This document shows positions 1 through 64,000 of a DNA stretch of 64,000 bases, one piece after another. The notes beneath the pieces were generated by a model. It searched no databases. It saw nothing but the letters and a program-made list of their open reading frames with translations, and was not told the DNA's origin. Where the stretch lies: contig NZ_CP109473.1 in NCBI RefSeq assembly GCF_036227405.1, forward strand, positions 7,254,001-7,318,000, read 5' to 3'. Made by a program: the position numbers and the translations under genes. The DNA is from Streptomyces sp. NBC_01460 (GTDB lineage: Bacteria; Actinomycetota; Actinomycetes; Streptomycetales; Streptomycetaceae). Each line of letters opens with the position of its first letter. Positions within the stretch are counted from its first letter, which is position 1.

Positions 1-1
1 C

Positions 2-727
2 CAGGTCCTGCTCGACACCGGCAGCGAGTTCGTCGACGCCGCCGACGAGGCCCTGCCGACCACCACCAGACTGATGGCGGACGGCGAGACGGTGCTCCGT
101 ACCCAGGCCGAACAGGGCGAGGCGCTCAAGGGATTCGCTTCCGGAGCCGAGGAACTGGCCGCCGAACTCAAGGGATCCGACACCGACCTGCGCCGGCTCA
201 TCGCGACGGCTCCCGGTGCGACCGCCCAGATCAGCGGGCTCCTGCGCGACCTCGAACCCGGCTTCGGCGTGGTCGTCGCCAACCTCCTCACCACCTCCGA
301 GATCGCCGTGACCCGGCAGCGCGGACTGGAGGAGCTCCTGGTGAAGGTGCCCGCGGTCGCCGCGGCCGGAGCGAGCATCATCGACGAGAGCGGGGAGGCC
401 CGCTTCGGGATGTCCGTCACCTTCTTCGAGCCGCTGCCCTGCACCGCCGGGTACGGCTCCACCACCTACCGCCCCGGCAAGGACCTCTCGGCCGCCCCAC
501 CGGTCAACACCGGGGCGCGCTGCGCCTCCTCGCCCGGCAGCGGCATCAACGTCCGCGGCAGCGCCAACGCCCCCGGCGGCGGAGGCGTACCGGAGCCGGC
601 GGTACCCGGCTCCCTGCTCACGGGCGGAGACGGGACCCGGCTGCCCGGCGCCCTCGGCGCCGGCACGGACAGCGCGGGGACGGCCGACGGCATGGCCGGG
701 CTGCTGGGACTGGGAGGCGGAGCGTGA
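2..727 (+). CDS. Mce family protein, C-terminal part (5' end outside window)
   Basis: This is the last part of an Mce (mammalian cell entry) protein, a secreted or membrane-anchored substrate-binding component of an Mce lipid importer. The reading frame is open from the first full codon at position 2. It shows the alpha-helical Mce C-terminal region (a heptad-rich stretch with the GLLRDLEPGF and VVVANLL segments), then a conserved-looking block around ITFFEPLP-type residues, and a Gly/Pro-rich tail of about 80 residues. The Mce domain itself would lie upstream. The stop overlaps the GTG start of the next gene by 4 bp, and four Mce-associated membrane proteins follow, so this is probably the final mce gene of its operon. 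The family call rests on the C-terminal region and the neighbours. Confidence 0.8.
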   Translation, partial: QVLLDTGSEFVDAADEALPTTTRLMADGETVLRTQAEQGEALKGFASGAEELAAELKGSDTDLRRLIATAPGATAQISGLLRDLEPGFGVVVANLLTTSEIAVTRQRGLEELLVKVPAVAAAGASIIDESGEARFGMSVTFFEPLPCTAGYGSTTYRPGKDLSAAPPVNTGARCASSPGSGINVRGSANAPGGGGVPEPAVPGSLLTGGDGTRLPGALGAGTDSAGTADGMAGLLGLGGGA

Positions 728-1245
728 ACACCCGTACCAAGAGGCTGAGCGGCTGGGCCGGAATGCTCGCCGCCGTGCTGGTCTGCGCGTTCGGCGGCTG
801 GTCCTACGCGCAGGCGCGCGGCGACGACACCCTGGCGTACGCCGAGGCGCGTGACGCCGCGCTCGCCGACGGCAGGACGAACCTCGCGCGGCTGAACAGC
901 ATGGACGGCAGGAGCGCGTCGAGCGTGAGGACCGGACTCGCCGCCTGGCTGGCCTCCTCCACCGGCCCGCTGCACGACCGGCTGGAGAGCACACGGAAGA
1001 AGGACACCGCCGAGCTCACCGACGACGGGGCCACCGCGCGCGGCAAGGTCACCGACGCGGCGCTCACGGCACTCGACGAGCGGGCCGGTACGGCGGCGCT
1101 GATCGCCACCGTGGACGTCGAGGTCACCCCGCGCACCGGCAAGGCAGGCACGCAGCGCAAACGCTTCGAGGCGAGCCTGGCCCGCACCGGGGACGGCTGG
1201 AAGATCAAGGCACTGGACGCGATACCGGTCGGGAGCGGCGGATGA
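724..1245 (+). CDS. Mce-associated membrane protein (short type), copy 1
   Basis: A 173-residue protein starting at a GTG that overlaps the previous stop by 4 bp. It has a short basic N-terminus, one membrane segment at about residues 10-30, then an extracytoplasmic domain that begins with an AYAEARDAAL helix. This is the architecture of actinobacterial Mce-associated (Mas/Mam) proteins, which are thought to stabilise Mce lipid transporters at the membrane. The C-terminal half resembles a small cone-shaped NTF2-like fold (DGWKIKALDAIPVG). It is clearly paralogous to the gene at 1867-2397. The next gene starts within its stop codon, so translation is probably coupled. Confidence 0.8.
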   Translation: MNTRTKRLSGWAGMLAAVLVCAFGGWSYAQARGDDTLAYAEARDAALADGRTNLARLNSMDGRSASSVRTGLAAWLASSTGPLHDRLESTRKKDTAELTDDGATARGKVTDAALTALDERAGTAALIATVDVEVTPRTGKAGTQRKRFEASLARTGDGWKIKALDAIPVGSGG

Positions 1246-1853
1246 CACGGACCGGAGGGACCACGATCGAGGACGCCTCCTCGACCCCGGAGCCGGACGA
1301 GGAGGTACGGGACGAGGAGGCCGGCACCGGCCGGGAGCCGGGCACCTCCCGTCGCGCGGCCTGGCGGCGCGGTCTCGCGGCGGTCCTGGCCGCCGCCCTG
1401 CTGGCCACCGGTGCCGTCCTCCTGGTCGAGGCGCGGCAGCTGCGGGACACCCCCGCCACCTCGAACCGGGCGCTCACCGACACCGCGGAGACCACTCGGG
1501 TCGTGGGCGACGTGAGCAGCGCCCTGGGCAAGGTCTTCTCCTACAGCCCGCAGGGAACCGCCGCCACCAAGGAAGCGGCGAAGCGCCTCCTCGCGGGCGA
1601 GGCGCTGCGGCAGTACGCGGCGCTGTTCGGCCAGGTGGAGAAGCAGGCGGCCGACCAGAAGCTCACGCTCACCTCGCAGGCCGTACGCGCCGGAGTCACC
1701 CGGCTCGGCCCCCGCAGCGCCCACCTCCTCGTCTTCCTCGACCAGGTGTACGAGCGCGAGGGGAAGGCGGCCACCACGGCGGCGGCGCAGCTCTCGGTGA
1801 CGGCGGAACTGCGCGGCAGCCGCTGGGTCATCGTCGACATCACCTCCAGGTAG
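1242..1853 (+). CDS. Mce-associated membrane protein (long type), copy 1
   Basis: A 203-residue protein that starts at an ATG overlapping the previous stop (ATGA). An acidic cytoplasmic N-terminus of about 40 residues precedes one membrane helix (about residues 43-65). The outer domain contains the LTDTAETTRVVGDVSSALGKVFSYS region, also seen in the paralogue at 2435-3187 as LTDISRTSEV...VGAVFSYTY. The family is that of Mce-associated proteins, assumed to support the Mce importer. The ending SRWVIVDITSR is typical of the fold. Copies of the short and long types alternate along this operon. Confidence 0.8.
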   Translation: MTRTGGTTIEDASSTPEPDEEVRDEEAGTGREPGTSRRAAWRRGLAAVLAAALLATGAVLLVEARQLRDTPATSNRALTDTAETTRVVGDVSSALGKVFSYSPQGTAATKEAAKRLLAGEALRQYAALFGQVEKQAADQKLTLTSQAVRAGVTRLGPRSAHLLVFLDQVYEREGKAATTAAAQLSVTAELRGSRWVIVDITSR

Positions 1854-1866
1854 GGGAGAGGCACCA

Positions 1867-2397
1867 ATGGCACGGGTACGGACGACGAGGAATCCGCTGG
1901 TGGTGGCGGCGATCGTGCTGACGGTCGCGGCGGCCGGCGCGGCGGGATGGGGCGGCTGGTCGCGCTACGACGCCGCGCACGACGGATCGGCGGCCTACGC
2001 GGAGGCCCGCGACGCGGCGCTGGCCGCGGGGGAGCAGGCCGTGCAGAACATGAACACGCTGGACCACGCCCAGGTCGAGAAGGGGCTCGACAGGTGGGAG
2101 GACTCGACCACCGGAGACCTCCACCGGCAACTCGTCGACGGGCGGGACGCGTTCGTGAAGCAGATCGAGGCGGCCAGGACCGTCAGCACGGCCAGGATCC
2201 TGTCGGGCGCCGTGACCGAGCTCGACGAGAGGGCCGGCAAGGCGGGGGTGATGGTCGCGCTGCGGGTCACCGTGACCGCGCCCGAGGGCAAGCCCGCGGT
2301 CAAGGAGAGCCGGATGCTCGGGCAGCTCACCCGCACTTCCGGGGGATGGAAGCTCAGCGCCCTCGGCCAGGCGCCCGTCGGCAACACCGCCGGCTGA
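1867..2397 (+). CDS. Mce-associated membrane protein (short type), copy 2
   Basis: A 176-residue paralogue of the gene at 724-1245. It has one N-terminal membrane helix (about residues 12-32), the same AYAEARDAAL segment after the membrane, a TELDERAGKAGVMVALRVTV core strand pair, and a GGWKLSALGQAPVG ending. A GGGGAGAG ribosome-binding site lies 6-7 bp before the ATG. It follows the previous gene by 13 bp and belongs to the same operon. Role as for the other Mce-associated proteins (membrane partner of an Mce lipid transporter); the substrate cannot be told from this window. Confidence 0.8.
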   Translation: MARVRTTRNPLVVAAIVLTVAAAGAAGWGGWSRYDAAHDGSAAYAEARDAALAAGEQAVQNMNTLDHAQVEKGLDRWEDSTTGDLHRQLVDGRDAFVKQIEAARTVSTARILSGAVTELDERAGKAGVMVALRVTVTAPEGKPAVKESRMLGQLTRTSGGWKLSALGQAPVGNTAG

Positions 2398-2434
2398 AAC
2401 CGCCCGACCGCCCCGCCCCGAGAGGACCCCCGAC

Positions 2435-3187
2435 ATGTCGACGACCCGACACCTCGTCAACCGCCGCCGCCGTCTCGCCACCGTCGCCACGGCCCCGGCC
2501 GTCCCGCGTACGGACACCGCCCCGGCGGACGAGCGCGAGCCTACGGCCCCGACCACGGCCGGACCGGAACCCGCCGCGGAAGACACGCCCGAGGCGGCCG
2601 CCGAGCCCGACGACGACGCCGCCCCGGTGGAGGAGCCCGCCGGGGACGAACGGCTCCGCGGCAGACTGCCCCGTCCGCGCATCCGGCTCCCCGCCGTGCT
2701 CTGCGCGGCCACCGTCCTCCTCGGGGCCTTCGCCGCCTGGGCGTTCAGCTCCGCCGCGGCGCTCCGGGACGATCCGACCCGGCAGAACACCGCCCTCACC
2801 GACATCAGCCGGACCAGCGAGGTGAAGGGCCAGATCACCGAAGCCGTGGGGGCCGTCTTCTCGTACACGTACGCCTCGCCGGGGAAGTCGGACCTGTCCG
2901 CGCAGAAGTACCTGACCGGCAAGGCCGTCCAGCAGCACAAGGACATGCTCGCCGAGGTACGCGCCCAGGCGCCGAAGCAGAAGCTGGTGCTCACCACGAC
3001 CGTCACCGAGAGCGGGGTCGAACTCCTCGACGGCGACCGGGCCCGGCTGCTGGTCTTCGCGGACCAGAGCAACACCCGTACCGGCAAGGAGGAGGAGACG
3101 ACGTACGCCGCCGCCATGTTCGCCGTGGACGCCGTCCGCCGCGGTGACAGCTGGCGGATCGCCGCCATCGACACCTTCACGCGATGA
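2435..3187 (+). CDS. Mce-associated membrane protein (long type), copy 2
   Basis: A 250-residue paralogue of the gene at 1242-1853, with a longer cytoplasmic N-terminus (about 85 residues) rich in Pro, Ala, Glu and Asp that looks disordered. One membrane helix follows (about residues 87-107), then the conserved outer domain (TALTDISRTSEVKGQI; RGDSWRIAAIDTFTR at the end). A GAGAGGA ribosome-binding site precedes the ATG. The alternation short-long-short-long suggests tandem duplication of a two-gene unit. It ends 19 bp before the start of the transglycosylase gene. Confidence 0.78.
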   Translation: MSTTRHLVNRRRRLATVATAPAVPRTDTAPADEREPTAPTTAGPEPAAEDTPEAAAEPDDDAAPVEEPAGDERLRGRLPRPRIRLPAVLCAATVLLGAFAAWAFSSAAALRDDPTRQNTALTDISRTSEVKGQITEAVGAVFSYTYASPGKSDLSAQKYLTGKAVQQHKDMLAEVRAQAPKQKLVLTTTVTESGVELLDGDRARLLVFADQSNTRTGKEEETTYAAAMFAVDAVRRGDSWRIAAIDTFTR

Positions 3188-3206
3188 CCCAGGAGAGGGA
3201 GGACAC

Positions 3207-4448
3207 ATGAGGTTCGACGGAACCATGCGCCGCGGACTCGCCGGCACGGCCACCGCGGTCGCCGCCATGGCGGCGCTCACCGCGTCCCAGGCCCCGGGGC
3301 TCACGGGCGGCGCCGCCGCGGACGACATGAAGAACGTGGCGTCGGACGACGTCGTCTGGACCGAGGTGCCCAACGACGACAGCTACCACACGGAGCTGCC
3401 GCCCCTGCGGTCACCGGAGCCCCCGGAACCCATCGGGAAGAAGAAGCCCGGCCCGGCCGTCGTGCAGTCCTGGGCCGAGGCAGGCATCCCCGCCACCGTC
3501 CTCGCCGCCTACCGGAACGCGCAGAGCGCGCTCGGCCGCCGCGACCCCGGCTGCCGGCTTCCCTGGCACCTGCTCGCGGCGATCGGCAAGGTGGAGTCCG
3601 GGCACGCGGGCGGGGGACGGGTGGACGCCGCCGGCACCACCCTCACCCCGATCCTCGGCCCCGTCCTGAACGGTGCGGGGTTCGCCTACATCCCGGACAC
3701 CGACGGCGGGGCCTACGACGGCGACGCCACGTACGACAGGGCCGTCGGGCCGATGCAGTTCATCCCGTCCACCTGGGCGCACTGGGGCAAGGACGGCAAC
3801 GGCGACGGGCGCAGGGACCCGAACAACGTGGCGGACGCCGCGCTCGCCGCGGGCCACTACCTCTGCGCGGGAAACCGGAACCTGTCCGCCCAGGCGGATC
3901 TGGACAGGGCTGTCCTCAGCTACAACCACTCGGACACCTATCTGCGCACGGTCCTGTCCTGGCTGGACTTCTACCGCAAGGGCGTCCACTCCGTCGCCGA
4001 CGGCAGGGGCGTCATCCCGCGGAGCCCCGGAGCGGGCAGCCCCCACGCCCCGAAGGCACCGGTCGGAGGCCCCGGCAGCCCGAGCGGCCCCGGTCACGGA
4101 GGCGGCGGCATCATCGTCGGCCCGCAGCCCAGCGCCACACCGACACCCTCCACCTCACCGACCCCCACACCCACGCCGACGGACCCCGGCAGCCCAGGCC
4201 CCACCCCGGACCCCACGGACCCCGGACCCACCCCCGACCCCACCGACACCGGTCCCACCCCGGATCCGACGACAACCCCGGACCCGACCCCCACGCCCGA
4301 CCCGACCACGACCCCGGACCCGACCACCACCCCCGACCCGGAGCCCGGCACCACCGGCCCCGGCTGCCCCACCCCGTCGGCGGAGCCCGACCCCGCCGCC
4401 CCCACGGACGCGCCCTCCGACGACCCCTGCGCCACTCCCGCCGCCTGA
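3207..4448 (+). CDS. Secreted lytic murein transglycosylase with Pro/Thr-rich tail
   Basis: A 413-residue exported protein. The ATG at 3207 is preferred over an in-frame upstream start because AGGAGAGGGAGG lies just before it and a signal peptide (about residues 1-38) follows directly. The lytic transglycosylase domain spans about residues 85-275: the catalytic Glu is probably E130 in GKVESGHA, followed by the GPMQFIPSTW motif and an AVLSYNHSDTYLRTVL helix. Such enzymes cleave the MurNAc-GlcNAc bond of peptidoglycan and form 1,6-anhydro ends. The last ~110 residues are low complexity, built from repeats of TPDPT-like units, probably a wall-spanning linker. It is the last gene in the mce operon direction; a cell-wall opening role for the transporter is inference. 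Confidence 0.85.
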   Translation: MRFDGTMRRGLAGTATAVAAMAALTASQAPGLTGGAAADDMKNVASDDVVWTEVPNDDSYHTELPPLRSPEPPEPIGKKKPGPAVVQSWAEAGIPATVLAAYRNAQSALGRRDPGCRLPWHLLAAIGKVESGHAGGGRVDAAGTTLTPILGPVLNGAGFAYIPDTDGGAYDGDATYDRAVGPMQFIPSTWAHWGKDGNGDGRRDPNNVADAALAAGHYLCAGNRNLSAQADLDRAVLSYNHSDTYLRTVLSWLDFYRKGVHSVADGRGVIPRSPGAGSPHAPKAPVGGPGSPSGPGHGGGGIIVGPQPSATPTPSTSPTPTPTPTDPGSPGPTPDPTDPGPTPDPTDTGPTPDPTTTPDPTPTPDPTTTPDPTTTPDPEPGTTGPGCPTPSAEPDPAAPTDAPSDDPCATPAA

Positions 4449-4452
4449 CGGG

Positions 4453-5514
4453 TCAGCCGCCGCCGAACACCTCGGACAGGTCGTACCGCACCACTTCCTC
4501 CAGCTGCGCGTAGGTGCAGCCGGAGGGGGTGCGGTCCGGCCGCCACCGCCGGAACTGGGTGGTGTGGCGGAATCGGTCGCCCTCCATGTGGTCGTACGCC
4601 ACCTCGCAGACCCTCTCGGGCGCGAGCGCCACCCAGGACAGGTCCTTCTTGCCCGACCAGCGGCTCGGAGCGCCCGGCAGCCGTGACCCCTCGTGCGCCG
4701 CCGCGTCCGCCCAGGCCGCCCAGGGGTGGTCCGCCGGCTCGACGCGCAACGGGTCGAGCTCCTCCAGGAGTTCGGCGCGCCGCTTCATCGTGAAGGCCGC
4801 GCACACGCCCACATGCTGCAGGGCGCCCCCGGAGTCGTACAGACCGAGCAGCAGTGAGCCGACCACGGGGCCGCTCTTGTGGAAGCGGTACCCCGCCACC
4901 ACACAGTCGGCGGTCCGCTCGTGCTTGATCTTGTACATGGTGCGTACGTCCGGGCGGTACGGCAGATCGAGAGGCTTGGCGACCACCCCGTCGAGCCCCG
5001 CGCCCTCGTACCGTTCGAACCACTCCCGGGCGAGGGCCGGGTCCGTGGTGGAGGGGGCGAGGTGGACCGGGGCCGAGGCGCCGGCCAGCGCGCCCTCCAG
5101 GACGGTCCGCCGCTCGGCCTGCACGGTGGTGAGCAGCGACGTGTCGTCCAGGGCGAGGACGTCGAAGGCGACGAAACTCGCCGGGGTCCGCTCGGCGAGG
5201 GTCCGCACCCGGGAGTCGGCCGGATGGATCCGCTCGCTCAGCCGGTCGAAGTCCAGCCGCCCCTCGTACGGCAGGACGATCTCGCCGTCGACCACGCAGC
5301 GGGGCGGCAGGTTCTCCCGGACGGCGGTGACCACCTCGGGGAAGTAGCGGGTGAGCGGCTTGCCCGTCCGGCTGCCGATCACCACCTCGTCGCCGTCCCG
5401 GTGCACGATCGCCCGGAACCCGTCCCACTTCGCCTCGTACTGCATCCCCGGGGGGATCGAGGACACGGACTTGGCGAGCATCGGCTTCACAGGAGGCATC
5501 ACCGGCAGGTCCAT
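4453..5514 (-). CDS. ligC: ATP-dependent DNA ligase (LigC/LigD ligase-domain type)
   Basis: A 353-residue stand-alone ATP-dependent DNA ligase. The nucleotidyltransferase motif EAKWDGFR at residues 27-34 gives the lysine that becomes adenylylated (K29); later motifs include DGEIV, FDVLALD and VVAKPLDLPYR (motif IV-like), and the OB domain ends with the RFRHTTQFRRWRPDRTP segment. Length and order match the LigC/LigD-ligase family used in bacterial non-homologous end joining and repair-synthesis ligation. It is transcribed away from the LigD-type polymerase gene (start 5592) across a 77-bp gap, so the two activities that are fused in classical LigD are separate genes here. The gene ends 4 bp from the convergent transglycosylase gene. 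Confidence 0.9.
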   Translation of the reverse strand: MDLPVMPPVKPMLAKSVSSIPPGMQYEAKWDGFRAIVHRDGDEVVIGSRTGKPLTRYFPEVVTAVRENLPPRCVVDGEIVLPYEGRLDFDRLSERIHPADSRVRTLAERTPASFVAFDVLALDDTSLLTTVQAERRTVLEGALAGASAPVHLAPSTTDPALAREWFERYEGAGLDGVVAKPLDLPYRPDVRTMYKIKHERTADCVVAGYRFHKSGPVVGSLLLGLYDSGGALQHVGVCAAFTMKRRAELLEELDPLRVEPADHPWAAWADAAAHEGSRLPGAPSRWSGKKDLSWVALAPERVCEVAYDHMEGDRFRHTTQFRRWRPDRTPSGCTYAQLEEVVRYDLSEVFGGG

Positions 5515-5553
5515 GGCCCCGATTCTCGCCCACCGCTCGTGCCTCGTCCTCCG

Positions 5554-5566
5554 ATATGCGGCATAT
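5554..5566. promoter_or_regulatory. Perfect 13-bp palindrome between ligC and ligD-pol
   Basis: ATATGC-G-GCATAT, a perfect palindrome (6-bp arms, 1-bp centre), sits in the 77-bp gap between the divergent ligase and repair polymerase genes. It is unusually AT-rich for this genome. It could be a shared operator or part of overlapping -10 regions. No regulator is identified. Confidence 0.4.
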
Positions 5567-5591
5567 GTGGGCCCGGCCTACGGTGTCCGAC

Positions 5592-6620
5592 ATGGGAGCA
5601 GGAGCAGCGGTGGAGCTGGACGCGGACGGACGGGCCGTACGGCTGTCGAACCCGGACAAGGTGTACTTCCCGGAGAAGGGCTACACCAAGAGGGACGTGG
5701 CCGACTACTTCCGGGCCGTCGGGCCCGGGATCCTCCGCGCCCTGCGCGAGCGGCCCACCACCCTCCAGCGCTTCGTCGACGGGGTCGAGGGCGACTTCTT
5801 CTACCAGAAGCGGGCGCCGAAGAACCTCCCCGACTGGACCCCCACCGCCCGGATCGAGTTCCCCAGCGGCCGGCACGCCGACGAGATGTGCCCCACCGAG
5901 CTGGGGTCCGTCCTCTGGGCCGCCAACCTGGGCACCCTGACCTTCCACCCCTGGCCGGTGCGCAGGGCGGACACCGACCACCCCGACGAACTGCGCATCG
6001 ACCTCGACCCGCAGCCCGGCACCGACTACGCCGACGCGGTGACGGCGGCGCACGAACTGCGCGCGGTCCTGGAGGACCACGGGCTGCGCGGCTGGCCCAA
6101 GACCTCCGGCGGGCGCGGCATCCACGTCTTCGTCCCGATCGTCCCCGAGTGGACGTTCACCCAGGTCAGACGCTCCGCCATCGCGGTGGGACGGGAGCTG
6201 GAACGGCGGATGCCGGACCGGGTCACCACGGCCTGGTGGAAGGAGGAGCGGGGCGAGCGGATCTTCGTCGACTACAACCAGACCGCCCGCGACCGCACCA
6301 TCGCTTCCGCCTACTCCGTGCGCCCCTTCCCGCACGCCCCGGTCTCCGCCCCGCTGCGCTGGGAGGAGATCGACGACGCCGAGCCCCGCGACTTCGACCT
6401 CCGGACCATGCCCGTGCGGTACGCCGAGGTGGGCGACCTGCACGCCGACATGGACGACCACGCCTTCCGGCTCGACCAGGTGCTGGAGCTGGCGCGGCGG
6501 GACGAGCACGAACACGAGCTCGGCGACCTGCCCTATCCGCCGGAGTACCCCAAGATGCCGGGCGAACCGAAGCGCGTGCAGCCCAGCCGCGCCCGGCACG
6601 ACACCGGTGACGACGCGTGA
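5592..6620 (+). CDS. LigD-type DNA repair polymerase (PrimPol domain)
   Basis: A 342-residue stand-alone version of the LigD polymerase domain (archaeo-eukaryotic primase fold), which fills gaps during end joining, often with ribonucleotides. The metal-binding pair is D137/D139 in RIDLDPQPG, the nucleotide-binding segment is SGGRGIHVF (172-180, with H178), and the third acidic residue is probably D227 in FVDYNQ. The following TIASAYSVRP motif is typical of the family. The ATG at 5592 is chosen because conservation starts just after it; an in-frame GTG lies 9 bp upstream, and starts further up are unlikely. No Ku gene is in the window. It overlaps the next gene by 4 bp. Confidence 0.9.
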   Translation: MGAGAAVELDADGRAVRLSNPDKVYFPEKGYTKRDVADYFRAVGPGILRALRERPTTLQRFVDGVEGDFFYQKRAPKNLPDWTPTARIEFPSGRHADEMCPTELGSVLWAANLGTLTFHPWPVRRADTDHPDELRIDLDPQPGTDYADAVTAAHELRAVLEDHGLRGWPKTSGGRGIHVFVPIVPEWTFTQVRRSAIAVGRELERRMPDRVTTAWWKEERGERIFVDYNQTARDRTIASAYSVRPFPHAPVSAPLRWEEIDDAEPRDFDLRTMPVRYAEVGDLHADMDDHAFRLDQVLELARRDEHEHELGDLPYPPEYPKMPGEPKRVQPSRARHDTGDDA

Positions 6621-7699
6621 GCGCCGACGAGGGGGCCACCGGGCCTCCCGCGCACGGCGCGCACGGCAGGCCCCCGACGCGGGCCGAGAAGTGGGCCTCG
6701 TACAAGCAGTCGCCGTACGTCCCGGCGTTCGTGCTGGTCTTCATCCTGGCCGCCGCGGCGGGGCTCTTCGCCGGCTCGTACACCTACACGATGGCCGACC
6801 CGACGCCGCGCCGGATCCCCGCCGCCGTGGTCAGCGGCGTCGGGACCCGGGGCGGGACGGAGTTCATCGCGGGGATGGAGAAGGCCCTCGACGCCTCCCT
6901 CCAGCTGCACCCGTACGCCACCCGGGGCGCCGCTCGTCTGGCCATGGAGGAGCAGAAGGTCTTCGTGACCGTGCGGCCGGCGACGCGCGGGGTGGCCATG
7001 GACATCGCCGGGGCCGGCGGGGCCACGGTCGCCCAGCTGCTCGCCGAGACCGGCGCGAAGGTCGCGAAGGCGACCGGGGTCCCCGTGACGATCACGGACG
7101 TCAAACCCCTCCAGAAGGGCGACCCGCGCGGCCTGGCGCTCTTCTACATCTCGCTGGCCGCCGTCATCATCGGCTTCGTCGGAGCCATCCAGCTCAGCGT
7201 GCACGCACGGGCGCTCAACCCGCTCGAACGGATCGGCTTCACCCTCGCCTACGCCCTGCTGGGCGGCTTCGCGATCGCCGCGGTGGTGGACTGGCTGATC
7301 GGCGCGCTGGATCTGCCGTTCGTCGAGTCCTGGCTGATCCTCGCGTTCACGATGTTCGCCTCGGGCATGGTCTTCACCATGTTCAACACCATCATGGGGC
7401 GCTGGGCGATGATCCCCACCTGGGGGCTCATGGTGCTGCTGGGCAATCCGTCGTCGGGCGGCGCGGTGTCCTGGCCGCTGCTGCCCTCGGCGCTCGGGCA
7501 CATCGGGCGGTGGCTGCCGCCCGGCGCCTCGGTCAACGCCCAGCACACGGCGGTCTACTACCAGGGCCACCAGTACGCCTTCCCGTTCCTGGTGCTGACG
7601 GGCTGGGCGCTCGTCTCCTGCACGGTCTTCTGGGTGTGGCGCCACCGGCACCCCGGCGGCCGCGGCCGCATGCCGGAGCATGCGGCCACGGCCGCCTGA
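6617..7699 (+). CDS. Multi-pass membrane protein, ABC-2/YhgE-like
   Basis: A 360-residue integral membrane protein beginning at a GTG that overlaps the stop of the repair polymerase gene by 4 bp. After a soluble N-terminus and one membrane helix (about residues 37-58) comes an extracellular domain of about 120 residues, then five further hydrophobic helices (about 170-345). This topology resembles the ABC-2 permease / YhgE-Pip / DUF3533 group of membrane proteins. There is no partner ATPase beside it, so transport by an ABC mechanism is not supported. Translational coupling to the polymerase gene is seen, but a functional link to DNA repair is doubtful. Confidence 0.6.
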   Translation: MSADEGATGPPAHGAHGRPPTRAEKWASYKQSPYVPAFVLVFILAAAAGLFAGSYTYTMADPTPRRIPAAVVSGVGTRGGTEFIAGMEKALDASLQLHPYATRGAARLAMEEQKVFVTVRPATRGVAMDIAGAGGATVAQLLAETGAKVAKATGVPVTITDVKPLQKGDPRGLALFYISLAAVIIGFVGAIQLSVHARALNPLERIGFTLAYALLGGFAIAAVVDWLIGALDLPFVESWLILAFTMFASGMVFTMFNTIMGRWAMIPTWGLMVLLGNPSSGGAVSWPLLPSALGHIGRWLPPGASVNAQHTAVYYQGHQYAFPFLVLTGWALVSCTVFWVWRHRHPGGRGRMPEHAATAA

Positions 7700-7713
7700 G
7701 CGCGCGCTCGCCC

Positions 7714-9954
7714 CTACAACTCCTTGATGCGGATGTCGCGGTAGGAGATCACGTCCGTGGTGCTGTGGACCTGGAGACCGATGTAGCCGGAGGCGTACCG
7801 CCGGCCGTCGGTACCCGGGTCGTCGCCCCGCGGCGGCTCGAAGAGCTGACCGCCGGTGTTGTCGAACTCGTTGATCAGGACACCGTTGCGGTAGACCGAG
7901 TAGTGCTGGTCCACCACCTTGACCTCGTAGTCGTTCCAGGTGCCCTTGGGGGTGACCCCGGCGCCGCCGAGGCCGACCCGGTCGAAGCCGTACAGGGAAC
8001 CGGTCTTGTACATGTCGCCGTCGGGACGGTCGTTGACCTGGATCTCATGGCCGTACTTGATGGCGACCCACTCCGGACGGGACTCCTCCGGGTGGTCGTG
8101 GACGTCCGGGAAGCGGACGAACACGCCGCCGTTGGCGTTGCCCGTGCCGGGGGCGTCGTCCCGCCACTGGAGCTTCAGCGAGAAGTCCCCGTACTGCCGG
8201 GCCGGGAACCACAGCATCCCCATGCCGTCCACGGTGGTGGAGCTGGTGATCGAGCCGTCCTCCGTGTTCAGCCCGAACTTCCCGCCGCCGACCTGCTCCC
8301 ACTTGGCGAGCGAGGCGGCGGTGCCGTCGAAGAGCTTGCGGTAGCCCTCGTCCCGGCCAGGCCCGCCGATGCCGGACTGCTTGGCGGCCCTGTAGATCTT
8401 CTTGTGCTCACGGGCGTCGACGACCCCGTCGGAGAGCAGCTTGTCCAGGACCTTGTCGACGTGCTTGAGGAACAGCGCGTGCGAGGACCAGTCCTTCTCG
8501 TCCTCGATCAGTTCGTTGATGGTGCAGCGGTTCCCGGTGAGCCGGTTGGGAACACCCGTGTCGACCGTGCCGACGATCACGGTGAGCCGTGTGTCGTACT
8601 CCGGGCAGTTGGGCGCCGGGACGCCGCCGCTCTCGGCGATGGTGAACGAGGACTGCTTCGCCGCGGAGGTGTTGCCGGCCTTGTCCGTCGCCCGGTGGGC
8701 GAACGTGTGACGGCCGACGCGGTCGATGATGACGGGGGAGGAGTAAGCGAGGTACGGCCCGCCGTCCAGGGAGTACTCGACCTTGTCCACGCCCGAGTCC
8801 GCGTCGGTCGCCTTGACCGTGGCCTCGGCGCTGGTGATGAACGCGCCGTCGGAGTTCTTGTCGCCCGACACCACCACCGATGTCTCCGGCGGCGTCTTGT
8901 CCTGCGACGGGGGTTCGACGACGGTGAAGTCGACGGACTTCTCGGCCGCCACGTTGCCCGACTTGTCGGTGGCGCGGTAGCGGACGGTGTGTGCCCCGAC
9001 CTCGTGCACCATCACGGGTGCGGTGTACGCCTTCCAGGCGCCGTCCGCCCCGATCGCGTACTCGATGGTGTTGACGCCCGACCCGGTGTCGGACGCGGTC
9101 ACGGTGACCGTGGCCATGCCGAGGTACGCGCCCGCGTCGTCCTTCTCGCCGGACACCGTCGCCGAGGTCTCCGGCGGGGTCTTGTCGTCGGTCGGAGGCG
9201 CGGCGACCGCGAACTCGGCGGACTTCTCCGCCGCCGCGTTGCCGGCCTTGTCGGTGGCGCGGTAGCGGACGGTGTGCGATCCGACCTCGTTCACCACGAC
9301 GGGCGTGGTGTACGGCTGCCAGGCGCCGTCCGCGCCGATCGCGTACTCGACGGTGTCGACACCCGATCCCGCGTCGGTCGCCGCCACGGTGACGGTCGCC
9401 TGGCCGATGTACGCGCCGTCGGCGTTCTTGTCGCCGTCCACGGTCGCCGACGTCTCGGGAGCGGTGGTGTCCTCGCCACCGCCGCCGTCCTCGGTCACCG
9501 TGAGGATGCCCTGCATGGAGCCGTGGCCGGGGATGGTGCAGTGGTAGAAGTACCGGCCGGGCGTGAGGGTGACCTCGACGCTGTGCTTGCCGCCCTCGCT
9601 GTCACTGGGGTTGGCGAGGATGTTGACCGGCACGTCGCTGTTGAACTCCGGGTCCGACACGCTGAACGTCAGCGTGTGCGGCATGCCCGTGGTGTTGCCC
9701 GTGGCCGCGCTGTTCTCGAAGACGATGGTCGCCGCGCCGGCCACCGCCGTCTTCGGCGCCGTCAGATAGTGGTCGATGGGGTCGCCGGCGCTCCAGTTGA
9801 GCACCTGGGCGGCGGCTGCCGCCGCCCGGTCGTCGTCCCGTCCGTAGGCGGCCGTCGACGCCAGCCCGAGGACCATGAGGAACGAACCGAGCAGGGCGAG
9901 CCACCACCGGGCGGGCCCGTACCGCCGTCGCGCGAGGAGTGAAGGGTGTCTCAC
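7714..9954 (-). CDS. Secreted multidomain protein: cupredoxin, three Ig-like repeats, 3-keto-disaccharide hydrolase (DUF1080) domain
   Basis: A 746-residue exported protein. The GTG at 9954 overlaps the stop of the upstream gene by 4 bp and is followed by an N-terminal membrane/signal segment (about residues 14-37). Domains in order: a plastocyanin-like cupredoxin domain (about 45-150, with a Met-Pro-His and a YFYHCTIPGHGSMQG copper-site motif), three near-identical ~90-residue OmpL47/Ig-like repeats (each with the TAPETSATV start, SGVDTVEYAIGADGAW middle and RYRATDKAGN end), a central linker, and a C-terminal DUF1080 domain (about 545-746) starting GYRKLFDG. DUF1080 is known as a 3-keto-disaccharide hydrolase family. 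It is co-transcribed with the ThuA/sugar dehydrogenase gene, which suggests extracellular processing of oxidised sugars. Confidence 0.82.
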   Translation of the reverse strand: MRHPSLLARRRYGPARWWLALLGSFLMVLGLASTAAYGRDDDRAAAAAAQVLNWSAGDPIDHYLTAPKTAVAGAATIVFENSAATGNTTGMPHTLTFSVSDPEFNSDVPVNILANPSDSEGGKHSVEVTLTPGRYFYHCTIPGHGSMQGILTVTEDGGGGEDTTAPETSATVDGDKNADGAYIGQATVTVAATDAGSGVDTVEYAIGADGAWQPYTTPVVVNEVGSHTVRYRATDKAGNAAAEKSAEFAVAAPPTDDKTPPETSATVSGEKDDAGAYLGMATVTVTASDTGSGVNTIEYAIGADGAWKAYTAPVMVHEVGAHTVRYRATDKSGNVAAEKSVDFTVVEPPSQDKTPPETSVVVSGDKNSDGAFITSAEATVKATDADSGVDKVEYSLDGGPYLAYSSPVIIDRVGRHTFAHRATDKAGNTSAAKQSSFTIAESGGVPAPNCPEYDTRLTVIVGTVDTGVPNRLTGNRCTINELIEDEKDWSSHALFLKHVDKVLDKLLSDGVVDAREHKKIYRAAKQSGIGGPGRDEGYRKLFDGTAASLAKWEQVGGGKFGLNTEDGSITSSTTVDGMGMLWFPARQYGDFSLKLQWRDDAPGTGNANGGVFVRFPDVHDHPEESRPEWVAIKYGHEIQVNDRPDGDMYKTGSLYGFDRVGLGGAGVTPKGTWNDYEVKVVDQHYSVYRNGVLINEFDNTGGQLFEPPRGDDPGTDGRRYASGYIGLQVHSTTDVISYRDIRIKEL

Positions 9955-12449
9955 TGCGCTGCCGCCTTCCTGGCCAGGTCTGCGACGGCCGGGGTCGGGC
10001 CGCCGCCCTTGTAGGTCACGCGCCACAGCGCGGACTTGGAGTCGGAGGTGAAGAAGCCGCGCCCGTAGTCCAGGACGTAGAGCGAACCGTCCGGGGCGAA
10101 CTTCCAGTCCATGAGGTTGCGGATGCCGTCCGCCCCCACCGGGATGATCTTCTTCAGGGACTCGGCGTGCGTGGGCAGACCGCCCTTGCCGACCGTCTTC
10201 GGGTCGGTCAGCACGGCGTGACGCGGCTGGGTGTCGTCGTAGAAGTCACCGACGAACCACTTCCCGTCCCAGTACGACGGCCACTTGGCCTCGCTCGTGC
10301 TCGCCGCGTCGTAGCGGTAGACCGGGCCGTTCATCGTGGCCTGGCCGCCGCCCTTGAGCCAGGGCAGGAGCTGCTTCTGGTCCTCCACCCTGTAGCTCGG
10401 GATGCCGTCGGCGTCGCGCGGGTAGTCGACGCCGCCGCCCTGGGGGGAGTACCAGATGGTGTTGCCGGTCACCGGCGGGATCTTGACCAGGCCGTCGTTG
10501 TTCGGCGACTCGTTCCTCGGCGCGTCGCAGTCGTACCAGCCGAGCGGCTTGGACGGGTCGGGCAGGTTGCGGTCCCGGTAGGGCTGCTTGTTGCCCATGC
10601 AGTACGGCCAGCCGTGGTTGCCGGCCTTGGTGATCGCGGCGAACGTGTCGTACTTGGCGGGACCCCAGGTGGTGCTCGGGGCGCCGGCGTCGGGGCCGAC
10701 CCAGCCCGCGTACAGGGTGTCCGTCGACGTGTCGACGGAGATGCGCGCCGGGTTGCGGACGCCCATCACGTAGATCTCGCCGCGGGTCTTGCCGCCGCCC
10801 TCGTCCGGCTCCTCGCCGGTGAAGAGGTTGCCGGACGGCAGGGTGTAGGTGCCGTCGTCCTCGGGGTGGATCCGGAGGATCTTGCCGTTGAGGTTGTTGG
10901 TGTTCCCCGCGGTGCGGCGGGCATCGGCGAACGAGACGCCCTTGTAGTTCGGCTCCGGGTTGTTGCCCGAGTAACCGTCGCTGAAGCCCGAGGAGTTGTT
11001 GTCACCCGTGGCGATGTACAGGTTGTCCTTCGAGTCCCAGGCCATGCCGCCGCCCGCGTGGCAGCAGCTGTGGATCTGGACCGGCCAGTGCAGCAGCACC
11101 TTCTCGGACGCCAGGTCCAGCTTGTTCGTGGCGGGGTCGAAGGTGAAGCGCGAGACCTGGCGCACCGCCATCTGCTTGTCCCGGTCGATCTTGGCGTGCG
11201 GGGTGTAGTGCAGGTAGACCCAGCCGTTGGTGGCGAAGTCGGGGTCCAGCTCGATCCCGAGCAGTCCCTCCTCCACCTTGACCAGCTCGTCGCCGCCGCC
11301 CTTGTTGCCGAAGACGCTCAGCTTCCCGGCGAGGGTGACCTTCTTGGTCGCGGGATCGTACACATGGATCTCGCCCTCGCCCTTGCCGACGTTCGGGTCC
11401 TTCCAGTCGGTCACGACCGGCACGCTGCTGTCCGCGCCGCCGCGCCCGATGTAGAAGACCCGCCCGTCCTTGGCGGTGACCAGGCCGTGCGGTTCGCCGA
11501 TCTGGTCGTTCTGCCCGGGCTGGTTGGGCTGGGTGAGCCGCTCGGCCGTGTAGTTGGAGTCGATCGTGGCCTTGCAGTCCGCCTGCGAGATGCGGCTCGT
11601 CCAGGCCAGCGCGCCGCGCAGGTGGTCGCGGAAGTCGGTCTCCGCGAAGCTCGCGGCCGTGCCGCCCATGGCGGTGTAGAAGGACCGGCCGCCGTCGTAG
11701 TCACGGCACCAGGAGACCGGGTGGTCCCAGCCGTTGGCGCTCTTGCCCGGGGTGTAGGTGATCTCGCGGACCCGGGCCACGGTGTGGACGTCGCCGGACG
11801 GGTTGTCCTTCCAGTTCAGCCACTTGTCCGGGCGCTTCCACTCCAGCGGCAGGTTCTTCGTCGCCGGGTGCTGGCGGTCGCCGATCTCCACCGTGGCGCG
11901 CTGGACGCCGGTCGGGCTGTCCGCCGCCGGGCGGGCGCCCACCAGACCGGTGAACCAGTCGGAGTACGGCTCGGTACGCGCCGCGTCGTGGATGCCGAGG
12001 AAGCCGCCGCCGGCCTCCATGTAGGCCTCCAGGCCCGCTTCCTGCTCCGGGTCGAGGACGTCACCGCCGCCGGTCAGGAAGACGACGGCGTTGTACTTGC
12101 CGAGCTGCTTGCCGTTGGTGAAGACGGCGGCGTCGTCGGTGGCCACGGTCTTGAAGCGGCCGGCCTCGGGCCCGGTGAGACCGATCTTCTCGACGGCCGC
12201 GATGCCCGCGTCGACGGTCGGCGACTCCTCGCCCGCCGAGGCGTGGAACACCAGCACCTTGACGTCGGCCCCGCCGGGCGGCGTGGGCAGGGACAACGTT
12301 GTCGCGATGCGTTCCTTCAGCCCCGGGTCCGGATGCGGGCCGGCGTTGGCCGCGTTGCCGCCGAGCAGGGACGCGGTCAGGCCGCCCACCGCGACGGCCG
12401 CCGCGATGCCGCGGCGTGATCTGGACCTGCGATGTGGTGTGCGCTGCAT
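9951..12449 (-). CDS. Secreted ThuA domain - PQQ-type sugar dehydrogenase fusion
   Basis: An 832-residue secreted protein with an Arg-rich N-terminus and signal sequence (about residues 1-38). An N-terminal ThuA-like glutamine-amidotransferase-fold domain (about 60-290: LVFHASAGEE, VVFLTGGGDVLD, GFLGIHDAA) is fused to a soluble PQQ-dependent glucose/sorbosone dehydrogenase beta-propeller (about 330-815: GEPHGLVTAKDGRVFYIGR, CCHAGGGMAWD, NNLNGKILRI, GVRNPARI). Such propellers oxidise sugars using PQQ and calcium. The ATG at 12449 is preferred over a GTG four codons upstream because GGTGGG lies about 8 bp before it. The fusion is common in Streptomyces, but the substrate is unknown. It precedes the DUF1080 gene in one operon and is divergent from a small laccase. 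Confidence 0.85.
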   Translation of the reverse strand: MQRTPHRRSRSRRGIAAAVAVGGLTASLLGGNAANAGPHPDPGLKERIATTLSLPTPPGGADVKVLVFHASAGEESPTVDAGIAAVEKIGLTGPEAGRFKTVATDDAAVFTNGKQLGKYNAVVFLTGGGDVLDPEQEAGLEAYMEAGGGFLGIHDAARTEPYSDWFTGLVGARPAADSPTGVQRATVEIGDRQHPATKNLPLEWKRPDKWLNWKDNPSGDVHTVARVREITYTPGKSANGWDHPVSWCRDYDGGRSFYTAMGGTAASFAETDFRDHLRGALAWTSRISQADCKATIDSNYTAERLTQPNQPGQNDQIGEPHGLVTAKDGRVFYIGRGGADSSVPVVTDWKDPNVGKGEGEIHVYDPATKKVTLAGKLSVFGNKGGGDELVKVEEGLLGIELDPDFATNGWVYLHYTPHAKIDRDKQMAVRQVSRFTFDPATNKLDLASEKVLLHWPVQIHSCCHAGGGMAWDSKDNLYIATGDNNSSGFSDGYSGNNPEPNYKGVSFADARRTAGNTNNLNGKILRIHPEDDGTYTLPSGNLFTGEEPDEGGGKTRGEIYVMGVRNPARISVDTSTDTLYAGWVGPDAGAPSTTWGPAKYDTFAAITKAGNHGWPYCMGNKQPYRDRNLPDPSKPLGWYDCDAPRNESPNNDGLVKIPPVTGNTIWYSPQGGGVDYPRDADGIPSYRVEDQKQLLPWLKGGGQATMNGPVYRYDAASTSEAKWPSYWDGKWFVGDFYDDTQPRHAVLTDPKTVGKGGLPTHAESLKKIIPVGADGIRNLMDWKFAPDGSLYVLDYGRGFFTSDSKSALWRVTYKGGGPTPAVADLARKAAAQ

Positions 12450-12451
12450 GT

Positions 12452-12515
12452 GGTCACCCACCCCTCTGGGTCACTTCTCCGGTCACTTCTCTCGTCATCG
12501 CACCTCTGTGGTCAC
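12452..12515. repeat. Four GGTCAC repeats before the ThuA-dehydrogenase gene
   Basis: The hexamer GGTCAC begins at 12452, 12469, 12481 and 12510. The middle two continue as GGTCACTTCT. The spacings (17, 12 and 29 bp) are irregular. They lie in the 5' untranslated or promoter region of the minus-strand operon. They could be half-sites of a regulator; no candidate is known. Confidence 0.4.
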
Positions 12516-12681
12516 TGCGACAGCGCCCGAAGTTAGACCTCTTTTCGCGACTCGCCAATAGGTATGGCAGCAATCGAACGAACTTTGTCCTGAGTGTGGA
12601 TAAACGCGGAACCCCCGACTACGGTATGGGCCGTCCAGGGGAGCAGCGCGTCAGTTTCCTTCTTGCAGTGGGGAGTTCGAC

Positions 12682-13671
12682 ATGGACCGAAGGACCTTCA
12701 ACCGGCGGATGCTGGTGGGCGGTGGAGTGGCGGCGGCCACCGGGGTGACATCGATGTCACTCGGAGCGGTGCAGGCCACGTCCGCGGAGAACCCGGCGAA
12801 GACGGCCCCCGCGGGAGGAGCTGTACGCCATCTCAAGCTGTACGCCGAGACCCTGGCCGACGGCTCGATGGGATACGGCTTCGAGAAGGGCAAGGCGTCG
12901 GTCCCCGGGCCGCTCATCGAGATCACCGAGGGTGACACGCTGCACATCGAGTTCGAGAACACCACGGACGTCGACGCCAGCCTCCATGTCCACGGCGTCG
13001 ACTACGACATCGCGAGCGACGGCACGCGGATGAACCGCAGCCACGTCGAACCCGGCGGCACCCGCACGTACACCTGGCGCACCCACACCCCGGGGCGCCG
13101 CAAGGACGGCACCTGGCAGGCGGGCAGCGCCGGTTACTGGCACTACCACGACCACGTCGTCGGCACGGACCACGGCACGGGCGGCATCCGCAAGGGCCTG
13201 TACGGACCGCTCGTCGTGCGCCGCAAGGGTGACGTCCTGCCCGACAAGACGATCACGATCGTCTTCAACGACATGACGATCAACAACAAGGCGGCGCACG
13301 AGAGCCCCGACTTCGAGGCCACGGTGGGCGACCGGGTCGAGGTCGTCATGATCACGCACGGTGAGTACTACCACACGTTCCACATCCACGGGCACCGCTG
13401 GGCGGACAACAGGACGGGCCTGCTCACCGGTCCCGACGACCCCAGCCGCGTGGTCGACACCAAGATCTGCGGACCCGCCGACTCCTTCGGCTTCCAGATC
13501 ATCGCGGGTGAACACGTCGGAGCCGGTGCCTGGATGTACCACTGCCACGTCCAGAGCCACTCCGACATGGGCATGGCCGGCCTGCTCCTCGTCGCCAAGG
13601 CCGACGGCACGGTCCCGGGGTACGACCCGCCGCACCACGCCGCCGGTGCGGCCGAGGCGCACGAACACTGA
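12682..13671 (+). CDS. Two-domain multicopper oxidase (small laccase)
   Basis: A 329-residue small laccase of the Streptomyces SLAC/EpoA type: a two-domain, trimeric multicopper oxidase that oxidises phenols and reduces oxygen to water. The N-terminus carries a twin-arginine signal (DRRTFNRRM) for folded export. All copper ligands are visible: LHVHG (H102, H104), WHYHDH (H154, H156), HTFHIHGH (H231, H234, H236) and [13 protein letters not shown] (H287, C288, H289, H293, M298). These numbers coincide with those remembered for S. coelicolor SLAC. It ends 7 bp before a convergent helicase gene and is divergent from the secreted sugar-oxidation operon. Roles in lignin/humic chemistry or morphogenesis are inferred from the family. 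Confidence 0.96.
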
Positions 13672-13678
13672 CGGGCGG

Positions 13679-15859
13679 TCATACCTGCGCGGCGAGCCGC
13701 AGCTGCTCCTCCTCGACGATGCGCCGGGCGAGCGCCCCGTCCGACACGTCGACGGCGTCGGGCGTCGCCTCGGCGACATCACTGCGGCGCGCGTAGGCGT
13801 CGAAGAGCCGGTCCTTGCGCGCCAGGATCTCCAGCATCCGCTGGTCCACGCTGTCCACCGCGAGGAGCCGGTGGACCCGCACACTCCGTATCTGCCCCAT
13901 GCGGTGCGCCCTGGCCACCGCCTGGTGCTCCATCGTCGGCTTGATCTGCGGCTCGCAGAGGATGACGACGGACGCCGCCTGGATGTTGAGCCCGACGCCG
14001 CCGGCCTGTATCTGGCCGAGCAGCACCGCGTGCCCGTCGACCGCGCCGAAGGAGTCGACCAGCTCCTGCCGGCGCGCGGCCGGGACCCTGCCGGAGACGG
14101 GTCCGAACACCCCGTCGCCCAGGGCCTCCCCGACCGCCCGGAGAACCTCGCCGAAGTAGGAGAACACCACGACCTTGAGGCCGTTGCCCTCGGCCTCCGC
14201 GACGAGCTCGCGCAGCCGGTTCAGCTTCGCCGACGTCTCCGGGCGGGCGTAGGCGGCGCGGCGCATCCGCATGAAGTGCCCCGAGCCGACGGCCTCGCGG
14301 TACGCCTCGAGGTCGGCCGGCGAGAACTCCTCCCACTCGTCGGCCTGCACCAGCGCGGGGAGTTCGCCCAGGACGTCGGCCTGGTTCCGCCGCAGATAGG
14401 CGGGGGCGACGGCCCTGCGGAACGCCTGCGAACCGGCGACGCCGTGCGTGGAGGTGACGAGTGGCGCCAGCTCGGGCCTCAACTGGCGCACCAGGCTGCG
14501 GAACTCCTCGACCCGGTTCTCCATCGGGGTGCCGGTCAGGAACAGCACCCGCTCGGTGTGCCGGGTCCAGCCGCCGACGGCCCGGGAGCGCCGGGTCGCG
14601 GGATTCTTCACGAAGTGGGCCTCGTCCACCACCACCATGCCCGGCCGCACCCCGCACCCGGGGCCCTCCGGCAGTGTGGACAGCGCGTCGAAGGTGGTCA
14701 GGGCGACCCCGCCCCGCTCGCGCCACTCGCCGAAGGCCCCGAGGCGCTCCGGACCGTGCACCTGGACCGGCCGCAGGGTGGAGCGCGCGGATACCTCCCG
14801 CCGCCAGTTGATCAGGACGCTCGCCGGGCACACCACCAGGAAGTGGGTCTCGCCCCCGGCGGCGAGATGAGCCAGCGCGGCGATGGCCTGGACGGTCTTG
14901 CCGAGCCCCATCTCGTCCCCGAGGATCACCCGCTTCTGGGCCAGCGCGAAGCGCGCGCCGAACGACTGGTAGCCGCGCAGCGAGACCCGCAGGCACGTGT
15001 CGTCGAGCCGCAGCCCGCGGACCCGGTCCGCGATCCCCGCCGGCAGGAACCCCTCGGCCGCGTCCCGGTCCGGTCCGCTGCCGGACAGCTCGGCGAGCAG
15101 GCTGTAGTACTCGGCCGGGCGCAGCTCGAAGTCGACCCAGGCCTCCGCCTCCGACGCGGGCCCCCGCAGCAGGTCGACGGAGACCTGCCCGAACAGGGTC
15201 CTGAGTCCCCGCGCGGCCGCGGCCGCCGTCACCGACCCGACGGAGGCGACGGACTCCTGGACCCGGGCACCGGCCGCCCGCCCCGAGAACAGCATCCGCA
15301 GCCGGCTCCGCGCCGGTGCGGCCGCCGCGAGCAGTGGTTCCAGCTCCTCGGTGAGACGCCGCGCGAGGTCGACCGCCCGGCGCACGTCGGGCCCGCCCTC
15401 CACCAGCCGGTGGAGGGCCACCAGCAGCGCGGTCGTGGCCGCGTCCGGCGCGTCCATGTCGATCCGTACGGCGACGGTGTCCCGCACGGCGTGCGCGATC
15501 TGCCGCGCCGCGGCGAGCGCATGGTCCGCCGTCTGCGCCCCTACGCCCGGGATCTGGCGGAGCTCGTAACGCCCGGCTCCGTGCACCCGGCCCACCGTCG
15601 CGTAGCCCGCCTGTTCCACGGCGCCGAGCCGCAGGCGGCCCTCCGTGACGTCGGCGAGCCGGGAGACGGGGATCGAGGCCAGCTCGGCCTCCACCAGGGC
15701 GTCCAGAGCGGGAGTGAGCGCGGTGTGCGCGGCCTCGACGGCGGAGATGTGGTCGCCCAGCACCGCGCGGGCCGTCGCGGCCAGCGCCTCGGCGTCGTCG
15801 AGCAGCTCACGTGCGGCTCTTCCCCTGGGTGCCGCGCCCGCGGGTCCGGCCTGAGTCAT
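13679..15859 (-). CDS. SNF2-family DEAD/DEAH helicase-like ATPase
   Basis: A 726-residue SWI2/SNF2-type double-stranded DNA translocase. The ATG at 15859 has GAGGGA 8 bp upstream. The first ~310 residues form a family-specific region with a helix-hairpin-helix-like IPGVGAQTA segment. Then come motif I DEMGLGKT, motif II DEAH (VVDEAHFVKN), motif III LTGTPMENR, and the C-terminal RecA domain with QIQAGGVGLN and the motif VI region HQAVARAHRMGQ. No nuclease or methylase domain is attached, and none is encoded beside it, so this is not evidently part of a restriction or defence system. It stands alone between the laccase and IclR genes. A general role in DNA repair or chromatin remodelling is the family expectation. 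Confidence 0.9.
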   Translation of the reverse strand: MTQAGPAGAAPRGRAARELLDDAEALAATARAVLGDHISAVEAAHTALTPALDALVEAELASIPVSRLADVTEGRLRLGAVEQAGYATVGRVHGAGRYELRQIPGVGAQTADHALAAARQIAHAVRDTVAVRIDMDAPDAATTALLVALHRLVEGGPDVRRAVDLARRLTEELEPLLAAAAPARSRLRMLFSGRAAGARVQESVASVGSVTAAAAARGLRTLFGQVSVDLLRGPASEAEAWVDFELRPAEYYSLLAELSGSGPDRDAAEGFLPAGIADRVRGLRLDDTCLRVSLRGYQSFGARFALAQKRVILGDEMGLGKTVQAIAALAHLAAGGETHFLVVCPASVLINWRREVSARSTLRPVQVHGPERLGAFGEWRERGGVALTTFDALSTLPEGPGCGVRPGMVVVDEAHFVKNPATRRSRAVGGWTRHTERVLFLTGTPMENRVEEFRSLVRQLRPELAPLVTSTHGVAGSQAFRRAVAPAYLRRNQADVLGELPALVQADEWEEFSPADLEAYREAVGSGHFMRMRRAAYARPETSAKLNRLRELVAEAEGNGLKVVVFSYFGEVLRAVGEALGDGVFGPVSGRVPAARRQELVDSFGAVDGHAVLLGQIQAGGVGLNIQAASVVILCEPQIKPTMEHQAVARAHRMGQIRSVRVHRLLAVDSVDQRMLEILARKDRLFDAYARRSDVAEATPDAVDVSDGALARRIVEEEQLRLAAQV

Positions 15860-15955
15860 GTGCGTCCCTCTGTCCCCGCCGCCCCTCCGTGACCGGCGGC
15901 CGTCGCCCTCCCGGGCGCGTCCCATCGTGCCACGGGCGCGGAGCGGCGCCGCGCC

Positions 15956-16777
15956 TCACAGGGCGGGCGGCCTGCGCTCCGCCGGTGTCAGCAGCAGCAC
16001 CGCCAGGGCGCGCGCGCAGGACCGGGCCTCTTCGAGGAACCGGTCCATCCGTTCGTCGGTGATCACGGAGGGGGTGGCGCGCACCGCGAGCGCGAAGCGC
16101 GCGTGACCGGCGCCGTCCAGCACGGGGACGGCCAGGGTGCGCACCCCGAGCGCCGACTCGCCGTCGTTCAGTGCGTACGCCGCGTGACGCACCCGCGCCA
16201 ACTCGGCCTGCAACAGCGCAGGTTCGACGATCGTACGATCAGTGAAGGCGCGCAGCGGCGGGAGTGCGGCGGGGCCGCCGTCGCCCGGCCGGGCCCAGGC
16301 CAGCAACACCTTGCCCAGGGCTGTCGAGTGCAGGGGCCGGCGCAGCCCCATCCGCGGGGTGACCGAACCGCCCGCGACGATCACGGCGTGCGGGCCGCTG
16401 CGCAGGGCCAGATCAGCCGTCGCGCCCGTGCGCTCGGCCAGGTCGGCCAGCTCCGGCGCCGCCAGATGCAGTCCGCGCTGGTGGTACGAGAGCCGGCCGA
16501 GCTCCGTCACCGCTGGGCCCAGCCGGTAGCGCGCGGTGCGCGGGTCCTGCTCCAGGAAGCCCGAACCCAGCAGGGTGCGGGCCAGCCGGTGTGCCGTGGA
16601 GGCGGAGAGCTCCAGGCGCCTGGCGAGGTCGGAGGCGCTCAGGTCCGGTCCGTTGTCGTGGAAACAGTGCAGGACGTCCAGCGCCCGCCGGACCGCCTGC
16701 GCCCCGCCCGGGGGGCTCTGCGCCGCTGCCTCGCTCATGCCGCTCTCGCTCTCCGCTGGTGAGGTGGAAGGAGACAT
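15956..16777 (-). CDS. IclR-family transcriptional regulator
   Basis: A 273-residue regulator with an N-terminal winged helix (AVRRALDVLHCFHDNGPDLSA..., about residues 28-90) and a C-terminal GAF-like effector domain (about 105-265, containing HSTALGKVLLAW and ALGVRTLAVPVLD). The ATG at 16777 is chosen because GGAG lies 5 bp upstream; the extra N-terminal residues of longer starts show no family features. It is divergent from the sulfur-acquisition operon (leader peptide at 16933), so it probably controls that operon. A perfect palindrome covers its own start codon, which would allow autoregulation. The effector is unknown; an organosulfur compound or sulfur status is the natural guess. Confidence 0.88.
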   Translation of the reverse strand: MSPSTSPAESESGMSEAAAQSPPGGAQAVRRALDVLHCFHDNGPDLSASDLARRLELSASTAHRLARTLLGSGFLEQDPRTARYRLGPAVTELGRLSYHQRGLHLAAPELADLAERTGATADLALRSGPHAVIVAGGSVTPRMGLRRPLHSTALGKVLLAWARPGDGGPAALPPLRAFTDRTIVEPALLQAELARVRHAAYALNDGESALGVRTLAVPVLDGAGHARFALAVRATPSVITDERMDRFLEEARSCARALAVLLLTPAERRPPAL

Positions 16778-16784
16778 GGTCTCC
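16770..16784. promoter_or_regulatory. Palindrome over the IclR gene start codon
   Basis: GGAGAC-ATG-GTCTCC is a perfect inverted repeat (6-bp arms, 3-bp centre) that includes the start codon of the IclR gene. A second palindrome with the same AC-ATG-GT core lies at 16844. Autoregulatory binding is inferred, not shown. Confidence 0.4.
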
Positions 16785-16843
16785 ACATTACGGGAGCGGA
16801 ATGATCGTGAAAGGGCGCTCCGCAACACTCTGTTCATACTCGA

Positions 16844-16858
16844 TCCCACATGGTGGGA
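16844..16858. promoter_or_regulatory. Palindrome upstream of the sulfur operon leader
   Basis: TCCCAC-ATG-GTGGGA is a perfect inverted repeat (6-bp arms, 3-bp centre), 75 bp before the leader peptide start and 74 bp from the similar palindrome at 16770. It lies where the promoter of the sulfur operon must be. It is a candidate operator for the divergent IclR protein. Confidence 0.4.
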
Positions 16859-16932
16859 GAAAGGTTGTGGACCGGTGCGGGGCCGTGGCACTGTGCAGTC
16901 CTCGTCACCGGCGTACGGAAAGGAGCAGAGCC

Positions 16933-17043
16933 ATGGCAGACCTCGGTGTCACCTCCTCCGGCAGCTCCGCTCCGGTCACCCTCGCCCTCACGCTGCGCCG
17001 TCACATCGACCTGGCGCGCGTCTCCAGCGCCGCCTGTCGCTGA
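16933..17043 (+). CDS. Putative cysteine-sensing leader peptide of the sulfur operon
   Basis: A 36-residue open frame with a strong AAAGGAG site 7 bp before its ATG. It ends RRHIDLARVSSAACR-stop. This ending (RRHIDL...SA-CR) is the signature of the small actinobacterial 'putative leader peptides' found in front of sulfate, cysteine and sulfonate genes. The only Cys codon (TGT, 17035-17037) is second to last, and a GC-rich hairpin starts 15 nt after the stop. Ribosome stalling at the Cys codon under low charged tRNA-Cys could change the folding of the downstream RNA and release the desulfinase-transporter operon from attenuation. The peptide is seen directly; the mechanism is inferred from the leader-peptide class. 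Confidence 0.85.
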   Translation: MADLGVTSSGSSAPVTLALTLRRHIDLARVSSAACR

Positions 17044-17057
17044 CCTCCCGCACCGTC

Positions 17058-17089
17058 CCGGGCCGCGCACCGCGCTGACGCGGGCCCGG
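17058..17089 (+). terminator. Candidate attenuator hairpin after the leader peptide
   Basis: CCGGGCCGCG at 17058-17067 pairs with CGCGGGCCCGG at 17079-17089 with a single bulged G, leaving an 11-nt loop. It starts 15 nt after the leader stop codon, within the 156-bp stretch before the desulfinase gene. There is no U-tract, as is common in Streptomyces. A stalled or released ribosome on the leader could influence it. Further GC-rich pairings are possible between 17100 and 17165. Confidence 0.45.
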
Positions 17090-17199
17090 CGCCCCCTGTT
17101 CCGCCCCTTCCGCCGCCCGCGATCCGCGCCCTCCGCGCGCCGCGCGGCCGCCGGGCGCACTCCGCACCCCTGCTCCGCCGACCCCTCCGGGAAGAGTCC

Positions 17200-18243
17200 A
17201 TGACGCGCTCCGCCGTGCTGCCCAGCACCCTCTGGTTCACCCGCTGTCCCGTCCCGACCGCCACGGGCATCGCCGCCGACCGGCACTGGCTCAGCGAGGA
17301 GTTCGCGCCCGACGGCATCACCGTGCGCTCCCTCCAGGACGCCGCCCCCGACGCGGACCGCGCCTCCCACTACACCCACGCCCTGCCCGGTCTCTTCCGG
17401 GAGGGCGGCAACGTGCCCGCCCTCTGGGCCCGTTCACGCGGGGAGGCGACCCGTCTCATCGGCCTCACCTGGATCGAGGAACGGCAGGCCGTGCTGGTCG
17501 CGCCCGGATCCGGGATCAGGGGCGCCCACGCCCTGCGCGGCCTGCGGCTCGCCGTGCCCTCGCACGCCCTCGCCATCGACTTCTGGCGGGCCATGGCGCT
17601 GCGCGGATTCGAGGGCGCGCTGGCCTCCGCCGGTCTCGCCCTCGACGACGCCGTACCCGTCGACGTACCCGCCGACGCGCACGACGGCCAGTGGGCCGCC
17701 GAGATCGCCGCGCTCCGGCGCGGTGACGTGGACGCGGTGTACGTGAAGGGCGCGCTGGCCGTGGAGGCGGCCCGCCGGGCCGGAGCCGAGGTCGCCGTCG
17801 AACTCGACGAACTCCCCGACCGCCGGTTCCGCGTCAACAACGGCACGCCCCGCCCCATCACCGTCCATCAGCGGCTGCTGGACGACCACCCCGGCCTCGT
17901 CGACCGCTTCCTCGCCGTCCTGCTCAGGGCGGCCGACTGGGCCGCAGGCCATCCCGCCGACGTCGACCGCATCCTGGGTGCCGAGACCGGGGCGGGCGCC
18001 GACGGAGTCGCCGGCGCCTACCGCCCCGGCACCCACCTCACCCTGCACCCCGACCTGTCGGCCGAGCGCCTCGCCCTGCTCGCAGAGCAGGAGGCGGGGC
18101 TGCGCGCCCACGGCTTCCTCCCGGAGCCCGTCGACGTCGCCGCCTGGGCCGACCCCGAGCCGCTGCGCAGGGCAGCCGCCCTCGCAGGCCTCCGCCCCGT
18201 CCCCTCGCCCGCCCGCGAACCCGAAGGACCGCTGTCCGTATGA
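17200..18243 (+). CDS. DszB-like sulfinate desulfinase (binding-protein fold)
   Basis: A 347-residue protein of the NMT1/SsuA periplasmic-binding fold but with no signal peptide or lipobox, so it is cytoplasmic. It aligns with DszB, the 2'-hydroxybiphenyl-2-sulfinate desulfinase that splits C-S bonds to give sulfite. All three catalytic residues remembered for DszB are present in register: Cys27 as C16 in TRCPVPT, His60 as H57 in SHYTH, and Arg70 as R67 in LFREGG, followed by the conserved GG...P segment and TRLIGLT. The spacing H57 to R67 equals that in DszB. It is the first enzyme of the operon after the leader peptide and overlaps the transporter lipoprotein gene by 4 bp. It would otherwise be annotated as a substrate-binding protein. 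The natural sulfinate is unknown. Confidence 0.75.
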   Translation: MTRSAVLPSTLWFTRCPVPTATGIAADRHWLSEEFAPDGITVRSLQDAAPDADRASHYTHALPGLFREGGNVPALWARSRGEATRLIGLTWIEERQAVLVAPGSGIRGAHALRGLRLAVPSHALAIDFWRAMALRGFEGALASAGLALDDAVPVDVPADAHDGQWAAEIAALRRGDVDAVYVKGALAVEAARRAGAEVAVELDELPDRRFRVNNGTPRPITVHQRLLDDHPGLVDRFLAVLLRAADWAAGHPADVDRILGAETGAGADGVAGAYRPGTHLTLHPDLSAERLALLAEQEAGLRAHGFLPEPVDVAAWADPEPLRRAAALAGLRPVPSPAREPEGPLSV

Positions 18244-19259
18244 ACCAGCACCGATCAGTCCGTACGACCCTCGCGCCCGCCCTCCTCACGGTCACCGCGC
18301 TCGTGGCCCTCAGCGCCTGCGGCACCTCCGAGGCGGACAGAGACAGCGGTTCCGGTGCCACGGGCACCGTCACCGTGCGCATCCCCGACCCCGGCAACTC
18401 CGGCGTGCTCGCCGTCGGCAAGAAGGACGGCAGCCTCGACAAGGCCCTCGCCAAGGCCGGCGCCACGGTGGAGTGGACCGGCAGCGCCGGGCCCTTCGCG
18501 CCCGCGGCCCAGGCCATGAACGCGGACCAGCTCGACTTCGCCACCGGCTCCATCACCTCCGGCATCACCTCGCTGGCCCAGCGGCCCGGGTTCAAGTTCT
18601 TCACCGCCGTCGACCCCGACGCGGCGGGCGAGGGCATCCTCGTCCGTGACGGTTCGGGTATCGGTTCCGTCGCCGACCTCGTGGGGAAGAAGGTCGCCGT
18701 CAACCAGGGCGGCACCGGTGAGTACCTCCTGCTGAAGGCACTCGACAAGGCCGGGATCCCCGCGGACAAGGTCCAGCGGGTCTATCTGCGCCCCGACCAG
18801 ACCGCCGCCGTCTTCAACGCCGGCAAGGTCGACGCCTGGGCCGTCTGGGCCACCTACGCCGTGGCCGAGATCGGCAGCGGCAAGGCGCACTTCGTCGCCG
18901 ACGGCGCGGCCGTCGGCTCCGACAACTACAGCCTGAACGCGGTACGGACCGGCTTCGCCGAGAAGCACCCCGACGTCGTCAAGGCGCTCTACCAGTACCT
19001 CCACACGTCCAGCGTCAAGGAGAAGAAGAACCCCGCCGCCTACCTGAACGTCTTCACCGACGTCGGCCCCACCGCCGTCACCGGCAAGGCCGAGGAGGTG
19101 CAGACCGGGTTCATCGCCCAGGGCGGCACGGTCGACCCGATCGGCCCCGAGGACATCACCCGCTTCGAGGCCGTCGCCGCCTTCTACGCCGAACAGAAGG
19201 TCACCAGGACCCAGGTGGACGTCGCGGCCCACCTCCTCGACATCGAGAAGCTGACGTGA
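18240..19259 (+). CDS. ABC transporter substrate-binding lipoprotein (sulfonate/nitrate/taurine type)
   Basis: A 339-residue lipoprotein with a signal peptide ending in the lipobox LSAC (Cys at about residue 27). The mature part is an SsuA/NMT1-type solute-binding fold: VRIPDPGNSGVLAVGKKDG at the start, LDFATGSITSGI, GKKVAVNQGGTGEYLLLKAL and KVDAWAVWATYAV. The ATG overlaps the desulfinase stop (ATGA). With the permease and ATPase that follow, it forms a complete importer, probably for an organosulfur compound (sulfonate or sulfinate). The specificity comes from the operon context. Confidence 0.85.
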   Translation: MNQHRSVRTTLAPALLTVTALVALSACGTSEADRDSGSGATGTVTVRIPDPGNSGVLAVGKKDGSLDKALAKAGATVEWTGSAGPFAPAAQAMNADQLDFATGSITSGITSLAQRPGFKFFTAVDPDAAGEGILVRDGSGIGSVADLVGKKVAVNQGGTGEYLLLKALDKAGIPADKVQRVYLRPDQTAAVFNAGKVDAWAVWATYAVAEIGSGKAHFVADGAAVGSDNYSLNAVRTGFAEKHPDVVKALYQYLHTSSVKEKKNPAAYLNVFTDVGPTAVTGKAEEVQTGFIAQGGTVDPIGPEDITRFEAVAAFYAEQKVTRTQVDVAAHLLDIEKLT

Positions 19260-20095
19260 GCGCGGTCTCCGAGGCGGCGGCCACCGAGGGCCTGGTCACC
19301 CCCCGCCCCGCGCTCCGCACGACGCGCGCCCGTCCCTTCGCCCTGACCGTGCGCGCGCTGGGCCCTGTCGCCCTGCTCGTCCTGTGGTGGGTGGCCTCGG
19401 CCACCGGTGTACTCACCCCGGACGTGCTGGCCTCTCCCGCCGAAGTCCTGCGCGCCGTGGGCGAGCTGTGGGGGAACGGGCAGCTGCCGGACGCCCTCAC
19501 CACCTCCTTGACCCGCTCCGGCATCGGCCTGCTGATCGGTCTCGTCGCCGGGCTGACCCTCGGCGTCCTCACCGGATTCACCAGGATCGGCGACGAGCTC
19601 CTCGACTCCTCCCTCCAGACCCTGCGCACCATCCCCTTCCTCGCCCTGGTGCCGCTGTTCATGGTGTGGTTCGGGATCAACGAGACGGCGAAGATCCTTC
19701 TCATCGCCGTCGCCACCACGTTCCCCATGTACGTCTCCACGTCGAGCGGGGTGCGCAACACCGACCCGAAGCTCGTCGAGGCCATGCGCAGCTTCGGGAT
19801 GGGCCGGCTCGCCGTCGTCCGCGAGGTCGTCCTTCCCGGGGCACTGCCGTCCCTGCTGGCCGGACTGCGGCTGTCCATGACGCTCAGCGTGATCGCGCTC
19901 ATCGCCGCCGAGGAGATCAACGCCACCGCAGGCATCGGATACCTGATGTCCCAGGCGCAGAGCTACGCCCGGACCGACATCCTCGCCGTCTGCATCGTGA
20001 TCTACGGCCTGCTCGGGCTGGCCGCCGACATCGCCGTACGGCTGCTGGAACGCGTCCTGATGCCCTGGCGGCCCTCGCGGGGAGGGACCCGATGA
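19256..20095 (+). CDS. ABC transporter permease (SsuC-like)
   Basis: A 279-residue permease with about six membrane helices, beginning at a GTG that overlaps the previous stop by 4 bp. The cytoplasmic EAA loop, which contacts the ATPase, is seen at about residues 175-205 (EAMRSFGMGRLAVVREVVLPGALP). Family: binding-protein-dependent transport permease of the SsuC/TauC/NrtB type. It forms the membrane channel for the lipoprotein at 18240 and the ATPase at 20092. Confidence 0.9.
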   Translation: MSAVSEAAATEGLVTPRPALRTTRARPFALTVRALGPVALLVLWWVASATGVLTPDVLASPAEVLRAVGELWGNGQLPDALTTSLTRSGIGLLIGLVAGLTLGVLTGFTRIGDELLDSSLQTLRTIPFLALVPLFMVWFGINETAKILLIAVATTFPMYVSTSSGVRNTDPKLVEAMRSFGMGRLAVVREVVLPGALPSLLAGLRLSMTLSVIALIAAEEINATAGIGYLMSQAQSYARTDILAVCIVIYGLLGLAADIAVRLLERVLMPWRPSRGGTR

Positions 20096-20871
20096 GCGCC
20101 GGCACCGTACGGCCCGCCGTGCGGGTACGCGGCCTGCGCCGGGTGTTCGGCAGCAGGGCCGTGCTCGACGACCTGCGACTCGACATCGCGCGTGGCGAGT
20201 TCGTCGCCCTGCTCGGCGCGAGCGGAAGCGGCAAGACCACCCTGCTCCGCATCCTCGGTGCGCTGGACGGTGCCGACGGGGGAGAGGTGCTGGTCCCGGA
20301 GGCCCGCACCATCGTCTTCCAGGAGCCCCGCCTCGTGCCGTCCAAGAGGGTCCTGGCCAACGTGACCGTCGCCCTGCCCCGCAGCCGTGCGCCGCACGGG
20401 CTGCGGGCCCTGGCGGAGGTCGGTCTGGAAGGGCACGCGGAGGCCTGGCCCGGCACGCTCTCCGGCGGCGAGGCGCAGCGCGTGGCGCTCGCCCGTGCGC
20501 TGGTACGGGAGCCCGAACTCCTCCTGCTGGACGAGCCGTTCGCCGCGCTGGACGCCCTGACCCGGCTGAAGATGCAGGACCTGGTCGGGGAGTTGTGCCG
20601 CAAGCACCGCCCCGCGGTCCTCCTGGTCACCCATGACGTCGACGAGGCGGTACGGCTCGCGGACCGCGTCGCCGTCCTGCGCGACGGGAAGCTCGTCACC
20701 GACGAGCCCGTCGACATCGGCGGACCACGCGACCCCGGCGACCCCGCGTTCGCCGCACTGCGCCGCCGGCTGCTCCACGATCTCGGCGTCGACGCGGGCC
20801 CCGGCCCGCTCCCCGCACCCTCCTCCCCATCCTCACCGTCCCGCACACCTTCCGAAGCCGGAGCGATCTGA
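20092..20871 (+). CDS. ABC transporter ATP-binding protein (SsuB-like)
   Basis: A 259-residue ATPase. The ATG at 20092 overlaps the permease stop (ATGA). All motifs are present: Walker A GASGSGKTT, Q-loop FQEPRLVP, signature LSGGEAQR, Walker B LLLLDEPFAALD and the switch H in LVTHDVDEA. A Pro/Ser-rich tail of about 25 residues closes the protein. It powers import through the SsuC-like permease. The next gene starts immediately after its stop codon. Confidence 0.92.
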   Translation: MSAGTVRPAVRVRGLRRVFGSRAVLDDLRLDIARGEFVALLGASGSGKTTLLRILGALDGADGGEVLVPEARTIVFQEPRLVPSKRVLANVTVALPRSRAPHGLRALAEVGLEGHAEAWPGTLSGGEAQRVALARALVREPELLLLDEPFAALDALTRLKMQDLVGELCRKHRPAVLLVTHDVDEAVRLADRVAVLRDGKLVTDEPVDIGGPRDPGDPAFAALRRRLLHDLGVDAGPGPLPAPSSPSSPSRTPSEAGAI

Positions 20872-21768
20872 ATGACCGTCACCATCGGTGTCCACAGCAG
20901 CAACCCGTCCCTCTACCACCTGTACCACCTCTCCCGTCTCGGCTTCGCCCAGGAGGAACTGGCCGCGCTGGGCGAGACGGTGGCCTTCTTCCCGTACACC
21001 GACGGGGTCCGCACCGGCGAGCTGCTCACCCAGGGTGTGATCGACTTCGGCGGCACCGGCTCGACCCCGCCGGTCACCGCGCAGGCCGCGGGACACGACC
21101 TCGTCTACACCGCCGTCTCCGCCCCGCGTCCCGGGCACGGCGCGCTCCTGGTGCCCGAGGACAGCCCCGTCCGCACGGTCGCCGGTCTCAAGGGGGCGAC
21201 CGTCCACCTCGCGATCGGGTCCTGGCAGACCCATCTGATCGCCAAGGCGCTGGACGACGCGGGGCTCTCCTACGCCGACGACATCACCGCCGTCCGGAGC
21301 AACGGCGACAGCGAGCGGCTGCTGCTTGCCGGGGAGATCGGCGCCTGGGTCGCCCAGGGGCCCGAGCTCGCCGCCGCCCGCAGGACCGGCGGACTGCGCA
21401 CGCTCGTCGCCACCGGGGACGTCATCTCGGACCGCTCCGTCTTCTTCACCCGGCGCGACTTCGCCGAGAACCGCCCCGAGGTCGTCGAGGCGCTGACCCG
21501 CGCCCTCCGGCGCGCAGACGACTGGGCGGCGGCCAACCCCCGCGCCGCCGCCGAGATCGCCGCCGCCGACCTGGGCGGAAGCGCCGACGACTGGGAGACC
21601 GCCCTGCGCGCCCTGCCGTGGACGATCGAGGCCGTGAGCGACGCGTTCATCGCCGAGCAGCAGGAGGCCGCGGACATCTTCCACCGCACCGGCTTCATCG
21701 ACCGGCCGGTCGAGGTCGCCGGAGCCCGGGCGCGCGTCACCGGTGCCACCGGCCCGAAGGGGGCCTGA
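20872..21768 (+). CDS. Signal-less ABC binding-protein homologue (cytoplasmic)
   Basis: A 298-residue protein with the SsuA/NMT1 binding-protein fold (GSTPPVTAQAAGH, GLKGATVHLAIGSWQTHLIAKAL, RSVFFTRRDFAENRPEVVEALTRAL) but no signal peptide and no lipobox; conserved sequence begins at residue 3. It has no Cys at all, so it lacks the DszB nucleophile found in the relative at 17200. It starts directly after the ATPase stop and is followed by the SsuD-like monooxygenase. It may be a cytoplasmic substrate carrier, an effector sensor or an enzyme with another mechanism. Secretion by a non-classical route cannot be excluded. Confidence 0.7.
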   Translation: MTVTIGVHSSNPSLYHLYHLSRLGFAQEELAALGETVAFFPYTDGVRTGELLTQGVIDFGGTGSTPPVTAQAAGHDLVYTAVSAPRPGHGALLVPEDSPVRTVAGLKGATVHLAIGSWQTHLIAKALDDAGLSYADDITAVRSNGDSERLLLAGEIGAWVAQGPELAAARRTGGLRTLVATGDVISDRSVFFTRRDFAENRPEVVEALTRALRRADDWAAANPRAAAEIAAADLGGSADDWETALRALPWTIEAVSDAFIAEQQEAADIFHRTGFIDRPVEVAGARARVTGATGPKGA

Positions 21769-21773
21769 GCACC

Positions 21774-22847
21774 GTGGCGGCCGAAGTCCTCTGGTACATC
21801 ATCCCGCGCGAAGGCGCCTACCCCTGGGAACCCGAGGGCCGGCGGACCGCCGACCTCGGCTATCTCAGCCGGCTCGCCGGAACCGTCGAACAGCTCGGTT
21901 ACAGCGGCGCCCTGCTCGCCACCGACCTGTACGACGTGTGGCCGCTGGGCAGCGCCCTCGCCGCGTCCACCAGCACCCGGTTCAAGCCGCTGCTCGCCGT
22001 CCATCCCGGGCTCATCTCGCCGACCCTACTGGCCAAGATGGCGCTCAGCTTCGACCAGCTCTTCGGGGGGCGCCTGCGCTTCAACGTCGTCAACGGCTCG
22101 ACGAAGTCGCTCCAGGAGTACGGACTCCATGTGGAGCACGACGAGCGGTACGCGCTCAGCGCCGAGTACTGGTCGATCGTGAAGAGGCTGACGGCGGGAG
22201 AGGTGTTCGACCACAAGGGCCGCTTCTACGACCTGAAGAACGCGGGAGCCTCGTTCCGTGACCTGAAGCCGGTACAGGCCCCGCACATCCCGCTGTGGTT
22301 CGGGGGCTCGTCCGACCCGGGGATCGAGATGGCGGCCGAGCACGTCGACGTCTTCCTCACCTGGGGTGAACCGCCACACCTGCTCAAGGAGAAGCTGGAG
22401 AAGGTCCGGGCGCGGGCCCGCGCCCACGGCCGCACCCTGCGCATCGGACTGCGGCTCCACCTCATCGTGCGCGACACGGAGGACGAGGCGTGGGCCGCCG
22501 CCGACCGGCTGCTGGACGTCACCAGCGAGGCGACGTACGCCCGCATGCTCGGCGACCGGGCCGGTGAGGAGGGAGTGGGCTGGCAGCGTCAGTTCCGGCA
22601 GCACGGCGGGCGGGTCCCGGCCCGTGCGCGGGAACTGGAGACGCACCCCAACATGTGGCCGGGCATGAGTCTCTTCAGGCCCGGCCCCGGCACGGCGGTC
22701 GTCGGCTCGACGGCCCAGGTCGTGGAGCGTCTCAAGGAGTTCGAGGACCTGGGTGTCGACACCTTCATCCTGTCCGGGAACCCACTCCTGGAGGAGGCCT
22801 ACAGGGTCGCGGAAACCGTGCTCCCGGCGCTCGGTGTCGTGCGCTGA
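21774..22847 (+). CDS. SsuD-like FMNH2-dependent monooxygenase (LLM family)
   Basis: A 357-residue luciferase-like monooxygenase that aligns along its length with alkanesulfonate monooxygenase SsuD, which releases sulfite from sulfonates using FMNH2. Shared segments are FGGSSD, DVFLTWGEPP, GLRLHLIVRDTEDEAW (the Arg and His of SsuD's active site) and the C-terminal LSG-P-LEEAYRV block. The SsuD Tyr331 position appears to be Asn here (SGNPLLEEAYR), and no Cys is at the SsuD Cys54 position, so the substrate may differ. The GTG start lies 5 bp after the previous stop. It closes the operon and would feed sulfite to cysteine synthesis. A flavin reductase partner is not in the operon. Confidence 0.85.
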   Translation: MAAEVLWYIIPREGAYPWEPEGRRTADLGYLSRLAGTVEQLGYSGALLATDLYDVWPLGSALAASTSTRFKPLLAVHPGLISPTLLAKMALSFDQLFGGRLRFNVVNGSTKSLQEYGLHVEHDERYALSAEYWSIVKRLTAGEVFDHKGRFYDLKNAGASFRDLKPVQAPHIPLWFGGSSDPGIEMAAEHVDVFLTWGEPPHLLKEKLEKVRARARAHGRTLRIGLRLHLIVRDTEDEAWAAADRLLDVTSEATYARMLGDRAGEEGVGWQRQFRQHGGRVPARARELETHPNMWPGMSLFRPGPGTAVVGSTAQVVERLKEFEDLGVDTFILSGNPLLEEAYRVAETVLPALGVVR

Positions 22848-22876
22848 GCCCGGTCCCGGCCGGGCGCCGCCGCGCT

Positions 22877-22896
22877 CCCCGGCCGCTCGGCCGGGG
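22877..22896 (+). terminator. Terminator hairpin of the sulfur operon
   Basis: CCCCGGCC-GCTC-GGCCGGGG, an 8-bp perfect GC stem with a 4-nt loop, 29 bp after the monooxygenase stop. It lacks a T-tract, as is usual in this genus. Confidence 0.6.
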
Positions 22897-22991
22897 CTGC
22901 GGTCGCCGGTCCCCGGTGCAAGACTCGGAAGGTGAGTGATGTCCGGCGTGTGCGAACGCGCCGGGCACGGAATCCGCCCGAGGAGCACACC

Positions 22992-23780
22992 ATGCTCGAC
23001 CCCGCTTTCGTCACCGGCGCCCCCAACTGGGTCGACCTCGGCACTCCCGACATCGACGCCGCCACGGCCTTCTACCACGGGCTCTTCGGCTGGGAGCTGG
23101 TGCCCGGTGGCCCCGAGACAGGCAGGTACGGGACGTACCGGCTGAGGGACAGGACCGTCGCCGGCGTCATGACCGTCCCCGAGGAGCAGGGCAAGCCGGC
23201 CTGGTCGGTCTACTTCCAGACCCCCGACGCCGACGCCACCACGAGGACGGTCGAGCAGGCCGGCGGCCGTGCGATGTTCCCCCCGCTGGACGTACTCGGC
23301 TACGGGCGCATGGGCGGCTTCACGGACAGCGCCGGCGCGTACTTCGGCGTCTGGCAGCCGGGGACGAACACCGGCCTCGGCATCACCATGGAGCCGGGCG
23401 CGCTGATCTGGTCCGAGCTCCACACCCCGGACGTTCCCTCGGCGGCCGCCTTCTTCCACACGGTCTTCGGCTGGCAGACCGAGGCCATGGCCTACCCCAG
23501 CGGTTCCTACACGATGGTCCGCCCGGCCGGCGGTGAGGGTGCCGACTCGTCCTTCGGCGGCATCGTGCCCCTCGACGAGGCTCCCGGCCAGGAGCCGGCG
23601 GGGCCGCACTGGCTGCCGTACTTCGCCGTGGACGACGCCGACGCGACCGCCGCCGGGGCGGAACGGCTGGGCGGGCGGGTGGTCGTGCCCGCCACCGACG
23701 TACCCGAGGTCGGCCGGATCGCCACCCTCACCGATCCCGCGGGAGCGGCGTTCGCGGTGATCAAGCCCGCCCCCATGTAG
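22992..23780 (+). CDS. Two-domain VOC (glyoxalase/bleomycin-resistance fold) protein
   Basis: A 262-residue protein of two tandem vicinal-oxygen-chelate domains. The first begins PNWVDLGTPDIDAATAFYHGLFGWE, the second LIWSELHTPDVPSAAAFFHTVFGW. This resembles the mycobacterial CFP30B-like group. The ATG at 22992 is favoured by GAGGAG about 7 bp upstream; the in-frame GTG start further up would add a basic, non-conserved stretch. No substrate can be assigned. A terminator follows. Confidence 0.85.
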   Translation: MLDPAFVTGAPNWVDLGTPDIDAATAFYHGLFGWELVPGGPETGRYGTYRLRDRTVAGVMTVPEEQGKPAWSVYFQTPDADATTRTVEQAGGRAMFPPLDVLGYGRMGGFTDSAGAYFGVWQPGTNTGLGITMEPGALIWSELHTPDVPSAAAFFHTVFGWQTEAMAYPSGSYTMVRPAGGEGADSSFGGIVPLDEAPGQEPAGPHWLPYFAVDDADATAAGAERLGGRVVVPATDVPEVGRIATLTDPAGAAFAVIKPAPM

Positions 23781-23787
23781 CCCGTGA

Positions 23788-23821
23788 CCGGGCCCGCCCG
23801 GCTGCGGCGGGGCGGGCCCGG
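23788..23821 (+). terminator. Terminator hairpin after the VOC gene
   Basis: CCGGGCCCGCCCG at 23788-23800 pairs with the GGGCGGGCCCGG region ending at 23821 around a short loop. It starts 8 bp after the VOC stop codon. Confidence 0.6.
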
Positions 23822-23889
23822 AGCCCTGTCGGCCCGCTGTCGACCAATCGTTGATCACTTGTTTATCGGGACAGGGCACCGTGTGGCCC

Positions 23890-24141
23890 ATGCCCACCAA
23901 CACCATGACCGACGAGCTCGCCTGGCAGGAGACCGCGTTGTGCGCGCAGGCCGGGCCCGACTTCTTCTTCCCGGCCCCGGGAAGCTCCACCCGGGAGGCC
24001 AAGCAGCTCTGCAACGCCTGCGAGAACCGTGCGGCCTGCCTGGAGTTCGCACTCGCCCACGACGAGCGCTTCGGGGTCTGGGGAGGACTCTCCGAGAAGG
24101 AACGGGAGCGGCTCCGCCGAGGCCGGTCCGAGCGACGCTGA
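23890..24141 (+). CDS. WhiB-like iron-sulfur transcription factor
   Basis: An 83-residue WhiB-like protein. The four cluster-binding Cys lie in ALCAQAG, LCNAC (two Cys) and AACLEFA, followed by the GVWGG turn and the basic ERERLRRGR tail that touches DNA or sigma factor. The sequence WQETALCAQ...STREAKQLC is close to the WhiB/WhiB2 subgroup. The ATG at 23890 is used; another in-frame ATG 15 bp downstream is possible. Such proteins bind a [4Fe-4S] cluster and the principal sigma factor and control development or stress responses. It stands alone, between a terminator and the 13-bp repeat array. Confidence 0.92.
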   Translation: MPTNTMTDELAWQETALCAQAGPDFFFPAPGSSTREAKQLCNACENRAACLEFALAHDERFGVWGGLSEKERERLRRGRSERR

Positions 24142-24165
24142 CGCGGCGCGAGCTCCCGCCGCCGG

Positions 24166-24282
24166 GGCCGTGATCCAGTCGCGCGCCCCGGTCGTGTGAC
24201 CGCTCCGCGTGACCGTGTCACGTGACCGCCCCACGCGCCGGTTCCACGTGACGGTCTCACGCGACGGGGTCACGTGATCCGG
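24166..24282. repeat. Nine tandem 13-bp repeats (YCACGTGACCGNN-like)
   Basis: Units start at 24166, 24179, 24192, 24205, 24218, 24231, 24244, 24257 and 24270, exactly 13 bp apart. Each has a GTGAC, GTGAT, GCGAC or GCGCC core at positions 5-9. The best-conserved units read TCAC-GTGAC-CG and CCAC-GTGAC-GG and contain the palindrome CACGTG. The array fills the space between the WhiB-like gene and the broken chitosanase gene; the last unit overlaps the latter's stop codon. The regular phasing resembles iterons or a decayed minisatellite. There are no spacers, so it is not a CRISPR. Confidence 0.8.
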
Positions 24283-24989
24283 AAGGTCTCCCCGTACACC
24301 TTCCACACCAGTGGCTTCGTCAGTTCGAGATTGCCGTCGCGCAGGGACATCCGCTGCGCGGTGTCGATCCGCGTCGTGTCCCGCTGGACCTTCCGCGCCT
24401 TGTTCGCCGACCGGCTCTCGTCGAGGAAGGCGTTCAGGTGCGCCGTCTCGTCGCCGCCCTCGCGGCCGTGTCCGCCGACGCCATCGCCGCGTCGCGGATG
24501 CCGTAGAAGCCGTCCGCCTCGACACCGGGCCCGTGCAGCACCATCGCGTCGTAGTAGACGAACTGTCCCGGGGTGCCGAGGCCGTCCAGCTTCGCGAGCC
24601 GCACCACGGGCTCGAAGTGGAGCCTGTCGCGGGTCGCGTCCTGGGCCTCCCGGAACGCCGGATCCTCCGCGGCCCGGTGCCAGGCGCCGGTGAAGCCCGG
24701 GTCCAGGCCCTCGTGCGAGTCGGAGCCGTCCACCGCGCGCGGAGCGGGAAGGAACGGCGCCAGGGGATCGTCCGGGTGCTCCTCGGTGTACGCCTCGACG
24801 CAGCGCGTCGATCTCCTCGTCGTGCTCGTCGGCCTGCCCGGCCGCCTCCGGCTCCGCCGTGCCGGTCTTCTCGGTTCCGGTCGCCTGCCGAATGATCGTG
24901 GGCGGCTCGGAGTCGCCACCGCTGAACAGGATCGAAGCGGCGATCGCAAGCGGCGCACCGAGAAGGACAAGACGCGTCACAGGTCTCAC
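24270..24989 (-). pseudogene. Broken GH46 chitosanase (catalytic region deleted, two frameshifts)
   Basis: Remnant of a secreted family 46 chitosanase. Frame 1 (from GTG 24989) gives a signal peptide and a linker ending DEHDEEIDAL. The following homology is in another frame (about 24808-24455: EAYTEEHPDDPLAPFLP, DGSDSHEGL, GQFVYYDAMVLHGPG, GIRDAAM). The C-terminus returns to frame 1 (GGDETAHLNAFLDESR...LVWKVYGETFRIT). Compared with Streptomyces N174 chitosanase as remembered, about 50 residues are missing after the DEHDEEIDA segment. That gap contains both catalytic acids (Glu22 and Asp40 of the mature N174 enzyme). The protein cannot be active even if the frameshifts were sequencing errors. 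The 3' end runs into the 13-bp repeat array. Confidence 0.82.
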
Positions 24990-25126
24990 CCGGCACGAGG
25001 CACGTTCCGTGAAGCTGTGGGGTCAGCCCGGACGTGGAGCGCCGGCGCACGCGTGCCGCGTGCGCCGCCGCTGTCCGGCGGTCCGGGGAGCGGATCCCGG
25101 GCCCTGCCGGCTGGATGCCGGGCGGA

Positions 25127-26104
25127 TCAGCCCTGGGCGGCCCGGGCCGCCACGCGCGCCTTGCGCGCCGCCAGCTTCTCGTCGAACTTGGACGCCTCGC
25201 TGTCCAGGCCGCTCATGTACAGCCCGAGTTCCTCCTGCGCCTTGAGGCCCTCCGGGCCGAGTCCGTCGATCTCGAGGACCTTCAGGTAGCGCAGGACGGG
25301 CTGGATCACGTCGTCGTGGTGGATCCGCATGTTGTAGATCTCGCCGATCGCCATCTGCGCGGCGGCCCGCTCGAAGCCGGGCATGCCGTGTCCGGGCATC
25401 CGGAAGTTCACGACGACGTCCCGCACGGACTGCATCGTGAGGTCCGGGGCGAGGTCGAAGGCCGCGCCCAGCAGGTTGCGGTAGAAGACCATGTGCAGGT
25501 TCTCGTCGGTCGCGATGCGGGCCAGCATCCGGTCGCAGACGGGGTCGCCCGACTGGTGGCCGGTGTTGCGGTGCGAGACGCGCGTCGCGAGCTCCTGGAA
25601 CGCGACGTACGCGACGGAGTGCAGCATGGAGTGGCGGTTGTCGGACTCGAAGCCCTCCGCCATGTGCGCCATGCGGAACTGCTCCAGCTTGTCCGGGTCC
25701 ACGGCGCGCGAGGTCAGCAGGTAGTCGCGCATCACGATGCCGTGCCTGCCCTCCTCCGCGGTCCAGCGGTGCACCCAGGTGCCCCAGGCGCCGTCGCGGC
25801 CGAAGAGGGAGGCGATCTCGTGGTGGTAGCTGGGGAGGTTGTCCTCGGTGAGCAGGTTCACGACGAGTGCGATGCGTCCGATGTCGGTGACCTTGGACTG
25901 GCCGGTCTCCCACGCCTCGCCGTCCTCGAAGATGCCGGGGAAGTTCCGGCCGTCGGAGAACGGTACGTACTCGTGGGGCATCCAGTCCTTGGCGACCTTG
26001 AGATGGCGGTTGAGTTCCTTCTCCACCACCTCTTCCAGCGCGTACAGCAGCTGGGCGTCGGTCCACGCCTTCGAACTGCCGAGGTGGGGAGAGGTGATCG
26101 TCAC
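25127..26104 (-). CDS. Acyl-ACP desaturase (ferritin-like, di-iron)
   Basis: A 325-residue soluble fatty-acid desaturase of the plant/actinobacterial acyl-ACP type, which inserts a double bond in acyl chains bound to ACP. Di-iron ligands lie in the helices LLTEDNLPSYHHE, TAEEGRHG and ATDENLHM, each with the expected E...ExxH spacing. The length agrees with the family. Electrons would come from ferredoxin, not encoded nearby. Upstream is an operator-like inverted repeat at 26130-26147. Expression is probably tied to membrane fluidity or fatty-acid sensing. Confidence 0.92.
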   Translation of the reverse strand: MTITSPHLGSSKAWTDAQLLYALEEVVEKELNRHLKVAKDWMPHEYVPFSDGRNFPGIFEDGEAWETGQSKVTDIGRIALVVNLLTEDNLPSYHHEIASLFGRDGAWGTWVHRWTAEEGRHGIVMRDYLLTSRAVDPDKLEQFRMAHMAEGFESDNRHSMLHSVAYVAFQELATRVSHRNTGHQSGDPVCDRMLARIATDENLHMVFYRNLLGAAFDLAPDLTMQSVRDVVVNFRMPGHGMPGFERAAAQMAIGEIYNMRIHHDDVIQPVLRYLKVLEIDGLGPEGLKAQEELGLYMSGLDSEASKFDEKLAARKARVAARAAQG

Positions 26105-26129
26105 GGGGGCTCCTGGGGACGGGAGAATG

Positions 26130-26164
26130 ACCTACGGCTTCGTAGGTTACGTGACCGTAGGTTA
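26130..26164. promoter_or_regulatory. Operator-like repeats before the acyl-ACP desaturase gene
   Basis: ACCTACG-GCTT-CGTAGGT (26130-26147) is a perfect 7-bp inverted repeat. CGTAGGTTA occurs at 26141-26149 and again at 26156-26164, 15 bp apart, so three half-sites lie in 35 bp. The site is 26 bp before the start codon of the minus-strand gene. A TetR-type fatty-acid regulator is a plausible binder; none is encoded beside it. Confidence 0.55.
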
Positions 26165-26258
26165 AGGCGGCGGTAAGGCCATAGCCAAGCCCTGCCCTCG
26201 CGGTGCCCGCTCACCCTCCGTCATCCGTGCAGGTCATCGCCGCACGAGAGCGGACAAT

Positions 26259-27905
26259 TCAGACGTCCTCGCTCCCGATCCCCGGCAGCTGACCAGGGGC
26301 GATGTCCCGCAGCCCGTCCGCGTCCAGCAGCAGCCACCGGGTGATTCCCAGCGACCTCAGGAAGGCCAGGTCGTGACTCGCCACGATCAGCGCGCCCTCG
26401 TAGGCCGCCAGCGCCGACGTCAGCCGGCGCACACCGGACAGGTCGAGGCTGTTCGTCGGCTCGTCCAGCATCAGCAGCCGGGGAGCCGGCTCGGCGAGCA
26501 GCAGCGCCGCCAGCGTGGCCCGGAGGCGCTCGCCGCCCGAGAGGGTGCCTGCGGGGCGGTCCGCACGCCCGCCCTTGAAGAGGAAGTGTGCCAGCTTCGC
26601 CCGGATGCCGTTGGCCGTCGTCGCCGGTGCGACCCGTGCCACGTTGTCCACCAGGGACAGGGCGTCGTCGAGGACGTCGAGGCGCTGCGGCAGGAAGCCC
26701 ACCGGGACCTGGGCGGTCATCGCGCCCGACACGGGGTCCAGCTCGCCGGCGATCGTGCGGAGCAGCGTCGTCTTGCCGGCGCCGTTGCGGCCGACCAGCG
26801 CGATCCGCTCCGGACCGCGCAGGTCCCACTCGCCCCGCACCCGTACCCCGTGGGCGAGTTCGAGATCGCTCAGGACCAGCACACCGAGGCCGGGATGCAC
26901 CTGGGTGCGCGGCAGCTCGATCCGGATCGTCTCGTCGTCCCGCACCGCCCCGACGGCCTCGTCGAGGCGATCCTCGGCGTCGGCCAGGCGTTCGGTGTGC
27001 ATGATGCGGTGCTTGCCGGCCGACTCCTGGGCGGTTCTCCTGCGCTGGGCCATCACGGCCTTCGGCTCGCGCTTGGTGTCCCACATCTTCTGCCCGTACC
27101 GCTTGCGCCGGGACAGTTTGACGTGCGCGTCGGCGAGTTCGCGCTTCTGCCGCCGCACGTCGGCCTCCGCGACCCGCACCATCCGCTCGGCGGCCTCCTG
27201 TTCCACGGCCAGGGCCTGCTCGTAGGCGGACAGGTTGCCGCCGTACCACCTGACCGCGCCGTCACGGAGGTCGGCGATCCGGTCCACCCGCTCCAGCAGC
27301 TCGCGGTCGTGACTGACGACGACCAGCACCCCGGTCCAGGCGTCGACGGCGTCGTGGAGCCGTCCGCGTGCCTGCAGATCGAGGTTGTTCGTCGGCTCGT
27401 CCAGCAGCAGGACGGAGGGGCGGGCCAGCAGCAGCGCGGCCAGGCGCAGCAGCACGCACTCGCCGCCGGACAGGTCACCGATGGTGCGGTCGAGGCCGAT
27501 ACCTGCCAGGCCCAGCTGTCCGAGTACGGCCAGGGCGCGTTCCTCGACGTCCCAGTCGTCCCCGACGGCGGTGAAGTGCTCCTCGCCGGTATCGCCCGCC
27601 TCGATGGCGTGGAGGGCCGCCCGCGTCGTGGCGACGCCCAGCACCTGGTCCACCCGCAGCGCCGTGTCCAGGACCAGGTCCTGAGGGAGGTAGCCGATGT
27701 CGCCGCCCGTGGTGACGTGCCCGGCGGTCGGGGTGAGTTCACCCGCGATCAGCTTCAACAGGGTCGATTTCCCAGAGCCGTTGAGGCCGATCAGCCCCGT
27801 CCGGCCGGGCCCCACAGCCAGCTGGAAGTCGTCGAACACCTCGCTCCCGTCCGGCCAGGCGAACGAGAGGGAGGAACAGAGGATATGCGTGGTGGATGCA
27901 GGCAC
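26259..27905 (-). CDS. ABC-F family ATPase (ribosome-associated/antibiotic-resistance type), copy 1
   Basis: A 548-residue protein of two ABC domains without membrane segments, the ABC-F layout. Domain 1: Walker A GLNGSGKST, signature LSGGE, Walker B LLLDEPTNNLDL. An inter-domain linker rich in Arg/Lys/Glu follows (about residues 240-340). Domain 2: Walker A GRNGAGKTT, signature LSGGERLR, LLMLDEPTNSLDL. ABC-F proteins act on the ribosomal E site as translation factors or antibiotic-protection proteins. The GTG at 27905 is chosen because GGGAG lies 6 bp upstream; the upstream in-frame extension is not conserved. A short open frame just upstream (27931-27984) could be a leader peptide, as for some resistance ABC-F genes. 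Confidence 0.9.
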   Translation of the reverse strand: MPASTTHILCSSLSFAWPDGSEVFDDFQLAVGPGRTGLIGLNGSGKSTLLKLIAGELTPTAGHVTTGGDIGYLPQDLVLDTALRVDQVLGVATTRAALHAIEAGDTGEEHFTAVGDDWDVEERALAVLGQLGLAGIGLDRTIGDLSGGECVLLRLAALLLARPSVLLLDEPTNNLDLQARGRLHDAVDAWTGVLVVVSHDRELLERVDRIADLRDGAVRWYGGNLSAYEQALAVEQEAAERMVRVAEADVRRQKRELADAHVKLSRRKRYGQKMWDTKREPKAVMAQRRRTAQESAGKHRIMHTERLADAEDRLDEAVGAVRDDETIRIELPRTQVHPGLGVLVLSDLELAHGVRVRGEWDLRGPERIALVGRNGAGKTTLLRTIAGELDPVSGAMTAQVPVGFLPQRLDVLDDALSLVDNVARVAPATTANGIRAKLAHFLFKGGRADRPAGTLSGGERLRATLAALLLAEPAPRLLMLDEPTNSLDLSGVRRLTSALAAYEGALIVASHDLAFLRSLGITRWLLLDADGLRDIAPGQLPGIGSEDV

Positions 27906-27930
27906 AAGGGCTCCCGGCTGCGTCGAGGAA

Positions 27931-27984
27931 TCACGGAGAACGGCTCGGACGGCTCGGACACTGAGGTGGCACAGGCGCACGCAT
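27931..27984 (-). CDS. Possible 17-residue leader peptide of the ABC-F gene
   Basis: A short frame from ATG 27984 to TGA 27931 encodes MRAPVPPQCPSRPSRSP, ending 25 bp before the ABC-F start. It is rich in Pro and Arg, and contains a direct repeat of CCGAGCCGT at the DNA level. Antibiotic-responsive ABC-F genes are often controlled by ribosome stalling on such leaders. The ribosome-binding site is weak, so this is a tentative call. Confidence 0.3.
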   Translation of the reverse strand: MRAPVPPQCPSRPSRSP

Positions 27985-28134
27985 GCCCGTGGGGGCGGTG
28001 CGGCGTGGTGTGCGGACACCTCAGATGTGGAGCAACGTCCTTCTCCGATCCGGCGACGACAGGGACACCGGTGACGTTACGAGCGGGGCCGGCCCGCCCG
28101 CAACCGAATTACGGGGCGCCGGGCCGGCGGCCGC

Positions 28135-28551
28135 TCAGGCGGACCCGCCCAGCAGATCCGTCAGATCTCCGTCCAGGTCGAGGAATCGGTACTCGTCGCC
28201 CGCCGGGACCAGTTCCTGCGCGCGCTTCAGGAAGCGGCGCAGTTCGGACGTGCGGACATGCACCATGGCGATGCCCTCGACGGCGTGGAACTCCAGCACC
28301 GTACGGTCGTACCCGAAGGGCCGGACCCGGACGTCGCCGACCCCGGCCGGGGTGTCCATGCCGGTGGCGAGCAGCTCACGGGAGAACTCCCAGGACACCT
28401 CGGTGCCTTCGAGGGTCGCGGGGCCGGGGAACGCCATGCGGACGGCGAAGGGGTCCTTGCGGTCGTAGTGCAGAGTGGCGGGCAGAGTCTCCATACGCGG
28501 CGCGGACGCGACCATACGGGCCTGCACGGACTGCTCGATAACGCTGGACAA
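28135..28551 (-). CDS. ssgD: SsgA-like sporulation/cell-division regulator (SsgD-like)
   Basis: A 138-residue SsgA-like protein (SALP), a family restricted to sporulating actinomycetes that guides septum and peptidoglycan sites. Family segments: ATLHYDRKDPFAVRMAF, VSWEFSRELLATGM, GVGDVRVRP, and FLKRAQELVPAGDEYRFLDLDGDL at the end. The TTG at 28551 is chosen because AGGGAG precedes it by about 8 bp and it gives the usual SALP length (~135-140); an upstream ATG would add 33 unrelated residues. The symbol ssgD rests on a remembered gene order in S. coelicolor and is tentative. Confidence 0.8.
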   Translation of the reverse strand: MSSVIEQSVQARMVASAPRMETLPATLHYDRKDPFAVRMAFPGPATLEGTEVSWEFSRELLATGMDTPAGVGDVRVRPFGYDRTVLEFHAVEGIAMVHVRTSELRRFLKRAQELVPAGDEYRFLDLDGDLTDLLGGSA

Positions 28552-28734
28552 GACCTGCTCCCTCTCGCCTCGGACGAACGGTTCCCGGCATTGGAGTAGA
28601 CGACGGAACGCCTCCATCCGTGCACTGGCGGGTGGCGTGAGCTGCGTCACCGCCCTGCCTCCCTCTGATCAACTGCCCCGTTTCGTGCGGCGCACCCTGG
28701 ACGGCCGCCCCCCGGTGGGTTAGCTTCCAGCGCC

Positions 28735-29820
28735 ATGAGGGCCATGGGGAAGACGAGACGGCTGGTGGCACTGGGACTCTGCGGCGCGGCGGTGACCGCC
28801 GCGCTGGCCGCACCGTCCGCGCAGGCCGGACAGGCCGCGGACCGGGACAGGGAGCCCGCGTGGACGCTCACCGCGACGGGAACGGAGGCGCGCTTCCGCG
28901 GTCTCGCGGCCGTCGGCCGCGACGCCGCCTGGGCCGCGGGTTCCGGGGGCACGGTACTGCGCACGACGGACGGGGGACGGCACTGGCGAGACGTGTCGCC
29001 GGCCGGCGCTTCGGGGCTGGAGTTCCGTGACATCGAGGCGTTCGGCCGAAACAGGGCGGTCGCCCTGGCCATCGGCGAGGGCGACGCGTCCCGGGTCTTC
29101 CGCACCGAGGACGGCGGCGCGACCTGGACCGAGTCCTTCCGCAACACCGACGCCCGGGCCTTCTACGACTGCATGACCTTCTTCGACAGCCGTCACGGCC
29201 TGGCGATGAGCGACCCGGTGGACGGGAGGTTCCGCATCCTGTCGACCTCCGACGGAGGCCGGAACTGGCGGGTGCTGCCCGATGCCGGGATGCCCGCGGC
29301 GCAGCCCGGCGAGGCCGGGTTCGCGGCGAGCGGCCAGTGCCTCGTCAGCGCGGGTGCCAAGGACGTCTGGCTCGCCACCGGCGGCGCGGCGACCGCGCGG
29401 GTGCTGCACTCGGGCGACCGCGGACTGACCTGGACGCAGGCCGCCTCGCCGATCCCGGCGGGGGACCCGGCGCGTGGGGTGTTCGGCCTCGCGTTCCGTG
29501 ACCGTACGCACGGCATCGCGGTGGGCGGCGACTACCGGGCCGGCCAGGCGTCGCCTGCCGCCGCGTCCGTCACCGCGAACGGCGGGCGGAGCTGGCAGGG
29601 TTCGGCCACCCCGCCGCCCGCCTACCGGTCCGGCGTCGCCTGGCTGCCGCACACCAGGGCGTCGGCGCTCGCGGTGGGCCCCACCGGTACGGATGTCACC
29701 CGGGACGGCGGACGTACCTGGCTTACCGTGGACTCCGGCTCGTACGACACGGTCGACTGCGCACCGGACGGCGGCTGCTGGGCCTCGGGGGAGAAGGGAC
29801 GAGTGGCGCGGCTGGGGTAG
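28735..29820 (+). CDS. Secreted BNR/YCF48-like beta-propeller protein
   Basis: A 361-residue exported protein with a signal peptide (about residues 1-32). The mature part has repeated propeller blades marked by Asp-box/BNR motifs: TDGGRHW, EDGGATW, SDGGRNW, GDRGLTW, NGGRSW and DGGRTW. This matches the 'oxidoreductase / photosystem II stability factor (Ycf48)-like' family seen in many secreted bacterial proteins of unknown role. Two in-frame ATGs (28735 and 28744) are possible starts. It is monocistronic, followed by the 16/17-bp repeat array. Confidence 0.8.
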   Translation: MRAMGKTRRLVALGLCGAAVTAALAAPSAQAGQAADRDREPAWTLTATGTEARFRGLAAVGRDAAWAAGSGGTVLRTTDGGRHWRDVSPAGASGLEFRDIEAFGRNRAVALAIGEGDASRVFRTEDGGATWTESFRNTDARAFYDCMTFFDSRHGLAMSDPVDGRFRILSTSDGGRNWRVLPDAGMPAAQPGEAGFAASGQCLVSAGAKDVWLATGGAATARVLHSGDRGLTWTQAASPIPAGDPARGVFGLAFRDRTHGIAVGGDYRAGQASPAAASVTANGGRSWQGSATPPPAYRSGVAWLPHTRASALAVGPTGTDVTRDGGRTWLTVDSGSYDTVDCAPDGGCWASGEKGRVARLG

Positions 29821-29829
29821 CGGCCGGAG

Positions 29830-29976
29830 ACCTCACACAGGTACGCACCTCACGCAGGCACGCACCTCACGCAGGCACGCACCTCATGCACGTACGACCT
29901 CATGCACGTACGACCTCACGCACGTACGACCTCATGCACGTGCGACCTCACGCACGTACGCACGCATGCACGAAGG
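29830..29976. repeat. Tandem 17/16-bp repeat array before an acetyltransferase gene
   Basis: ACCTCA recurs at 29830, 29847, 29864, 29881, 29897, 29913, 29929 and 29945, that is three steps of 17 bp and then four steps of 16 bp, with a degenerate ninth unit near 29961. The 17-bp type reads ACCTCACGCAGGCACGC; the 16-bp type reads ACCTCATGCACGTACG. The 16-bp units contain the palindromes TGCA and CGTACG. The array fills the gap between the BNR gene and the acetyltransferase start. There are no unique spacers. Confidence 0.85.
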
Positions 29977-29988
29977 GACCTTTCCGCT

Positions 29989-30678
29989 GTGACGGACGCC
30001 GACCACGAGGATGTTCTGGGCAGGATCGCCGAGGGGCTCGTCTACACCGAGTCGGAAGCCGCCTTCCTGGCCCCCCGGCGCCGCGCCGACCAGATCTTCG
30101 CGTACAACGCGACACCACCCGGCCAGGAGGAGAGGCGTCGGTCGCTGCTCGTCGAGATCTTCGGCTCGGTCGGGGCGCGTACGGCGCTGCTGGCGCCGTT
30201 CCACGCGGCGTTCGGCAGCAACGTCCACATAGGCGACGACTTCTTCGGCAACGTCAACCTCACGTTCGTCGACGACGTGGACATCCGCATCGGCAACGAT
30301 GTCATGATCGCTCCCAGCGTGACCCTGACCACGACGGGGCACCCGGTGCACCCATCGCGCCGCGCCGACTTCGGGCGGTTCTCCGAGCCGATCGACATCG
30401 AGGACAAGGTGTGGATCGGCAGCAACGTGGTGATCCTGCCCGGCGTCCGCATCGGATACGGGTCGGTCATCGGCGCGGGCAGCGTCGTCAGCCGCAGCAT
30501 CCCCCCGATGTCCGTCGCGCTCGGGACACCGTGCCGGGTGATCCGCGCCATCACGGACGAGGACCTCACCACGCGTACCGCGGGACACCGGGGAGCGCGC
30601 CGAGCCGTGACCGAAGCCCCGCTCCACGAGCCGGTGGCGGCCGTCCGCGGCGAGTCGGGTGAGATCATGCGTCCATGA
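29989..30678 (+). CDS. Hexapeptide-repeat O-acetyltransferase (maltose/galactoside type)
   Basis: A 229-residue left-handed beta-helix acyltransferase. The N-terminal Mac-type cap (ADQIFAYNATPPGQEERRRSLL) is followed by hexapeptide turns (GSNVHIGDDFFGN, IRIGNDVMIAPSVTL, KVWIGSNVVILPGVRIG, GSVIGAGSVVSRSIP). The catalytic His is probably in TTTGHPVHP. Such enzymes move acetyl from acetyl-CoA to a sugar hydroxyl. The GTG at 29989 is used because the frame upstream simply translates the repeat array. It has an unusual C-terminal extension of about 45 residues. The stop overlaps the next gene (ATGA). Confidence 0.87.
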   Translation: MTDADHEDVLGRIAEGLVYTESEAAFLAPRRRADQIFAYNATPPGQEERRRSLLVEIFGSVGARTALLAPFHAAFGSNVHIGDDFFGNVNLTFVDDVDIRIGNDVMIAPSVTLTTTGHPVHPSRRADFGRFSEPIDIEDKVWIGSNVVILPGVRIGYGSVIGAGSVVSRSIPPMSVALGTPCRVIRAITDEDLTTRTAGHRGARRAVTEAPLHEPVAAVRGESGEIMRP

Positions 30679-30962
30679 GCGGCGACCTGGAAGTGAGTGC
30701 ACTGGCGATCAACGTCACGATCCCGGAGGCTCTCCGGTGGACGGACACCCGACGCGGCGAAGCGTTCACGCTGACCACACTGAACGTCCGGCTCCTCCCG
30801 GACGGACAGCTCGCTGCGAAGGCCTACGGCCGGCCGGTCGGCGGGGGCCGGGGCGCATACGTCTCGTTCCCCGTCCCGGACAGGCCCGAGTTGGCGGCGC
30901 TGATCGGCACTGCCGCCGACCGTGCCGGGACGTTGTGGGCCGCTCACCGTGGTCTCGGCTGA
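30675..30962 (+). CDS. Hypothetical small protein, coupled to the acetyltransferase
   Basis: A 95-residue protein I do not recognise. Its ATG overlaps the stop of the acetyltransferase gene (ATGA), so the two are probably co-translated. It has no signal peptide, membrane segment or Cys. A hydrophobic beta-rich start (LEVSALAINVTIPEAL) leads to a helical C-terminus (RPELAALIGTAADRAGTLW). Codon use matches the neighbours. Confidence 0.6.
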   Translation: MSGDLEVSALAINVTIPEALRWTDTRRGEAFTLTTLNVRLLPDGQLAAKAYGRPVGGGRGAYVSFPVPDRPELAALIGTAADRAGTLWAAHRGLG

Positions 30963-31061
30963 CCCGGGCCGACGTGAAGCCGGGCGGTGGCAGCCCGGGC
31001 AGTGGCCCCCTGCGGCAGCAGGGCGGGGCGCACATGGTCCGACGCGTTGCCCGCCGGGCAG

Positions 31062-31349
31062 CTACTGCCGGTACGGCGCGAGCGCGTCCGAGGTCTTCGT
31101 CGCGATGAACTCCGTGATCCGGTAGGCGCACACCCCGTGCACCGCGAAGGGGTCGGAGGCCGCGATCCTCTCCATCTCGCCGCGGTCCTCGCCGACGGCC
31201 AGGATCACGCCGCCGTCGCGGGGGCTCTTCCGCCCGGAGGCGATGAACACCCCGGCCGCGTACTGCGCGTCCAGCCAGGTGACGTGCTCCGTCATGAGGG
31301 CGTCGACGCGCTCGACCGGTGCGGTGTAGGTCAACTCGAGAACGAACAT
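31062..31349 (-). CDS. YciI-family protein
   Basis: A 95-residue protein of the YciI fold (dimeric alpha-beta barrel): MFVLELTY at the start, HVTWLDAQYAAGVFIASG, and the DPFAVHGVCAYRITEF block that carries the conserved His-Asp region. The family has been linked to muconolactone-isomerase-like or dehydrochlorinase activity, but most members have no known role. It is divergent from endonuclease V across a 36-bp gap, so their promoters must overlap. Confidence 0.88.
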   Translation of the reverse strand: MFVLELTYTAPVERVDALMTEHVTWLDAQYAAGVFIASGRKSPRDGGVILAVGEDRGEMERIAASDPFAVHGVCAYRITEFIATKTSDALAPYRQ

Positions 31350-31385
31350 GATCGCCAGATTACCGGCTGCCTAGACTGACGCGTC

Positions 31386-32063
31386 ATGACGACTTTCAGG
31401 ATGCCCGCCGACGAGGCCGAAGCCCGGGCGGTCCAGGACGCGTTGCGCGAGCGGGTCGTGCTGGACGAGCCGGGGCCGCCACCGGGCACCGGCCGGGTGA
31501 CCGGGGTCGATGTCGCCTACGACGACGAGCGGGACGTGGTCGTCGCGGCGGCCGTCGTCCTGGACGCGGCGACCCTGGAGGTGGTCGCCGAGTCCACCGC
31601 CGAGGGCCGGGTGACGTTCCCGTACGTCCCCGGGCTCCTCGCCTTCCGGGAGATCCCGGCCGTCATGGCCGCGTTGGAGGGCCTGCCGGTGGATCCCGGG
31701 CTCGTCGTCTGCGACGGCTACGGGCGCGCCCACCCGCGCAGGTTCGGCCTCGCCAGCCACCTCGGCGTCCTCACCGGCCTTCCGGTCATCGGCGTCGCGA
31801 AGAACCCGTTCACCTTCCGTTACGAACAACCCGGGCCCCGGCGCGGGGACTTCACCCCGCTGATGGACGGGGACGAGGAGGTGGGCCGGGCCCTGCGCAC
31901 GCAGGACTCCACGAAGCCCGTCTTCGTCTCCGTCGGTCACCGCACCGGCCTGGACAACGCCTGCGCCCAGACGCTGGCGCTGGCCCGCGACTTCCGCCAG
32001 CCGGAGACCACGCGCAGGGCGGACGCCCTCTGCCGGTCGGCACTCCGGGAAGCGATCGGCTGA
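31386..32063 (+). CDS. nfi: Endonuclease V (deoxyinosine 3'-endonuclease)
   Basis: A 225-residue endonuclease V, which cuts DNA one base 3' of deoxyinosine and so starts repair of deaminated adenine. The metal-binding residues are D42 in GVDVAY, E89 in YVPGLLAFREIP and D110 in VVCDGYGRAHPRRFG. The other family motifs are HLGVLTGLPVIGVAKNPF and KPVFVSVGHRTGLDNA. Length and order are normal. It may be the only gene in its transcript. Confidence 0.95.
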   Translation: MTTFRMPADEAEARAVQDALRERVVLDEPGPPPGTGRVTGVDVAYDDERDVVVAAAVVLDAATLEVVAESTAEGRVTFPYVPGLLAFREIPAVMAALEGLPVDPGLVVCDGYGRAHPRRFGLASHLGVLTGLPVIGVAKNPFTFRYEQPGPRRGDFTPLMDGDEEVGRALRTQDSTKPVFVSVGHRTGLDNACAQTLALARDFRQPETTRRADALCRSALREAIG

Positions 32064-32146
32064 TCCCGGACCCGCTCGCCGATCTGTTGCGAACTGAGTA
32101 CATGTACGGATGTTGCTCGTCGAACATCAGGGGCAGGCTGGTACAC

Positions 32147-32293
32147 ATGATCGACCACCACGCACCTCAGATGAGCACCGGAACCGTACGTCTCTCCCAG
32201 CGCGGCGTCGCCGTGGGCATGACTCTGGGCGTCCTCGCAGGAGGGGCCTGGACCGTCTCCATGGTCGTCACGCTGGCCTCCTGGGTGTTCTGA
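32147..32293 (+). CDS. Small single-pass membrane protein
   Basis: A 48-residue protein beginning at ATG 32147 (GGGGCAGG lies about 11 bp upstream; a second ATG at 32171 is possible). The first half is polar (RLSQRG). The second half is one long hydrophobic helix running to the C-terminus (VAVGMTLGVLAGGAWTVSMV), so the protein is probably anchored by its tail. No family is recognised. A GTACATGTAC palindrome lies 40 bp upstream at 32098. Confidence 0.5.
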   Translation: MIDHHAPQMSTGTVRLSQRGVAVGMTLGVLAGGAWTVSMVVTLASWVF

Positions 32294-32317
32294 CCGGAGG
32301 CGGGTGTCCGCGGGCGC

Positions 32318-33508
32318 TCAGCGCACCGCCGCGACCCGGAAGCGCAGACCGGCGGCGGTCAGCCGCTCCAGCAGCGCGTCGCCCATCGCCACGGCCGTCG
32401 TGACCTGACCCGACGTCGCCGGAAGGTCGTCGAGGGCGAGCGAGAGAGCCGCCTCGGCCAGCATCTTCGCCGTCTCGCCGTACCCCGGGTCGCCCCCCGA
32501 CACCTCGGTGAAGACCCGGCGGCCGCCACCCTCGCCGACGAAGCGGACCGTGAACCAGCTGCGCTTCCTGCGCTCCTCGCCCGGGCCCGTCCCCGGCTCG
32601 ACCCGGGCCGACAGCCAGTCGCGCGCGGCCGGGATCTGGGCGGCGCCCGCCAGCAGGACGACGGCCCCCACGCCGCCGAGCGCCACCGGAAGGCGCTTCA
32701 CCGAGGCGAAGTGCCGGTAGCGGAAGTCGGGACCGTAGCGCTCCAGCGCCCGCGCCGACCGCTCCACGACGCGCGGGTCCAGGGTCGGCAGCGGCAGCGC
32801 CCAGGTCCCGGTCTCCGGGCTGAAGTGCGGTGTCCCCTGCGGCGCCCGGGCCCGGCGCCCGACCAGACGCGGCTCGTGCAGCCGGCGCTCCTTCGCGGCG
32901 CGCACCATCTGCGGACCGCGGCCCATCGCGGTGAGCGCCGAGGCGAAGGTGCCGCCGGAGAAGACCGCGTCGGTGCGGACGTAGCCGTCGACGGTCAGCG
33001 GAACGCCTTCCGGGAGCTGACGCACGGTGAACCAGACGCCGAGGTCGTGCGGTACGGAGTCGAAGCCGCACGCGTGCACGAGACGCGCTCCCGTCTCACG
33101 GGCCCGGCCGTCGTGTTCCAGGTACATCCGGTCGACGAACTCCGCCTCACCCGTGAGGTCGGTGTAGTCGGTCCCGGCCTCCGCGCAGGCGGCGACCAGC
33201 TTCTCGCCGTACCAGACGTACGGTCCGACCGTGGATGCCACCACGTGCGCCGACTCGGCGAGTGCGCGCAGGGCGTCGGTGTCGTCCGCGTCCGCCGTCA
33301 GCAGGGGCAGGTCCGCGCAGTGCGGGTGCCGTGCCGCGAGACGTTCGCGCAGCTGTTCCAGCTTGCCGCGGCTCCGCCCGGCCAGGGCCCAGCGGCAGCC
33401 TTCCGGCGCGTGTGCGGCCAGATATTCGGCCGTGAGCGCCCCCACGAAGCCGGTGGCTCCGAAAAGGACGACGTCATAAGGCCGTTCCGGCCCGTTCTGC
33501 CTGTTCAT
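32318..33508 (-). CDS. Saccharopine dehydrogenase-like (trans-acting enoyl reductase) protein
   Basis: A 396-residue NAD(P)-binding protein. The N-terminal Rossmann motif is VVLFGATGFVGALTAEYL, followed by ALAGRSRGKLEQL, VVASTVGPYVWYGEKLVAAC and GEAEFVDRMY. This is the pattern of the saccharopine-dehydrogenase-like family that includes the mycobacterial trans-acting enoyl reductase Rv2953. A hydrophobic segment near residue 280 could bind membrane. Its substrate is not evident. It is transcribed away from the lipid-catabolism operon. Confidence 0.85.
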   Translation of the reverse strand: MNRQNGPERPYDVVLFGATGFVGALTAEYLAAHAPEGCRWALAGRSRGKLEQLRERLAARHPHCADLPLLTADADDTDALRALAESAHVVASTVGPYVWYGEKLVAACAEAGTDYTDLTGEAEFVDRMYLEHDGRARETGARLVHACGFDSVPHDLGVWFTVRQLPEGVPLTVDGYVRTDAVFSGGTFASALTAMGRGPQMVRAAKERRLHEPRLVGRRARAPQGTPHFSPETGTWALPLPTLDPRVVERSARALERYGPDFRYRHFASVKRLPVALGGVGAVVLLAGAAQIPAARDWLSARVEPGTGPGEERRKRSWFTVRFVGEGGGRRVFTEVSGGDPGYGETAKMLAEAALSLALDDLPATSGQVTTAVAMGDALLERLTAAGLRFRVAAVR

Positions 33509-33617
33509 GAGTGCCTCCGTGGACGCCGGTGCCGATCTGGGAGGCAGAGGGTAGCGGAGGTGTTCGTGGTGCCGTGCGGCCGGGCGGGCCCCGGTGCGAG
33601 AGGATCCAGGGAAAAGA

Positions 33618-33631
33618 ACTAAGCGCTTGCT
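33618..33631. promoter_or_regulatory. KstR2-like palindromic site before the beta-oxidation operon
   Basis: ACTAAGCGCTTGCT matches the KstR2 consensus AnCAAGnnCTTGnT at nine of ten fixed positions. It sits 83 bp before the racemase start codon, in the likely promoter. KstR2 is a TetR-type repressor of steroid ring catabolism; a related TetR protein may act here. Confidence 0.45.
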
Positions 33632-33713
33632 CGGCCAAAAGGGTTGTGCGGAGCGTGGTCCGTTCTTAGCATCATCGATGTTACATCAGTTGTGTCACAC
33701 CGCTGGGGGCTTG

Positions 33714-34865
33714 ATGGCAAGGACAGGGCACGGGTCGCAGGGCCCGCTGACCGGGGTGCGCGTCGTCGAACTGGCGGGCATCGGCCCGGGGCCGTTCGCC
33801 GCGATGCTCCTCGCCGACCTCGGCGCCGACGTGGTGCGCGTCGACCGGCCGGGAGGTTCGGCGCTCGGTATCGAACCGGCCTTCGACCTCACCAACCGCA
33901 ACAAGAGATCGGTCCTCGTCGACCTCAAGGCCGAGGACGGAGCCGGTCAGGTCCTCGACCTCGTCGAGCGCGCGGACGTCCTCATCGAGGGCTACCGGCC
34001 GGGCGTCGCCGAACGTCTCGGCGTGGGCCCCGACGCCTGTCTGGAGCGCAACCCTCGGCTCGTCTACGGGCGGATGACCGGCTGGGGCCAGGACGGGCCG
34101 CTGGCCGACCGGGCAGGACACGACATCGGCTACATCGCCCTCACCGGCACCCTGTCCATGATCGGCAGGTCCGGCGAACCGCCCACGGTGCCCGCCAACC
34201 TGGTCGGCGACTACGCCGGCGGCTCGCTCTACCTCGTCGTCGGCGTGCTCGCCGCCCTCCAGCACGCCCGCACACCGGGCGGCACCGGGCAGGTCGTCGA
34301 CGCGGCCATCGTCGACGGTGCCGCCCATCTCGCCACGATGATCCACGGCATGCTGGCGGCCGGCAGCTGGCAGGACCGGCGCGGCGCCAATCTCCTCGAC
34401 GGAGGCTGCCCCTTCTACGGCTCCTACGAGACCTCCGACGGCCTGTACATGGCGGTCGGGGCTCTGGAGCCGCGCTTCTACGAGGAGTTCACCGAGCTCC
34501 TCGGCCTCGGGGCCGAGGCCCCCGACCGCAACGACCTCGGCCGCTGGGAGGAGCTGCGCGCCCTCGTCGCCGACCGTTTCAGCACCCGTACGCGCGCCGA
34601 GTGGACCGAGATCTTCGAGGGGACGGATGCCTGCGTGGCGCCCGTCCTCTCGCTCCGCGAGGCACCCCGCCACCCCCACCTCGCCGCCCGCTCCACCTAT
34701 GTGGAGCACAGCGGACTCACCCAGCCCGCCCCCGCGCCCCGCTTCTCCGCGACCCCCGTGTCCGTGCGCACCGCACCCGCGCTGCCCGGAGCGGACACCG
34801 GGTCCGTCGCGGCCGACTGGGACGTGCCGGGCCTGCTGACCACCGGGAAGGAAACGACCGGCTGA
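33714..34865 (+). CDS. Alpha-methylacyl-CoA racemase (CaiB/BaiF family)
   Basis: A 383-residue type III CoA-transferase-family protein. The catalytic residues of alpha-methylacyl-CoA racemase are all seen: H136 in RAGHDIGY, D166 in NLVGDYAGG and E252 in GALEPRFYEEF (equivalent to His126, Asp156 and Glu241 in the mycobacterial enzyme MCR as remembered). It interconverts (R)- and (S)-2-methylacyl-CoA so that branched chains can enter beta-oxidation. The ATG at 33714 follows GGGGG by 5 bp. It is the first of five lipid-catabolism genes; its stop overlaps the next start (TGATG). Confidence 0.88.
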   Translation: MARTGHGSQGPLTGVRVVELAGIGPGPFAAMLLADLGADVVRVDRPGGSALGIEPAFDLTNRNKRSVLVDLKAEDGAGQVLDLVERADVLIEGYRPGVAERLGVGPDACLERNPRLVYGRMTGWGQDGPLADRAGHDIGYIALTGTLSMIGRSGEPPTVPANLVGDYAGGSLYLVVGVLAALQHARTPGGTGQVVDAAIVDGAAHLATMIHGMLAAGSWQDRRGANLLDGGCPFYGSYETSDGLYMAVGALEPRFYEEFTELLGLGAEAPDRNDLGRWEELRALVADRFSTRTRAEWTEIFEGTDACVAPVLSLREAPRHPHLAARSTYVEHSGLTQPAPAPRFSATPVSVRTAPALPGADTGSVAADWDVPGLLTTGKETTG

Positions 34866-35899
34866 TGGAACTCTCCCTGCCGCTGAACTACGCGGGTGAC
34901 CCGCGCGCCGCCTGCGACGAGGTCGCCGCGCTCGAGTCCGCCGGACTCGATGCCGTCTGGGTCGCCGAGGCGTACGGCTTCGACTCGCCCACCCTCATGG
35001 GATACCTCGCCGCCCGCACCGAGCACATGAGGATCGGCGCGGCGATCCTCAACGTCTACTCCCGCACCCCCGCCCTCATCGCCCAGACCGGCGCCGGACT
35101 CGACGCCGTGTCGGGCGGCCGGGCCCTGCTCGGCCTCGGCGCGTCCGGCCCGCAGGTCGTGGAGGGCTGGCACGGCAAGCCGTACGACAAGCCGCTCGGC
35201 CGGACCCGCGAGACCGTCGAGCTCTGCCGCCGGATCTGGCGCCGCGAGGTCATCGACCACCACGGCATCACCGACATGCCCTTGCCGAAGGAGAAGGGCG
35301 GCAAGCTCGGCAAGCCGCTGAAGATCCTCACCCGGCCGGTCCGCGAGACCATCCCCCTCTACGTCGCCTCCCTCGGCCCCGCCAACGTCCGGCTGACCGC
35401 CGAGATCGCCGACGGCTGGCTGCCCACCCTCTACATCCCCGAGAAGGCCCAGCAGGTCTGGGGCACGGCCCTGGCCGAGGGCGCGGCGAAGCGCGACCCG
35501 GCCCTCGGCCCCCTGCAGACCGTCGCCGGCGGCCTGCTGGCCATCGGCGACGACGCGGCCGCCGTCAGGGACCTCGCCCGCCCCCAGATCGCGCTGTACG
35601 TCGGCGGCATGGGCGCGCCCGGCAAGAACTTCTACAACGACCTCGCCGTCGCCTACGGCTACGAGAAGGAGGCCGCCACCATCCAGGAGCTCTACCTCTC
35701 CGGGAGGAAGAGGGAGGCGGAGGCCGCCGTGCCGGACGAATTCTGCGAGCTCATGACCCTCTGCGGCCCCGAGGGGTACGTACGCGACCGCCTGGACGCC
35801 TTCCGCGAGGCCGGCGTCACCATGCTCAACGTCACGCCCGTCGGCCCCGATCCGGCGCGGCTGATCTCCACCGTCAAGAACTGGCTCCAGGGGGCTTGA
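34865..35899 (+). CDS. LLM-class F420-type oxidoreductase
   Basis: A 344-residue luciferase-like TIM-barrel protein. It begins MELSLPLNYAGD, and has GLDAVWVAEAYGFDSPTLMG, GRALLGLGASGPQVVEGWHG and VASLGPANVRLTAEIADGWLP, typical of F420-dependent (rather than FMN-dependent) members in actinobacteria. The start codon shares a base with the racemase stop. The substrate is presumably an acyl-CoA or a related lipid intermediate, judged from the operon; it could be an F420-dependent dehydrogenase or reductase step. Confidence 0.82.
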   Translation: MELSLPLNYAGDPRAACDEVAALESAGLDAVWVAEAYGFDSPTLMGYLAARTEHMRIGAAILNVYSRTPALIAQTGAGLDAVSGGRALLGLGASGPQVVEGWHGKPYDKPLGRTRETVELCRRIWRREVIDHHGITDMPLPKEKGGKLGKPLKILTRPVRETIPLYVASLGPANVRLTAEIADGWLPTLYIPEKAQQVWGTALAEGAAKRDPALGPLQTVAGGLLAIGDDAAAVRDLARPQIALYVGGMGAPGKNFYNDLAVAYGYEKEAATIQELYLSGRKREAEAAVPDEFCELMTLCGPEGYVRDRLDAFREAGVTMLNVTPVGPDPARLISTVKNWLQGA

Positions 35900-35900
35900 A

Positions 35901-37043
35901 GTGCAGAGGCAGATCTTCACCGAGGAGCACGACGCGTTCCGCGAGACCGTCCGCACGTTCCTGTCCAAGGAGGTTCTCCCGTACTACGAGCAGTGGGAGA
36001 AGGACGGCATCGTCGCGCGCGAGGCCTGGCTCGCGGCCGGCCGGCAGGGGCTGCTCGGCCTCGCCGTCCCCGAGGAGTACGGCGGCGGGGGCAACGCCGA
36101 CTTCCGCTACAGCGCGGTGCTCGCCGAGGAGTTCACCCGGGCGGGTGTCTCCGGGCTGGCGCTCGGCCTCCACAACGACATCATCGGCCCCTACCTCACC
36201 GGCCTCGCCACCGACGAGCAGAAGCGGCGGTGGCTGCCCGGCTTCTGCAGCGGCGAGACCATCACCGCCATCGCCATGACGGAACCCGGAGCGGGCTCAG
36301 ACCTCCAGGGCATCCGGACCGCGGCCGAGGACAAGGGCGACCACTGGCTCCTCAACGGCTCGAAGACGTTCATCTCCAACGGCATCCTCGCCGACCTGGT
36401 GATCGTCGTCGCGAAGACCTCGCCGGAGGGCGGGGCGAAGGGCCTCTCGCTCCTCGTCGTCGAGCGCGGCGCCGATGGCTTCGAGCGGGGCCGCAACCTC
36501 GACAAGATCGGGCAGAAGTCCCAGGACACCGCCGAGCTGTTCTTCGACGACGTACGCGTCCCCAAGGAGAACCTCCTCGGGGAGCTCGACGGGGCCTTCA
36601 TCCACCTCATGACCAACCTGGCCCAGGAGCGGATGGGCATAGCGGTCGCCGGGATCGCCGCCGCCGAACACCTCCTGGAGATCACCACCCAGTACGTCAA
36701 GGAGCGCGAGGCCTTCGGGCGCCCGCTCTCCAAGCTCCAGCACATCCGCTTCGAGATCGCCGAGATGGCCACCGAGTGCGCCGTCACCCGGGCCTTCCTC
36801 GACCGCTGCATCGTCGACCACTCCGAGGGCACACTCGACGCCGTCCACGCCTCGATGGCCAAGTGGTGGGCCACCGAACTGCAGAAGCGCGTCGCCGACC
36901 GCTGCCTGCAACTCCACGGCGGATACGGCTACATGACGGAGTACCGGGTCGCCAAGGCCTTCACCGACGGCCGCATCCAGACCATCTACGGCGGGACGAC
37001 CGAGATCATGAAGGAGATCATCGGCCGTTCGCTGCTCGCCTGA
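35901..37043 (+). CDS. Acyl-CoA dehydrogenase
   Basis: A 380-residue FAD-dependent acyl-CoA dehydrogenase for the first oxidation step of beta-oxidation. The family blocks are clear: [16 protein letters not shown], the substrate/FAD strand [35 protein letters not shown] and [17 protein letters not shown] at the C-terminus. The GTG at 35901 lies one base after the preceding stop, with GGGGGC upstream. It belongs to the racemase-oxidoreductase-thiolase-FadB operon. Confidence 0.92.
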
Positions 37044-37080
37044 CCCCTCCGCCCAGCACCGACCCCGAAAGGCAGCTGCC

Positions 37081-38295
37081 TTGAGTACCGAAGCATTCGT
37101 CTACGACGCGATCCGCACCCCGCGCGGCCGCGGCAAGGCCAACGGCGCCCTGCACGGCACCAAGCCGATCGACCTCGTCGTCGGCCTCATCCACGAGATC
37201 CGTGGCCGCTTCCCCGGCCTCGACCCGGCGGCCATCGACGACATCGTCCTCGGCGTGGTCAGCCCGCTCGGCGACCAGGGCTCCGACATCGCCCGGATCG
37301 CCGCCATCGCCGCCGGACTGCCGGACTCGGTCGCCGGCGTGCAGGAGAACCGCTTCTGTGCCTCGGGCCTCGAAGCGGTCAACCTGGCCGCCGCGAAGGT
37401 CCGTTCGGGGTGGGAGGACCTCGTCCTGGCGGGCGGTGTCGAGTCGATGTCCCGCGTGCCGATGGGCTCCGACGGTGGTGCCTGGGCCATGGACCCGATG
37501 ACCAGCTTCGAGACCGGCTTCGCCCCGCAGGGAATCGGCGCCGACCTCATCGCCACCATCGAGGGCTTCTCACGCCGCGACGTGGACGAGTACGCCGCAC
37601 TGTCCCAGGAGCGCGCCGCCATCGCCTGGAAGGAGGAGCGCTTCGCCCGGTCCGTCGTCCCCGTCAGGGACCGCAACGGGCTGCTCGTCCTCGACCACGA
37701 CGAGCACATGCGCCCCGGCACGACCGCCGACTCCCTCGCGTCACTGAAGCCCTCGTTCGCCGCGATCGGCGAGATGGGCGGCTTCGACGCCGTGGCGCTC
37801 CAGAAGTACCACTGGGTCGAGAAGATCGACCACGTCCACCACGCGGGCAACTCCTCCGGGATCGTGGACGGCGCCGCCCTCGTCGCGATCGGGTCCAAGG
37901 AGACCGGCGAGCGCTACGGGCTCACCCCGCGCGCCCGGATCGTCTCCGCCGCCGTCTCGGGATCCGAGCCGACCATCATGCTCACCGGCCCCGCCCCCGC
38001 CACCCGCAAGGCGCTGGCCAAGGCCGGGCTCACCATCGACGACATCGACCTGGTCGAGATCAACGAGGCCTTCGCCGGAGTCGTCCTGCGCTTCGTCAAG
38101 GACATGGGCCTCAGCCTCGACAAGGTCAACGTCAACGGCGGCGCCATCGCACTCGGACACCCCCTCGGCGCGACCGGGGCGATGATCCTCGGCACCCTCA
38201 TCGACGAACTGGAGCGCCAGGACAAGCGCTACGGCCTCGCCACCCTCTGCGTCGGCGGCGGCATGGGCGTCGCCACCGTCATCGAGCGTCTCTGA
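37081..38295 (+). CDS. fadA: Acetyl-CoA C-acyltransferase (thiolase)
   Basis: A 404-residue degradative thiolase that cleaves 3-ketoacyl-CoA. The nucleophile is C93 in [12 protein letters not shown]. Other family motifs are [26 protein letters not shown] (catalytic His) and TLCVGGGMG (second Cys). The TTG at 37081 is chosen because AAAGGCAG is just upstream and the family N-terminus ([13 protein letters not shown]) follows. It is 37 bp after the dehydrogenase gene and 38 bp before fadB. With FadB it makes the thiolase half of the beta-oxidation complex. Confidence 0.93.
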
Positions 38296-38333
38296 CCGTC
38301 CCGTCCCCAGACCTCTCACGGAGAAGACAAGCA

Positions 38334-40505
38334 ATGACCGAGAGCACGACCATTCGCTGGGAACAGGACGAGACCGGCGTCGTCACCCTCGTACTCGACG
38401 ACCCCGCCCAGTCCGCCAACACGATGAACCAGGCCTTCCGCGACTCCATCGCGGCCGTCGCCGACCGCGCGGAGGCCGAGAAGGACTCCATCCGGGGCAT
38501 CATCTACACCTCCGCCAAGAAGACCTTCTTCGCGGGCGGCGACCTCAAGGACATGATCCGGATCGGCCCGGAGAACGCCCAGGACGCCTTCGACGCCGGA
38601 ACCGCCATCAAGAACTCCCTGCGCCGCATCGAGACCCTCGGCAAGCCGGTCGTCGCGGCCATCAACGGCGCCGCGCTCGGCGGGGGGTACGAGATCGCGC
38701 TCGCCTCCCACCACCGCGTCGCCCTGGACGCCCCCGGCTCGCGGATCGGCCTGCCGGAGGTCACCCTCGGCCTGCTGCCCGCGGGCGGCGGAGTCACCCG
38801 CACCGTACGGCTGATGGGCATCGCCGACGCCCTGCTGAAGGTCCTGCTCCAGGGCACCCAGTACACCCCGCGGCGGGCGCTGGAGAACGGCCTCGTCCAC
38901 GAGGTCGCCGACACCCGGGAGGAGATGCTCGACAAGGCCCGCGCCTTCATCGACGCCAACCCCGAGTCGCAGCAGCCCTGGGACGTCAAGGGCTACCGCA
39001 TCCCCGGCGGCACCCCGTCGCACCCGAAGTTCGCGGCCAACCTGCCGGCGTTCCCCGCCAACCTCAAGAAGCAGCTCGCGGGCGCGCCCATGCCGGCGCC
39101 CCGCAACATCATGGCCGCGGCGGTCGAGGGCTCGCAGGTCGACTTCGAGAGCGCCCAGGTCATCGAGGCGCGCTACTTCACCGAGCTGGTCACCGGCCAG
39201 GTCGCGAAGAACATGATCCAGGCGTTCTTCTTCGACCTCCAGGCCGTCAACTCCGGTGCCAGCCGCCCGGACGGCATCGAGGAGCGCCAGGTCCGCAAGG
39301 TGGCGGTCCTCGGCGCCGGGATGATGGGCGCCGGCATCGCCTACTCCTGTGCCCGCGCCGGCATCGACGTCGTCCTGAAGGACGTCTCCGCCGAGGCCGC
39401 CGCCAAGGGCAAGGCGTACAGCGAGAAGCTGCTCGCCAAGGCGCTCTCCCGGGGCCGCACGACCGAGGCGAAGCGGGACGAGCTGCTGGCCCGCATCACC
39501 CCGACCGGTGACCCGGCCGACCTGGCGGGCTGCGACGCCGTGATCGAGGCGGTGTTCGAGGACACCGCGCTCAAGCACAAGGTGTTCCAGGAGATCCAGG
39601 GCGTCATCGAGCCCGACGCGCTGCTCTGCTCCAACACCTCGACCCTGCCGATCACCGTGCTCGCCGAGGGCGTCGAGCGTCCGGTGGACTTCATCGGGCT
39701 GCACTTCTTCTCACCCGTGGACAAGATGCCGCTGGTCGAGATCATCAAGGGCGGGAAGACCGGGGACGAGGCCCTCGCCCGCGCCTTCGACCTGGTGCGC
39801 CGGATCAAGAAGACCCCGATCGTCGTCAACGACTCACGTGGCTTCTTCACCTCGCGCGTCATCGGCCACTTCATCAACGAGGGCGTCGCGATGGTCGGCG
39901 AGGGCGTCGAGCCCGCGTCGGTCGAGCAGGCGGCGGCGCAGGCCGGCTACCCGGCCAAGGTGCTCTCCCTCATGGACGAGCTCACGCTCACCCTGCCGCG
40001 CAAGATCCGCAACGAGACCCGGCGCGCCGTCGAGGAGGCGGGCGGCACCTGGGCCACGCACCCCGCGGACGCCGTCATCGACCGGATGGTCGACGAGTTC
40101 GGGCGGCCCGGCCGCAGCGGGGGAGCGGGCTTCTACGAGTACGGCGAGGACGGCGGGCGCGGCCTGCTGTGGCCCGGACTCCGTGAGCACTTCACGAAGC
40201 CGGGGACCGAGATCCCGTTCGAGGACATGAAGGAGCGGATGCTCTTCTCCGAGGCACTGGACAGCGTCCGCTGCCTGGAGGAGAACGTCCTCATGACCGT
40301 CGCCGACGCCAACATCGGCTCCATCATGGGCATCGGCTTCCCCGCGTGGACCGGCGGTGTGCTCCAGTACATCAACGGGTACGAAGGCGGCCTGCCCGGA
40401 TTCGTGGCGCGCGCCCGGCAGCTGGCGGAGCGCTACGGCGACCGCTTCCTGCCGTCCGCGCTCCTGCTGGAGAAGGCGGAGAAGGGCGAGACCTTCCACG
40501 ACTGA
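38334..40505 (+). CDS. fadB: Fatty-acid oxidation multifunctional protein FadB (enoyl-CoA hydratase / 3-hydroxyacyl-CoA dehydrogenase)
   Basis: A 723-residue fusion. The N-terminal crotonase domain (about residues 1-190) has the oxyanion region AAINGAALGGGYEIALA and LPEVTLGLLPAGGGVTR. The NAD-binding 3-hydroxyacyl-CoA dehydrogenase domain starts near 320 with VAVLGAGMMGAGIAY and contains HFFSPVDKMPLVEI. The C-terminal dimerisation domain closes the protein (GIGFPAWTGGVLQYIN). It performs the hydration and second oxidation steps of beta-oxidation. The operon ends at the hairpin at 40516. Confidence 0.95.
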   Translation: MTESTTIRWEQDETGVVTLVLDDPAQSANTMNQAFRDSIAAVADRAEAEKDSIRGIIYTSAKKTFFAGGDLKDMIRIGPENAQDAFDAGTAIKNSLRRIETLGKPVVAAINGAALGGGYEIALASHHRVALDAPGSRIGLPEVTLGLLPAGGGVTRTVRLMGIADALLKVLLQGTQYTPRRALENGLVHEVADTREEMLDKARAFIDANPESQQPWDVKGYRIPGGTPSHPKFAANLPAFPANLKKQLAGAPMPAPRNIMAAAVEGSQVDFESAQVIEARYFTELVTGQVAKNMIQAFFFDLQAVNSGASRPDGIEERQVRKVAVLGAGMMGAGIAYSCARAGIDVVLKDVSAEAAAKGKAYSEKLLAKALSRGRTTEAKRDELLARITPTGDPADLAGCDAVIEAVFEDTALKHKVFQEIQGVIEPDALLCSNTSTLPITVLAEGVERPVDFIGLHFFSPVDKMPLVEIIKGGKTGDEALARAFDLVRRIKKTPIVVNDSRGFFTSRVIGHFINEGVAMVGEGVEPASVEQAAAQAGYPAKVLSLMDELTLTLPRKIRNETRRAVEEAGGTWATHPADAVIDRMVDEFGRPGRSGGAGFYEYGEDGGRGLLWPGLREHFTKPGTEIPFEDMKERMLFSEALDSVRCLEENVLMTVADANIGSIMGIGFPAWTGGVLQYINGYEGGLPGFVARARQLAERYGDRFLPSALLLEKAEKGETFHD

Positions 40506-40515
40506 CGGCGCCCCC

Positions 40516-40560
40516 GCGGGCCGTGTTCACTCCCGCTCGTCGGCGGTGAACGCGGCCCGC
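40516..40560. terminator. Bidirectional terminator between fadB and the MerR gene
   Basis: GCGGGCCGTGTTCAC (40516-40530) pairs with GTGAACGCGGCCCGC (40546-40560): a 15-bp stem with one G-U pair and a 15-nt loop. It overlaps the 3' end of the convergent MerR gene, so it can stop transcription from both sides. Confidence 0.7.
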
Positions 40561-41267
40561 AGCTCCTCCTTCAGCGACCGCTGGAAGGCCGTGAGCAGGG
40601 CCTGGAGCACCATCGGCTGCATGTGGGCGGAGAGTGACTTCATCGCCTTCACGTGCTCCGGGTCCGACTCCCGCTCCCGGTAGGGGTTCCACACCTCGTC
40701 CCGGAACAGCCGGGTCAGCTCGTGGGCGGCCGAGCGGGTGTGCTCCAGAAGGACCGTGCGCGCGGCCAGGATCGTCTCGTGCGCGATCGGCACCTCCAGC
40801 AGCTCCACCCCGAGCCGCAACAGCCCCGGGTCCACCAGGAAGGGGCTCCCGGGCGCGGCGGGACGCTCCAGCACCCCCATGGCCGCGAGCCGGTCGACGT
40901 CCTGCTCGCTGAGGGGCCGGCCCGCGCGCCGCTCCAGCTCGGGGCGCTCCATGTCCTCGGCCGAGTCCGGGGCCCAGGACGCCACCAGGGCGCGGTGGAT
41001 CGCCAGGTCCTGCGCGCTCAGGTCGGGCGGCAGCTGCTGCAGGTAGCGCTCGATGGCGGCCAGCGTCATGCCCTGGTGCTGGAGCTCCTCGATCAGGGCC
41101 AGCCGGGAGAGATGGTCGTGCCCGTAGTGCCCGACGCGCCGGGGTCCGATCACCGGGGGCGGCAGCAGGCCCCTGGTGCTGTAGAAGCGCACGGTGCGCA
41201 CGGTGACCCCCGCGCGCGCCGCCAGTTCGTCGACGGTCAGCGTCGGTTCGTCCGTCCCGGTCGCCAT
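40527..41267 (-). CDS. MerR-family transcriptional regulator
   Basis: A 246-residue MerR-type regulator. The N-terminal winged helix (LTVDELAARAGVTVRTVRFYSTRGLLPPP, then GHYGHDHLSRLALIEELQHQGMTLAAIERYL) is followed by a helical effector domain without the Cys ligands of metal sensors. The ATG at 41267 has GAGGAG 6 bp upstream. It is divergent from the acyl-CoA ligase gene, which it probably controls, perhaps with acyl-CoA as effector. The intergenic region holds two inverted repeats and a 10-bp repeat array. Confidence 0.88.
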   Translation of the reverse strand: MATGTDEPTLTVDELAARAGVTVRTVRFYSTRGLLPPPVIGPRRVGHYGHDHLSRLALIEELQHQGMTLAAIERYLQQLPPDLSAQDLAIHRALVASWAPDSAEDMERPELERRAGRPLSEQDVDRLAAMGVLERPAAPGSPFLVDPGLLRLGVELLEVPIAHETILAARTVLLEHTRSAAHELTRLFRDEVWNPYRERESDPEHVKAMKSLSAHMQPMVLQALLTAFQRSLKEELRAAFTADERE

Positions 41268-41280
41268 GTCCACTCCTCGT

Positions 41281-41350
41281 TGCCGGGCCGTGCCCGGCCG
41301 TGTTCGGCCGTGCTGGGCGGTGTTGGGCCGTGCTGGGCCGTGCTGGGCCT
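41281..41350. repeat. Seven tandem 10-bp repeats (TGCTGGGCCG)
   Basis: Seven consecutive decamers from 41281 read TGCCGGGCCG, TGCCCGGCCG, TGTTCGGCCG, TGCTGGGCGG, TGTTGGGCCG, TGCTGGGCCG and TGCTGGGCCT. They lie between the MerR start codon and the palindromic operator region, in the 5' leader of the MerR gene. Period and phase are exact. Replication slippage of this kind can vary in copy number between strains. Confidence 0.85.
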
Positions 41351-41351
41351 G

Positions 41352-41394
41352 TGCACCAATCAGGTGCAACAGTATTGCTGTCTCACCACTGTTG
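41352..41394. promoter_or_regulatory. Two overlapping inverted repeats in the MerR / acyl-CoA ligase intergenic region
   Basis: TGCACC-AATCA-GGTGCA (41352-41368) is perfect with 6-bp arms. It overlaps a longer dyad, CAACAGT at 41367-41373 against ACTGTTG at 41388-41394. Both lie between the two divergent genes and are likely operators, most simply for the MerR protein. Confidence 0.55.
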
Positions 41395-41475
41395 TGAAAG
41401 TGTCCGGCAGCATCGAAGCGCAGTCCCACCACCGGTACGGACCGCACGGTCCGGCCGAACGGACAGGAGGCGGCC

Positions 41476-43293
41476 GTGACCACGATCCTGCGACTTCCCA
41501 CCGGACCCGATCAACTCACACTCCCTGCCCTGCTGCTGCGCAATGCCGAGGACCACGGAGATCTTCCCGCCCTCTCCTGGCAGGACGCGAGCGGCGGACG
41601 GACCACTCTCACCTGGAGCGAGGTCCGCCACGAGACGGCCGTGCTCGCCGCCGGTTACGGCGCCCTCGGGGTGGAACGCGGCGAACAGGTCCTCATGATG
41701 ATGGGCAACCGGCCCGAGCACTGGCTCAGCGACCTGGCCCTCACCCACCTCGGGGCCGTCCCCGTCTCCGTCTACGGCACCGCGGCGCCAGGCCAGATCG
41801 CCCACATAGCGCGCCACAGCCGCGCGAGGTTCGCGATCGTCGAGGGCGCGGGCGAACTGGAGCGCTGGGCGCCCCTGCTGGCGGACGCCAACGTACCGCT
41901 GGAGGCCCTCGTGGTCGTGGAGCCGTCGGAGGCGGGACCCCACAGGTCCTACGGCAGGTTGCGCGCGACGGGGGAGCGGCTGCGGAGCGACGAGGCCTTC
42001 GACAAGGCCTGGCGCGAGACCCGCGCCCAGGACCCGCTGACGGTCGTCTACACCTCGGGAACCACGGGCGACCCGAAGGCCGTTCCGATCAGCCACCGCG
42101 GCGTCGTGTCCAACGCACTCGCCCTGGACCGGGTGGTGGAGCTCCCCGACCACGTGGAGCACATCTGCTACCTGCCCTTCGCGCACATCGCGGAACGGAT
42201 GCTGGGCATCTACCTGCCGGTCTTCCGGGCCTCGCACGTCCACCTCTGCGCGGACACCGCGGCCGTCGCGGTCACGGCGCGCGCCCTGCACCCCGCCCAG
42301 TTCTTCGGGGTGCCGCGGGTGTGGGAGAAGCTCGCCGCGTCCCTGCGGGCCGCCCTGGGCGGGCTGCCGGAGGAGCGGCGGGCCGCCGTCGAGGCGGCGA
42401 ACGCGACGGCCCGTGAGCACGTGGCCTGCCGGGAGCGCGGTGAGCGGCCGTCCGCCGAACTGGAGGCCTCGTACAAGGCCGCCAAGGAGACCGTGCTGGA
42501 CCCCGTGCTGTCGCTGGCGGGCTTCGAACGGCTGGTGTGGACGGCCAGCGCCTCCGCACCGATGCCGCTCGACGTGGTGCGCTTCTGGGCGGGCTTCGGG
42601 ATCGTCGTCATGGACGCCTGGGGACTCACCGAGACCGTCGGGGTGTTCACCACCAACAGCCCGTCGGCCTTCCGCCTGGGTTCGGTGGGACGCCCGCTGG
42701 AGGGCCTGGAGCTCCGGATCGCCGACGACGGGGAGATCCTGGTCCGCGGCGGGACGGTGTTCGCCGGCTACCTGCGCGCCGACGGCACCCTGGACGGGGC
42801 GCTCGACGCGGACGGCTGGTTCCCGACCGGGGACATCGGCCGGATCGACGACGACGGCTACCTCTGGCTCACCGACCGCAAGAAGGAAATGATCATCACC
42901 TCGACCGGGAAGAACGTCTCCCCGGCGCTCGTCGAGAACACGCTCAAGGAACACCCGCTGATCGGCCAGGCCCTCGTCCACGGCGACGGGCGCTCGTACC
43001 TGGTGGCCCTGCTCGTCCTCGACACGGAGATGGCCCCGGCCTGGGCGGCGGCCCGTGGCATCGAGGGGGACCCGCTCACCAGTCCCGAGGTCCACGAGGA
43101 GATCGCCCGGGCCGTCGAGGCCGCAAACGCCCGGCTGAACCGCACCGAACAGATCAAGCGCCACCGGCTGCTGACGCGGGAGTGGGGCCCGGAGACCGGC
43201 GAGCTCACGCCCTCCCTGAAGCTCCGCCGCCGGGTCATCCGCGAGCAGTACGCGGACGCGCTCGACGCGTTGTACGCACGGGAGGAGGACTGA
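41476..43293 (+). CDS. Long-chain fatty acyl-CoA synthetase (AMP-binding)
   Basis: A 605-residue adenylate-forming enzyme that activates fatty acids to acyl-CoA. The ATP-binding motif VVYTSGTTGDPKAVPISHRG is at about residues 190-208; further motifs are YLPFAHIAERM, AWGLTETVG, TGDIGRIDDDGYLWLTDRKKEMI and the C-terminal Lys region (LTPSLKLRR). The length fits the bacterial FACL/FadD15-like group. The GTG at 41476 has AGGAGG about 7 bp upstream. It feeds the beta-oxidation genes on either side and is divergent from the MerR regulator. Confidence 0.93.
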   Translation: MTTILRLPTGPDQLTLPALLLRNAEDHGDLPALSWQDASGGRTTLTWSEVRHETAVLAAGYGALGVERGEQVLMMMGNRPEHWLSDLALTHLGAVPVSVYGTAAPGQIAHIARHSRARFAIVEGAGELERWAPLLADANVPLEALVVVEPSEAGPHRSYGRLRATGERLRSDEAFDKAWRETRAQDPLTVVYTSGTTGDPKAVPISHRGVVSNALALDRVVELPDHVEHICYLPFAHIAERMLGIYLPVFRASHVHLCADTAAVAVTARALHPAQFFGVPRVWEKLAASLRAALGGLPEERRAAVEAANATAREHVACRERGERPSAELEASYKAAKETVLDPVLSLAGFERLVWTASASAPMPLDVVRFWAGFGIVVMDAWGLTETVGVFTTNSPSAFRLGSVGRPLEGLELRIADDGEILVRGGTVFAGYLRADGTLDGALDADGWFPTGDIGRIDDDGYLWLTDRKKEMIITSTGKNVSPALVENTLKEHPLIGQALVHGDGRSYLVALLVLDTEMAPAWAAARGIEGDPLTSPEVHEEIARAVEAANARLNRTEQIKRHRLLTREWGPETGELTPSLKLRRRVIREQYADALDALYAREED

Positions 43294-43353
43294 ACCGGGG
43301 GCCGTCGCCCAGGTGACCCGGCCGGTGGCTCCACCGCCCGCGCGGGAGCGGGG

Positions 43354-43707
43354 TCAGGCCGGCTGCCACAGCTCGACCCGGTTGCCCTCGGGGTCGGTCA
43401 CCCAGCCGAAGCGACCCACACCCTCCAGGTCCTGTGTCTCCTCCGCCACGTCCGCTCCCCGGGCACGCAGCTGCGCGATCATCGCGTCCAGGTCGCGGAC
43501 GCGGAAGTTGAGCATGGTCCGCTGGTCCCGGGAACCGAAGTACCCGGTGTCGGACCCGAACGTCGCCATCACCGTCGGCCCGGCCTCCTGGAGCCACCGA
43601 CCGTGCTCATCCGTGTCCAGGCCGAGGCAGTCGCGATACCACGCGCTCAGGGCCGTCGGTTCGGAAGCCCGCATGAAGTACCCGCCGATTCCCCGCACAC
43701 GTTCCAT
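43354..43707 (-). CDS. Single-domain VOC protein
   Basis: A 117-residue vicinal-oxygen-chelate (glyoxalase-fold) protein. It begins MERVRGIGGYFMRASEPTAL, with AWYRDCLGLDTDEHG, FRVRDLDAMIAQLRARGADV and ends DPEGNRVELWQP, the usual metal-site end of the family. It is divergent from the macro-domain gene with a 69-bp gap. No substrate can be given. Confidence 0.85.
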   Translation of the reverse strand: MERVRGIGGYFMRASEPTALSAWYRDCLGLDTDEHGRWLQEAGPTVMATFGSDTGYFGSRDQRTMLNFRVRDLDAMIAQLRARGADVAEETQDLEGVGRFGWVTDPEGNRVELWQPA

Positions 43708-43776
43708 GCCGCGATCCTGCCAGAACCGGAACCCACTACGAGTATCGGTGTCAGTGACGGTCCGTACGCTGGGGAC

Positions 43777-44253
43777 ATGCCGGGGATCACGTATGTACGG
43801 GGGGACGCCACCGCTCCGCAGGGCAAGGGCGTCAAGCTGATCGTGCACGTCTGCAACGACCTGGGCGGCTGGGGCAAGGGCTTCGTCCTGGCCCTGTCCC
43901 GCCGCTGGTCCGAGCCGGAAGCCGCCTACCGCCGGTGGCACCGGGGGCGTTCGGGCAACGACTTCGGGCTGGGAGCCGTGCAGTTCGTCCAGGCCGAGCC
44001 GTACGTCTGGGTGGCCAACGTCGTGGGCCAGCGGGGGATACGCACCGGCAGCAAGGGCGTGCCGGTGCGTTACGAGGCGATCGACGAGGGACTGCGGAAG
44101 GTGGCCGTGCGGGCCGCCGAGCTCGGTGCCTCGGTCCACATGCCCAGGATCGGCTGCGGTCTCGCGGGCGGGACCTGGTCCAGGGTCGAACCCCTCGTCA
44201 CCGAGCGGCTGGTGGGCCGGGGCATCGGTGTGACGGTGTACGACCACGGGTGA
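43777..44253 (+). CDS. Macro-domain protein (ADP-ribose binding/hydrolysing)
   Basis: A 158-residue stand-alone macro domain. It has GDATAPQGKGVKLIVHVCND, the loop DLGGWGKGFVLAL and the second ligand loop MPRIGCGLAGGTW. The NDLGGWGKGF pattern resembles the TARG1/OARD1-ALC1 branch of macro domains, which remove ADP-ribose from acidic residues or hydrolyse ADP-ribose esters. No DarT-like toxin gene lies beside it, so there is no evidence for a DarTG toxin-antitoxin pair. The ATG at 43777 follows GGGGAC directly, so translation may be weak or leaderless. Confidence 0.85.
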   Translation: MPGITYVRGDATAPQGKGVKLIVHVCNDLGGWGKGFVLALSRRWSEPEAAYRRWHRGRSGNDFGLGAVQFVQAEPYVWVANVVGQRGIRTGSKGVPVRYEAIDEGLRKVAVRAAELGASVHMPRIGCGLAGGTWSRVEPLVTERLVGRGIGVTVYDHG

Positions 44254-44271
44254 GCGCCGCCCGGCGCGCCC

Positions 44272-45435
44272 TCAGAGGCCGTAGCTCCTGCCGATGATGT
44301 CGCGCTGGATCTCACTCGTGCCGCCGTACACCGTCGACACGACCGCAGCCCGCAGATGCCGCTCCATGTCGTACTCGGTCGCGTAGCCGTAGCCGCCCAT
44401 CATCTGCATGCCCTCCAGCGCCGCGTGCTTGGCCGTCTCGGTGGCCTTGAGCTTCGCCATGGACGCCTCGCGGGGGAACGTCTTCTCCGGCTCGGCGTCG
44501 CAGGCCGCCGCGACGTCGAAGACGAGCAGCCGCGCGCACTCGATCTCCGTCGCCAGGTCGGCCAGCCGGTGCCGCAGCGCCTGGAAGGAGCCGACCGGGC
44601 GGCCGAACTGCTCGCGTCCCCGCACGTACGCGACGGTGTCGTCCAGGATCCGCTCCGCCAGGCCCAGCATGTTCGCCGCCAGGAAGAGCCGTTCGGCGTC
44701 GAGGCCTGCCATCAGCTGGGACCACGCGTGGTCGGCCGTGCCGACCACGGCGTCGGCGGGCAGCCGGACACCGGTGAGGAAGACGTCGTTGACCTCGCGT
44801 CCGCCCATCGTCCCGATCGGCCGGATGTCGATCCCCGGGGTGCGGGCCGGGACGTGGAACATGGTCAGGCCCTCGTGCTTCGCCCCGCCCGTGCCGGTTC
44901 TGGCCACCAGCAGGATGTGCTCGGCCAGATGCGCGTTGGAGATCCACGTCTTGTGGCCGTCGACCAGCCAGCCGCCGTCCGGCGCGCGTCCGGCCTTGCA
45001 CCGCAGCGCCGCCACGTCCGATCCGGCGCCCGGCTCCGACATCGCTATGGACAGCACCTGTCCGGCCACCGCGCCACCGACGGCCGCCTTGCACTGTGCC
45101 TCGCTGCCGAACCGTTCGTAGGCCTTCGCGGTGATCACCGAGGTGATGAACCCGCCCGCCGGCACGAGGCCGCGCGAGGTCTCCCGCAGGAACAGGCAGG
45201 CGTCCGTCATCCCGCCGCCCGCGCCGCCGTACGCCTCGGGCAGGCACACCCCGAGCCAGCCGAGCTCGGCCAGCCGGGCGTAGAGCGACGGGGCGTGCGG
45301 GCCGCCCGTCTCCGCCGCCAGCGCGTCACGCTGCTCACGCGTACCGCACTCACGCCGGGCGAAGTCCCGCAGGGCCGTGACGAAGTCCCGTTGCTCCGCG
45401 GAGAGGGAGCGGGGGAGGGCATGGGTGGTCGACAA
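44272..45435 (-). CDS. Acyl-CoA dehydrogenase, second copy
   Basis: A 387-residue acyl-CoA dehydrogenase with AMSEPGAGSDVAALRC, DGHKTWISNAHLAEH, REQFGRPVGSFQALRH, QMMGGYGYATEYDMERHLR and the end YGGTSEIQRDIIGRSYGL. It is only moderately similar to the copy at 35901, so it probably has another substrate range. It is divergent from a TetR regulator, with a perfect palindromic operator between them; repression by that regulator is likely. Confidence 0.92.
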   Translation of the reverse strand: MSTTHALPRSLSAEQRDFVTALRDFARRECGTREQRDALAAETGGPHAPSLYARLAELGWLGVCLPEAYGGAGGGMTDACLFLRETSRGLVPAGGFITSVITAKAYERFGSEAQCKAAVGGAVAGQVLSIAMSEPGAGSDVAALRCKAGRAPDGGWLVDGHKTWISNAHLAEHILLVARTGTGGAKHEGLTMFHVPARTPGIDIRPIGTMGGREVNDVFLTGVRLPADAVVGTADHAWSQLMAGLDAERLFLAANMLGLAERILDDTVAYVRGREQFGRPVGSFQALRHRLADLATEIECARLLVFDVAAACDAEPEKTFPREASMAKLKATETAKHAALEGMQMMGGYGYATEYDMERHLRAAVVSTVYGGTSEIQRDIIGRSYGL

Positions 45436-45488
45436 GGAGTACCTCCGGAAAGGGGTGCGGAGAAGGGCTACAGAGAGACATGCGGAGT

Positions 45489-45505
45489 GACACTGTTGCA
45501 GTGTC
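45489..45505. promoter_or_regulatory. TetR-type operator between acyl-CoA dehydrogenase and TetR genes
   Basis: GACACTG-TTG-CAGTGTC is a perfect inverted repeat (7-bp arms, 3-bp centre) in the 107-bp region between the divergent genes. Position and symmetry fit a TetR-family operator that would control both genes. Confidence 0.75.
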
Positions 45506-45542
45506 GGTATGGTGGGGTGAGTGCACCGAACGGGGAGGGCTC

Positions 45543-46175
45543 ATGGCGGCACCGGACACCAACGAGGCACTGCTGGCCAGGGCGCTCGTCGAGACGCCGC
45601 CGTCCGACGCGCTGAGCGAGCAGATCCTGGACGCGGCACGTGAGCAGTTCATGACCTTCGGGCTGCGCCGCTCGACCGTCGACGACGTGGCCAAGCGCGC
45701 CAAGGTCTCCCGGGTCACCGTGTACCGGCGGATCGGCAACAAGGACAGCCTGGTCTCCGCCTGCCTGCTGCGTGAGTACCGCCGGTTCGTCGTCGACGTG
45801 GACGAGGCGGTGGCCGCTCTGCCCACCATGGAGGACCGGCTCGTCGCCGGCTTCGTCGCCGTCCTCAAGCACATCCGTGAACACCCGCTGGTCGGCGGGC
45901 TGCTGAGGCTGGAGCCGGAGATCATGCTCCCCTTCCTCACTCTGGAGAGCGGCCCCGCCTTCCTCGCCATGCGGGAGTACCTGTCGGACCGGCTCCGCCA
46001 CGCGCAGCGCGCCGAAGGGCGTCCGGAGACGGATCCGACACCGGTCGCCGAACTGATGGTGCGGATCACCGTCTCCTTCCTCCTCAACCCGGTGAGCTGC
46101 TTCGAGCTGGACGACGACGCGCAGGTGGGCGACTTCGCCCGCCGCTACCTGGTGCCGCTCCTCAGCGCCGGGTGA
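45543..46175 (+). CDS. TetR-family transcriptional regulator
   Basis: A 210-residue TetR regulator. The helix-turn-helix is at about residues 20-65 (ILDAAREQFMTFGLRRSTVDDVAKRAKVSRVTVYRRIGNKDSLV); the rest is the helical ligand domain. The ATG at 45543 has GGGGAGGG 5-6 bp upstream; the longer in-frame version would read through the operator. It is divergent from the acyl-CoA dehydrogenase gene and 6 bp from the convergent aldehyde dehydrogenase gene. The likely ligand is an acyl-CoA or a related lipid. Confidence 0.9.
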   Translation: MAAPDTNEALLARALVETPPSDALSEQILDAAREQFMTFGLRRSTVDDVAKRAKVSRVTVYRRIGNKDSLVSACLLREYRRFVVDVDEAVAALPTMEDRLVAGFVAVLKHIREHPLVGGLLRLEPEIMLPFLTLESGPAFLAMREYLSDRLRHAQRAEGRPETDPTPVAELMVRITVSFLLNPVSCFELDDDAQVGDFARRYLVPLLSAG

Positions 46176-46181
46176 CCGCCC

Positions 46182-47621
46182 TCAGAACCGGGCGTGCAGC
46201 TTCCTGCCGAGCTCGACGGCCCGGGCGACCTTCTCCCGGGGCGTGGCGAAGGACGTCAGGTCCACCGCCGGTGCGAACCGCCGCACGGTGACGGAGCGGG
46301 GAGCCGCGAAGGCGCGCAGCCCCTCCTCGCCGTGGATCCGCCCGTACCCCGACTCGCCGGCACCGCCGAAGGGCAGGGAGGGGATCGCGGCGAAGCCGAG
46401 CACCGAGTTCACCGACACCGCGCCGGAGCCGAGGCGTTCGGCCAGGGCGAGCCCCGCCGCCGCGGAACGGGTGAACACGGCGGCGCCCAGCGCGTACGCC
46501 GACGCGTTGGCACGCTCCACGGCCTCGTCCATGTCCCGCACCGGGTTCACCACGACGACCGGGCCGAACGTCTCCTCCGTCACCGCGGGTGAGTCCTCCG
46601 GCACGCCCGACAGCACCACCGGTCCGAGCACCCGGTCCCGCACGGAGTCGGGGCCGCCCAGCTCGGCGCTGCCGCCGTCCACCAGTGCCTGCTTCACATG
46701 GCGCTCGACCACGGCGAGCTGGGACGGCAGGATGAGCGGACCGTACGTGTCCCCAGGCGTCAGCGCCCGTGCCCGGCTCACGATGCGCGCGCACAGGGCC
46801 TCGTGCACCGAGGCCTCGGCGTACACCCGCTCCACGCCGGCGCAGGTCTGGCCGGCGTTGCTCATCGCTCCCCACACGATCGCGTCGGCCGCCGCGTCCA
46901 GATCGGCGTCCGCCGAGACCAGCACCGCGTCCTTGCCCCCGCACTCGGCGAGCAGCGGCGTGAGCGTGGCCGCGCAGGCGGCCGCGACCTTGCGGGCGGT
47001 GCCGGGGGAGCCCGTGAAGGCGACCTTGTCCACGCCGGACGGCCCTTCCGCACCGGCCAGGGCGGCCCCGGTGGACCCCGGGCCGGTGACCGTCCGCAGC
47101 AGGTCCGTGTGGTCCGGTACGGCTTCCCCGAAGCTCCGGGCCAGCAGGATCCCCACCTCCGGGGTGAGCTCGGACGGCTTGAACACCACGGCGTTGCCCG
47201 CCGCGAGGGCGTAGCCGATCGAGCCCATCGGTGTGTACAGCGGATAGTTCCACGGACCGATGACGCCGATGACGCCGAGGGGACGGTAGGCCAGCAGGGC
47301 CCGCTGATGGACCGACAGGAGACCGGAGCGCACCCGTCGCCGGCCCAGCACGCGGTGGGCGTTGCGCGCGGCCCAGTCCAGATGGACCAGCGTGAGCAGC
47401 ACCTCGGAGCGCGCGTCGTGGACCGGCTTCCCCGTCTCGGCCGCGATCACCTCGGCGAACTCATCGGTGCGTCGCGCCAGTTCGCGCTTCCATCGCAGCA
47501 GAGCCGCACGCCGCTCGCGCGCCTCGAGCGCGGCCCAGCCCAGGCCGGCGCTCCTGGCCCGCGCCACCGCGGCGCGGATGTCGTCGAGGGTGTGCTCCGG
47601 GCGGTCGGTGCGGGTCGTCAT
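46182..47621 (-). CDS. Aldehyde dehydrogenase (NAD(P)-dependent)
   Basis: A 479-residue aldehyde dehydrogenase. The cofactor segment is GVIGVIGPWNYPLYTP; the general-base Glu is in LLAECGGKDAVL and the catalytic Cys in NAGQTCAGVERVY. The C-terminal blocks are ETFGPVVVV and PFGGAGESGYGR. It converts aldehydes (perhaps fatty aldehydes) to acids. The ATG at 47621 overlaps the stop of the MpaB-family gene upstream (ATGA), so the two steps are probably coupled: an oxygenase that may yield aldehydes, then their oxidation. Confidence 0.92.
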   Translation of the reverse strand: MTTRTDRPEHTLDDIRAAVARARSAGLGWAALEARERRAALLRWKRELARRTDEFAEVIAAETGKPVHDARSEVLLTLVHLDWAARNAHRVLGRRRVRSGLLSVHQRALLAYRPLGVIGVIGPWNYPLYTPMGSIGYALAAGNAVVFKPSELTPEVGILLARSFGEAVPDHTDLLRTVTGPGSTGAALAGAEGPSGVDKVAFTGSPGTARKVAAACAATLTPLLAECGGKDAVLVSADADLDAAADAIVWGAMSNAGQTCAGVERVYAEASVHEALCARIVSRARALTPGDTYGPLILPSQLAVVERHVKQALVDGGSAELGGPDSVRDRVLGPVVLSGVPEDSPAVTEETFGPVVVVNPVRDMDEAVERANASAYALGAAVFTRSAAAGLALAERLGSGAVSVNSVLGFAAIPSLPFGGAGESGYGRIHGEEGLRAFAAPRSVTVRRFAPAVDLTSFATPREKVARAVELGRKLHARF

Positions 47622-48502
47622 GACGTCTCCAGGGGTAGGGGCAGGGGCTCCAGCGGACGGCTCTGCGCCCAGTGGGGACCGAGATCGTCGAGCCGGTATC
47701 CGAAGGGGTAGCTGCGCGGCCGGGGCCGGGAGGGCAGCCACCGGGGCCGGGCCGGCAGCAGGCGTACGCCGCGCGACCGGGCGCGCACCGCACGGACGGC
47801 GGCCCGGCGCACCCACCGGGGCTGTTCCGGGAAACCCAGCGCCCGCAGTAACGGCTCGTCCAGCAGCGCGAGGGAGAGCCGCGCGACCAGGGGGCGCAGC
47901 GGGGCCGGGTACCACGCGGCCATGACACGGAAGGTGGCGTTGGCGACACGGCGGTTCGCCGGGTCGTACGCGAACATCCGTGCCTCGTAGGAGTCGAGCA
48001 GCTTCTCGAACTCCTCGTAGGTGCCCGGAGCGCCCTCGATGCCCATCATGGCGGCCATCCGCCGCCCCACCTCTGCCAGCGCCGCCGTCTCCTGGGCGCA
48101 CAGCGGCCGCCATCCGAAGCGGTCGATCCAGCGTTTGGGGCCGACGACCGTGGTGGCCAGCACATAGAGGTAGTCCTCGTTGGGGATGCGGTACCTGCCG
48201 TGGATCCGGTTGAGATGACGGGCCGCGGCGCGGGCCCGCTCCGAGTCGAACCCCTCGGCCGCCATCTCGTACCCGAACAGGACGGTGTCGTCGTAGCGCT
48301 TCTGCCCGTTGCGCTCGAACTCCTGGGTGCGGTCGAGCAGCAGGGAGATCCGCGGCACGCCGTAGTCGCGCAGGAAAGCGACGCTGACGCCCTGCCGGTA
48401 GTCCCAGGGGAACTCGTACTGGGACATCAGCCGGAGTATCTCGGCGCAGTCGCGGGCGGGATCCATCCGGCGGATCTCACGCAGTCGGCTGTAGCGGCCC
48501 AT
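47618..48502 (-). CDS. MpaB-family oxygenase (DUF2236), copy 1
   Basis: A 294-residue protein of the MpaB / latex-clearing-protein-like family (DUF2236), b-type haem proteins of which some members are oxygenases. Family features: RDYGVPRISLLLDRTQEFERNGQKRYDDT, the GFDSERARAAARHLNRIHGRYRIPNEDYLYVL helix with the conserved His pattern, and LRPLVARLSLALLDEP. The ATG at 48502 has AGGAGG about 9 bp upstream. It heads a two-gene operon with the aldehyde dehydrogenase. A related but distinct copy lies at 49402. Confidence 0.82.
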   Translation of the reverse strand: MGRYSRLREIRRMDPARDCAEILRLMSQYEFPWDYRQGVSVAFLRDYGVPRISLLLDRTQEFERNGQKRYDDTVLFGYEMAAEGFDSERARAAARHLNRIHGRYRIPNEDYLYVLATTVVGPKRWIDRFGWRPLCAQETAALAEVGRRMAAMMGIEGAPGTYEEFEKLLDSYEARMFAYDPANRRVANATFRVMAAWYPAPLRPLVARLSLALLDEPLLRALGFPEQPRWVRRAAVRAVRARSRGVRLLPARPRWLPSRPRPRSYPFGYRLDDLGPHWAQSRPLEPLPLPLETS

Positions 48503-48676
48503 GGTGTGCGACCTCCTGTGGTCGGGGCGGGCATTCGCCGTGCGGGGCTCTCGGTGAGGCCGGTGCGGTGGGCATCGCCGTCGTCGACGAGGACCTGGCC
48601 CGCCCTCAGAGCTCAACTCCCCTGTCGCATCGGGCATGCGAAGGCCCTCTCCCCATGAGAGTCAAAGTTACAAATA

Positions 48677-48705
48677 CTATTGACTTGTTTCACGAGGTGC
48701 GTCAA
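48677..48705 (-). promoter_or_regulatory. Candidate promoter of the MpaB-aldehyde dehydrogenase operon
   Basis: Read on the minus strand, TTGACG (48705-48700), a 17-bp spacer and CAATAG (48682-48677) resemble a sigma-70 type promoter. The surrounding 40 bp are very AT-rich for this genome. An imperfect dyad with GTCAA/TTGAC arms (48661-48684) covers the -10 region and may bind a repressor. The 5' untranslated region would be about 170 bp. The rest of the 48503-48869 gap holds no gene that I can see. Confidence 0.45.
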
Positions 48706-48869
48706 CCGTGCTGACACAGATTCGAGCACGGGGCGCGCACGGGCACGGACGGACGCGACGCCGGCGCGCCTCCGGGGCGACCGGCGGTTCGAGGAGGGCC
48801 TCGACGCAGGGACTGCCGGTGGAGACCCTCGCCATGGGCCGACCGCGGCCTTCTGTCATTCTTCCTGGC

Positions 48870-49274
48870 ATGTCTGCACGCAACCGAAGGCTGCCCCGGC
48901 ACCGCGCCTGGCCCCTGACCAGCACCGACATCAGCGAGTGCCTCGGGGTGTACGCCGCGCGCGTCACGGACCTGCACTTCCTCACCGGGCAGGACAGCGG
49001 GACCATCCGCCTCGGAGTCGCGTGGACCGCTCCGAGGCCCCGCACCTACGGCAGGGGCGTCCACCCGGACTCGGTCGGCTTCCAGGTGGACGTCCACCCG
49101 GTCGATGCCACCGAACGCGCCGCCACCCGCGCTGTTCTGCGCGCCCAGGCCCTCCCGCAGCTCCATGAGCGGATCGCGCGGGCGGTCGCCGCCGACGAGA
49201 CCTGGCGACTGACCGATCACCGGCACTACTGGCGGGTCGCCGACGGTCACCTCACCCACGGCGACGAGGCGTGA
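48870..49274 (+). CDS. Hypothetical protein
   Basis: A 134-residue soluble protein that I do not recognise. It starts at ATG 48870; longer in-frame starts only add Arg/Gly-rich sequence. It has no signal peptide, membrane segment or Cys apart from one near residue 24. The composition is helical and basic, with many His and Trp residues near the C-terminus (ETWRLTDHRHYWRVADGHLTHGD). It lies between the two MpaB-family genes but on the opposite strand from the first. Confidence 0.55.
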   Translation: MSARNRRLPRHRAWPLTSTDISECLGVYAARVTDLHFLTGQDSGTIRLGVAWTAPRPRTYGRGVHPDSVGFQVDVHPVDATERAATRAVLRAQALPQLHERIARAVAADETWRLTDHRHYWRVADGHLTHGDEA

Positions 49275-49401
49275 ACCCGGTCCCGCCGGCCCGCACCCCG
49301 CCGCACCGGCGAGGTGACGGTGTCATCGGGGTGATCGCATACTGGATTACGGACGGGCCCCCGCACGGTCCGAGCACCCGCCGATCCCTGGGAGCACCCG
49401 C

Positions 49402-50289
49402 ATGACCAGCACAGGAGAGCCTTCACCGCCCCCGCCGGGCGGCGTCCTGTGGAGCCTCGCCGGTGACATCCGCGGACTGCTGATGCTGCCCGCCGCCCTC
49501 ACCCTCCAGGTCGCCCACCCGGCCGTCGGAGCCGGCGTCGACGACCACTCGGTCTTCCGTACGGACCCCTGGGGGCGCGGTGAGCGCTCCCTGAGCTCAC
49601 TCCAGCTCTGGGTGTACGGGGGAGAGGCCGCGGCGGAGGAGGGCCGCAGGCTCAGGAAGCTGCACCGCACCATCCAGGGCACCGACACCAGGGGCCGCCG
49701 CTACCACGCGCTCACGCCCGCGAACTACGCATGGGTGCACGCCACCGGCTTCCCCGTCTACCAGCACGCGTCGCGCTACCTCGTCCGCCCCCTGACCGAC
49801 GCCCAGGAGCGAGCCCTGTACCGGGAGTGGCTCCAGGTCGGCCGGATCCTGGGCATCCACGACCGGCACATGCCGCAGACGATCGAGGAGTTCTGGCCCT
49901 ACTACCGCAGGATGCTGGCCGACGAGGTGGAGGCGACCGTCGTCGTACGGGAACTGGTGGCCGCGGACGCCGCTGTGCCACCGCCGGACCGCGGGCCCCT
50001 CCTCCTGCGGCTGCTCCTGAAGGCTCTGTGGCCGGTACTGCTCCCGCCGCTGGCCCGGTTCCGCAGCTTCCTCACCGTCGGGCTGATGCCGCCCGACGCC
50101 CGCGAGGCCCTCGGGCTCGACTGGACCCCGGAGCAGGAGCGGCGCCTGCGGCGCTTCGGAGCCGTGGTGCGCCGGATCGTGCCGGTGCTCCCGGAGCGGC
50201 TGCGCTATCTGCCCCGCGCCAGGACGGCGCGGGCCGAGTGGCGAGCGGGCCCGGCGACCCCGGGTGGAAGGCCCGGCACGCGGGGGTGA
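49402..50289 (+). CDS. MpaB-family oxygenase (DUF2236), copy 2
   Basis: A 295-residue DUF2236/MpaB-family protein, of the group with the LMLPAALTLQVAHPAVGAGVDDHSVF start (conserved His) and a YAWVHATGFPVYQ segment. Further blocks are REWLQVGRILGIHDRHMPQTIEEF and VGLMPPDAREALGL. It shares the family with the gene at 47618 but is of the other subgroup. It is monocistronic and has a proper ATG after CTGGGAG. Substrate unknown. Confidence 0.85.
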   Translation: MTSTGEPSPPPPGGVLWSLAGDIRGLLMLPAALTLQVAHPAVGAGVDDHSVFRTDPWGRGERSLSSLQLWVYGGEAAAEEGRRLRKLHRTIQGTDTRGRRYHALTPANYAWVHATGFPVYQHASRYLVRPLTDAQERALYREWLQVGRILGIHDRHMPQTIEEFWPYYRRMLADEVEATVVVRELVAADAAVPPPDRGPLLLRLLLKALWPVLLPPLARFRSFLTVGLMPPDAREALGLDWTPEQERRLRRFGAVVRRIVPVLPERLRYLPRARTARAEWRAGPATPGGRPGTRG

Positions 50290-50352
50290 GCCGGGCGGAC
50301 CGGTGGCACGCGAGGCTCCCGGCTCGCCTCGCCGTCCCCGGAAGCGGGCCGC

Positions 50353-51405
50353 TCAGGCCGAGGCGCGGCGGATCAGTTCGGTCGGGGTGATCACGGACTC
50401 GGGCCAGTCACCCGTGCCGCTGTTCAGCCGTTCCATCAGCAGCCGCACCATCAACCGCCCCATGCCCTCGACGTCCTGACGTATCGTCGTCAGCGGTGGT
50501 TCGGTCGCCTCCGCCACCGAGGTCATGTCGTCGAATCCGACGACGGCCACGTCCTCCGGAACGCGGACACCCCGCTCGCGGAGCACCCTCAGCGCACCCG
50601 AGGCCATCATGTCGTTGGACACGAAGACGGCGTCGAGATCGGGGCGGGCGTCCAGCAGGCGGGCCATGGCCCGGGCCCCGCCCTCGACGGTGAAGTCCCC
50701 CTCCTCGACGAGATCCGGCTCCGCGTCGGGGAGCACGTCGTGGTACCCGTCGATCCGGTCGAGCGCTGATGTCTGGTCGCGGGGACCGGCGATGTGCGCG
50801 ACACGACGCCGCCCGAGCGAGACGAGATGGCGTACGGCTTCGCGGGCGCCGCCCCGGTTGTCGCAGTCGACGTACGGTACCTGTGGTGCGTCCCCGGCCT
50901 CGGTGCGAGGGTGCTCCGGCCGGCCTCCGTAGACCGTCGGGACCCGGAACCGCCGGATGATCGCGGGCAGTTCGTCGTCGGTGTGCAGCGAGAAGGCCAG
51001 CACGCCGTCCACATGGCCACCGGCCAGGTAGCGGGTGACCCGGTCGAAGTCGCCGCTGCCCTCCACCAGGAGCAGGACGAGCTGCGCGTCGTGGGCGTTG
51101 AGCTCGCGGCTGATCCCACGGATCTGGCGGGAAAAGAACGGGTCGGAGAAGATCCGGAACTCGGGTTCGTCGATGATCACGGCGACCGCGCCGTTGCGCC
51201 GGGTGACCAGCGTCCGCGCCGCGTGGTTCGGGATGTAGCCGAGCTCGTCGACCGCCTTGCGCACCTTGTCCACCAGGGGCTGCCGTACTCCGGCACCGCC
51301 GTTGACGACACGTGAGGCCGTCGCCCTGGACACACCGGCGGCGGCCGCCACGGCCTCCAGGGTGGGGCGGGCGTCACGCTGGGGGTCGGTGTTCGGGTCG
51401 GGCAA
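50353..51405 (-). CDS. LacI-family transcriptional regulator, copy 1
   Basis: A 350-residue LacI-type repressor. The helix-turn-helix and hinge are at about residues 14-60 (LEAVAAAAGVSRATASRVVNG...GYIPNHAARTL); the periplasmic-binding-like effector domain follows (VAVIIDEPEF, DGVLAFSLH, AVFVSNDMMASGAL, VAVVGFDDM). The TTG at 51405 is favoured by GAGGAG 6 bp before it; a GTG at 51429 is the alternative. It is divergent from the BCCT transporter and has two palindromes spaced 21 bp apart just upstream, so it probably represses itself and the transporter. Confidence 0.88.
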   Translation of the reverse strand: MPDPNTDPQRDARPTLEAVAAAAGVSRATASRVVNGGAGVRQPLVDKVRKAVDELGYIPNHAARTLVTRRNGAVAVIIDEPEFRIFSDPFFSRQIRGISRELNAHDAQLVLLLVEGSGDFDRVTRYLAGGHVDGVLAFSLHTDDELPAIIRRFRVPTVYGGRPEHPRTEAGDAPQVPYVDCDNRGGAREAVRHLVSLGRRRVAHIAGPRDQTSALDRIDGYHDVLPDAEPDLVEEGDFTVEGGARAMARLLDARPDLDAVFVSNDMMASGALRVLRERGVRVPEDVAVVGFDDMTSVAEATEPPLTTIRQDVEGMGRLMVRLLMERLNSGTGDWPESVITPTELIRRASA

Positions 51406-51457
51406 GAGTCGCTCCTCGTACACGCGCACCCCGTCGGGGAACGGCTGGAACCGGCGG

Positions 51458-51491
51458 GTTCGGCGCGAACGGACCGGGGTTCGGCGCGAAC
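51458..51491. promoter_or_regulatory. Two GTTCG-GCG-CGAAC operators 21 bp apart
   Basis: GTTCGGCGCGAAC is present at 51458-51470 and again at 51479-51491. Each is an inverted repeat (5-bp arms). The 21-bp spacing is two helical turns, so proteins would bind the same DNA face. They lie between the LacI gene and the BCCT gene. Confidence 0.6.
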
Positions 51492-51667
51492 GCCGTCAGC
51501 CTAGCCGCCCGGTCCCCGGCGGTCGGACGGGTGATCGCCCGGCCCATGATGGCAAATTGCCTCATATGTGGTCACAACGGCACGGCTCGTTGGTCCCGTC
51601 AGATGCGCGCTCCGTGTGGTACTGCCTACGGAGAGCGAAATTTCGCACTGCGTGAAAGGTGCCATCT

Positions 51668-53407
51668 GTGTCACACGACGAGCAGGGAACCGGCGGGCGG
51701 GGGGACTATCTCCCCGTCACCGCCGATCTACCCAGCGACCCGCACCACGGCCGGCGCGCCTCGACCGACCGGGTGGTCTTCGGCGTCACCGCGGTGCTCA
51801 CCGTCGCCTTCGTGGTCTGGGGTTCCACAGCCACCGATTCGCTGGAGAGCGTCTCCAGCAGGCTGCTGAACGGCCTCATCCACAACGGCGGCTGGGCCTT
51901 CATGCTGGCGGCCTCCGGTTTCGTGGTCTTCGCCCTCTGGCTCGCGATCAGCCGGTACGGGACGATCTCGCTCGGGCAGGAGGGCGAGGAACCCGAATTC
52001 CGCACGGTCTCCTGGGTCGCGATGATGTTCAGCGCCGGCATGGGGATCGGCCTGATGTTCTACGGCGTCAGCGAGCCGCTGGCCCACTTCGCCGATCCGC
52101 CGCCCGGAACGCGCCCCGCGGACGCCGCCGAGGCGATGCAGACGGCGATGGCCACCACCCTCTTCCACTGGACCCTGCACCCCTGGGCGATCTACGCGGT
52201 CGTCGGGCTCGCCATCGCGTACAGCGCCTACCGCCGGCACCGGAGGCAGACGATCAGCTCCGTCTTCGTCCCGCTCATCGGCGAGAAGCGCGCCCACGGA
52301 ACCGTCGGCCGGATCATCGACATCCTCGCCATCTTCGCCACGCTCTTCGGCTCCGCCGCCTCGCTCGGGCTCGGCGCGCTCCAGATCGGCAGCGGTTTCC
52401 AGGAGCTCAACTGGATGGAGAAGACCGGCACGGGTCTCCTGGTCGCCATCATCGCCGTGCTGACGGTCGCCTTCGTCGCCTCCGCCGTGTCCGGGGTCGA
52501 GAAGGGCATCCAGTGGCTGTCCAACATCAACATGGTGCTCGCCCTGATCCTGGTGGTCTTCGTCTTCATCGCGGGGCCGACGATCATCGTGCTCGACCTG
52601 CTGCCCACCTCCATCGCCGCGTACTTCGGTGACCTCGCCCAGCTCGCCGGGCGCACGGAGGCCACCGGGGAAGGGGCGGTGGCCGACTGGCTCGCCAGCT
52701 GGACGGTCTTCTACTGGGCGTGGTGGATCTCCTGGACGCCCTTCGTCGGCATGTTCATCGCGAGGATCAGCCGCGGCCGGACGATCCGCCAGTTCGTCGG
52801 CGGCGTGATCCTCGTGCCCAGCACGGTCAGCCTGATCTGGTTCGCCGTCTTCGGCGGCTCGGCGATCCGGCTGGAGGAGGCGGGACAGCTCAAGGGCGTC
52901 GGCGACACCCCGGAGGCGCAGCTCTTCGGCGTCCTGCAGCAGTTCCCGGTCGCCACCCTCATGAGCATCCTCGTGATGGTCCTGGTCGGGATCTTCTTCG
53001 TCTCGGGCGCCGACGCCGCGTCGATCGTCATGGGCACCCTCTCCCAGAAGGGCGTCCTCGAACCCGCGAAGTGGGTCGTGATCTTCTGGGGCGTCGTCAC
53101 CGGTGCCGTGGCGGCCGTCATGCTGCTCATCGGCGACGGCCAGGGCGACGCACTGGCAGGCCTGCAGAACCTGACCATTCTCGTGGCCGCGCCGTTCACC
53201 ATCGTCATGATCGGCATGTGCGTGGCCCTGATGAGGGACCTGCGCCAGGACCCGATGATCGTCCGCAGGGAGTTCGGCGTGGAGGCCGTCGAGACGGCGG
53301 TCATCCAGGGACACGCGAAGTACGACGGGGACTTCGAGATCCGGATCGGGCCCGGGCCCGCGGAGGTCACGTCGGACGAACGGCACAAGGACGAGCCCCC
53401 GGCCTGA
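51668..53407 (+). CDS. BCCT-family betaine/carnitine/choline transporter
   Basis: A 579-residue transporter of the betaine-choline-carnitine type with about 12 membrane helices. Family motifs are MFSAGMGIGLMFYGVSEPL (glycine-rich helix 3), and the signature WWISWTPFVGMFIARISRGRT with the Trp residues that bind trimethylammonium groups. A soluble C-terminal tail of about 60 residues may sense osmotic conditions. The GTG at 51668 has GAAAGG upstream; another in-frame GTG is 9 bp earlier. The family takes up compatible solutes with sodium or protons. It is divergent from a LacI gene, which is unusual for an osmotic transporter. Confidence 0.93.
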   Translation: MSHDEQGTGGRGDYLPVTADLPSDPHHGRRASTDRVVFGVTAVLTVAFVVWGSTATDSLESVSSRLLNGLIHNGGWAFMLAASGFVVFALWLAISRYGTISLGQEGEEPEFRTVSWVAMMFSAGMGIGLMFYGVSEPLAHFADPPPGTRPADAAEAMQTAMATTLFHWTLHPWAIYAVVGLAIAYSAYRRHRRQTISSVFVPLIGEKRAHGTVGRIIDILAIFATLFGSAASLGLGALQIGSGFQELNWMEKTGTGLLVAIIAVLTVAFVASAVSGVEKGIQWLSNINMVLALILVVFVFIAGPTIIVLDLLPTSIAAYFGDLAQLAGRTEATGEGAVADWLASWTVFYWAWWISWTPFVGMFIARISRGRTIRQFVGGVILVPSTVSLIWFAVFGGSAIRLEEAGQLKGVGDTPEAQLFGVLQQFPVATLMSILVMVLVGIFFVSGADAASIVMGTLSQKGVLEPAKWVVIFWGVVTGAVAAVMLLIGDGQGDALAGLQNLTILVAAPFTIVMIGMCVALMRDLRQDPMIVRREFGVEAVETAVIQGHAKYDGDFEIRIGPGPAEVTSDERHKDEPPA

Positions 53408-53420
53408 CCGGCGCTGCGGC

Positions 53421-54344
53421 TCAGCCCACCAGCTGGGCCGCAGCCCGCGCGCAGCCCCGGGCGACCGTGACCCCGGCGCCGCCGTGGCCGTAGTTGTGCA
53501 CCAGCAGGCCGCCGCCCGGCAACTCCTCCGCCTCGATGCGCACCCCGGCGTCCCGGGCGGGACGCAGCCCCACCCGGTGGCCGATGACACGGGCGCCCGC
53601 GATCTCGGGCCGCACCCGTGCGCAACGCGCCACGATCTCCTCGGCCGTACGCGGATCGGGCTCCGTCCGCGTGTCGTCGGTCTCCGCCGTGCCGCCCAGC
53701 ACCAGCCCGCCCGGCTGCGGGAAGAGATACGTCGTGGCGCTCGACGCGGGGTCCGCCGCGGTGTACCACTCGTCGATGCCCGGGTTCTCCACCACCACGA
53801 GCTGACCACGGACCGGCCGCACCCCGGGATCCGGGACCAGCTCGCGGGCGCCGAGCCCGGTGCAGTTGACCACCACCGGCGCCTCGGCCGCCGCCTCGGC
53901 GAGGCCGCGCACCGTACGCCGCTCGACCACGCCCCCGGCCGCGGCGAGCCGGTCCTCCAGCCAGCGCAGGTGGGCCGGCATGTCGATCAGCGGAAGCGTC
54001 ACCCGCAGGCCCTCGGCCACCTGGGAGGCGCCCTCCAGCCGGCGGGCCCACGGCCCCAGTGCGGCGAGACGCTCTCCCTCGTGCACCCCCGCGACCATGC
54101 GCACCCCGGTCCGGGACGGGTCGGCGGCCAGTTCCTCGTACACGCGGAGGGTCTCGAGCGACCATGCGCCGACCAGTGCCGCTGGCTCGATCCGGTACGG
54201 CCACCAGAGCGCCCCGGCCACGGCCGAGGTCGTCGCCGAGGCCGGATCCCTGGACCAGACCCGCACGCGCAGGCCGCGCTCGGCCAGCAGCAGCGCCGTG
54301 GTCAGCCCGCTGACCCCGCCGCCCACGACGATCACGTCCGCCAT
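53421..54344 (-). CDS. D-amino-acid oxidase-like FAD enzyme
   Basis: A 307-residue FAD-dependent oxidase of the DAO family, which oxidises D-amino acids to keto acids with release of ammonia and peroxide. The FAD-binding start is VIVVGGGVSGLTTALLLAERGLRV. Other DAO blocks are TSAVAGALWWPYR, VVNCTGLGARELVPD, PVRGQLVVV, and the C-terminal HNYGHGGAGVTVARGCA. The ATG at 54344 is chosen because the Rossmann motif follows at once. It converges with the BCCT gene at 14 bp. Whether it works on the imported solute is unknown. Confidence 0.9.
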   Translation of the reverse strand: MADVIVVGGGVSGLTTALLLAERGLRVRVWSRDPASATTSAVAGALWWPYRIEPAALVGAWSLETLRVYEELAADPSRTGVRMVAGVHEGERLAALGPWARRLEGASQVAEGLRVTLPLIDMPAHLRWLEDRLAAAGGVVERRTVRGLAEAAAEAPVVVNCTGLGARELVPDPGVRPVRGQLVVVENPGIDEWYTAADPASSATTYLFPQPGGLVLGGTAETDDTRTEPDPRTAEEIVARCARVRPEIAGARVIGHRVGLRPARDAGVRIEAEELPGGGLLVHNYGHGGAGVTVARGCARAAAQLVG

Positions 54345-54460
54345 CGCACCCACCCCTGTCCTCGCGACGCCCCCGTGCGTACCGGGGCCGGACAGGCCAT
54401 GGTCGCACCCCGGTCCGGCGGGCGGCACGGCCGCCGCGGTTCGTTAGGATCGTCAGCCTG

Positions 54461-56101
54461 ATGACTGCCACTCTCGTCGCCAAGGAACTCGCCGCCGGGC
54501 ACGGCGACCGCACACTCTTCGCGGGACTCGACCTCGTGGTCGCGCCCGGCGACGTGATCGGTCTCGTCGGAGCCAACGGCGCGGGCAAATCCTCCCTGCT
54601 CCGCCTCCTCGCGGGGCTCGACCGTCCGGAGGAGGGCGAGCTGCGCCTCTCCCCGCCCACCGCCACCGTCGGACACCTCCCGCAGGAGCCCGAGCGCCGC
54701 GCGGGCGAGTCCGTACGGGAATTCCTCGCCCGCCGTACCGGGGTCGCGGACGCCCAGACCGCGATGGACGCCGCCACCCAGGCCCTGGTCGACGGAGCAC
54801 CCGGCGCGGACGACGCGTACTCCGAGACGCTGGAGCGCTGGCTCTCCCTCGGCGGCGCCGACCTGGACGAACGCGCCGAGGAGGTCGCCGCCGAGCTGGG
54901 CCTGACCGTCGGCCTCGACCTCCCGATGACGGCCCTCTCCGGCGGCCAGGCGGCCCGCGCCGGTCTGGCCTCGCTGCTGCTCTCGCGCTACGACGTCTTC
55001 CTGCTCGACGAGCCCACCAACGACCTGGACCTCGACGGCCTGGAGCGGCTGGAACGCTTCGTGTCCGGGCTGCGCGCCGGCACCGTCGTCGTCAGCCACG
55101 ACCGTGAGTTCCTGATGCGCACGGTCACCAAGGTCCTCGAACTCGATCTCGCCCAGCAGGAGATCAACCTCTACGGCGGTGGCTACGCCTCCTACCTGGA
55201 GGAGCGCGAGCGCGCGCGCACGCACGCCCGTGAGGAGTTCGAGGAGTACGCCGACAAGCGCTCCGCGCTCGAGGGCCGGGCCCAGATGCAGCGCGGATGG
55301 ATGGACAAGGGCGTCAAGAACGCCCGCCGCAAGGCCACCGACAACGACAAGATCGGCCGTAAGTTCCGCAGCGAGGCCAGCGAGAAGCAGGCCGCGAAGG
55401 CCAAGCAGACGCAGCGCATGATCGAGCGCCTCGACGTCGTCGAGGAGCCGCGCAAGGAGTGGGAGCTGCGGATGGAGATCGCCTCCGCGCCGCGCTCCGG
55501 ATCCGTCGTGGCCACGCTGCGGGACGCCGCCGTGACCCGCGGCGGATTCTCCTTCGGTCCCGCCACCCTGCAGATCGACTGGGCGGACCGGGTCGCCATC
55601 ACCGGGGCCAACGGGGCGGGCAAGTCCACACTGCTCGCCGCCCTGCTGGGCCGGCTGCCGCTCGACGCGGGCCACGCCTCGCTCGGCTCGGGCGTCGTGG
55701 TGGGCGAGGTGGACCAGGCGCGCAAGCTGTTCCACGGCACGGAGAGCCTGCTGGAGGCCTTCTGCGCCGCGGTCCCGGACACCGAGCCGGCCGAGGTGCG
55801 CACCCTGCTCGCCAAGTTCGGTCTGCGTGCGGCGCATGTGCTGCGGCCCGCCACCACGCTCTCGCCCGGCGAGCGCACCCGGGCGGGCCTCGCCCTCCTC
55901 CAGGGCAGGGGCGTCAACCTGCTGGTCCTGGACGAGCCGACGAACCACCTGGACCTTCCGGCGATCGAACAGCTGGAGTCGGCGCTGGAGGCGTACACCG
56001 GGACGCTGCTGCTGGTCACGCACGACCGGCGGATGCTGGAGGCCGTCCGTACGACCCGCCGGGTCGAGGTCGCCGACGGCAAGGTCACCGAGTCCGGCTG
56101 A
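54461..56101 (+). CDS. ABC-F family ATPase, copy 2
   Basis: A 546-residue ABC-F protein. Domain 1: Walker A GANGAGKSS, signature LSGGQAAR, FLLDEPTNDLDL. The inter-domain linker (about residues 235-340) is very rich in charged residues, with a KGVKNARRKATDNDKIGRK segment likely to reach the ribosome. Domain 2: Walker A GANGAGKST, signature LSPGERTR, VLDEPTNHLDL. It differs from the copy at 26259 and is of the type often called Uup/EttA-like or antibiotic-resistance ABC-F. A strong terminator follows at 56179. Confidence 0.9.
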   Translation: MTATLVAKELAAGHGDRTLFAGLDLVVAPGDVIGLVGANGAGKSSLLRLLAGLDRPEEGELRLSPPTATVGHLPQEPERRAGESVREFLARRTGVADAQTAMDAATQALVDGAPGADDAYSETLERWLSLGGADLDERAEEVAAELGLTVGLDLPMTALSGGQAARAGLASLLLSRYDVFLLDEPTNDLDLDGLERLERFVSGLRAGTVVVSHDREFLMRTVTKVLELDLAQQEINLYGGGYASYLEERERARTHAREEFEEYADKRSALEGRAQMQRGWMDKGVKNARRKATDNDKIGRKFRSEASEKQAAKAKQTQRMIERLDVVEEPRKEWELRMEIASAPRSGSVVATLRDAAVTRGGFSFGPATLQIDWADRVAITGANGAGKSTLLAALLGRLPLDAGHASLGSGVVVGEVDQARKLFHGTESLLEAFCAAVPDTEPAEVRTLLAKFGLRAAHVLRPATTLSPGERTRAGLALLQGRGVNLLVLDEPTNHLDLPAIEQLESALEAYTGTLLLVTHDRRMLEAVRTTRRVEVADGKVTESG

Positions 56102-56178
56102 GACGGGAGCCGGGCGTACGAGCCGGGCACGGGAGTCCGGGCACGAACTCCTGGTACGCGAGCCGGCACGAGACCCTG

Positions 56179-56227
56179 ACACGACAACCTGCCCGCCCCG
56201 GAGACCGGGACGGGCAGGTTGTCGTGT
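56179..56227. terminator. Strong bidirectional terminator (17-bp perfect stem)
   Basis: A 17-bp arm at 56179-56195 (ACACGACAACCTGCCCG) and its exact complement at 56211-56227 flank a loop that can itself pair as CCCGG-AGA-CCGGG. The stem is followed by TTGTCGTGT on either strand. It lies between the convergent ABC-F and pectate lyase genes and should stop both. Confidence 0.85.
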
Positions 56228-56239
56228 GCGCGGGACGCC

Positions 56240-57553
56240 TCAGTCGACGTAGGTGATGTCGGACGAGGAGTAGATGCAGTTCGTGCCGTCGGCGCCCGTC
56301 CCGATCTTGCTGGGTTCGCCGCTCGTCGTGCCCTTGTACTTGACGCAGACGTCCAGGTCGCGGCCGCCGTCGTCGTAGATGGTGATGTCCGAGAACCGCG
56401 CCGTGTCGCCGTAGTTGGTGTTGATGCCCACCAGCGAGTCACCGGGCGTGGTCGCCCAGATGTTCTGGAGCTGGATGTGCCGGCCGTACTGCGTGGAGCA
56501 GTTGCCGCACGAGCGGACCAGCTTCCCGAAGTCGTCGACCTGGAAGTTCTTGACGATCAGCGTGCCGGCCCCGTTGTGCTGGAGGACCTTGTCCTCCGCG
56601 AGCCTCGCACCGCCCCCGTCGACCGTGCGGACCGTCGAGGAGGAACTGCCGCGGAAGGTCGCGGCGTCCTCGCCCACGTCCTCCCACCAGACGTTCTTGA
56701 TGGTGCAGGCGCCCGAGCAGTGCACGCCGTCGGCCGCCGGGGCGCCGAGGATGACGTTCTGCAGGGTGGCGCCGTCCGCCAGCTCGATCAGCGCGGGCTG
56801 GTCCTCGTCCTGACCGCCGCTGCCGAGGTCACCACTGCCGTACAGCCGCTTCATGCCGCCGTCGTACGTCCCCGAGACCTTGATGGTCGAGGAGACCGCC
56901 TGGCTGCCGTTGGCGGTCGGCCACGCGGGCCGGTCCGTGGGCGGGTCGGTGGGGTCGGTCGGCGGGTCCGTCGGGTCGGTGGGCGGGTCCGTGGGCACGG
57001 TGCCCGAAGCGGTGAAGGTCCAGCTCTTGCTGCTCACCGAGTCGCAGGAGTTCTGCTGGACCAGTGCACCCGACGCCGTCGAACTGTCCTTCACGTTCAG
57101 GCACTTGCCGCCGTTGCTGTTCACGACGCGGTAGGTGTTGCCGCTGACCGAGGCCAGGGTCCACACCTGCGTGGCCCCACCGCCGCAGTTCTGCTGCTCC
57201 ACGGCCTTGCCCGCGCTGGTGGAGGCGTCCCGCACACCGGCGCACTTGGCGCTGTTCGCCGCGGCCAGGGTGTAGCCGCTGCCCGACGCCGTGAGCTTCC
57301 AGGTCTGGTTGGCGGCTCCGTTGCAGGCGCTCTGGGCGAGCTGGGTCCCCGCAGAGGTGCTCGAGCCGGGTACGCCCAGACACAGACCGCTGGCAGCGTT
57401 CGCCAGGCTGTACGAGCCCGCAGCCGGGGCTGCCGAGGCGGATCCGGTCGCGAAGAGCGCGGTGAGGCCTGCCGCGATGAGGGAGACCACGGCGACGAAT
57501 GTGGCGGCCGCACGGCCGCCACGTCTTCTGACGTGCTGATTCTCTGTACGCAC
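56240..57553 (-). CDS. Secreted pectate lyase (PL3) with N-terminal ricin-type lectin domain
   Basis: A 437-residue secreted enzyme. The signal peptide is about residues 1-42. A ricin B-type beta-trefoil (CBM13, about 45-185) shows three repeats with QTW, QVW and KSW motifs. A Pro-Thr-Asp linker repeat (TDPPTDP) follows, then a family 3 polysaccharide lyase domain (about 215-437), with AADGVHCSGACTIKNVWWEDVGEDAATF and KNFQVDDFGKLVRSCGNC. It cleaves polygalacturonate by calcium-dependent beta-elimination. The GTG at 57553 has AAAGGAA upstream. Two operator-like inverted repeats lie before it, and a LacI gene is the next upstream. Confidence 0.9.
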   Translation of the reverse strand: MRTENQHVRRRGGRAAATFVAVVSLIAAGLTALFATGSASAAPAAGSYSLANAASGLCLGVPGSSTSAGTQLAQSACNGAANQTWKLTASGSGYTLAAANSAKCAGVRDASTSAGKAVEQQNCGGGATQVWTLASVSGNTYRVVNSNGGKCLNVKDSSTASGALVQQNSCDSVSSKSWTFTASGTVPTDPPTDPTDPPTDPTDPPTDRPAWPTANGSQAVSSTIKVSGTYDGGMKRLYGSGDLGSGGQDEDQPALIELADGATLQNVILGAPAADGVHCSGACTIKNVWWEDVGEDAATFRGSSSSTVRTVDGGGARLAEDKVLQHNGAGTLIVKNFQVDDFGKLVRSCGNCSTQYGRHIQLQNIWATTPGDSLVGINTNYGDTARFSDITIYDDGGRDLDVCVKYKGTTSGEPSKIGTGADGTNCIYSSSDITYVD

Positions 57554-57635
57554 TGGCTATTCCTTTCACCGCCTGCGGCGTCCTCCGCAGGCACCTGTCA
57601 GTGGTTGGTGCGGTGGTGAAGGCTGTTCCCGGCTC

Positions 57636-57680
57636 CGGAATCGATGTTCCGTAATATGAACCGAGTTCGTGTATGCGAAC
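57636..57680. promoter_or_regulatory. Two 16-bp inverted repeats before the pectate lyase gene
   Basis: CGGAA-TCGATG-TTCCG (57636-57651) and GTTCG-TGTATG-CGAAC (57665-57680) have equal geometry (5-bp arms, 6-bp spacer) and centres 29 bp apart. Another GTTC...GAAC dyad overlaps the gap between them. They lie in the promoter region, 83-127 bp before the start codon. IclR- or GntR-type binding is possible. Confidence 0.45.
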
Positions 57681-57733
57681 AGCGGTGACGGTACGTCACC
57701 CACGTCGAGCGGTCAACACAATGGTGCGGACGA

Positions 57734-58732
57734 TCAGTCGGCAGGCCGGGCAGGTGCCGCGGTGGAATCCCTGACGACCAGTGAGGTGGCCAGCGTGGTC
57801 TGCGCCGTGGCCGGATCGGCGCCCCCTGTCTCGACGGTCTGGATCAGCAGGTCGACCGCGGTCCGACCGGCCGGGGCGGTCGGCATGACGACCGTGGTCA
57901 GCCGTGGCCGGTTCAGGCGTCCGGCCACGGTGTCGTCCACGCCGACCACGCTGACGTCACGCGGCACCCGCACGTCCCGGTCGTCCAGGCCCTCGATGAG
58001 GCCGATGGCGACCAGGTCGTTGTAGGCGATCACGCCGGTGGCGCCCGTCCTCAGTACGGCGGCCGTCGCGGCGATCCCGCCCTGTTCCGTCGGGGCGTTG
58101 GGGCCGAGCACGTCGAGCCGGATCCCCCGGCCCGCGGCGGCGGCCCCCGCGGCCCGGCGCATCTCGGCGCTGGTCCACGACCCTCGGGGGCCGCCGACCA
58201 GGGCCAGGTGGCCGTGGCCGAGCCCTGCGAGGTGGTCCACCGCGAGGGTGGCGCCGTGCGCCGCGTCCATCAGGACGGCGGAGAGCCCTGCCACCTGACG
58301 GTTGACCAGGACGAAGGGCAGGTCCCCGCCCAGCCGGGCGATGACGTCGTTGGCCAGCCGGGGGCTGACCAGGACCACGCCGTCGACCTGGCGCGACAGG
58401 GTCCGGATCAGCTCCTCCTCCGCCCGGACGTCCTCGTCGGTGTCCGCCACGAAGACCTGGTAGCCGCGGACACGGGCGTACGCCTGCGCCGCCTTGATGA
58501 GCGGCGGATAGAACGGGTTGGCGATGTCCGAGACGATCAGCCCGAGATTCCGGGTGCGGCCCGTGGTCAGCGCCCGTGCGGTCTCATTGGGCTGGTAGCC
58601 CAGCTCCGCGGCGACCGCCAGGACGTGGTCCCGGGTCTCCCGCTTCACCAGGTGCGAGGCCGAGAAGGCGCGCGAGACGGTGGAGACGTGAACCCCCGCG
58701 GCCTGTGCGACATCACGGATGGTCATCGCCAC
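57734..58732 (-). CDS. LacI-family transcriptional regulator, copy 2
   Basis: A 332-residue LacI-type regulator. The helix-turn-helix is at the very N-terminus (TIRDVAQAAGVHVSTVSRAFS, hinge GYQPNETARALTTG), then the sugar-binding-like domain (NLGLIVSDIANPFYPPLIKAAQ, GVIAYNDLVAIGLIEGL, SVVGVDDT). The GTG at 58732 is chosen because GGGGAAG lies 5 bp upstream. It is directly upstream of the pectate lyase gene on the same strand and has two identical TGCAACCGGTTGCA palindromes in its own upstream region. It probably senses pectin breakdown sugars or related oligosaccharides. Confidence 0.9.
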   Translation of the reverse strand: MAMTIRDVAQAAGVHVSTVSRAFSASHLVKRETRDHVLAVAAELGYQPNETARALTTGRTRNLGLIVSDIANPFYPPLIKAAQAYARVRGYQVFVADTDEDVRAEEELIRTLSRQVDGVVLVSPRLANDVIARLGGDLPFVLVNRQVAGLSAVLMDAAHGATLAVDHLAGLGHGHLALVGGPRGSWTSAEMRRAAGAAAAGRGIRLDVLGPNAPTEQGGIAATAAVLRTGATGVIAYNDLVAIGLIEGLDDRDVRVPRDVSVVGVDDTVAGRLNRPRLTTVVMPTAPAGRTAVDLLIQTVETGGADPATAQTTLATSLVVRDSTAAPARPAD

Positions 58733-58846
58733 GGTTGCTTCCCCTTGCCCGCCCTGCGGCATCGGCCGCCCGTTCCGAAACGTACCCCTGCCGGCCCTCG
58801 GTGCACATGGGTCCGCCCGATCATGGCCGGCCCCGGTCCGACGTTC

Positions 58847-58860
58847 TGCAACCGGTTGCA
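58847..58860. promoter_or_regulatory. LacI-type operator TGCAACCGGTTGCA, site 1
   Basis: A perfect 14-bp palindrome with a central CG, the form expected for LacI-family operators. It is 115 bp upstream of the LacI gene start. An identical copy is at 59069. Confidence 0.75.
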
Positions 58861-59068
58861 CCAAGGTGCGTACGTCAGGGAGCCGGCGGGGGCCGGACGT
58901 CGGCGCGGACGAGTCGGCCCGTCGGCGGGGCGGGGGCGGTGCGTGCGGGTCTTCGTGTACCGGACATCGGCAGTCCTCTCCGCCAGGGAGTCAGAAGGGA
59001 GTGCGCGAGACGGGGGAGCCTCACACCTCCGGCGTACGGCCCGTGCTGCCGGGATGCGACCGGTGCGC

Positions 59069-59082
59069 TGCAACCGGTTGCA
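59069..59082. promoter_or_regulatory. LacI-type operator TGCAACCGGTTGCA, site 2
   Basis: Identical to the palindrome at 58847, 222 bp away. A decayed relative (GCGACCGGTGCG) lies just before it at about 59056. The 58733-59281 stretch that holds both sites contains no convincing gene; only a 26-codon frame at about 59120 was seen. A gene once driven from site 2 may have been lost, or the two sites may form a repression loop. Confidence 0.7.
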
Positions 59083-59281
59083 TCCCGGGCTGGCACTCAG
59101 CGTGGAGGCGAGTCCTGAGCATGTCAATGCTTCGCGCAGCACTCGTTCCGCGCGGCGGTGCCGCCGGGCGCCGCCCATGCGCGACGTCCGGCAGGTGACA
59201 GCCGTTCGCCCCAGGTGCGGTGGGCGCGAACGCGCGGGCGGACGGACGGAAGAAGCCTGTCCGCCCGCCCGCGTACGGGAC

Positions 59282-61732
59282 TCAGCGCTTGGCGCCGCCC
59301 CGGTCGGAACCGCCCGTCAGTCCCGCGCGCCGCAGCGCGTCAGCCATCGCGCTGTTGGCCGGGGCCGCCGCGGGCCGGGGTGCTCCACCACCGCTGCCAC
59401 CGCCTCCGCGCCGGTCCCGGCGCTGGCCGCCCTGACGGTTGTCCTGGCCCTGACCCTGATTCTGGCCCTGACCCTGCCGCTGGCGGGGCGGGCGCTCGGC
59501 ACCGCCCTGCGCGTTCCGTTCGCGCTTCTGGCCCTGTCCGCCGCCCTGCCCGGCCGGGGCGTCGTCGTCGAGCCGCAGGGTCAGTGAAACCCGCTTGCGC
59601 GGGATGTCGACGTCCATGACCTTCACCTTCACGATGTCGCCCGGCTTCACGACGTCCCTCGGGTCCTTGACGAAGGTCCGCGACATCGCCGACACGTGCA
59701 CGAGGCCGTCCTGGTGGACGCCGACGTCGACGAACGCGCCGAACGCCGCCACGTTCGTGACGACACCCTCCAGCACCATCCCGGGGGCCAGGTCGCCGAG
59801 CTTCTCGACGCCCTCCTTGAAGGTGGCCGTCCGGAAGGCGGGCCGGGGGTCGCGGCCCGGTTTCTCCAGCTCCTTGATGATGTCCGTGACCGTCGGAAGG
59901 CCGAACTTCTCGTCCACGAAATCGTCCGGCCGCAGCGACCGGAGCGTGTCCGAGGCGCCGATCAGCGAAGCGACGTCGCCGCCGGTCCGCTTCGCCATCG
60001 TCCGCACGACGGGATACGCCTCCGGGTGCACGCTCGACCCGTCCAGGGGGTCGTCGCCGCCCCGGATCCGGAGGAAGCCGGCGCACTGCTCGTACGCCTT
60101 CGGGCCCAGCCGCGCCACGTCCTTGAGGGCCCGGCGTGAGCGGAACGGTCCGTTGGCGTCCCGGTGGGTCACGATGTTCTCGGCCAGCCCGGACCCGATG
60201 CCCGACACCCGCGAGAGCAGCGGGGCCGAGGCGGTGTTGACGTCGACCCCGACGCCGTTCACGCAGTCCTCGACCACCGCGTCCAGGGAACGCGACAGCT
60301 TCACCTCGGAGAGGTCGTGCTGGTACTGGCCGACGCCGATCGACTTCGGGTCGATCTTCACCAGTTCGGCCAGCGGGTCCTGCAGTCGCCGTGCGATCGA
60401 GACCGCGCCGCGCAACGACACGTCCATGTCCGGGAGTTCCTGCGAGGCGAAGGCCGACGCCGAGTACACCGAGGCGCCCGCCTCCGACACCATCACCTTG
60501 GTGAGCTTCAGCTCGGGGTGCTTGTCGCACAGTTCACCAGCGAGCTTGTCGGTCTCGCGGGACGCCGTGCCGTTCCCGATCGCGATCAGGTCGACCTGAT
60601 GCTCCCTCGCCAGGCGCTCCAGCGTGGCGAGCGACTTGTCCCACTTGTTCGCCGGTACGTGCGGGTGGATGACGTCCGTGGCGACGACCTTGCCGGTCGC
60701 GTCGACGACGGCGACCTTCACCCCGGTACGGAAACCGGGGTCGAGCCCCAGGGTCGCCCGGGTGCCGGCCGGTGCGGCGAGCAGCAGGTCACGCAGGTTC
60801 GACGCGAACACGCGCACGGCCTCGTCCTCCGCCGCGGTGCGCAGCCGGAGCCGGAGATCGATGCCGAGATGCACGAGGATCCTGGTCCGCCAGGCCCACC
60901 GCACCGTGTCGCCCAGCCACTTGTCGCCAGGACGCCCGCGGTCGGCGACGCCGAAACGGCGGGCGATCATGTTCTCGTACGACGAGGGACCGGGGTGCTC
61001 CGACGGCTCCTCCGGCTCCAGAACCAGGTCGAGGACGTCCTCCTTCTCGCCCCGCAGCATCGCGAGGACCCGGTGCGAGGGCAGCGCGGTGAACGGCTCG
61101 GCGAAGTCGAAGTAGTCGGCGAACTTCGCGCCCGCCTCCTCCTTGCCGTCCCTCACCTTGGCGAGGACCCTGCCGCGCGACCACATGCGTTCACGCAGCT
61201 CGCCCGTCAGGTCGGCGTCCTCCGAGAAGCGCTCCGCCAGGATCGACCGGGCGCCCTCCAGGGCGGCAGCCGCGTCCGCGACACCCTTCTCGGCGTCGAC
61301 GAAGGCCGCGGCCGCGACGGCCGGGTCCACGGACGGGTCGGTGAGCAGCCCCTCGGCCAGGGGTTCCAGGCCCGCCTCACGCGCGATCTGCGCCTTCGTC
61401 CGGCGCTTCGGCTTGAAGGGCAGGTAGATGTCCTCCAGCCGCGCCTTGGTGTCGGCCGCCCGGATCTGCGCCTCCAGGGCCGCGTCGAGCTTGCCCTGTT
61501 CACGTACGGAATCGAGGACGGCCGCACGGCGGTCCTCGAGTTCCCGCAGATACCGCAGCCGTTCCTCGAGCGTGCGCAGCTGCGCGTCGTCGAGCATCTC
61601 GGTCGCTTCCTTGCGGTAGCGCGCGATGAACGGCACGGTCGACCCGCTGTCGAGCAGGTCGACAGCCGCCTTCACCTGACGCTCGCGTACGCCGAGCTCC
61701 TCGGCGATCCTGCCTTCGATGGACGTCGTCAC
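59282..61732 (-). CDS. tex: Tex-family RNA-binding transcription accessory protein
   Basis: An 816-residue Tex protein. An N-terminal helical domain (SIEGRIAEELGVRERQVKAAVDLLDSGSTVPFIARYRKE) is followed by a YqgF/RNase H-like domain (about 330-460: LGLDPGFRTGVKVAVVDATGKV), two helix-hairpin-helix motifs (about 500-650: LSRVSGIGSGLAENIV) and a C-terminal S1 RNA-binding domain (about 650-725: GMVLEGVVTNVAAFGAFVDVGVHQDGLVHVS). The last ~85 residues are a disordered Gln/Gly/Arg-rich tail longer than in most Tex proteins. The GTG at 61732 is the start that fits the family. Tex binds nucleic acids and affects transcription; the exact role is unclear. Confidence 0.95.
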   Translation of the reverse strand: MTTSIEGRIAEELGVRERQVKAAVDLLDSGSTVPFIARYRKEATEMLDDAQLRTLEERLRYLRELEDRRAAVLDSVREQGKLDAALEAQIRAADTKARLEDIYLPFKPKRRTKAQIAREAGLEPLAEGLLTDPSVDPAVAAAAFVDAEKGVADAAAALEGARSILAERFSEDADLTGELRERMWSRGRVLAKVRDGKEEAGAKFADYFDFAEPFTALPSHRVLAMLRGEKEDVLDLVLEPEEPSEHPGPSSYENMIARRFGVADRGRPGDKWLGDTVRWAWRTRILVHLGIDLRLRLRTAAEDEAVRVFASNLRDLLLAAPAGTRATLGLDPGFRTGVKVAVVDATGKVVATDVIHPHVPANKWDKSLATLERLAREHQVDLIAIGNGTASRETDKLAGELCDKHPELKLTKVMVSEAGASVYSASAFASQELPDMDVSLRGAVSIARRLQDPLAELVKIDPKSIGVGQYQHDLSEVKLSRSLDAVVEDCVNGVGVDVNTASAPLLSRVSGIGSGLAENIVTHRDANGPFRSRRALKDVARLGPKAYEQCAGFLRIRGGDDPLDGSSVHPEAYPVVRTMAKRTGGDVASLIGASDTLRSLRPDDFVDEKFGLPTVTDIIKELEKPGRDPRPAFRTATFKEGVEKLGDLAPGMVLEGVVTNVAAFGAFVDVGVHQDGLVHVSAMSRTFVKDPRDVVKPGDIVKVKVMDVDIPRKRVSLTLRLDDDAPAGQGGGQGQKRERNAQGGAERPPRQRQGQGQNQGQGQDNRQGGQRRDRRGGGGSGGGAPRPAAAPANSAMADALRRAGLTGGSDRGGAKR

Positions 61733-61959
61733 GGTTTTCCCGACTCGCCTTCTCGTACTGGCTGTGCTGGCTGTGCTGGCTGGGGTGGTCCACACCCGGG
61801 TGGGCCCCTTCGCCTGCATTGTGCCGGGTGGCCGGGGGCCGTGTCGCGTGACCTGCTCGATCACGGTCCCGATGCGCCCCTGGCGGCGGTCGGGCGGGCC
61901 GGGTCCGGCCGTCGCGCGACGTGCCGCCGAAGCGGCCCGCCAGGAGCCGGAAGGCGGGG

Positions 61960-62823
61960 TCAGCCCTTGCCGACCAGGTCCTCCGGGAACGCGCCCGCGG
62001 AGGCCGCGGTGAACAGGAATCCCCGGGCCAGTTCGGTGAGCCGGTCCACGCCCTCGGCGCCCAGGTGCTCGTACGGCGCGGCGTCCATCAGGTCCGTCGA
62101 CTCCTCCAGCCCGGCACGGAGGGCGGTGCCCGCGTCGGTCAGTTCGCCCTCGGCGTCCAGCAGGCCCCGGCCGCGCAGCCGCTCCACCGCCGCGTCCCAG
62201 TCCGTGCGCCGCCAGCCGCGGGTGGCCAGGACCCAGCGGGGCGCCATGCCCTTGCCGGTGGCGGTGTGGCTGACCAGGGCTTCCAGCGGGTCCAGGCCGG
62301 CCGTGAGCAGCGCGGCCAGGTGCGCGTCGCCGCGGTGTTCGCGCAGCAGCGTCGCCGCGTGCCAGTACGCCAGATGCGGCTGCTCCGGCACCGGCAGGTC
62401 CGCGTGCGCCGCGTACAGCGGACGGGCGTGACGGGTGCACGCCTCGGTGGCGCGCAGGGCCAGCGCCGCCGCCTCCGCCATCTCGGGGGAGGCGAGGGTC
62501 TCCTCGCCGAGGACCCGGCGCAGCGTCGAGTCGGCCGCCCGGAGGCGGGCGTCGAGCGCCGCCTCGGGGGTGATGTCCGACCAGACGGCGGGCAGGTGGC
62601 GGGCCACGAGCTCATGGTTGAAGTTGTAGAAGGTCGCGGTGACCGCACCCGCTCCGACAGCCCCCAGGGCAGCACCGCGGGCGGCGAAGTAGACGCGGCT
62701 CTCGTTCTCGACGCCGAGCTCCGCGAACTCCTTGCCGAGGTCGGGGGAGAAGTAGACGCAGGAGTGCAGCGGGTTGACGGCGTTGTGGCAGCGGCGCCCG
62801 GCGCGCGGCGGAAGAGTGCTCAT
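61960..62823 (-). CDS. SCO6745-family protein
   Basis: A 287-residue protein of a family known only from actinobacteria and named after SCO6745. The start is AVNPLHSCVYFSPDLGKEFAELGVENESRVYFAARGAALG; the C-terminal part (DWDAAVERLRGRGLLDAEGELTDAGTALRAGLEESTDLMDAAPYEHLG) resembles a winged-helix MarR-like module. It may be a regulator or a haem/small-molecule binding protein; the function is unknown. It is divergent from the GlxA-type regulator at 62958. The 227-bp gap to tex holds a short TGGCTGTGC direct repeat near 61758 and no gene. Confidence 0.8.
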   Translation of the reverse strand: MSTLPPRAGRRCHNAVNPLHSCVYFSPDLGKEFAELGVENESRVYFAARGAALGAVGAGAVTATFYNFNHELVARHLPAVWSDITPEAALDARLRAADSTLRRVLGEETLASPEMAEAAALALRATEACTRHARPLYAAHADLPVPEQPHLAYWHAATLLREHRGDAHLAALLTAGLDPLEALVSHTATGKGMAPRWVLATRGWRRTDWDAAVERLRGRGLLDAEGELTDAGTALRAGLEESTDLMDAAPYEHLGAEGVDRLTELARGFLFTAASAGAFPEDLVGKG

Positions 62824-62957
62824 GCCCGCACGTTACCGACTGGTTGGTACGTGGGGTAGCCCCGGGGTGTCGGCGGGAGCACCGAGCGGCGGGCGTGGCA
62901 GGAAAGGTGGGGAACTCGTCATTGCCGCCATCGCGCCCGCCGCCCAGGATGGCGGAC

Positions 62958-63914
62958 ATGAAGCAGCGATCCGTGCTCGTCGTCCTCTTCGAAGGCGTCC
63001 AGAGCCTCGACGTCAGCGGCCCCATGGAGGTCTTCGCGGGCGCCTCCCGGTTCCCCGGGATCTCCTACGAGCTGCGCACCGCCTCGCTCGACGGCGCGCC
63101 GGTCCGCTGCTCCAGCGGTCTCACCCTCGTCCCCGACGGCACCCTCGACGACGCCGCGACGCCCGATCTCCTCCTGGTGCCGGGCGGTGCGGGCACCCGC
63201 GCGCCGGAACCGGCGCTCGTCGCCTGGATCCGCGCGCACGCCCCGTCGGCCGGGCAGCTGGTCTCGGTCTGCACCGGCGCGCTGCTCCTGGCCGCCGCGG
63301 GCCAGCTCGACGGCCACCGGGTGACCACCCACTGGTCGGTCTGCGCCCATCTCGCCCGCAGCCATCCGGACGTGGAGGTGGACCCGGACCCCATCTTCGT
63401 ACGCGACGGACGACTGGCCACCTCCGCCGGCGTCACCGCGGGCATCGACCTCGCGCTCGCCCTGGTCGAGGAGGAGCACGGGAGGGAGGTGGCGCTCGGC
63501 ATCGCCCGCCATCTGGTCGTCTTCCTGCGCCGTCCCGGGAACCAGGCACAGTTCAGCGCCCAGCTCACCGCGCAGACCGCCGTCCGCGAACCGCTCCGCG
63601 ACGTACAGCACTGGGTCACCGAGCATCCGGACGCGGACCTCTCTGTGGAGGCGCTGGCAGCCCGGGCCAGGCTCTCGCCCCGCCACTTCGCGCGTGCCTT
63701 CCAGGCGGAGACCGGCCTGACCCCCGGCAGGTACGTCGAGCGCGTACGCCTGGAACAGGCCCGCCGGCTGCTGGAGGACACCACCGAGGGTGTCGCCGGG
63801 ATCGCCCGTGCCAGCGGCTACGGCACTCCGGAGGCGATGCGCCGGGCCTTCGTGAAGGCCCTCGGCACGGCGCCCGCCGAGTACCGCCGGCGCTTCCGCA
63901 CCCAGTCCGTGTGA
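62958..63914 (+). CDS. GlxA-type transcriptional regulator (DJ-1/PfpI + AraC domains)
   Basis: A 318-residue regulator. An N-terminal DJ-1/PfpI (class I amidotransferase-like) domain covers about residues 5-175, with the nucleophile-elbow Cys in SVCTGALLLAAAGQLDG. It is followed by an AraC-type double helix-turn-helix (about 215-310: DADLSVEALAARARLSPRHFARAFQAETGLTPGRYV and IARASGYGTPEAMRRAFVKALG). The ATG at 62958 has AGGA about 8 bp upstream; another ATG is 9 bp earlier. It precedes a separate DJ-1/PfpI gene in the same direction, the usual layout in Streptomyces, where the regulator controls its neighbour. Confidence 0.92.
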   Translation: MKQRSVLVVLFEGVQSLDVSGPMEVFAGASRFPGISYELRTASLDGAPVRCSSGLTLVPDGTLDDAATPDLLLVPGGAGTRAPEPALVAWIRAHAPSAGQLVSVCTGALLLAAAGQLDGHRVTTHWSVCAHLARSHPDVEVDPDPIFVRDGRLATSAGVTAGIDLALALVEEEHGREVALGIARHLVVFLRRPGNQAQFSAQLTAQTAVREPLRDVQHWVTEHPDADLSVEALAARARLSPRHFARAFQAETGLTPGRYVERVRLEQARRLLEDTTEGVAGIARASGYGTPEAMRRAFVKALGTAPAEYRRRFRTQSV

Positions 63915-63953
63915 CCGCCCGGCCCCACGACACCATCGGTGAGAGGACCTTCC

Positions 63954-64000
63954 ATGCAGATCGCCATCGTGCTCTTCGACCGCTTCACCGCGCTCGACGC
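63954..64000 (+). CDS. DJ-1/PfpI family protein, N-terminal fragment (runs off window)
   Basis: Only 15 full codons are in the window: MQIAIVLFDRFTALD. This is the typical first strand of DJ-1/PfpI proteins (compare the VLVVLFEGVQSLDVSGP start of the regulator before it). A GAGAGGA ribosome-binding site lies 8 bp before the ATG. It is probably the target gene of the GlxA-type regulator. The annotation rests on few residues and on the context. Confidence 0.65.
   Translation, partial: MQIAIVLFDRFTALD

Follow-up and report, generated by a model that had tools for sequence, protein, structure and literature searches.

The operon and its genes

The window, i.e. the whole 64,000-nucleotide stretch of DNA that was analysed, contains an operon in which a leader peptide is followed by a putative desulfinase, an SsuA-like lipoprotein, a permease, an ATPase, an SsuA-like protein without a signal and an SsuD-like monooxygenase (Table 1). 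The genes are joined by three 4-base overlaps and one abutment, with a 5-base gap ahead of the last gene. The true start of the divergent IclR-family ORF is probably codon 52 (16738), as inferred from the length of an annotated relative at another locus (L001).

Table 1. Features of the operon, its divergent neighbour and the aligned catalytic codons
Feature	Position	Strand	Remarks
IclR-family regulator ORF, divergent	15956..16891	-	
Leader peptide ORF, 36 codons, end ...RHIDLARVSSAACR	16933..17043	+	NCBIfam NF042934.1, 29.6 bits, cut-off 27
DszB-like desulfinase (putative), 347 aa, without export signal	17200..18243	+	ATG start
C16 codon (DszB C27); sole cysteine of the protein	17245..17247	+	DszB alignment
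H57 codon (DszB H60)	17368..17370	+	DszB alignment
R67 codon (DszB R70), then G69-G70	17398..17400	+	DszB alignment
SsuA-like binding protein, lipoprotein signal, single Cys at 27	18240..19259	+	
ABC importer permease, SsuC-like	19256..20095	+	
ABC importer ATPase, SsuB-like	20092..20871	+	
SsuA-like protein without export signal; 0 Cys, 0 Met beyond start	20872..21768	+	
SsuD-like FMNH2-dependent (LLM-class) monooxygenase	21774..22847	+	GTG start

A preliminary description of this DNA had placed a full ABC importer and an SsuD-like monooxygenase, but no DszC, beside the desulfinase-like gene, and each of these points held. The importer is complete (lipoprotein binding protein, permease and ATPase), and the best PDB match of the monooxygenase is SsuD (1nqk, E 6.2e-86). 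At the locus we detected no DszC and no operon of DszA and DszC of the kind that goes with strict DszB. A DszC query against the whole genome gave 17 matches, only at the level of acyl-CoA dehydrogenases (best E 1.4e-13, 28% identity). There is no flavin reductase within the operon; the genome has eight of the family PF01613.

Immediately past the operon (22932-23780) lies a gene whose product has a glyoxalase domain and matches the family of the AfsK-binding protein KbpA below threshold, at 130.4 of 250 bits. A match to Rfam RF01781 (ASdes, a Mycobacterium tuberculosis sRNA; 71.2 bits, cut-off 40) at 25686-25753 overlaps an ORF on the minus strand (25127-26104).

Relation to DszB

The desulfinase-like gene is present in one copy in its own genome. 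A PDB sequence search with its product (E up to 10) returned six matches, among which only two DszB sequences, 2de2 and 2de3, fell below E 0.1 (1.9e-15 and 5.4e-14). The best fold match is also the DszB fold, which places the protein in the DszB superfamily (desulfinase-like fold group). In both sequence and fold it is closer to DszB than to SsuA, whose family matches it below threshold (60.3 of 163.5 bits). A predicted cytoplasmic location, unlike that of the exported SsuA-type binding proteins, is supported by the N-terminus, in which inspection by eye found neither a hydrophobic stretch nor a lipobox; by the structure model, in which the first strand starts at residue 10 and leads into C16; and by the N-terminus of the L059 orthologue (MPDTLWFTRCP). 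The same observations confirm the earlier statement that this protein of binding-protein fold has no export signal.

We then compared the catalytic residues. As had been proposed, C16, H57 and R67 fall on C27, H60 and R70 of DszB in the PDB-search alignment, and Gly73 of DszB is likewise in register, these being sequence columns rather than atom positions. The H-to-R spacing of 10 and the GG...P segment, here as R-x-G-G...P, are indeed common to both proteins, while the C-to-H spacing is 41 versus 33 in DszB. The hydroxyl residue that DszB has two positions before the catalytic Cys is also shared, with T14 at the position of S25 (115/119 aligned rows). In DszB, the H60-S25 pair is reported to stabilise the transition state where C27 donates a proton to the aromatic carbon (PMC6100217).

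Across the 119 distinct aligned rows, a few of them strict DszB, the position of C16 is Cys in 114 and that of H57 is His in 117, whilst R67, G69 and G70 are invariant. The departures at C16 are four Ser and one gap that comes from start-codon choice (L056); one of the two rows without an equivalent of H57 is also a Ser-for-Cys row. Many of the 119 rows were found by a pattern containing the Cys, and the pattern-free counts are fairer: the catalytic Cys is kept in 29/29 rows from pattern-free genome searches, and the Cys-His-Arg-GG motif in all 240 listed relatives (best 120 of 1936 plus best 120 of 1660), 235 of which have exactly one cysteine. Since the window median is 0.45% Cys, a single Cys in one protein is unremarkable here; the telling point is that the listed relatives keep the same Cys and almost no other. 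The paralogues with Ser for Cys come from Pseudomonas (L094, L097 and L104) and a Burkholderia plasmid (L003), beside or near copies that keep the Cys, and the Pseudomonas tandem paralogues include both versions. Their persistence in some proteobacterial loci implies that the fold can be maintained without Cys catalysis.

Other positions distinguish the family from strict DszB. A second conserved His, H60, is present in 114/119 rows, versus Tyr (8), Gly (3), Phe (3) or Val (1) in 15 strict DszB rows. At the position of DszB Gln65, 109/119 rows have Leu, and the same 15 rows have His (9), Gln (3) or Leu (3). Two stretches matching lid loops 2 and 3 of DszB (loop positions from PMC12168087) are shorter in the family. 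The chemistry of DszB is probably retained by the protein, but these differences, and an identity of 23-32% to strict DszB rows, make a substrate other than that of DszB probable. In a quick tree of 74 rows, 14 strict DszB rows (SH-aLRT 92) are sister to 52 window-family rows (SH-aLRT 96), and 8 binding-protein rows are separate from both. On sequence, the protein is outside strict DszB, in the sister clade.

A search of the genus found a match in 17/150 genomes (own genome included), of which one has only a 54% paralogue and one a copy in two frames; the gene is thus accessory within the genus. The latter Streptomyces copy (L020 and L023, genome G005) occupies two overlapping reading frames, reflecting either decay or a sequencing error. 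A phylum search, with few candidates scored per genome, gave 2/396 genomes including its own; other genera gave 2/16 and 0/37, and a genus taken as Gordonia 9/59. A strict DszB query in one order matched 3/200 genomes. In Streptomyces sp. SAT1 the copy is on a 343-kb linear plasmid. Plasmids of rhizobia (L004) and Sphingobium (L002) have two or three DszB-like genes next to genes for flavin monooxygenases, in L004 together with an acyl-CoA-dehydrogenase-like gene.

Gene order, leader peptide and sulfur content

To compare gene order we used 80 loci, the best 80 of 495 relatives from a genome pattern scan; they are those most like the window protein, and because the pattern contains the Cys, Cys conservation among them is biased. 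The exact order of the window, including an SsuD-like gene of 60% or more identity to that of the window, is kept at 49 of these best 80, and 48 of the 49 have a divergent IclR relative. In 15 others the LLM gene is ahead of the signal-less SsuA, 7 have the order importer, desulfinase, LLM enzyme and SsuA, and the remaining 9 have other layouts, partly on short contigs. A DszC-like match was found in 0/49, 1/15, 0/7 and 4/9 of these groups, respectively (31-33% identity where given).

That a desulfinase can lie together with genes for sulfonate import and for an SsuD-like enzyme is already known. In Gordonia terrae C-6 on benzothiophene, bdsABC (a desulfinase, an FMNH2-dependent monooxygenase and an SsuD-like enzyme) rise together with neighbouring importer genes, and extracts of Escherichia coli expressing bdsABC convert benzothiophene to o-hydroxystyrene (PMC3868597). 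The preliminary description tied DszB to dibenzothiophene; that enzymes of this type are known from there alone is not supported, given this precedent. The implied isolation of the system was also overstated, given bdsABC and five Gordonia-like loci with its gene order (L127, L128, L129, L138 and L139, fetched at length). All five have binding protein, permease, ATPase, desulfinase, two LLM genes and signal-less SsuA, an order that agrees with GTC6_01620 to GTC6_01585. Where the published cluster has a hypothetical gene, L139 carries an aldolase-like one, as does L127 on inspection by eye. One Gordonia-like genome has an additional dsz cluster (L130). The Gordonia-like desulfinases are 50% (L127) and 49% (L119 copy of L138) identical to the window protein, and the window LLM enzyme is 37% identical to the nearer of their two. 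Judged from gene order, these desulfinases may be orthologues of BdsA. The cloning primers for BdsA of C-6 matched the related loci with at least 7 (27-base primer) and at least 6 (21-base primer) mismatches at best; searched for with two mismatches allowed at most, they gave matches in 4 of 298 genomes. BdsA itself did not turn up among these loci.

The window thus resembles the bds operon type in having importer, desulfinase, monooxygenase and signal-less SsuA in one run, and bdsABC with its neighbours likewise sets a desulfinase by sulfonate-importer genes and an SsuD-like enzyme. However, bdsABC has two monooxygenases, a different order and no leader peptide that we could see, whereas the window has one monooxygenase and a leader. 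DszB, or TdsB (2'-hydroxybiphenyl-2-sulfinate desulfinase of the 4S pathway), shares the fold, the C-H-R and GG residues and the absence of an export signal, but its partners are DszA and DszC instead of an importer and an SsuD-like enzyme. The ssu alkanesulfonate operon (SsuA, SsuB, SsuC and SsuD) shares the importer and SsuD-like enzyme; relative to it, the window has two additional proteins, one DszB-like and the other a further SsuA that lacks a signal, with flavin reductase outside the operon.

Canestrari and co-workers have reportedly worked on mycobacterial Cys leader peptides. The leader ORF of the window follows a ribosome-site-like GGAAAGGAG (16917-16925) and ends in Cys-Arg, with one Cys codon two codons before the stop; NF042934 is a putative leader peptide family. 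The motif occurs upstream of 44/120 distinct relatives versus 2/600 shuffles, and 43 of the 44 are in Streptomycetaceae or the window; one match (L101) is probably chance, and three have no start codon in the stretch scanned. In a further 14 loci the stretch upstream of the importer lacked the motif; two or more of these loci are a single contig seen twice. Between leader and gene we found no RNA structure (fold z-score 0.07), no promoter-like or terminator-like site and no Rfam match. In being a short ORF that precedes sulfur genes, has a Cys codon close to the stop and shows no terminator, the leader resembles the actinobacterial Cys leader peptides (NF042934, and those of mycobacterial cys operons, described without terminators in PMC1262725). 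Those leaders have a run of Cys codons whereas this one has a single codon, and its match to Ms4527A is below cut-off (28.4 of 45).

Cys and Met are scarce in most of the operon's soluble proteins. Not counting the start, Cys plus Met amounts to 0.58% in the desulfinase, 0.59% in the lipoprotein, 0.77% in the ATPase, 0 in the signal-less SsuA and 1.4% in the monooxygenase, against a window median of 2.25% (38 ORFs picked by composition); the permease (2.87%) breaks the trend. In Gordonia sp. NB4-1Y, oxygenases induced by organosulfur compounds are likewise reported to have a low sulfur content (PMC7661421). Added here to the preliminary description are the family-wide single Cys, the low Cys plus Met, the Cys-ending leader, the signal-less SsuA and the recurrent layout.

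That signal-less SsuA (20872-21768) starts at what is the mature N-terminus of SsuA, as do 77 distinct relatives. It compares with DszB at 18.6 and with SsuA at 33.2, the opposite of the desulfinase-like protein, and it poses a testable question on cytoplasmic binding proteins. Among the papers listed by a literature search of mainly open-access text, none was recognised as describing a signal-less SsuA or this Streptomyces operon.

Proposed function and alternatives

Judged from sequence, the 17200-18243 product would be a member of the DszB superfamily that works in the cytoplasm as a sulfinate desulfinase and releases sulfite under sulfur starvation; we put the probability at about 0.65. 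Homology, fold, aligned residues, gene order, low Cys plus Met and the leader family support this, and the conserved actinobacterial operon looks like a sulfur-starvation system. During starvation, the ABC importer would take up an anionic organosulfur compound, which the SsuD-like monooxygenase may convert to a sulfinate or from which it may free one. By the mechanism carried over from DszB, the desulfinase would grip the sulfinate via H57, R67 and the backbone of G70, C16 would protonate the carbon, and SO2 would leave as sulfite for cysteine synthesis. Control is probably double, by the divergent IclR protein and by leader-peptide translation, in which scarce charged Cys-tRNA at the leader Cys codon may raise expression. 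Aryl or vinyl sulfinates are favoured as substrates and alkyl sulfinates appear less likely, because the favoured chemistry in DszB is protonation of an aromatic carbon (PMC6100217). A desulfinase in the operon points to a compound that gives up its sulfur by way of a sulfinate, because the SsuD-like enzyme alone would handle alkanesulfonates. This also counts against a desulfinase: the SsuD-like partner alone would free sulfite from alkanesulfonates, and the need for a second enzyme is unexplained by known SsuD chemistry.

The protein could instead be an unexported binding protein or ligand sensor, i.e. a non-enzyme with the cytoplasmic role of buffering the imported compound or reporting on it. 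Its fold is of the binding-protein kind with a sub-threshold match to SsuA, the signal-less SsuA demonstrates that unexported binding proteins occur in this operon, and some paralogues have Ser for Cys. Yet its nearness to DszB, the reverse of the signal-less SsuA, and a Cys kept in all the listed relatives, mostly as the only one, make this unlikely; a plain binding protein was considered as the main reading and is retained as a rival. We also think it improbable that the operon is a form of the bds pathway for benzothiophene, with opening of a thiophene sulfone by the LLM enzyme and desulfination of the product by the DszB-like protein. The core genes are the same, relatives of 49-50% identity are found at loci of bdsABC order, and bdsABC extract does convert benzothiophene (PMC3868597, as above). 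On the other hand, there is one LLM enzyme instead of two, and it is 37% identical to the nearer; the link to BdsA is drawn from gene order; and the genome's DszC matches, at acyl-CoA-dehydrogenase level, offer no obvious sulfone maker. Furthermore, SsuA-type importers are known for anionic sulfonates. A pure benzothiophene pathway was likewise considered as the main reading and is retained as a rival. That an enzyme of the same fold catalyses another reaction, e.g. decarboxylation, is very unlikely: other matches lie far lower than DszB, and it is the residues of DszB that are conserved.

Extending the desulfinase reading, we tentatively suggest that the window clade may be a separate desulfinase family with its own active site (C-H-R plus the second His, and a short lid) acting on a natural, non-thiophenic soil sulfinate, and that the de-exported SsuA may pass the compound from the importer to the cytoplasmic enzymes. 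If so, soil actinobacteria would have a module devoted to handling sulfinates and controlled through the Cys codon of a leader, and the operon would not be a pathway for pollutants. DszB has been studied chiefly for fossil-fuel desulfurisation, and to find a relative of it in an ordinary operon for sulfur starvation would hint at the origin of such enzymes.

It is easy to miss this enzyme of soil actinomycetes, which probably cleaves C-S bonds, because most named relatives in two protein-search listings are filed as ABC transporter substrate-binding proteins; a minority are named desulfinase, monooxygenase or soxB (soxABC being an old name of dszABC). The family also puts short-loop homologues on hand for comparison with DszB, whose loops have been linked to product inhibition (PMC12168087).
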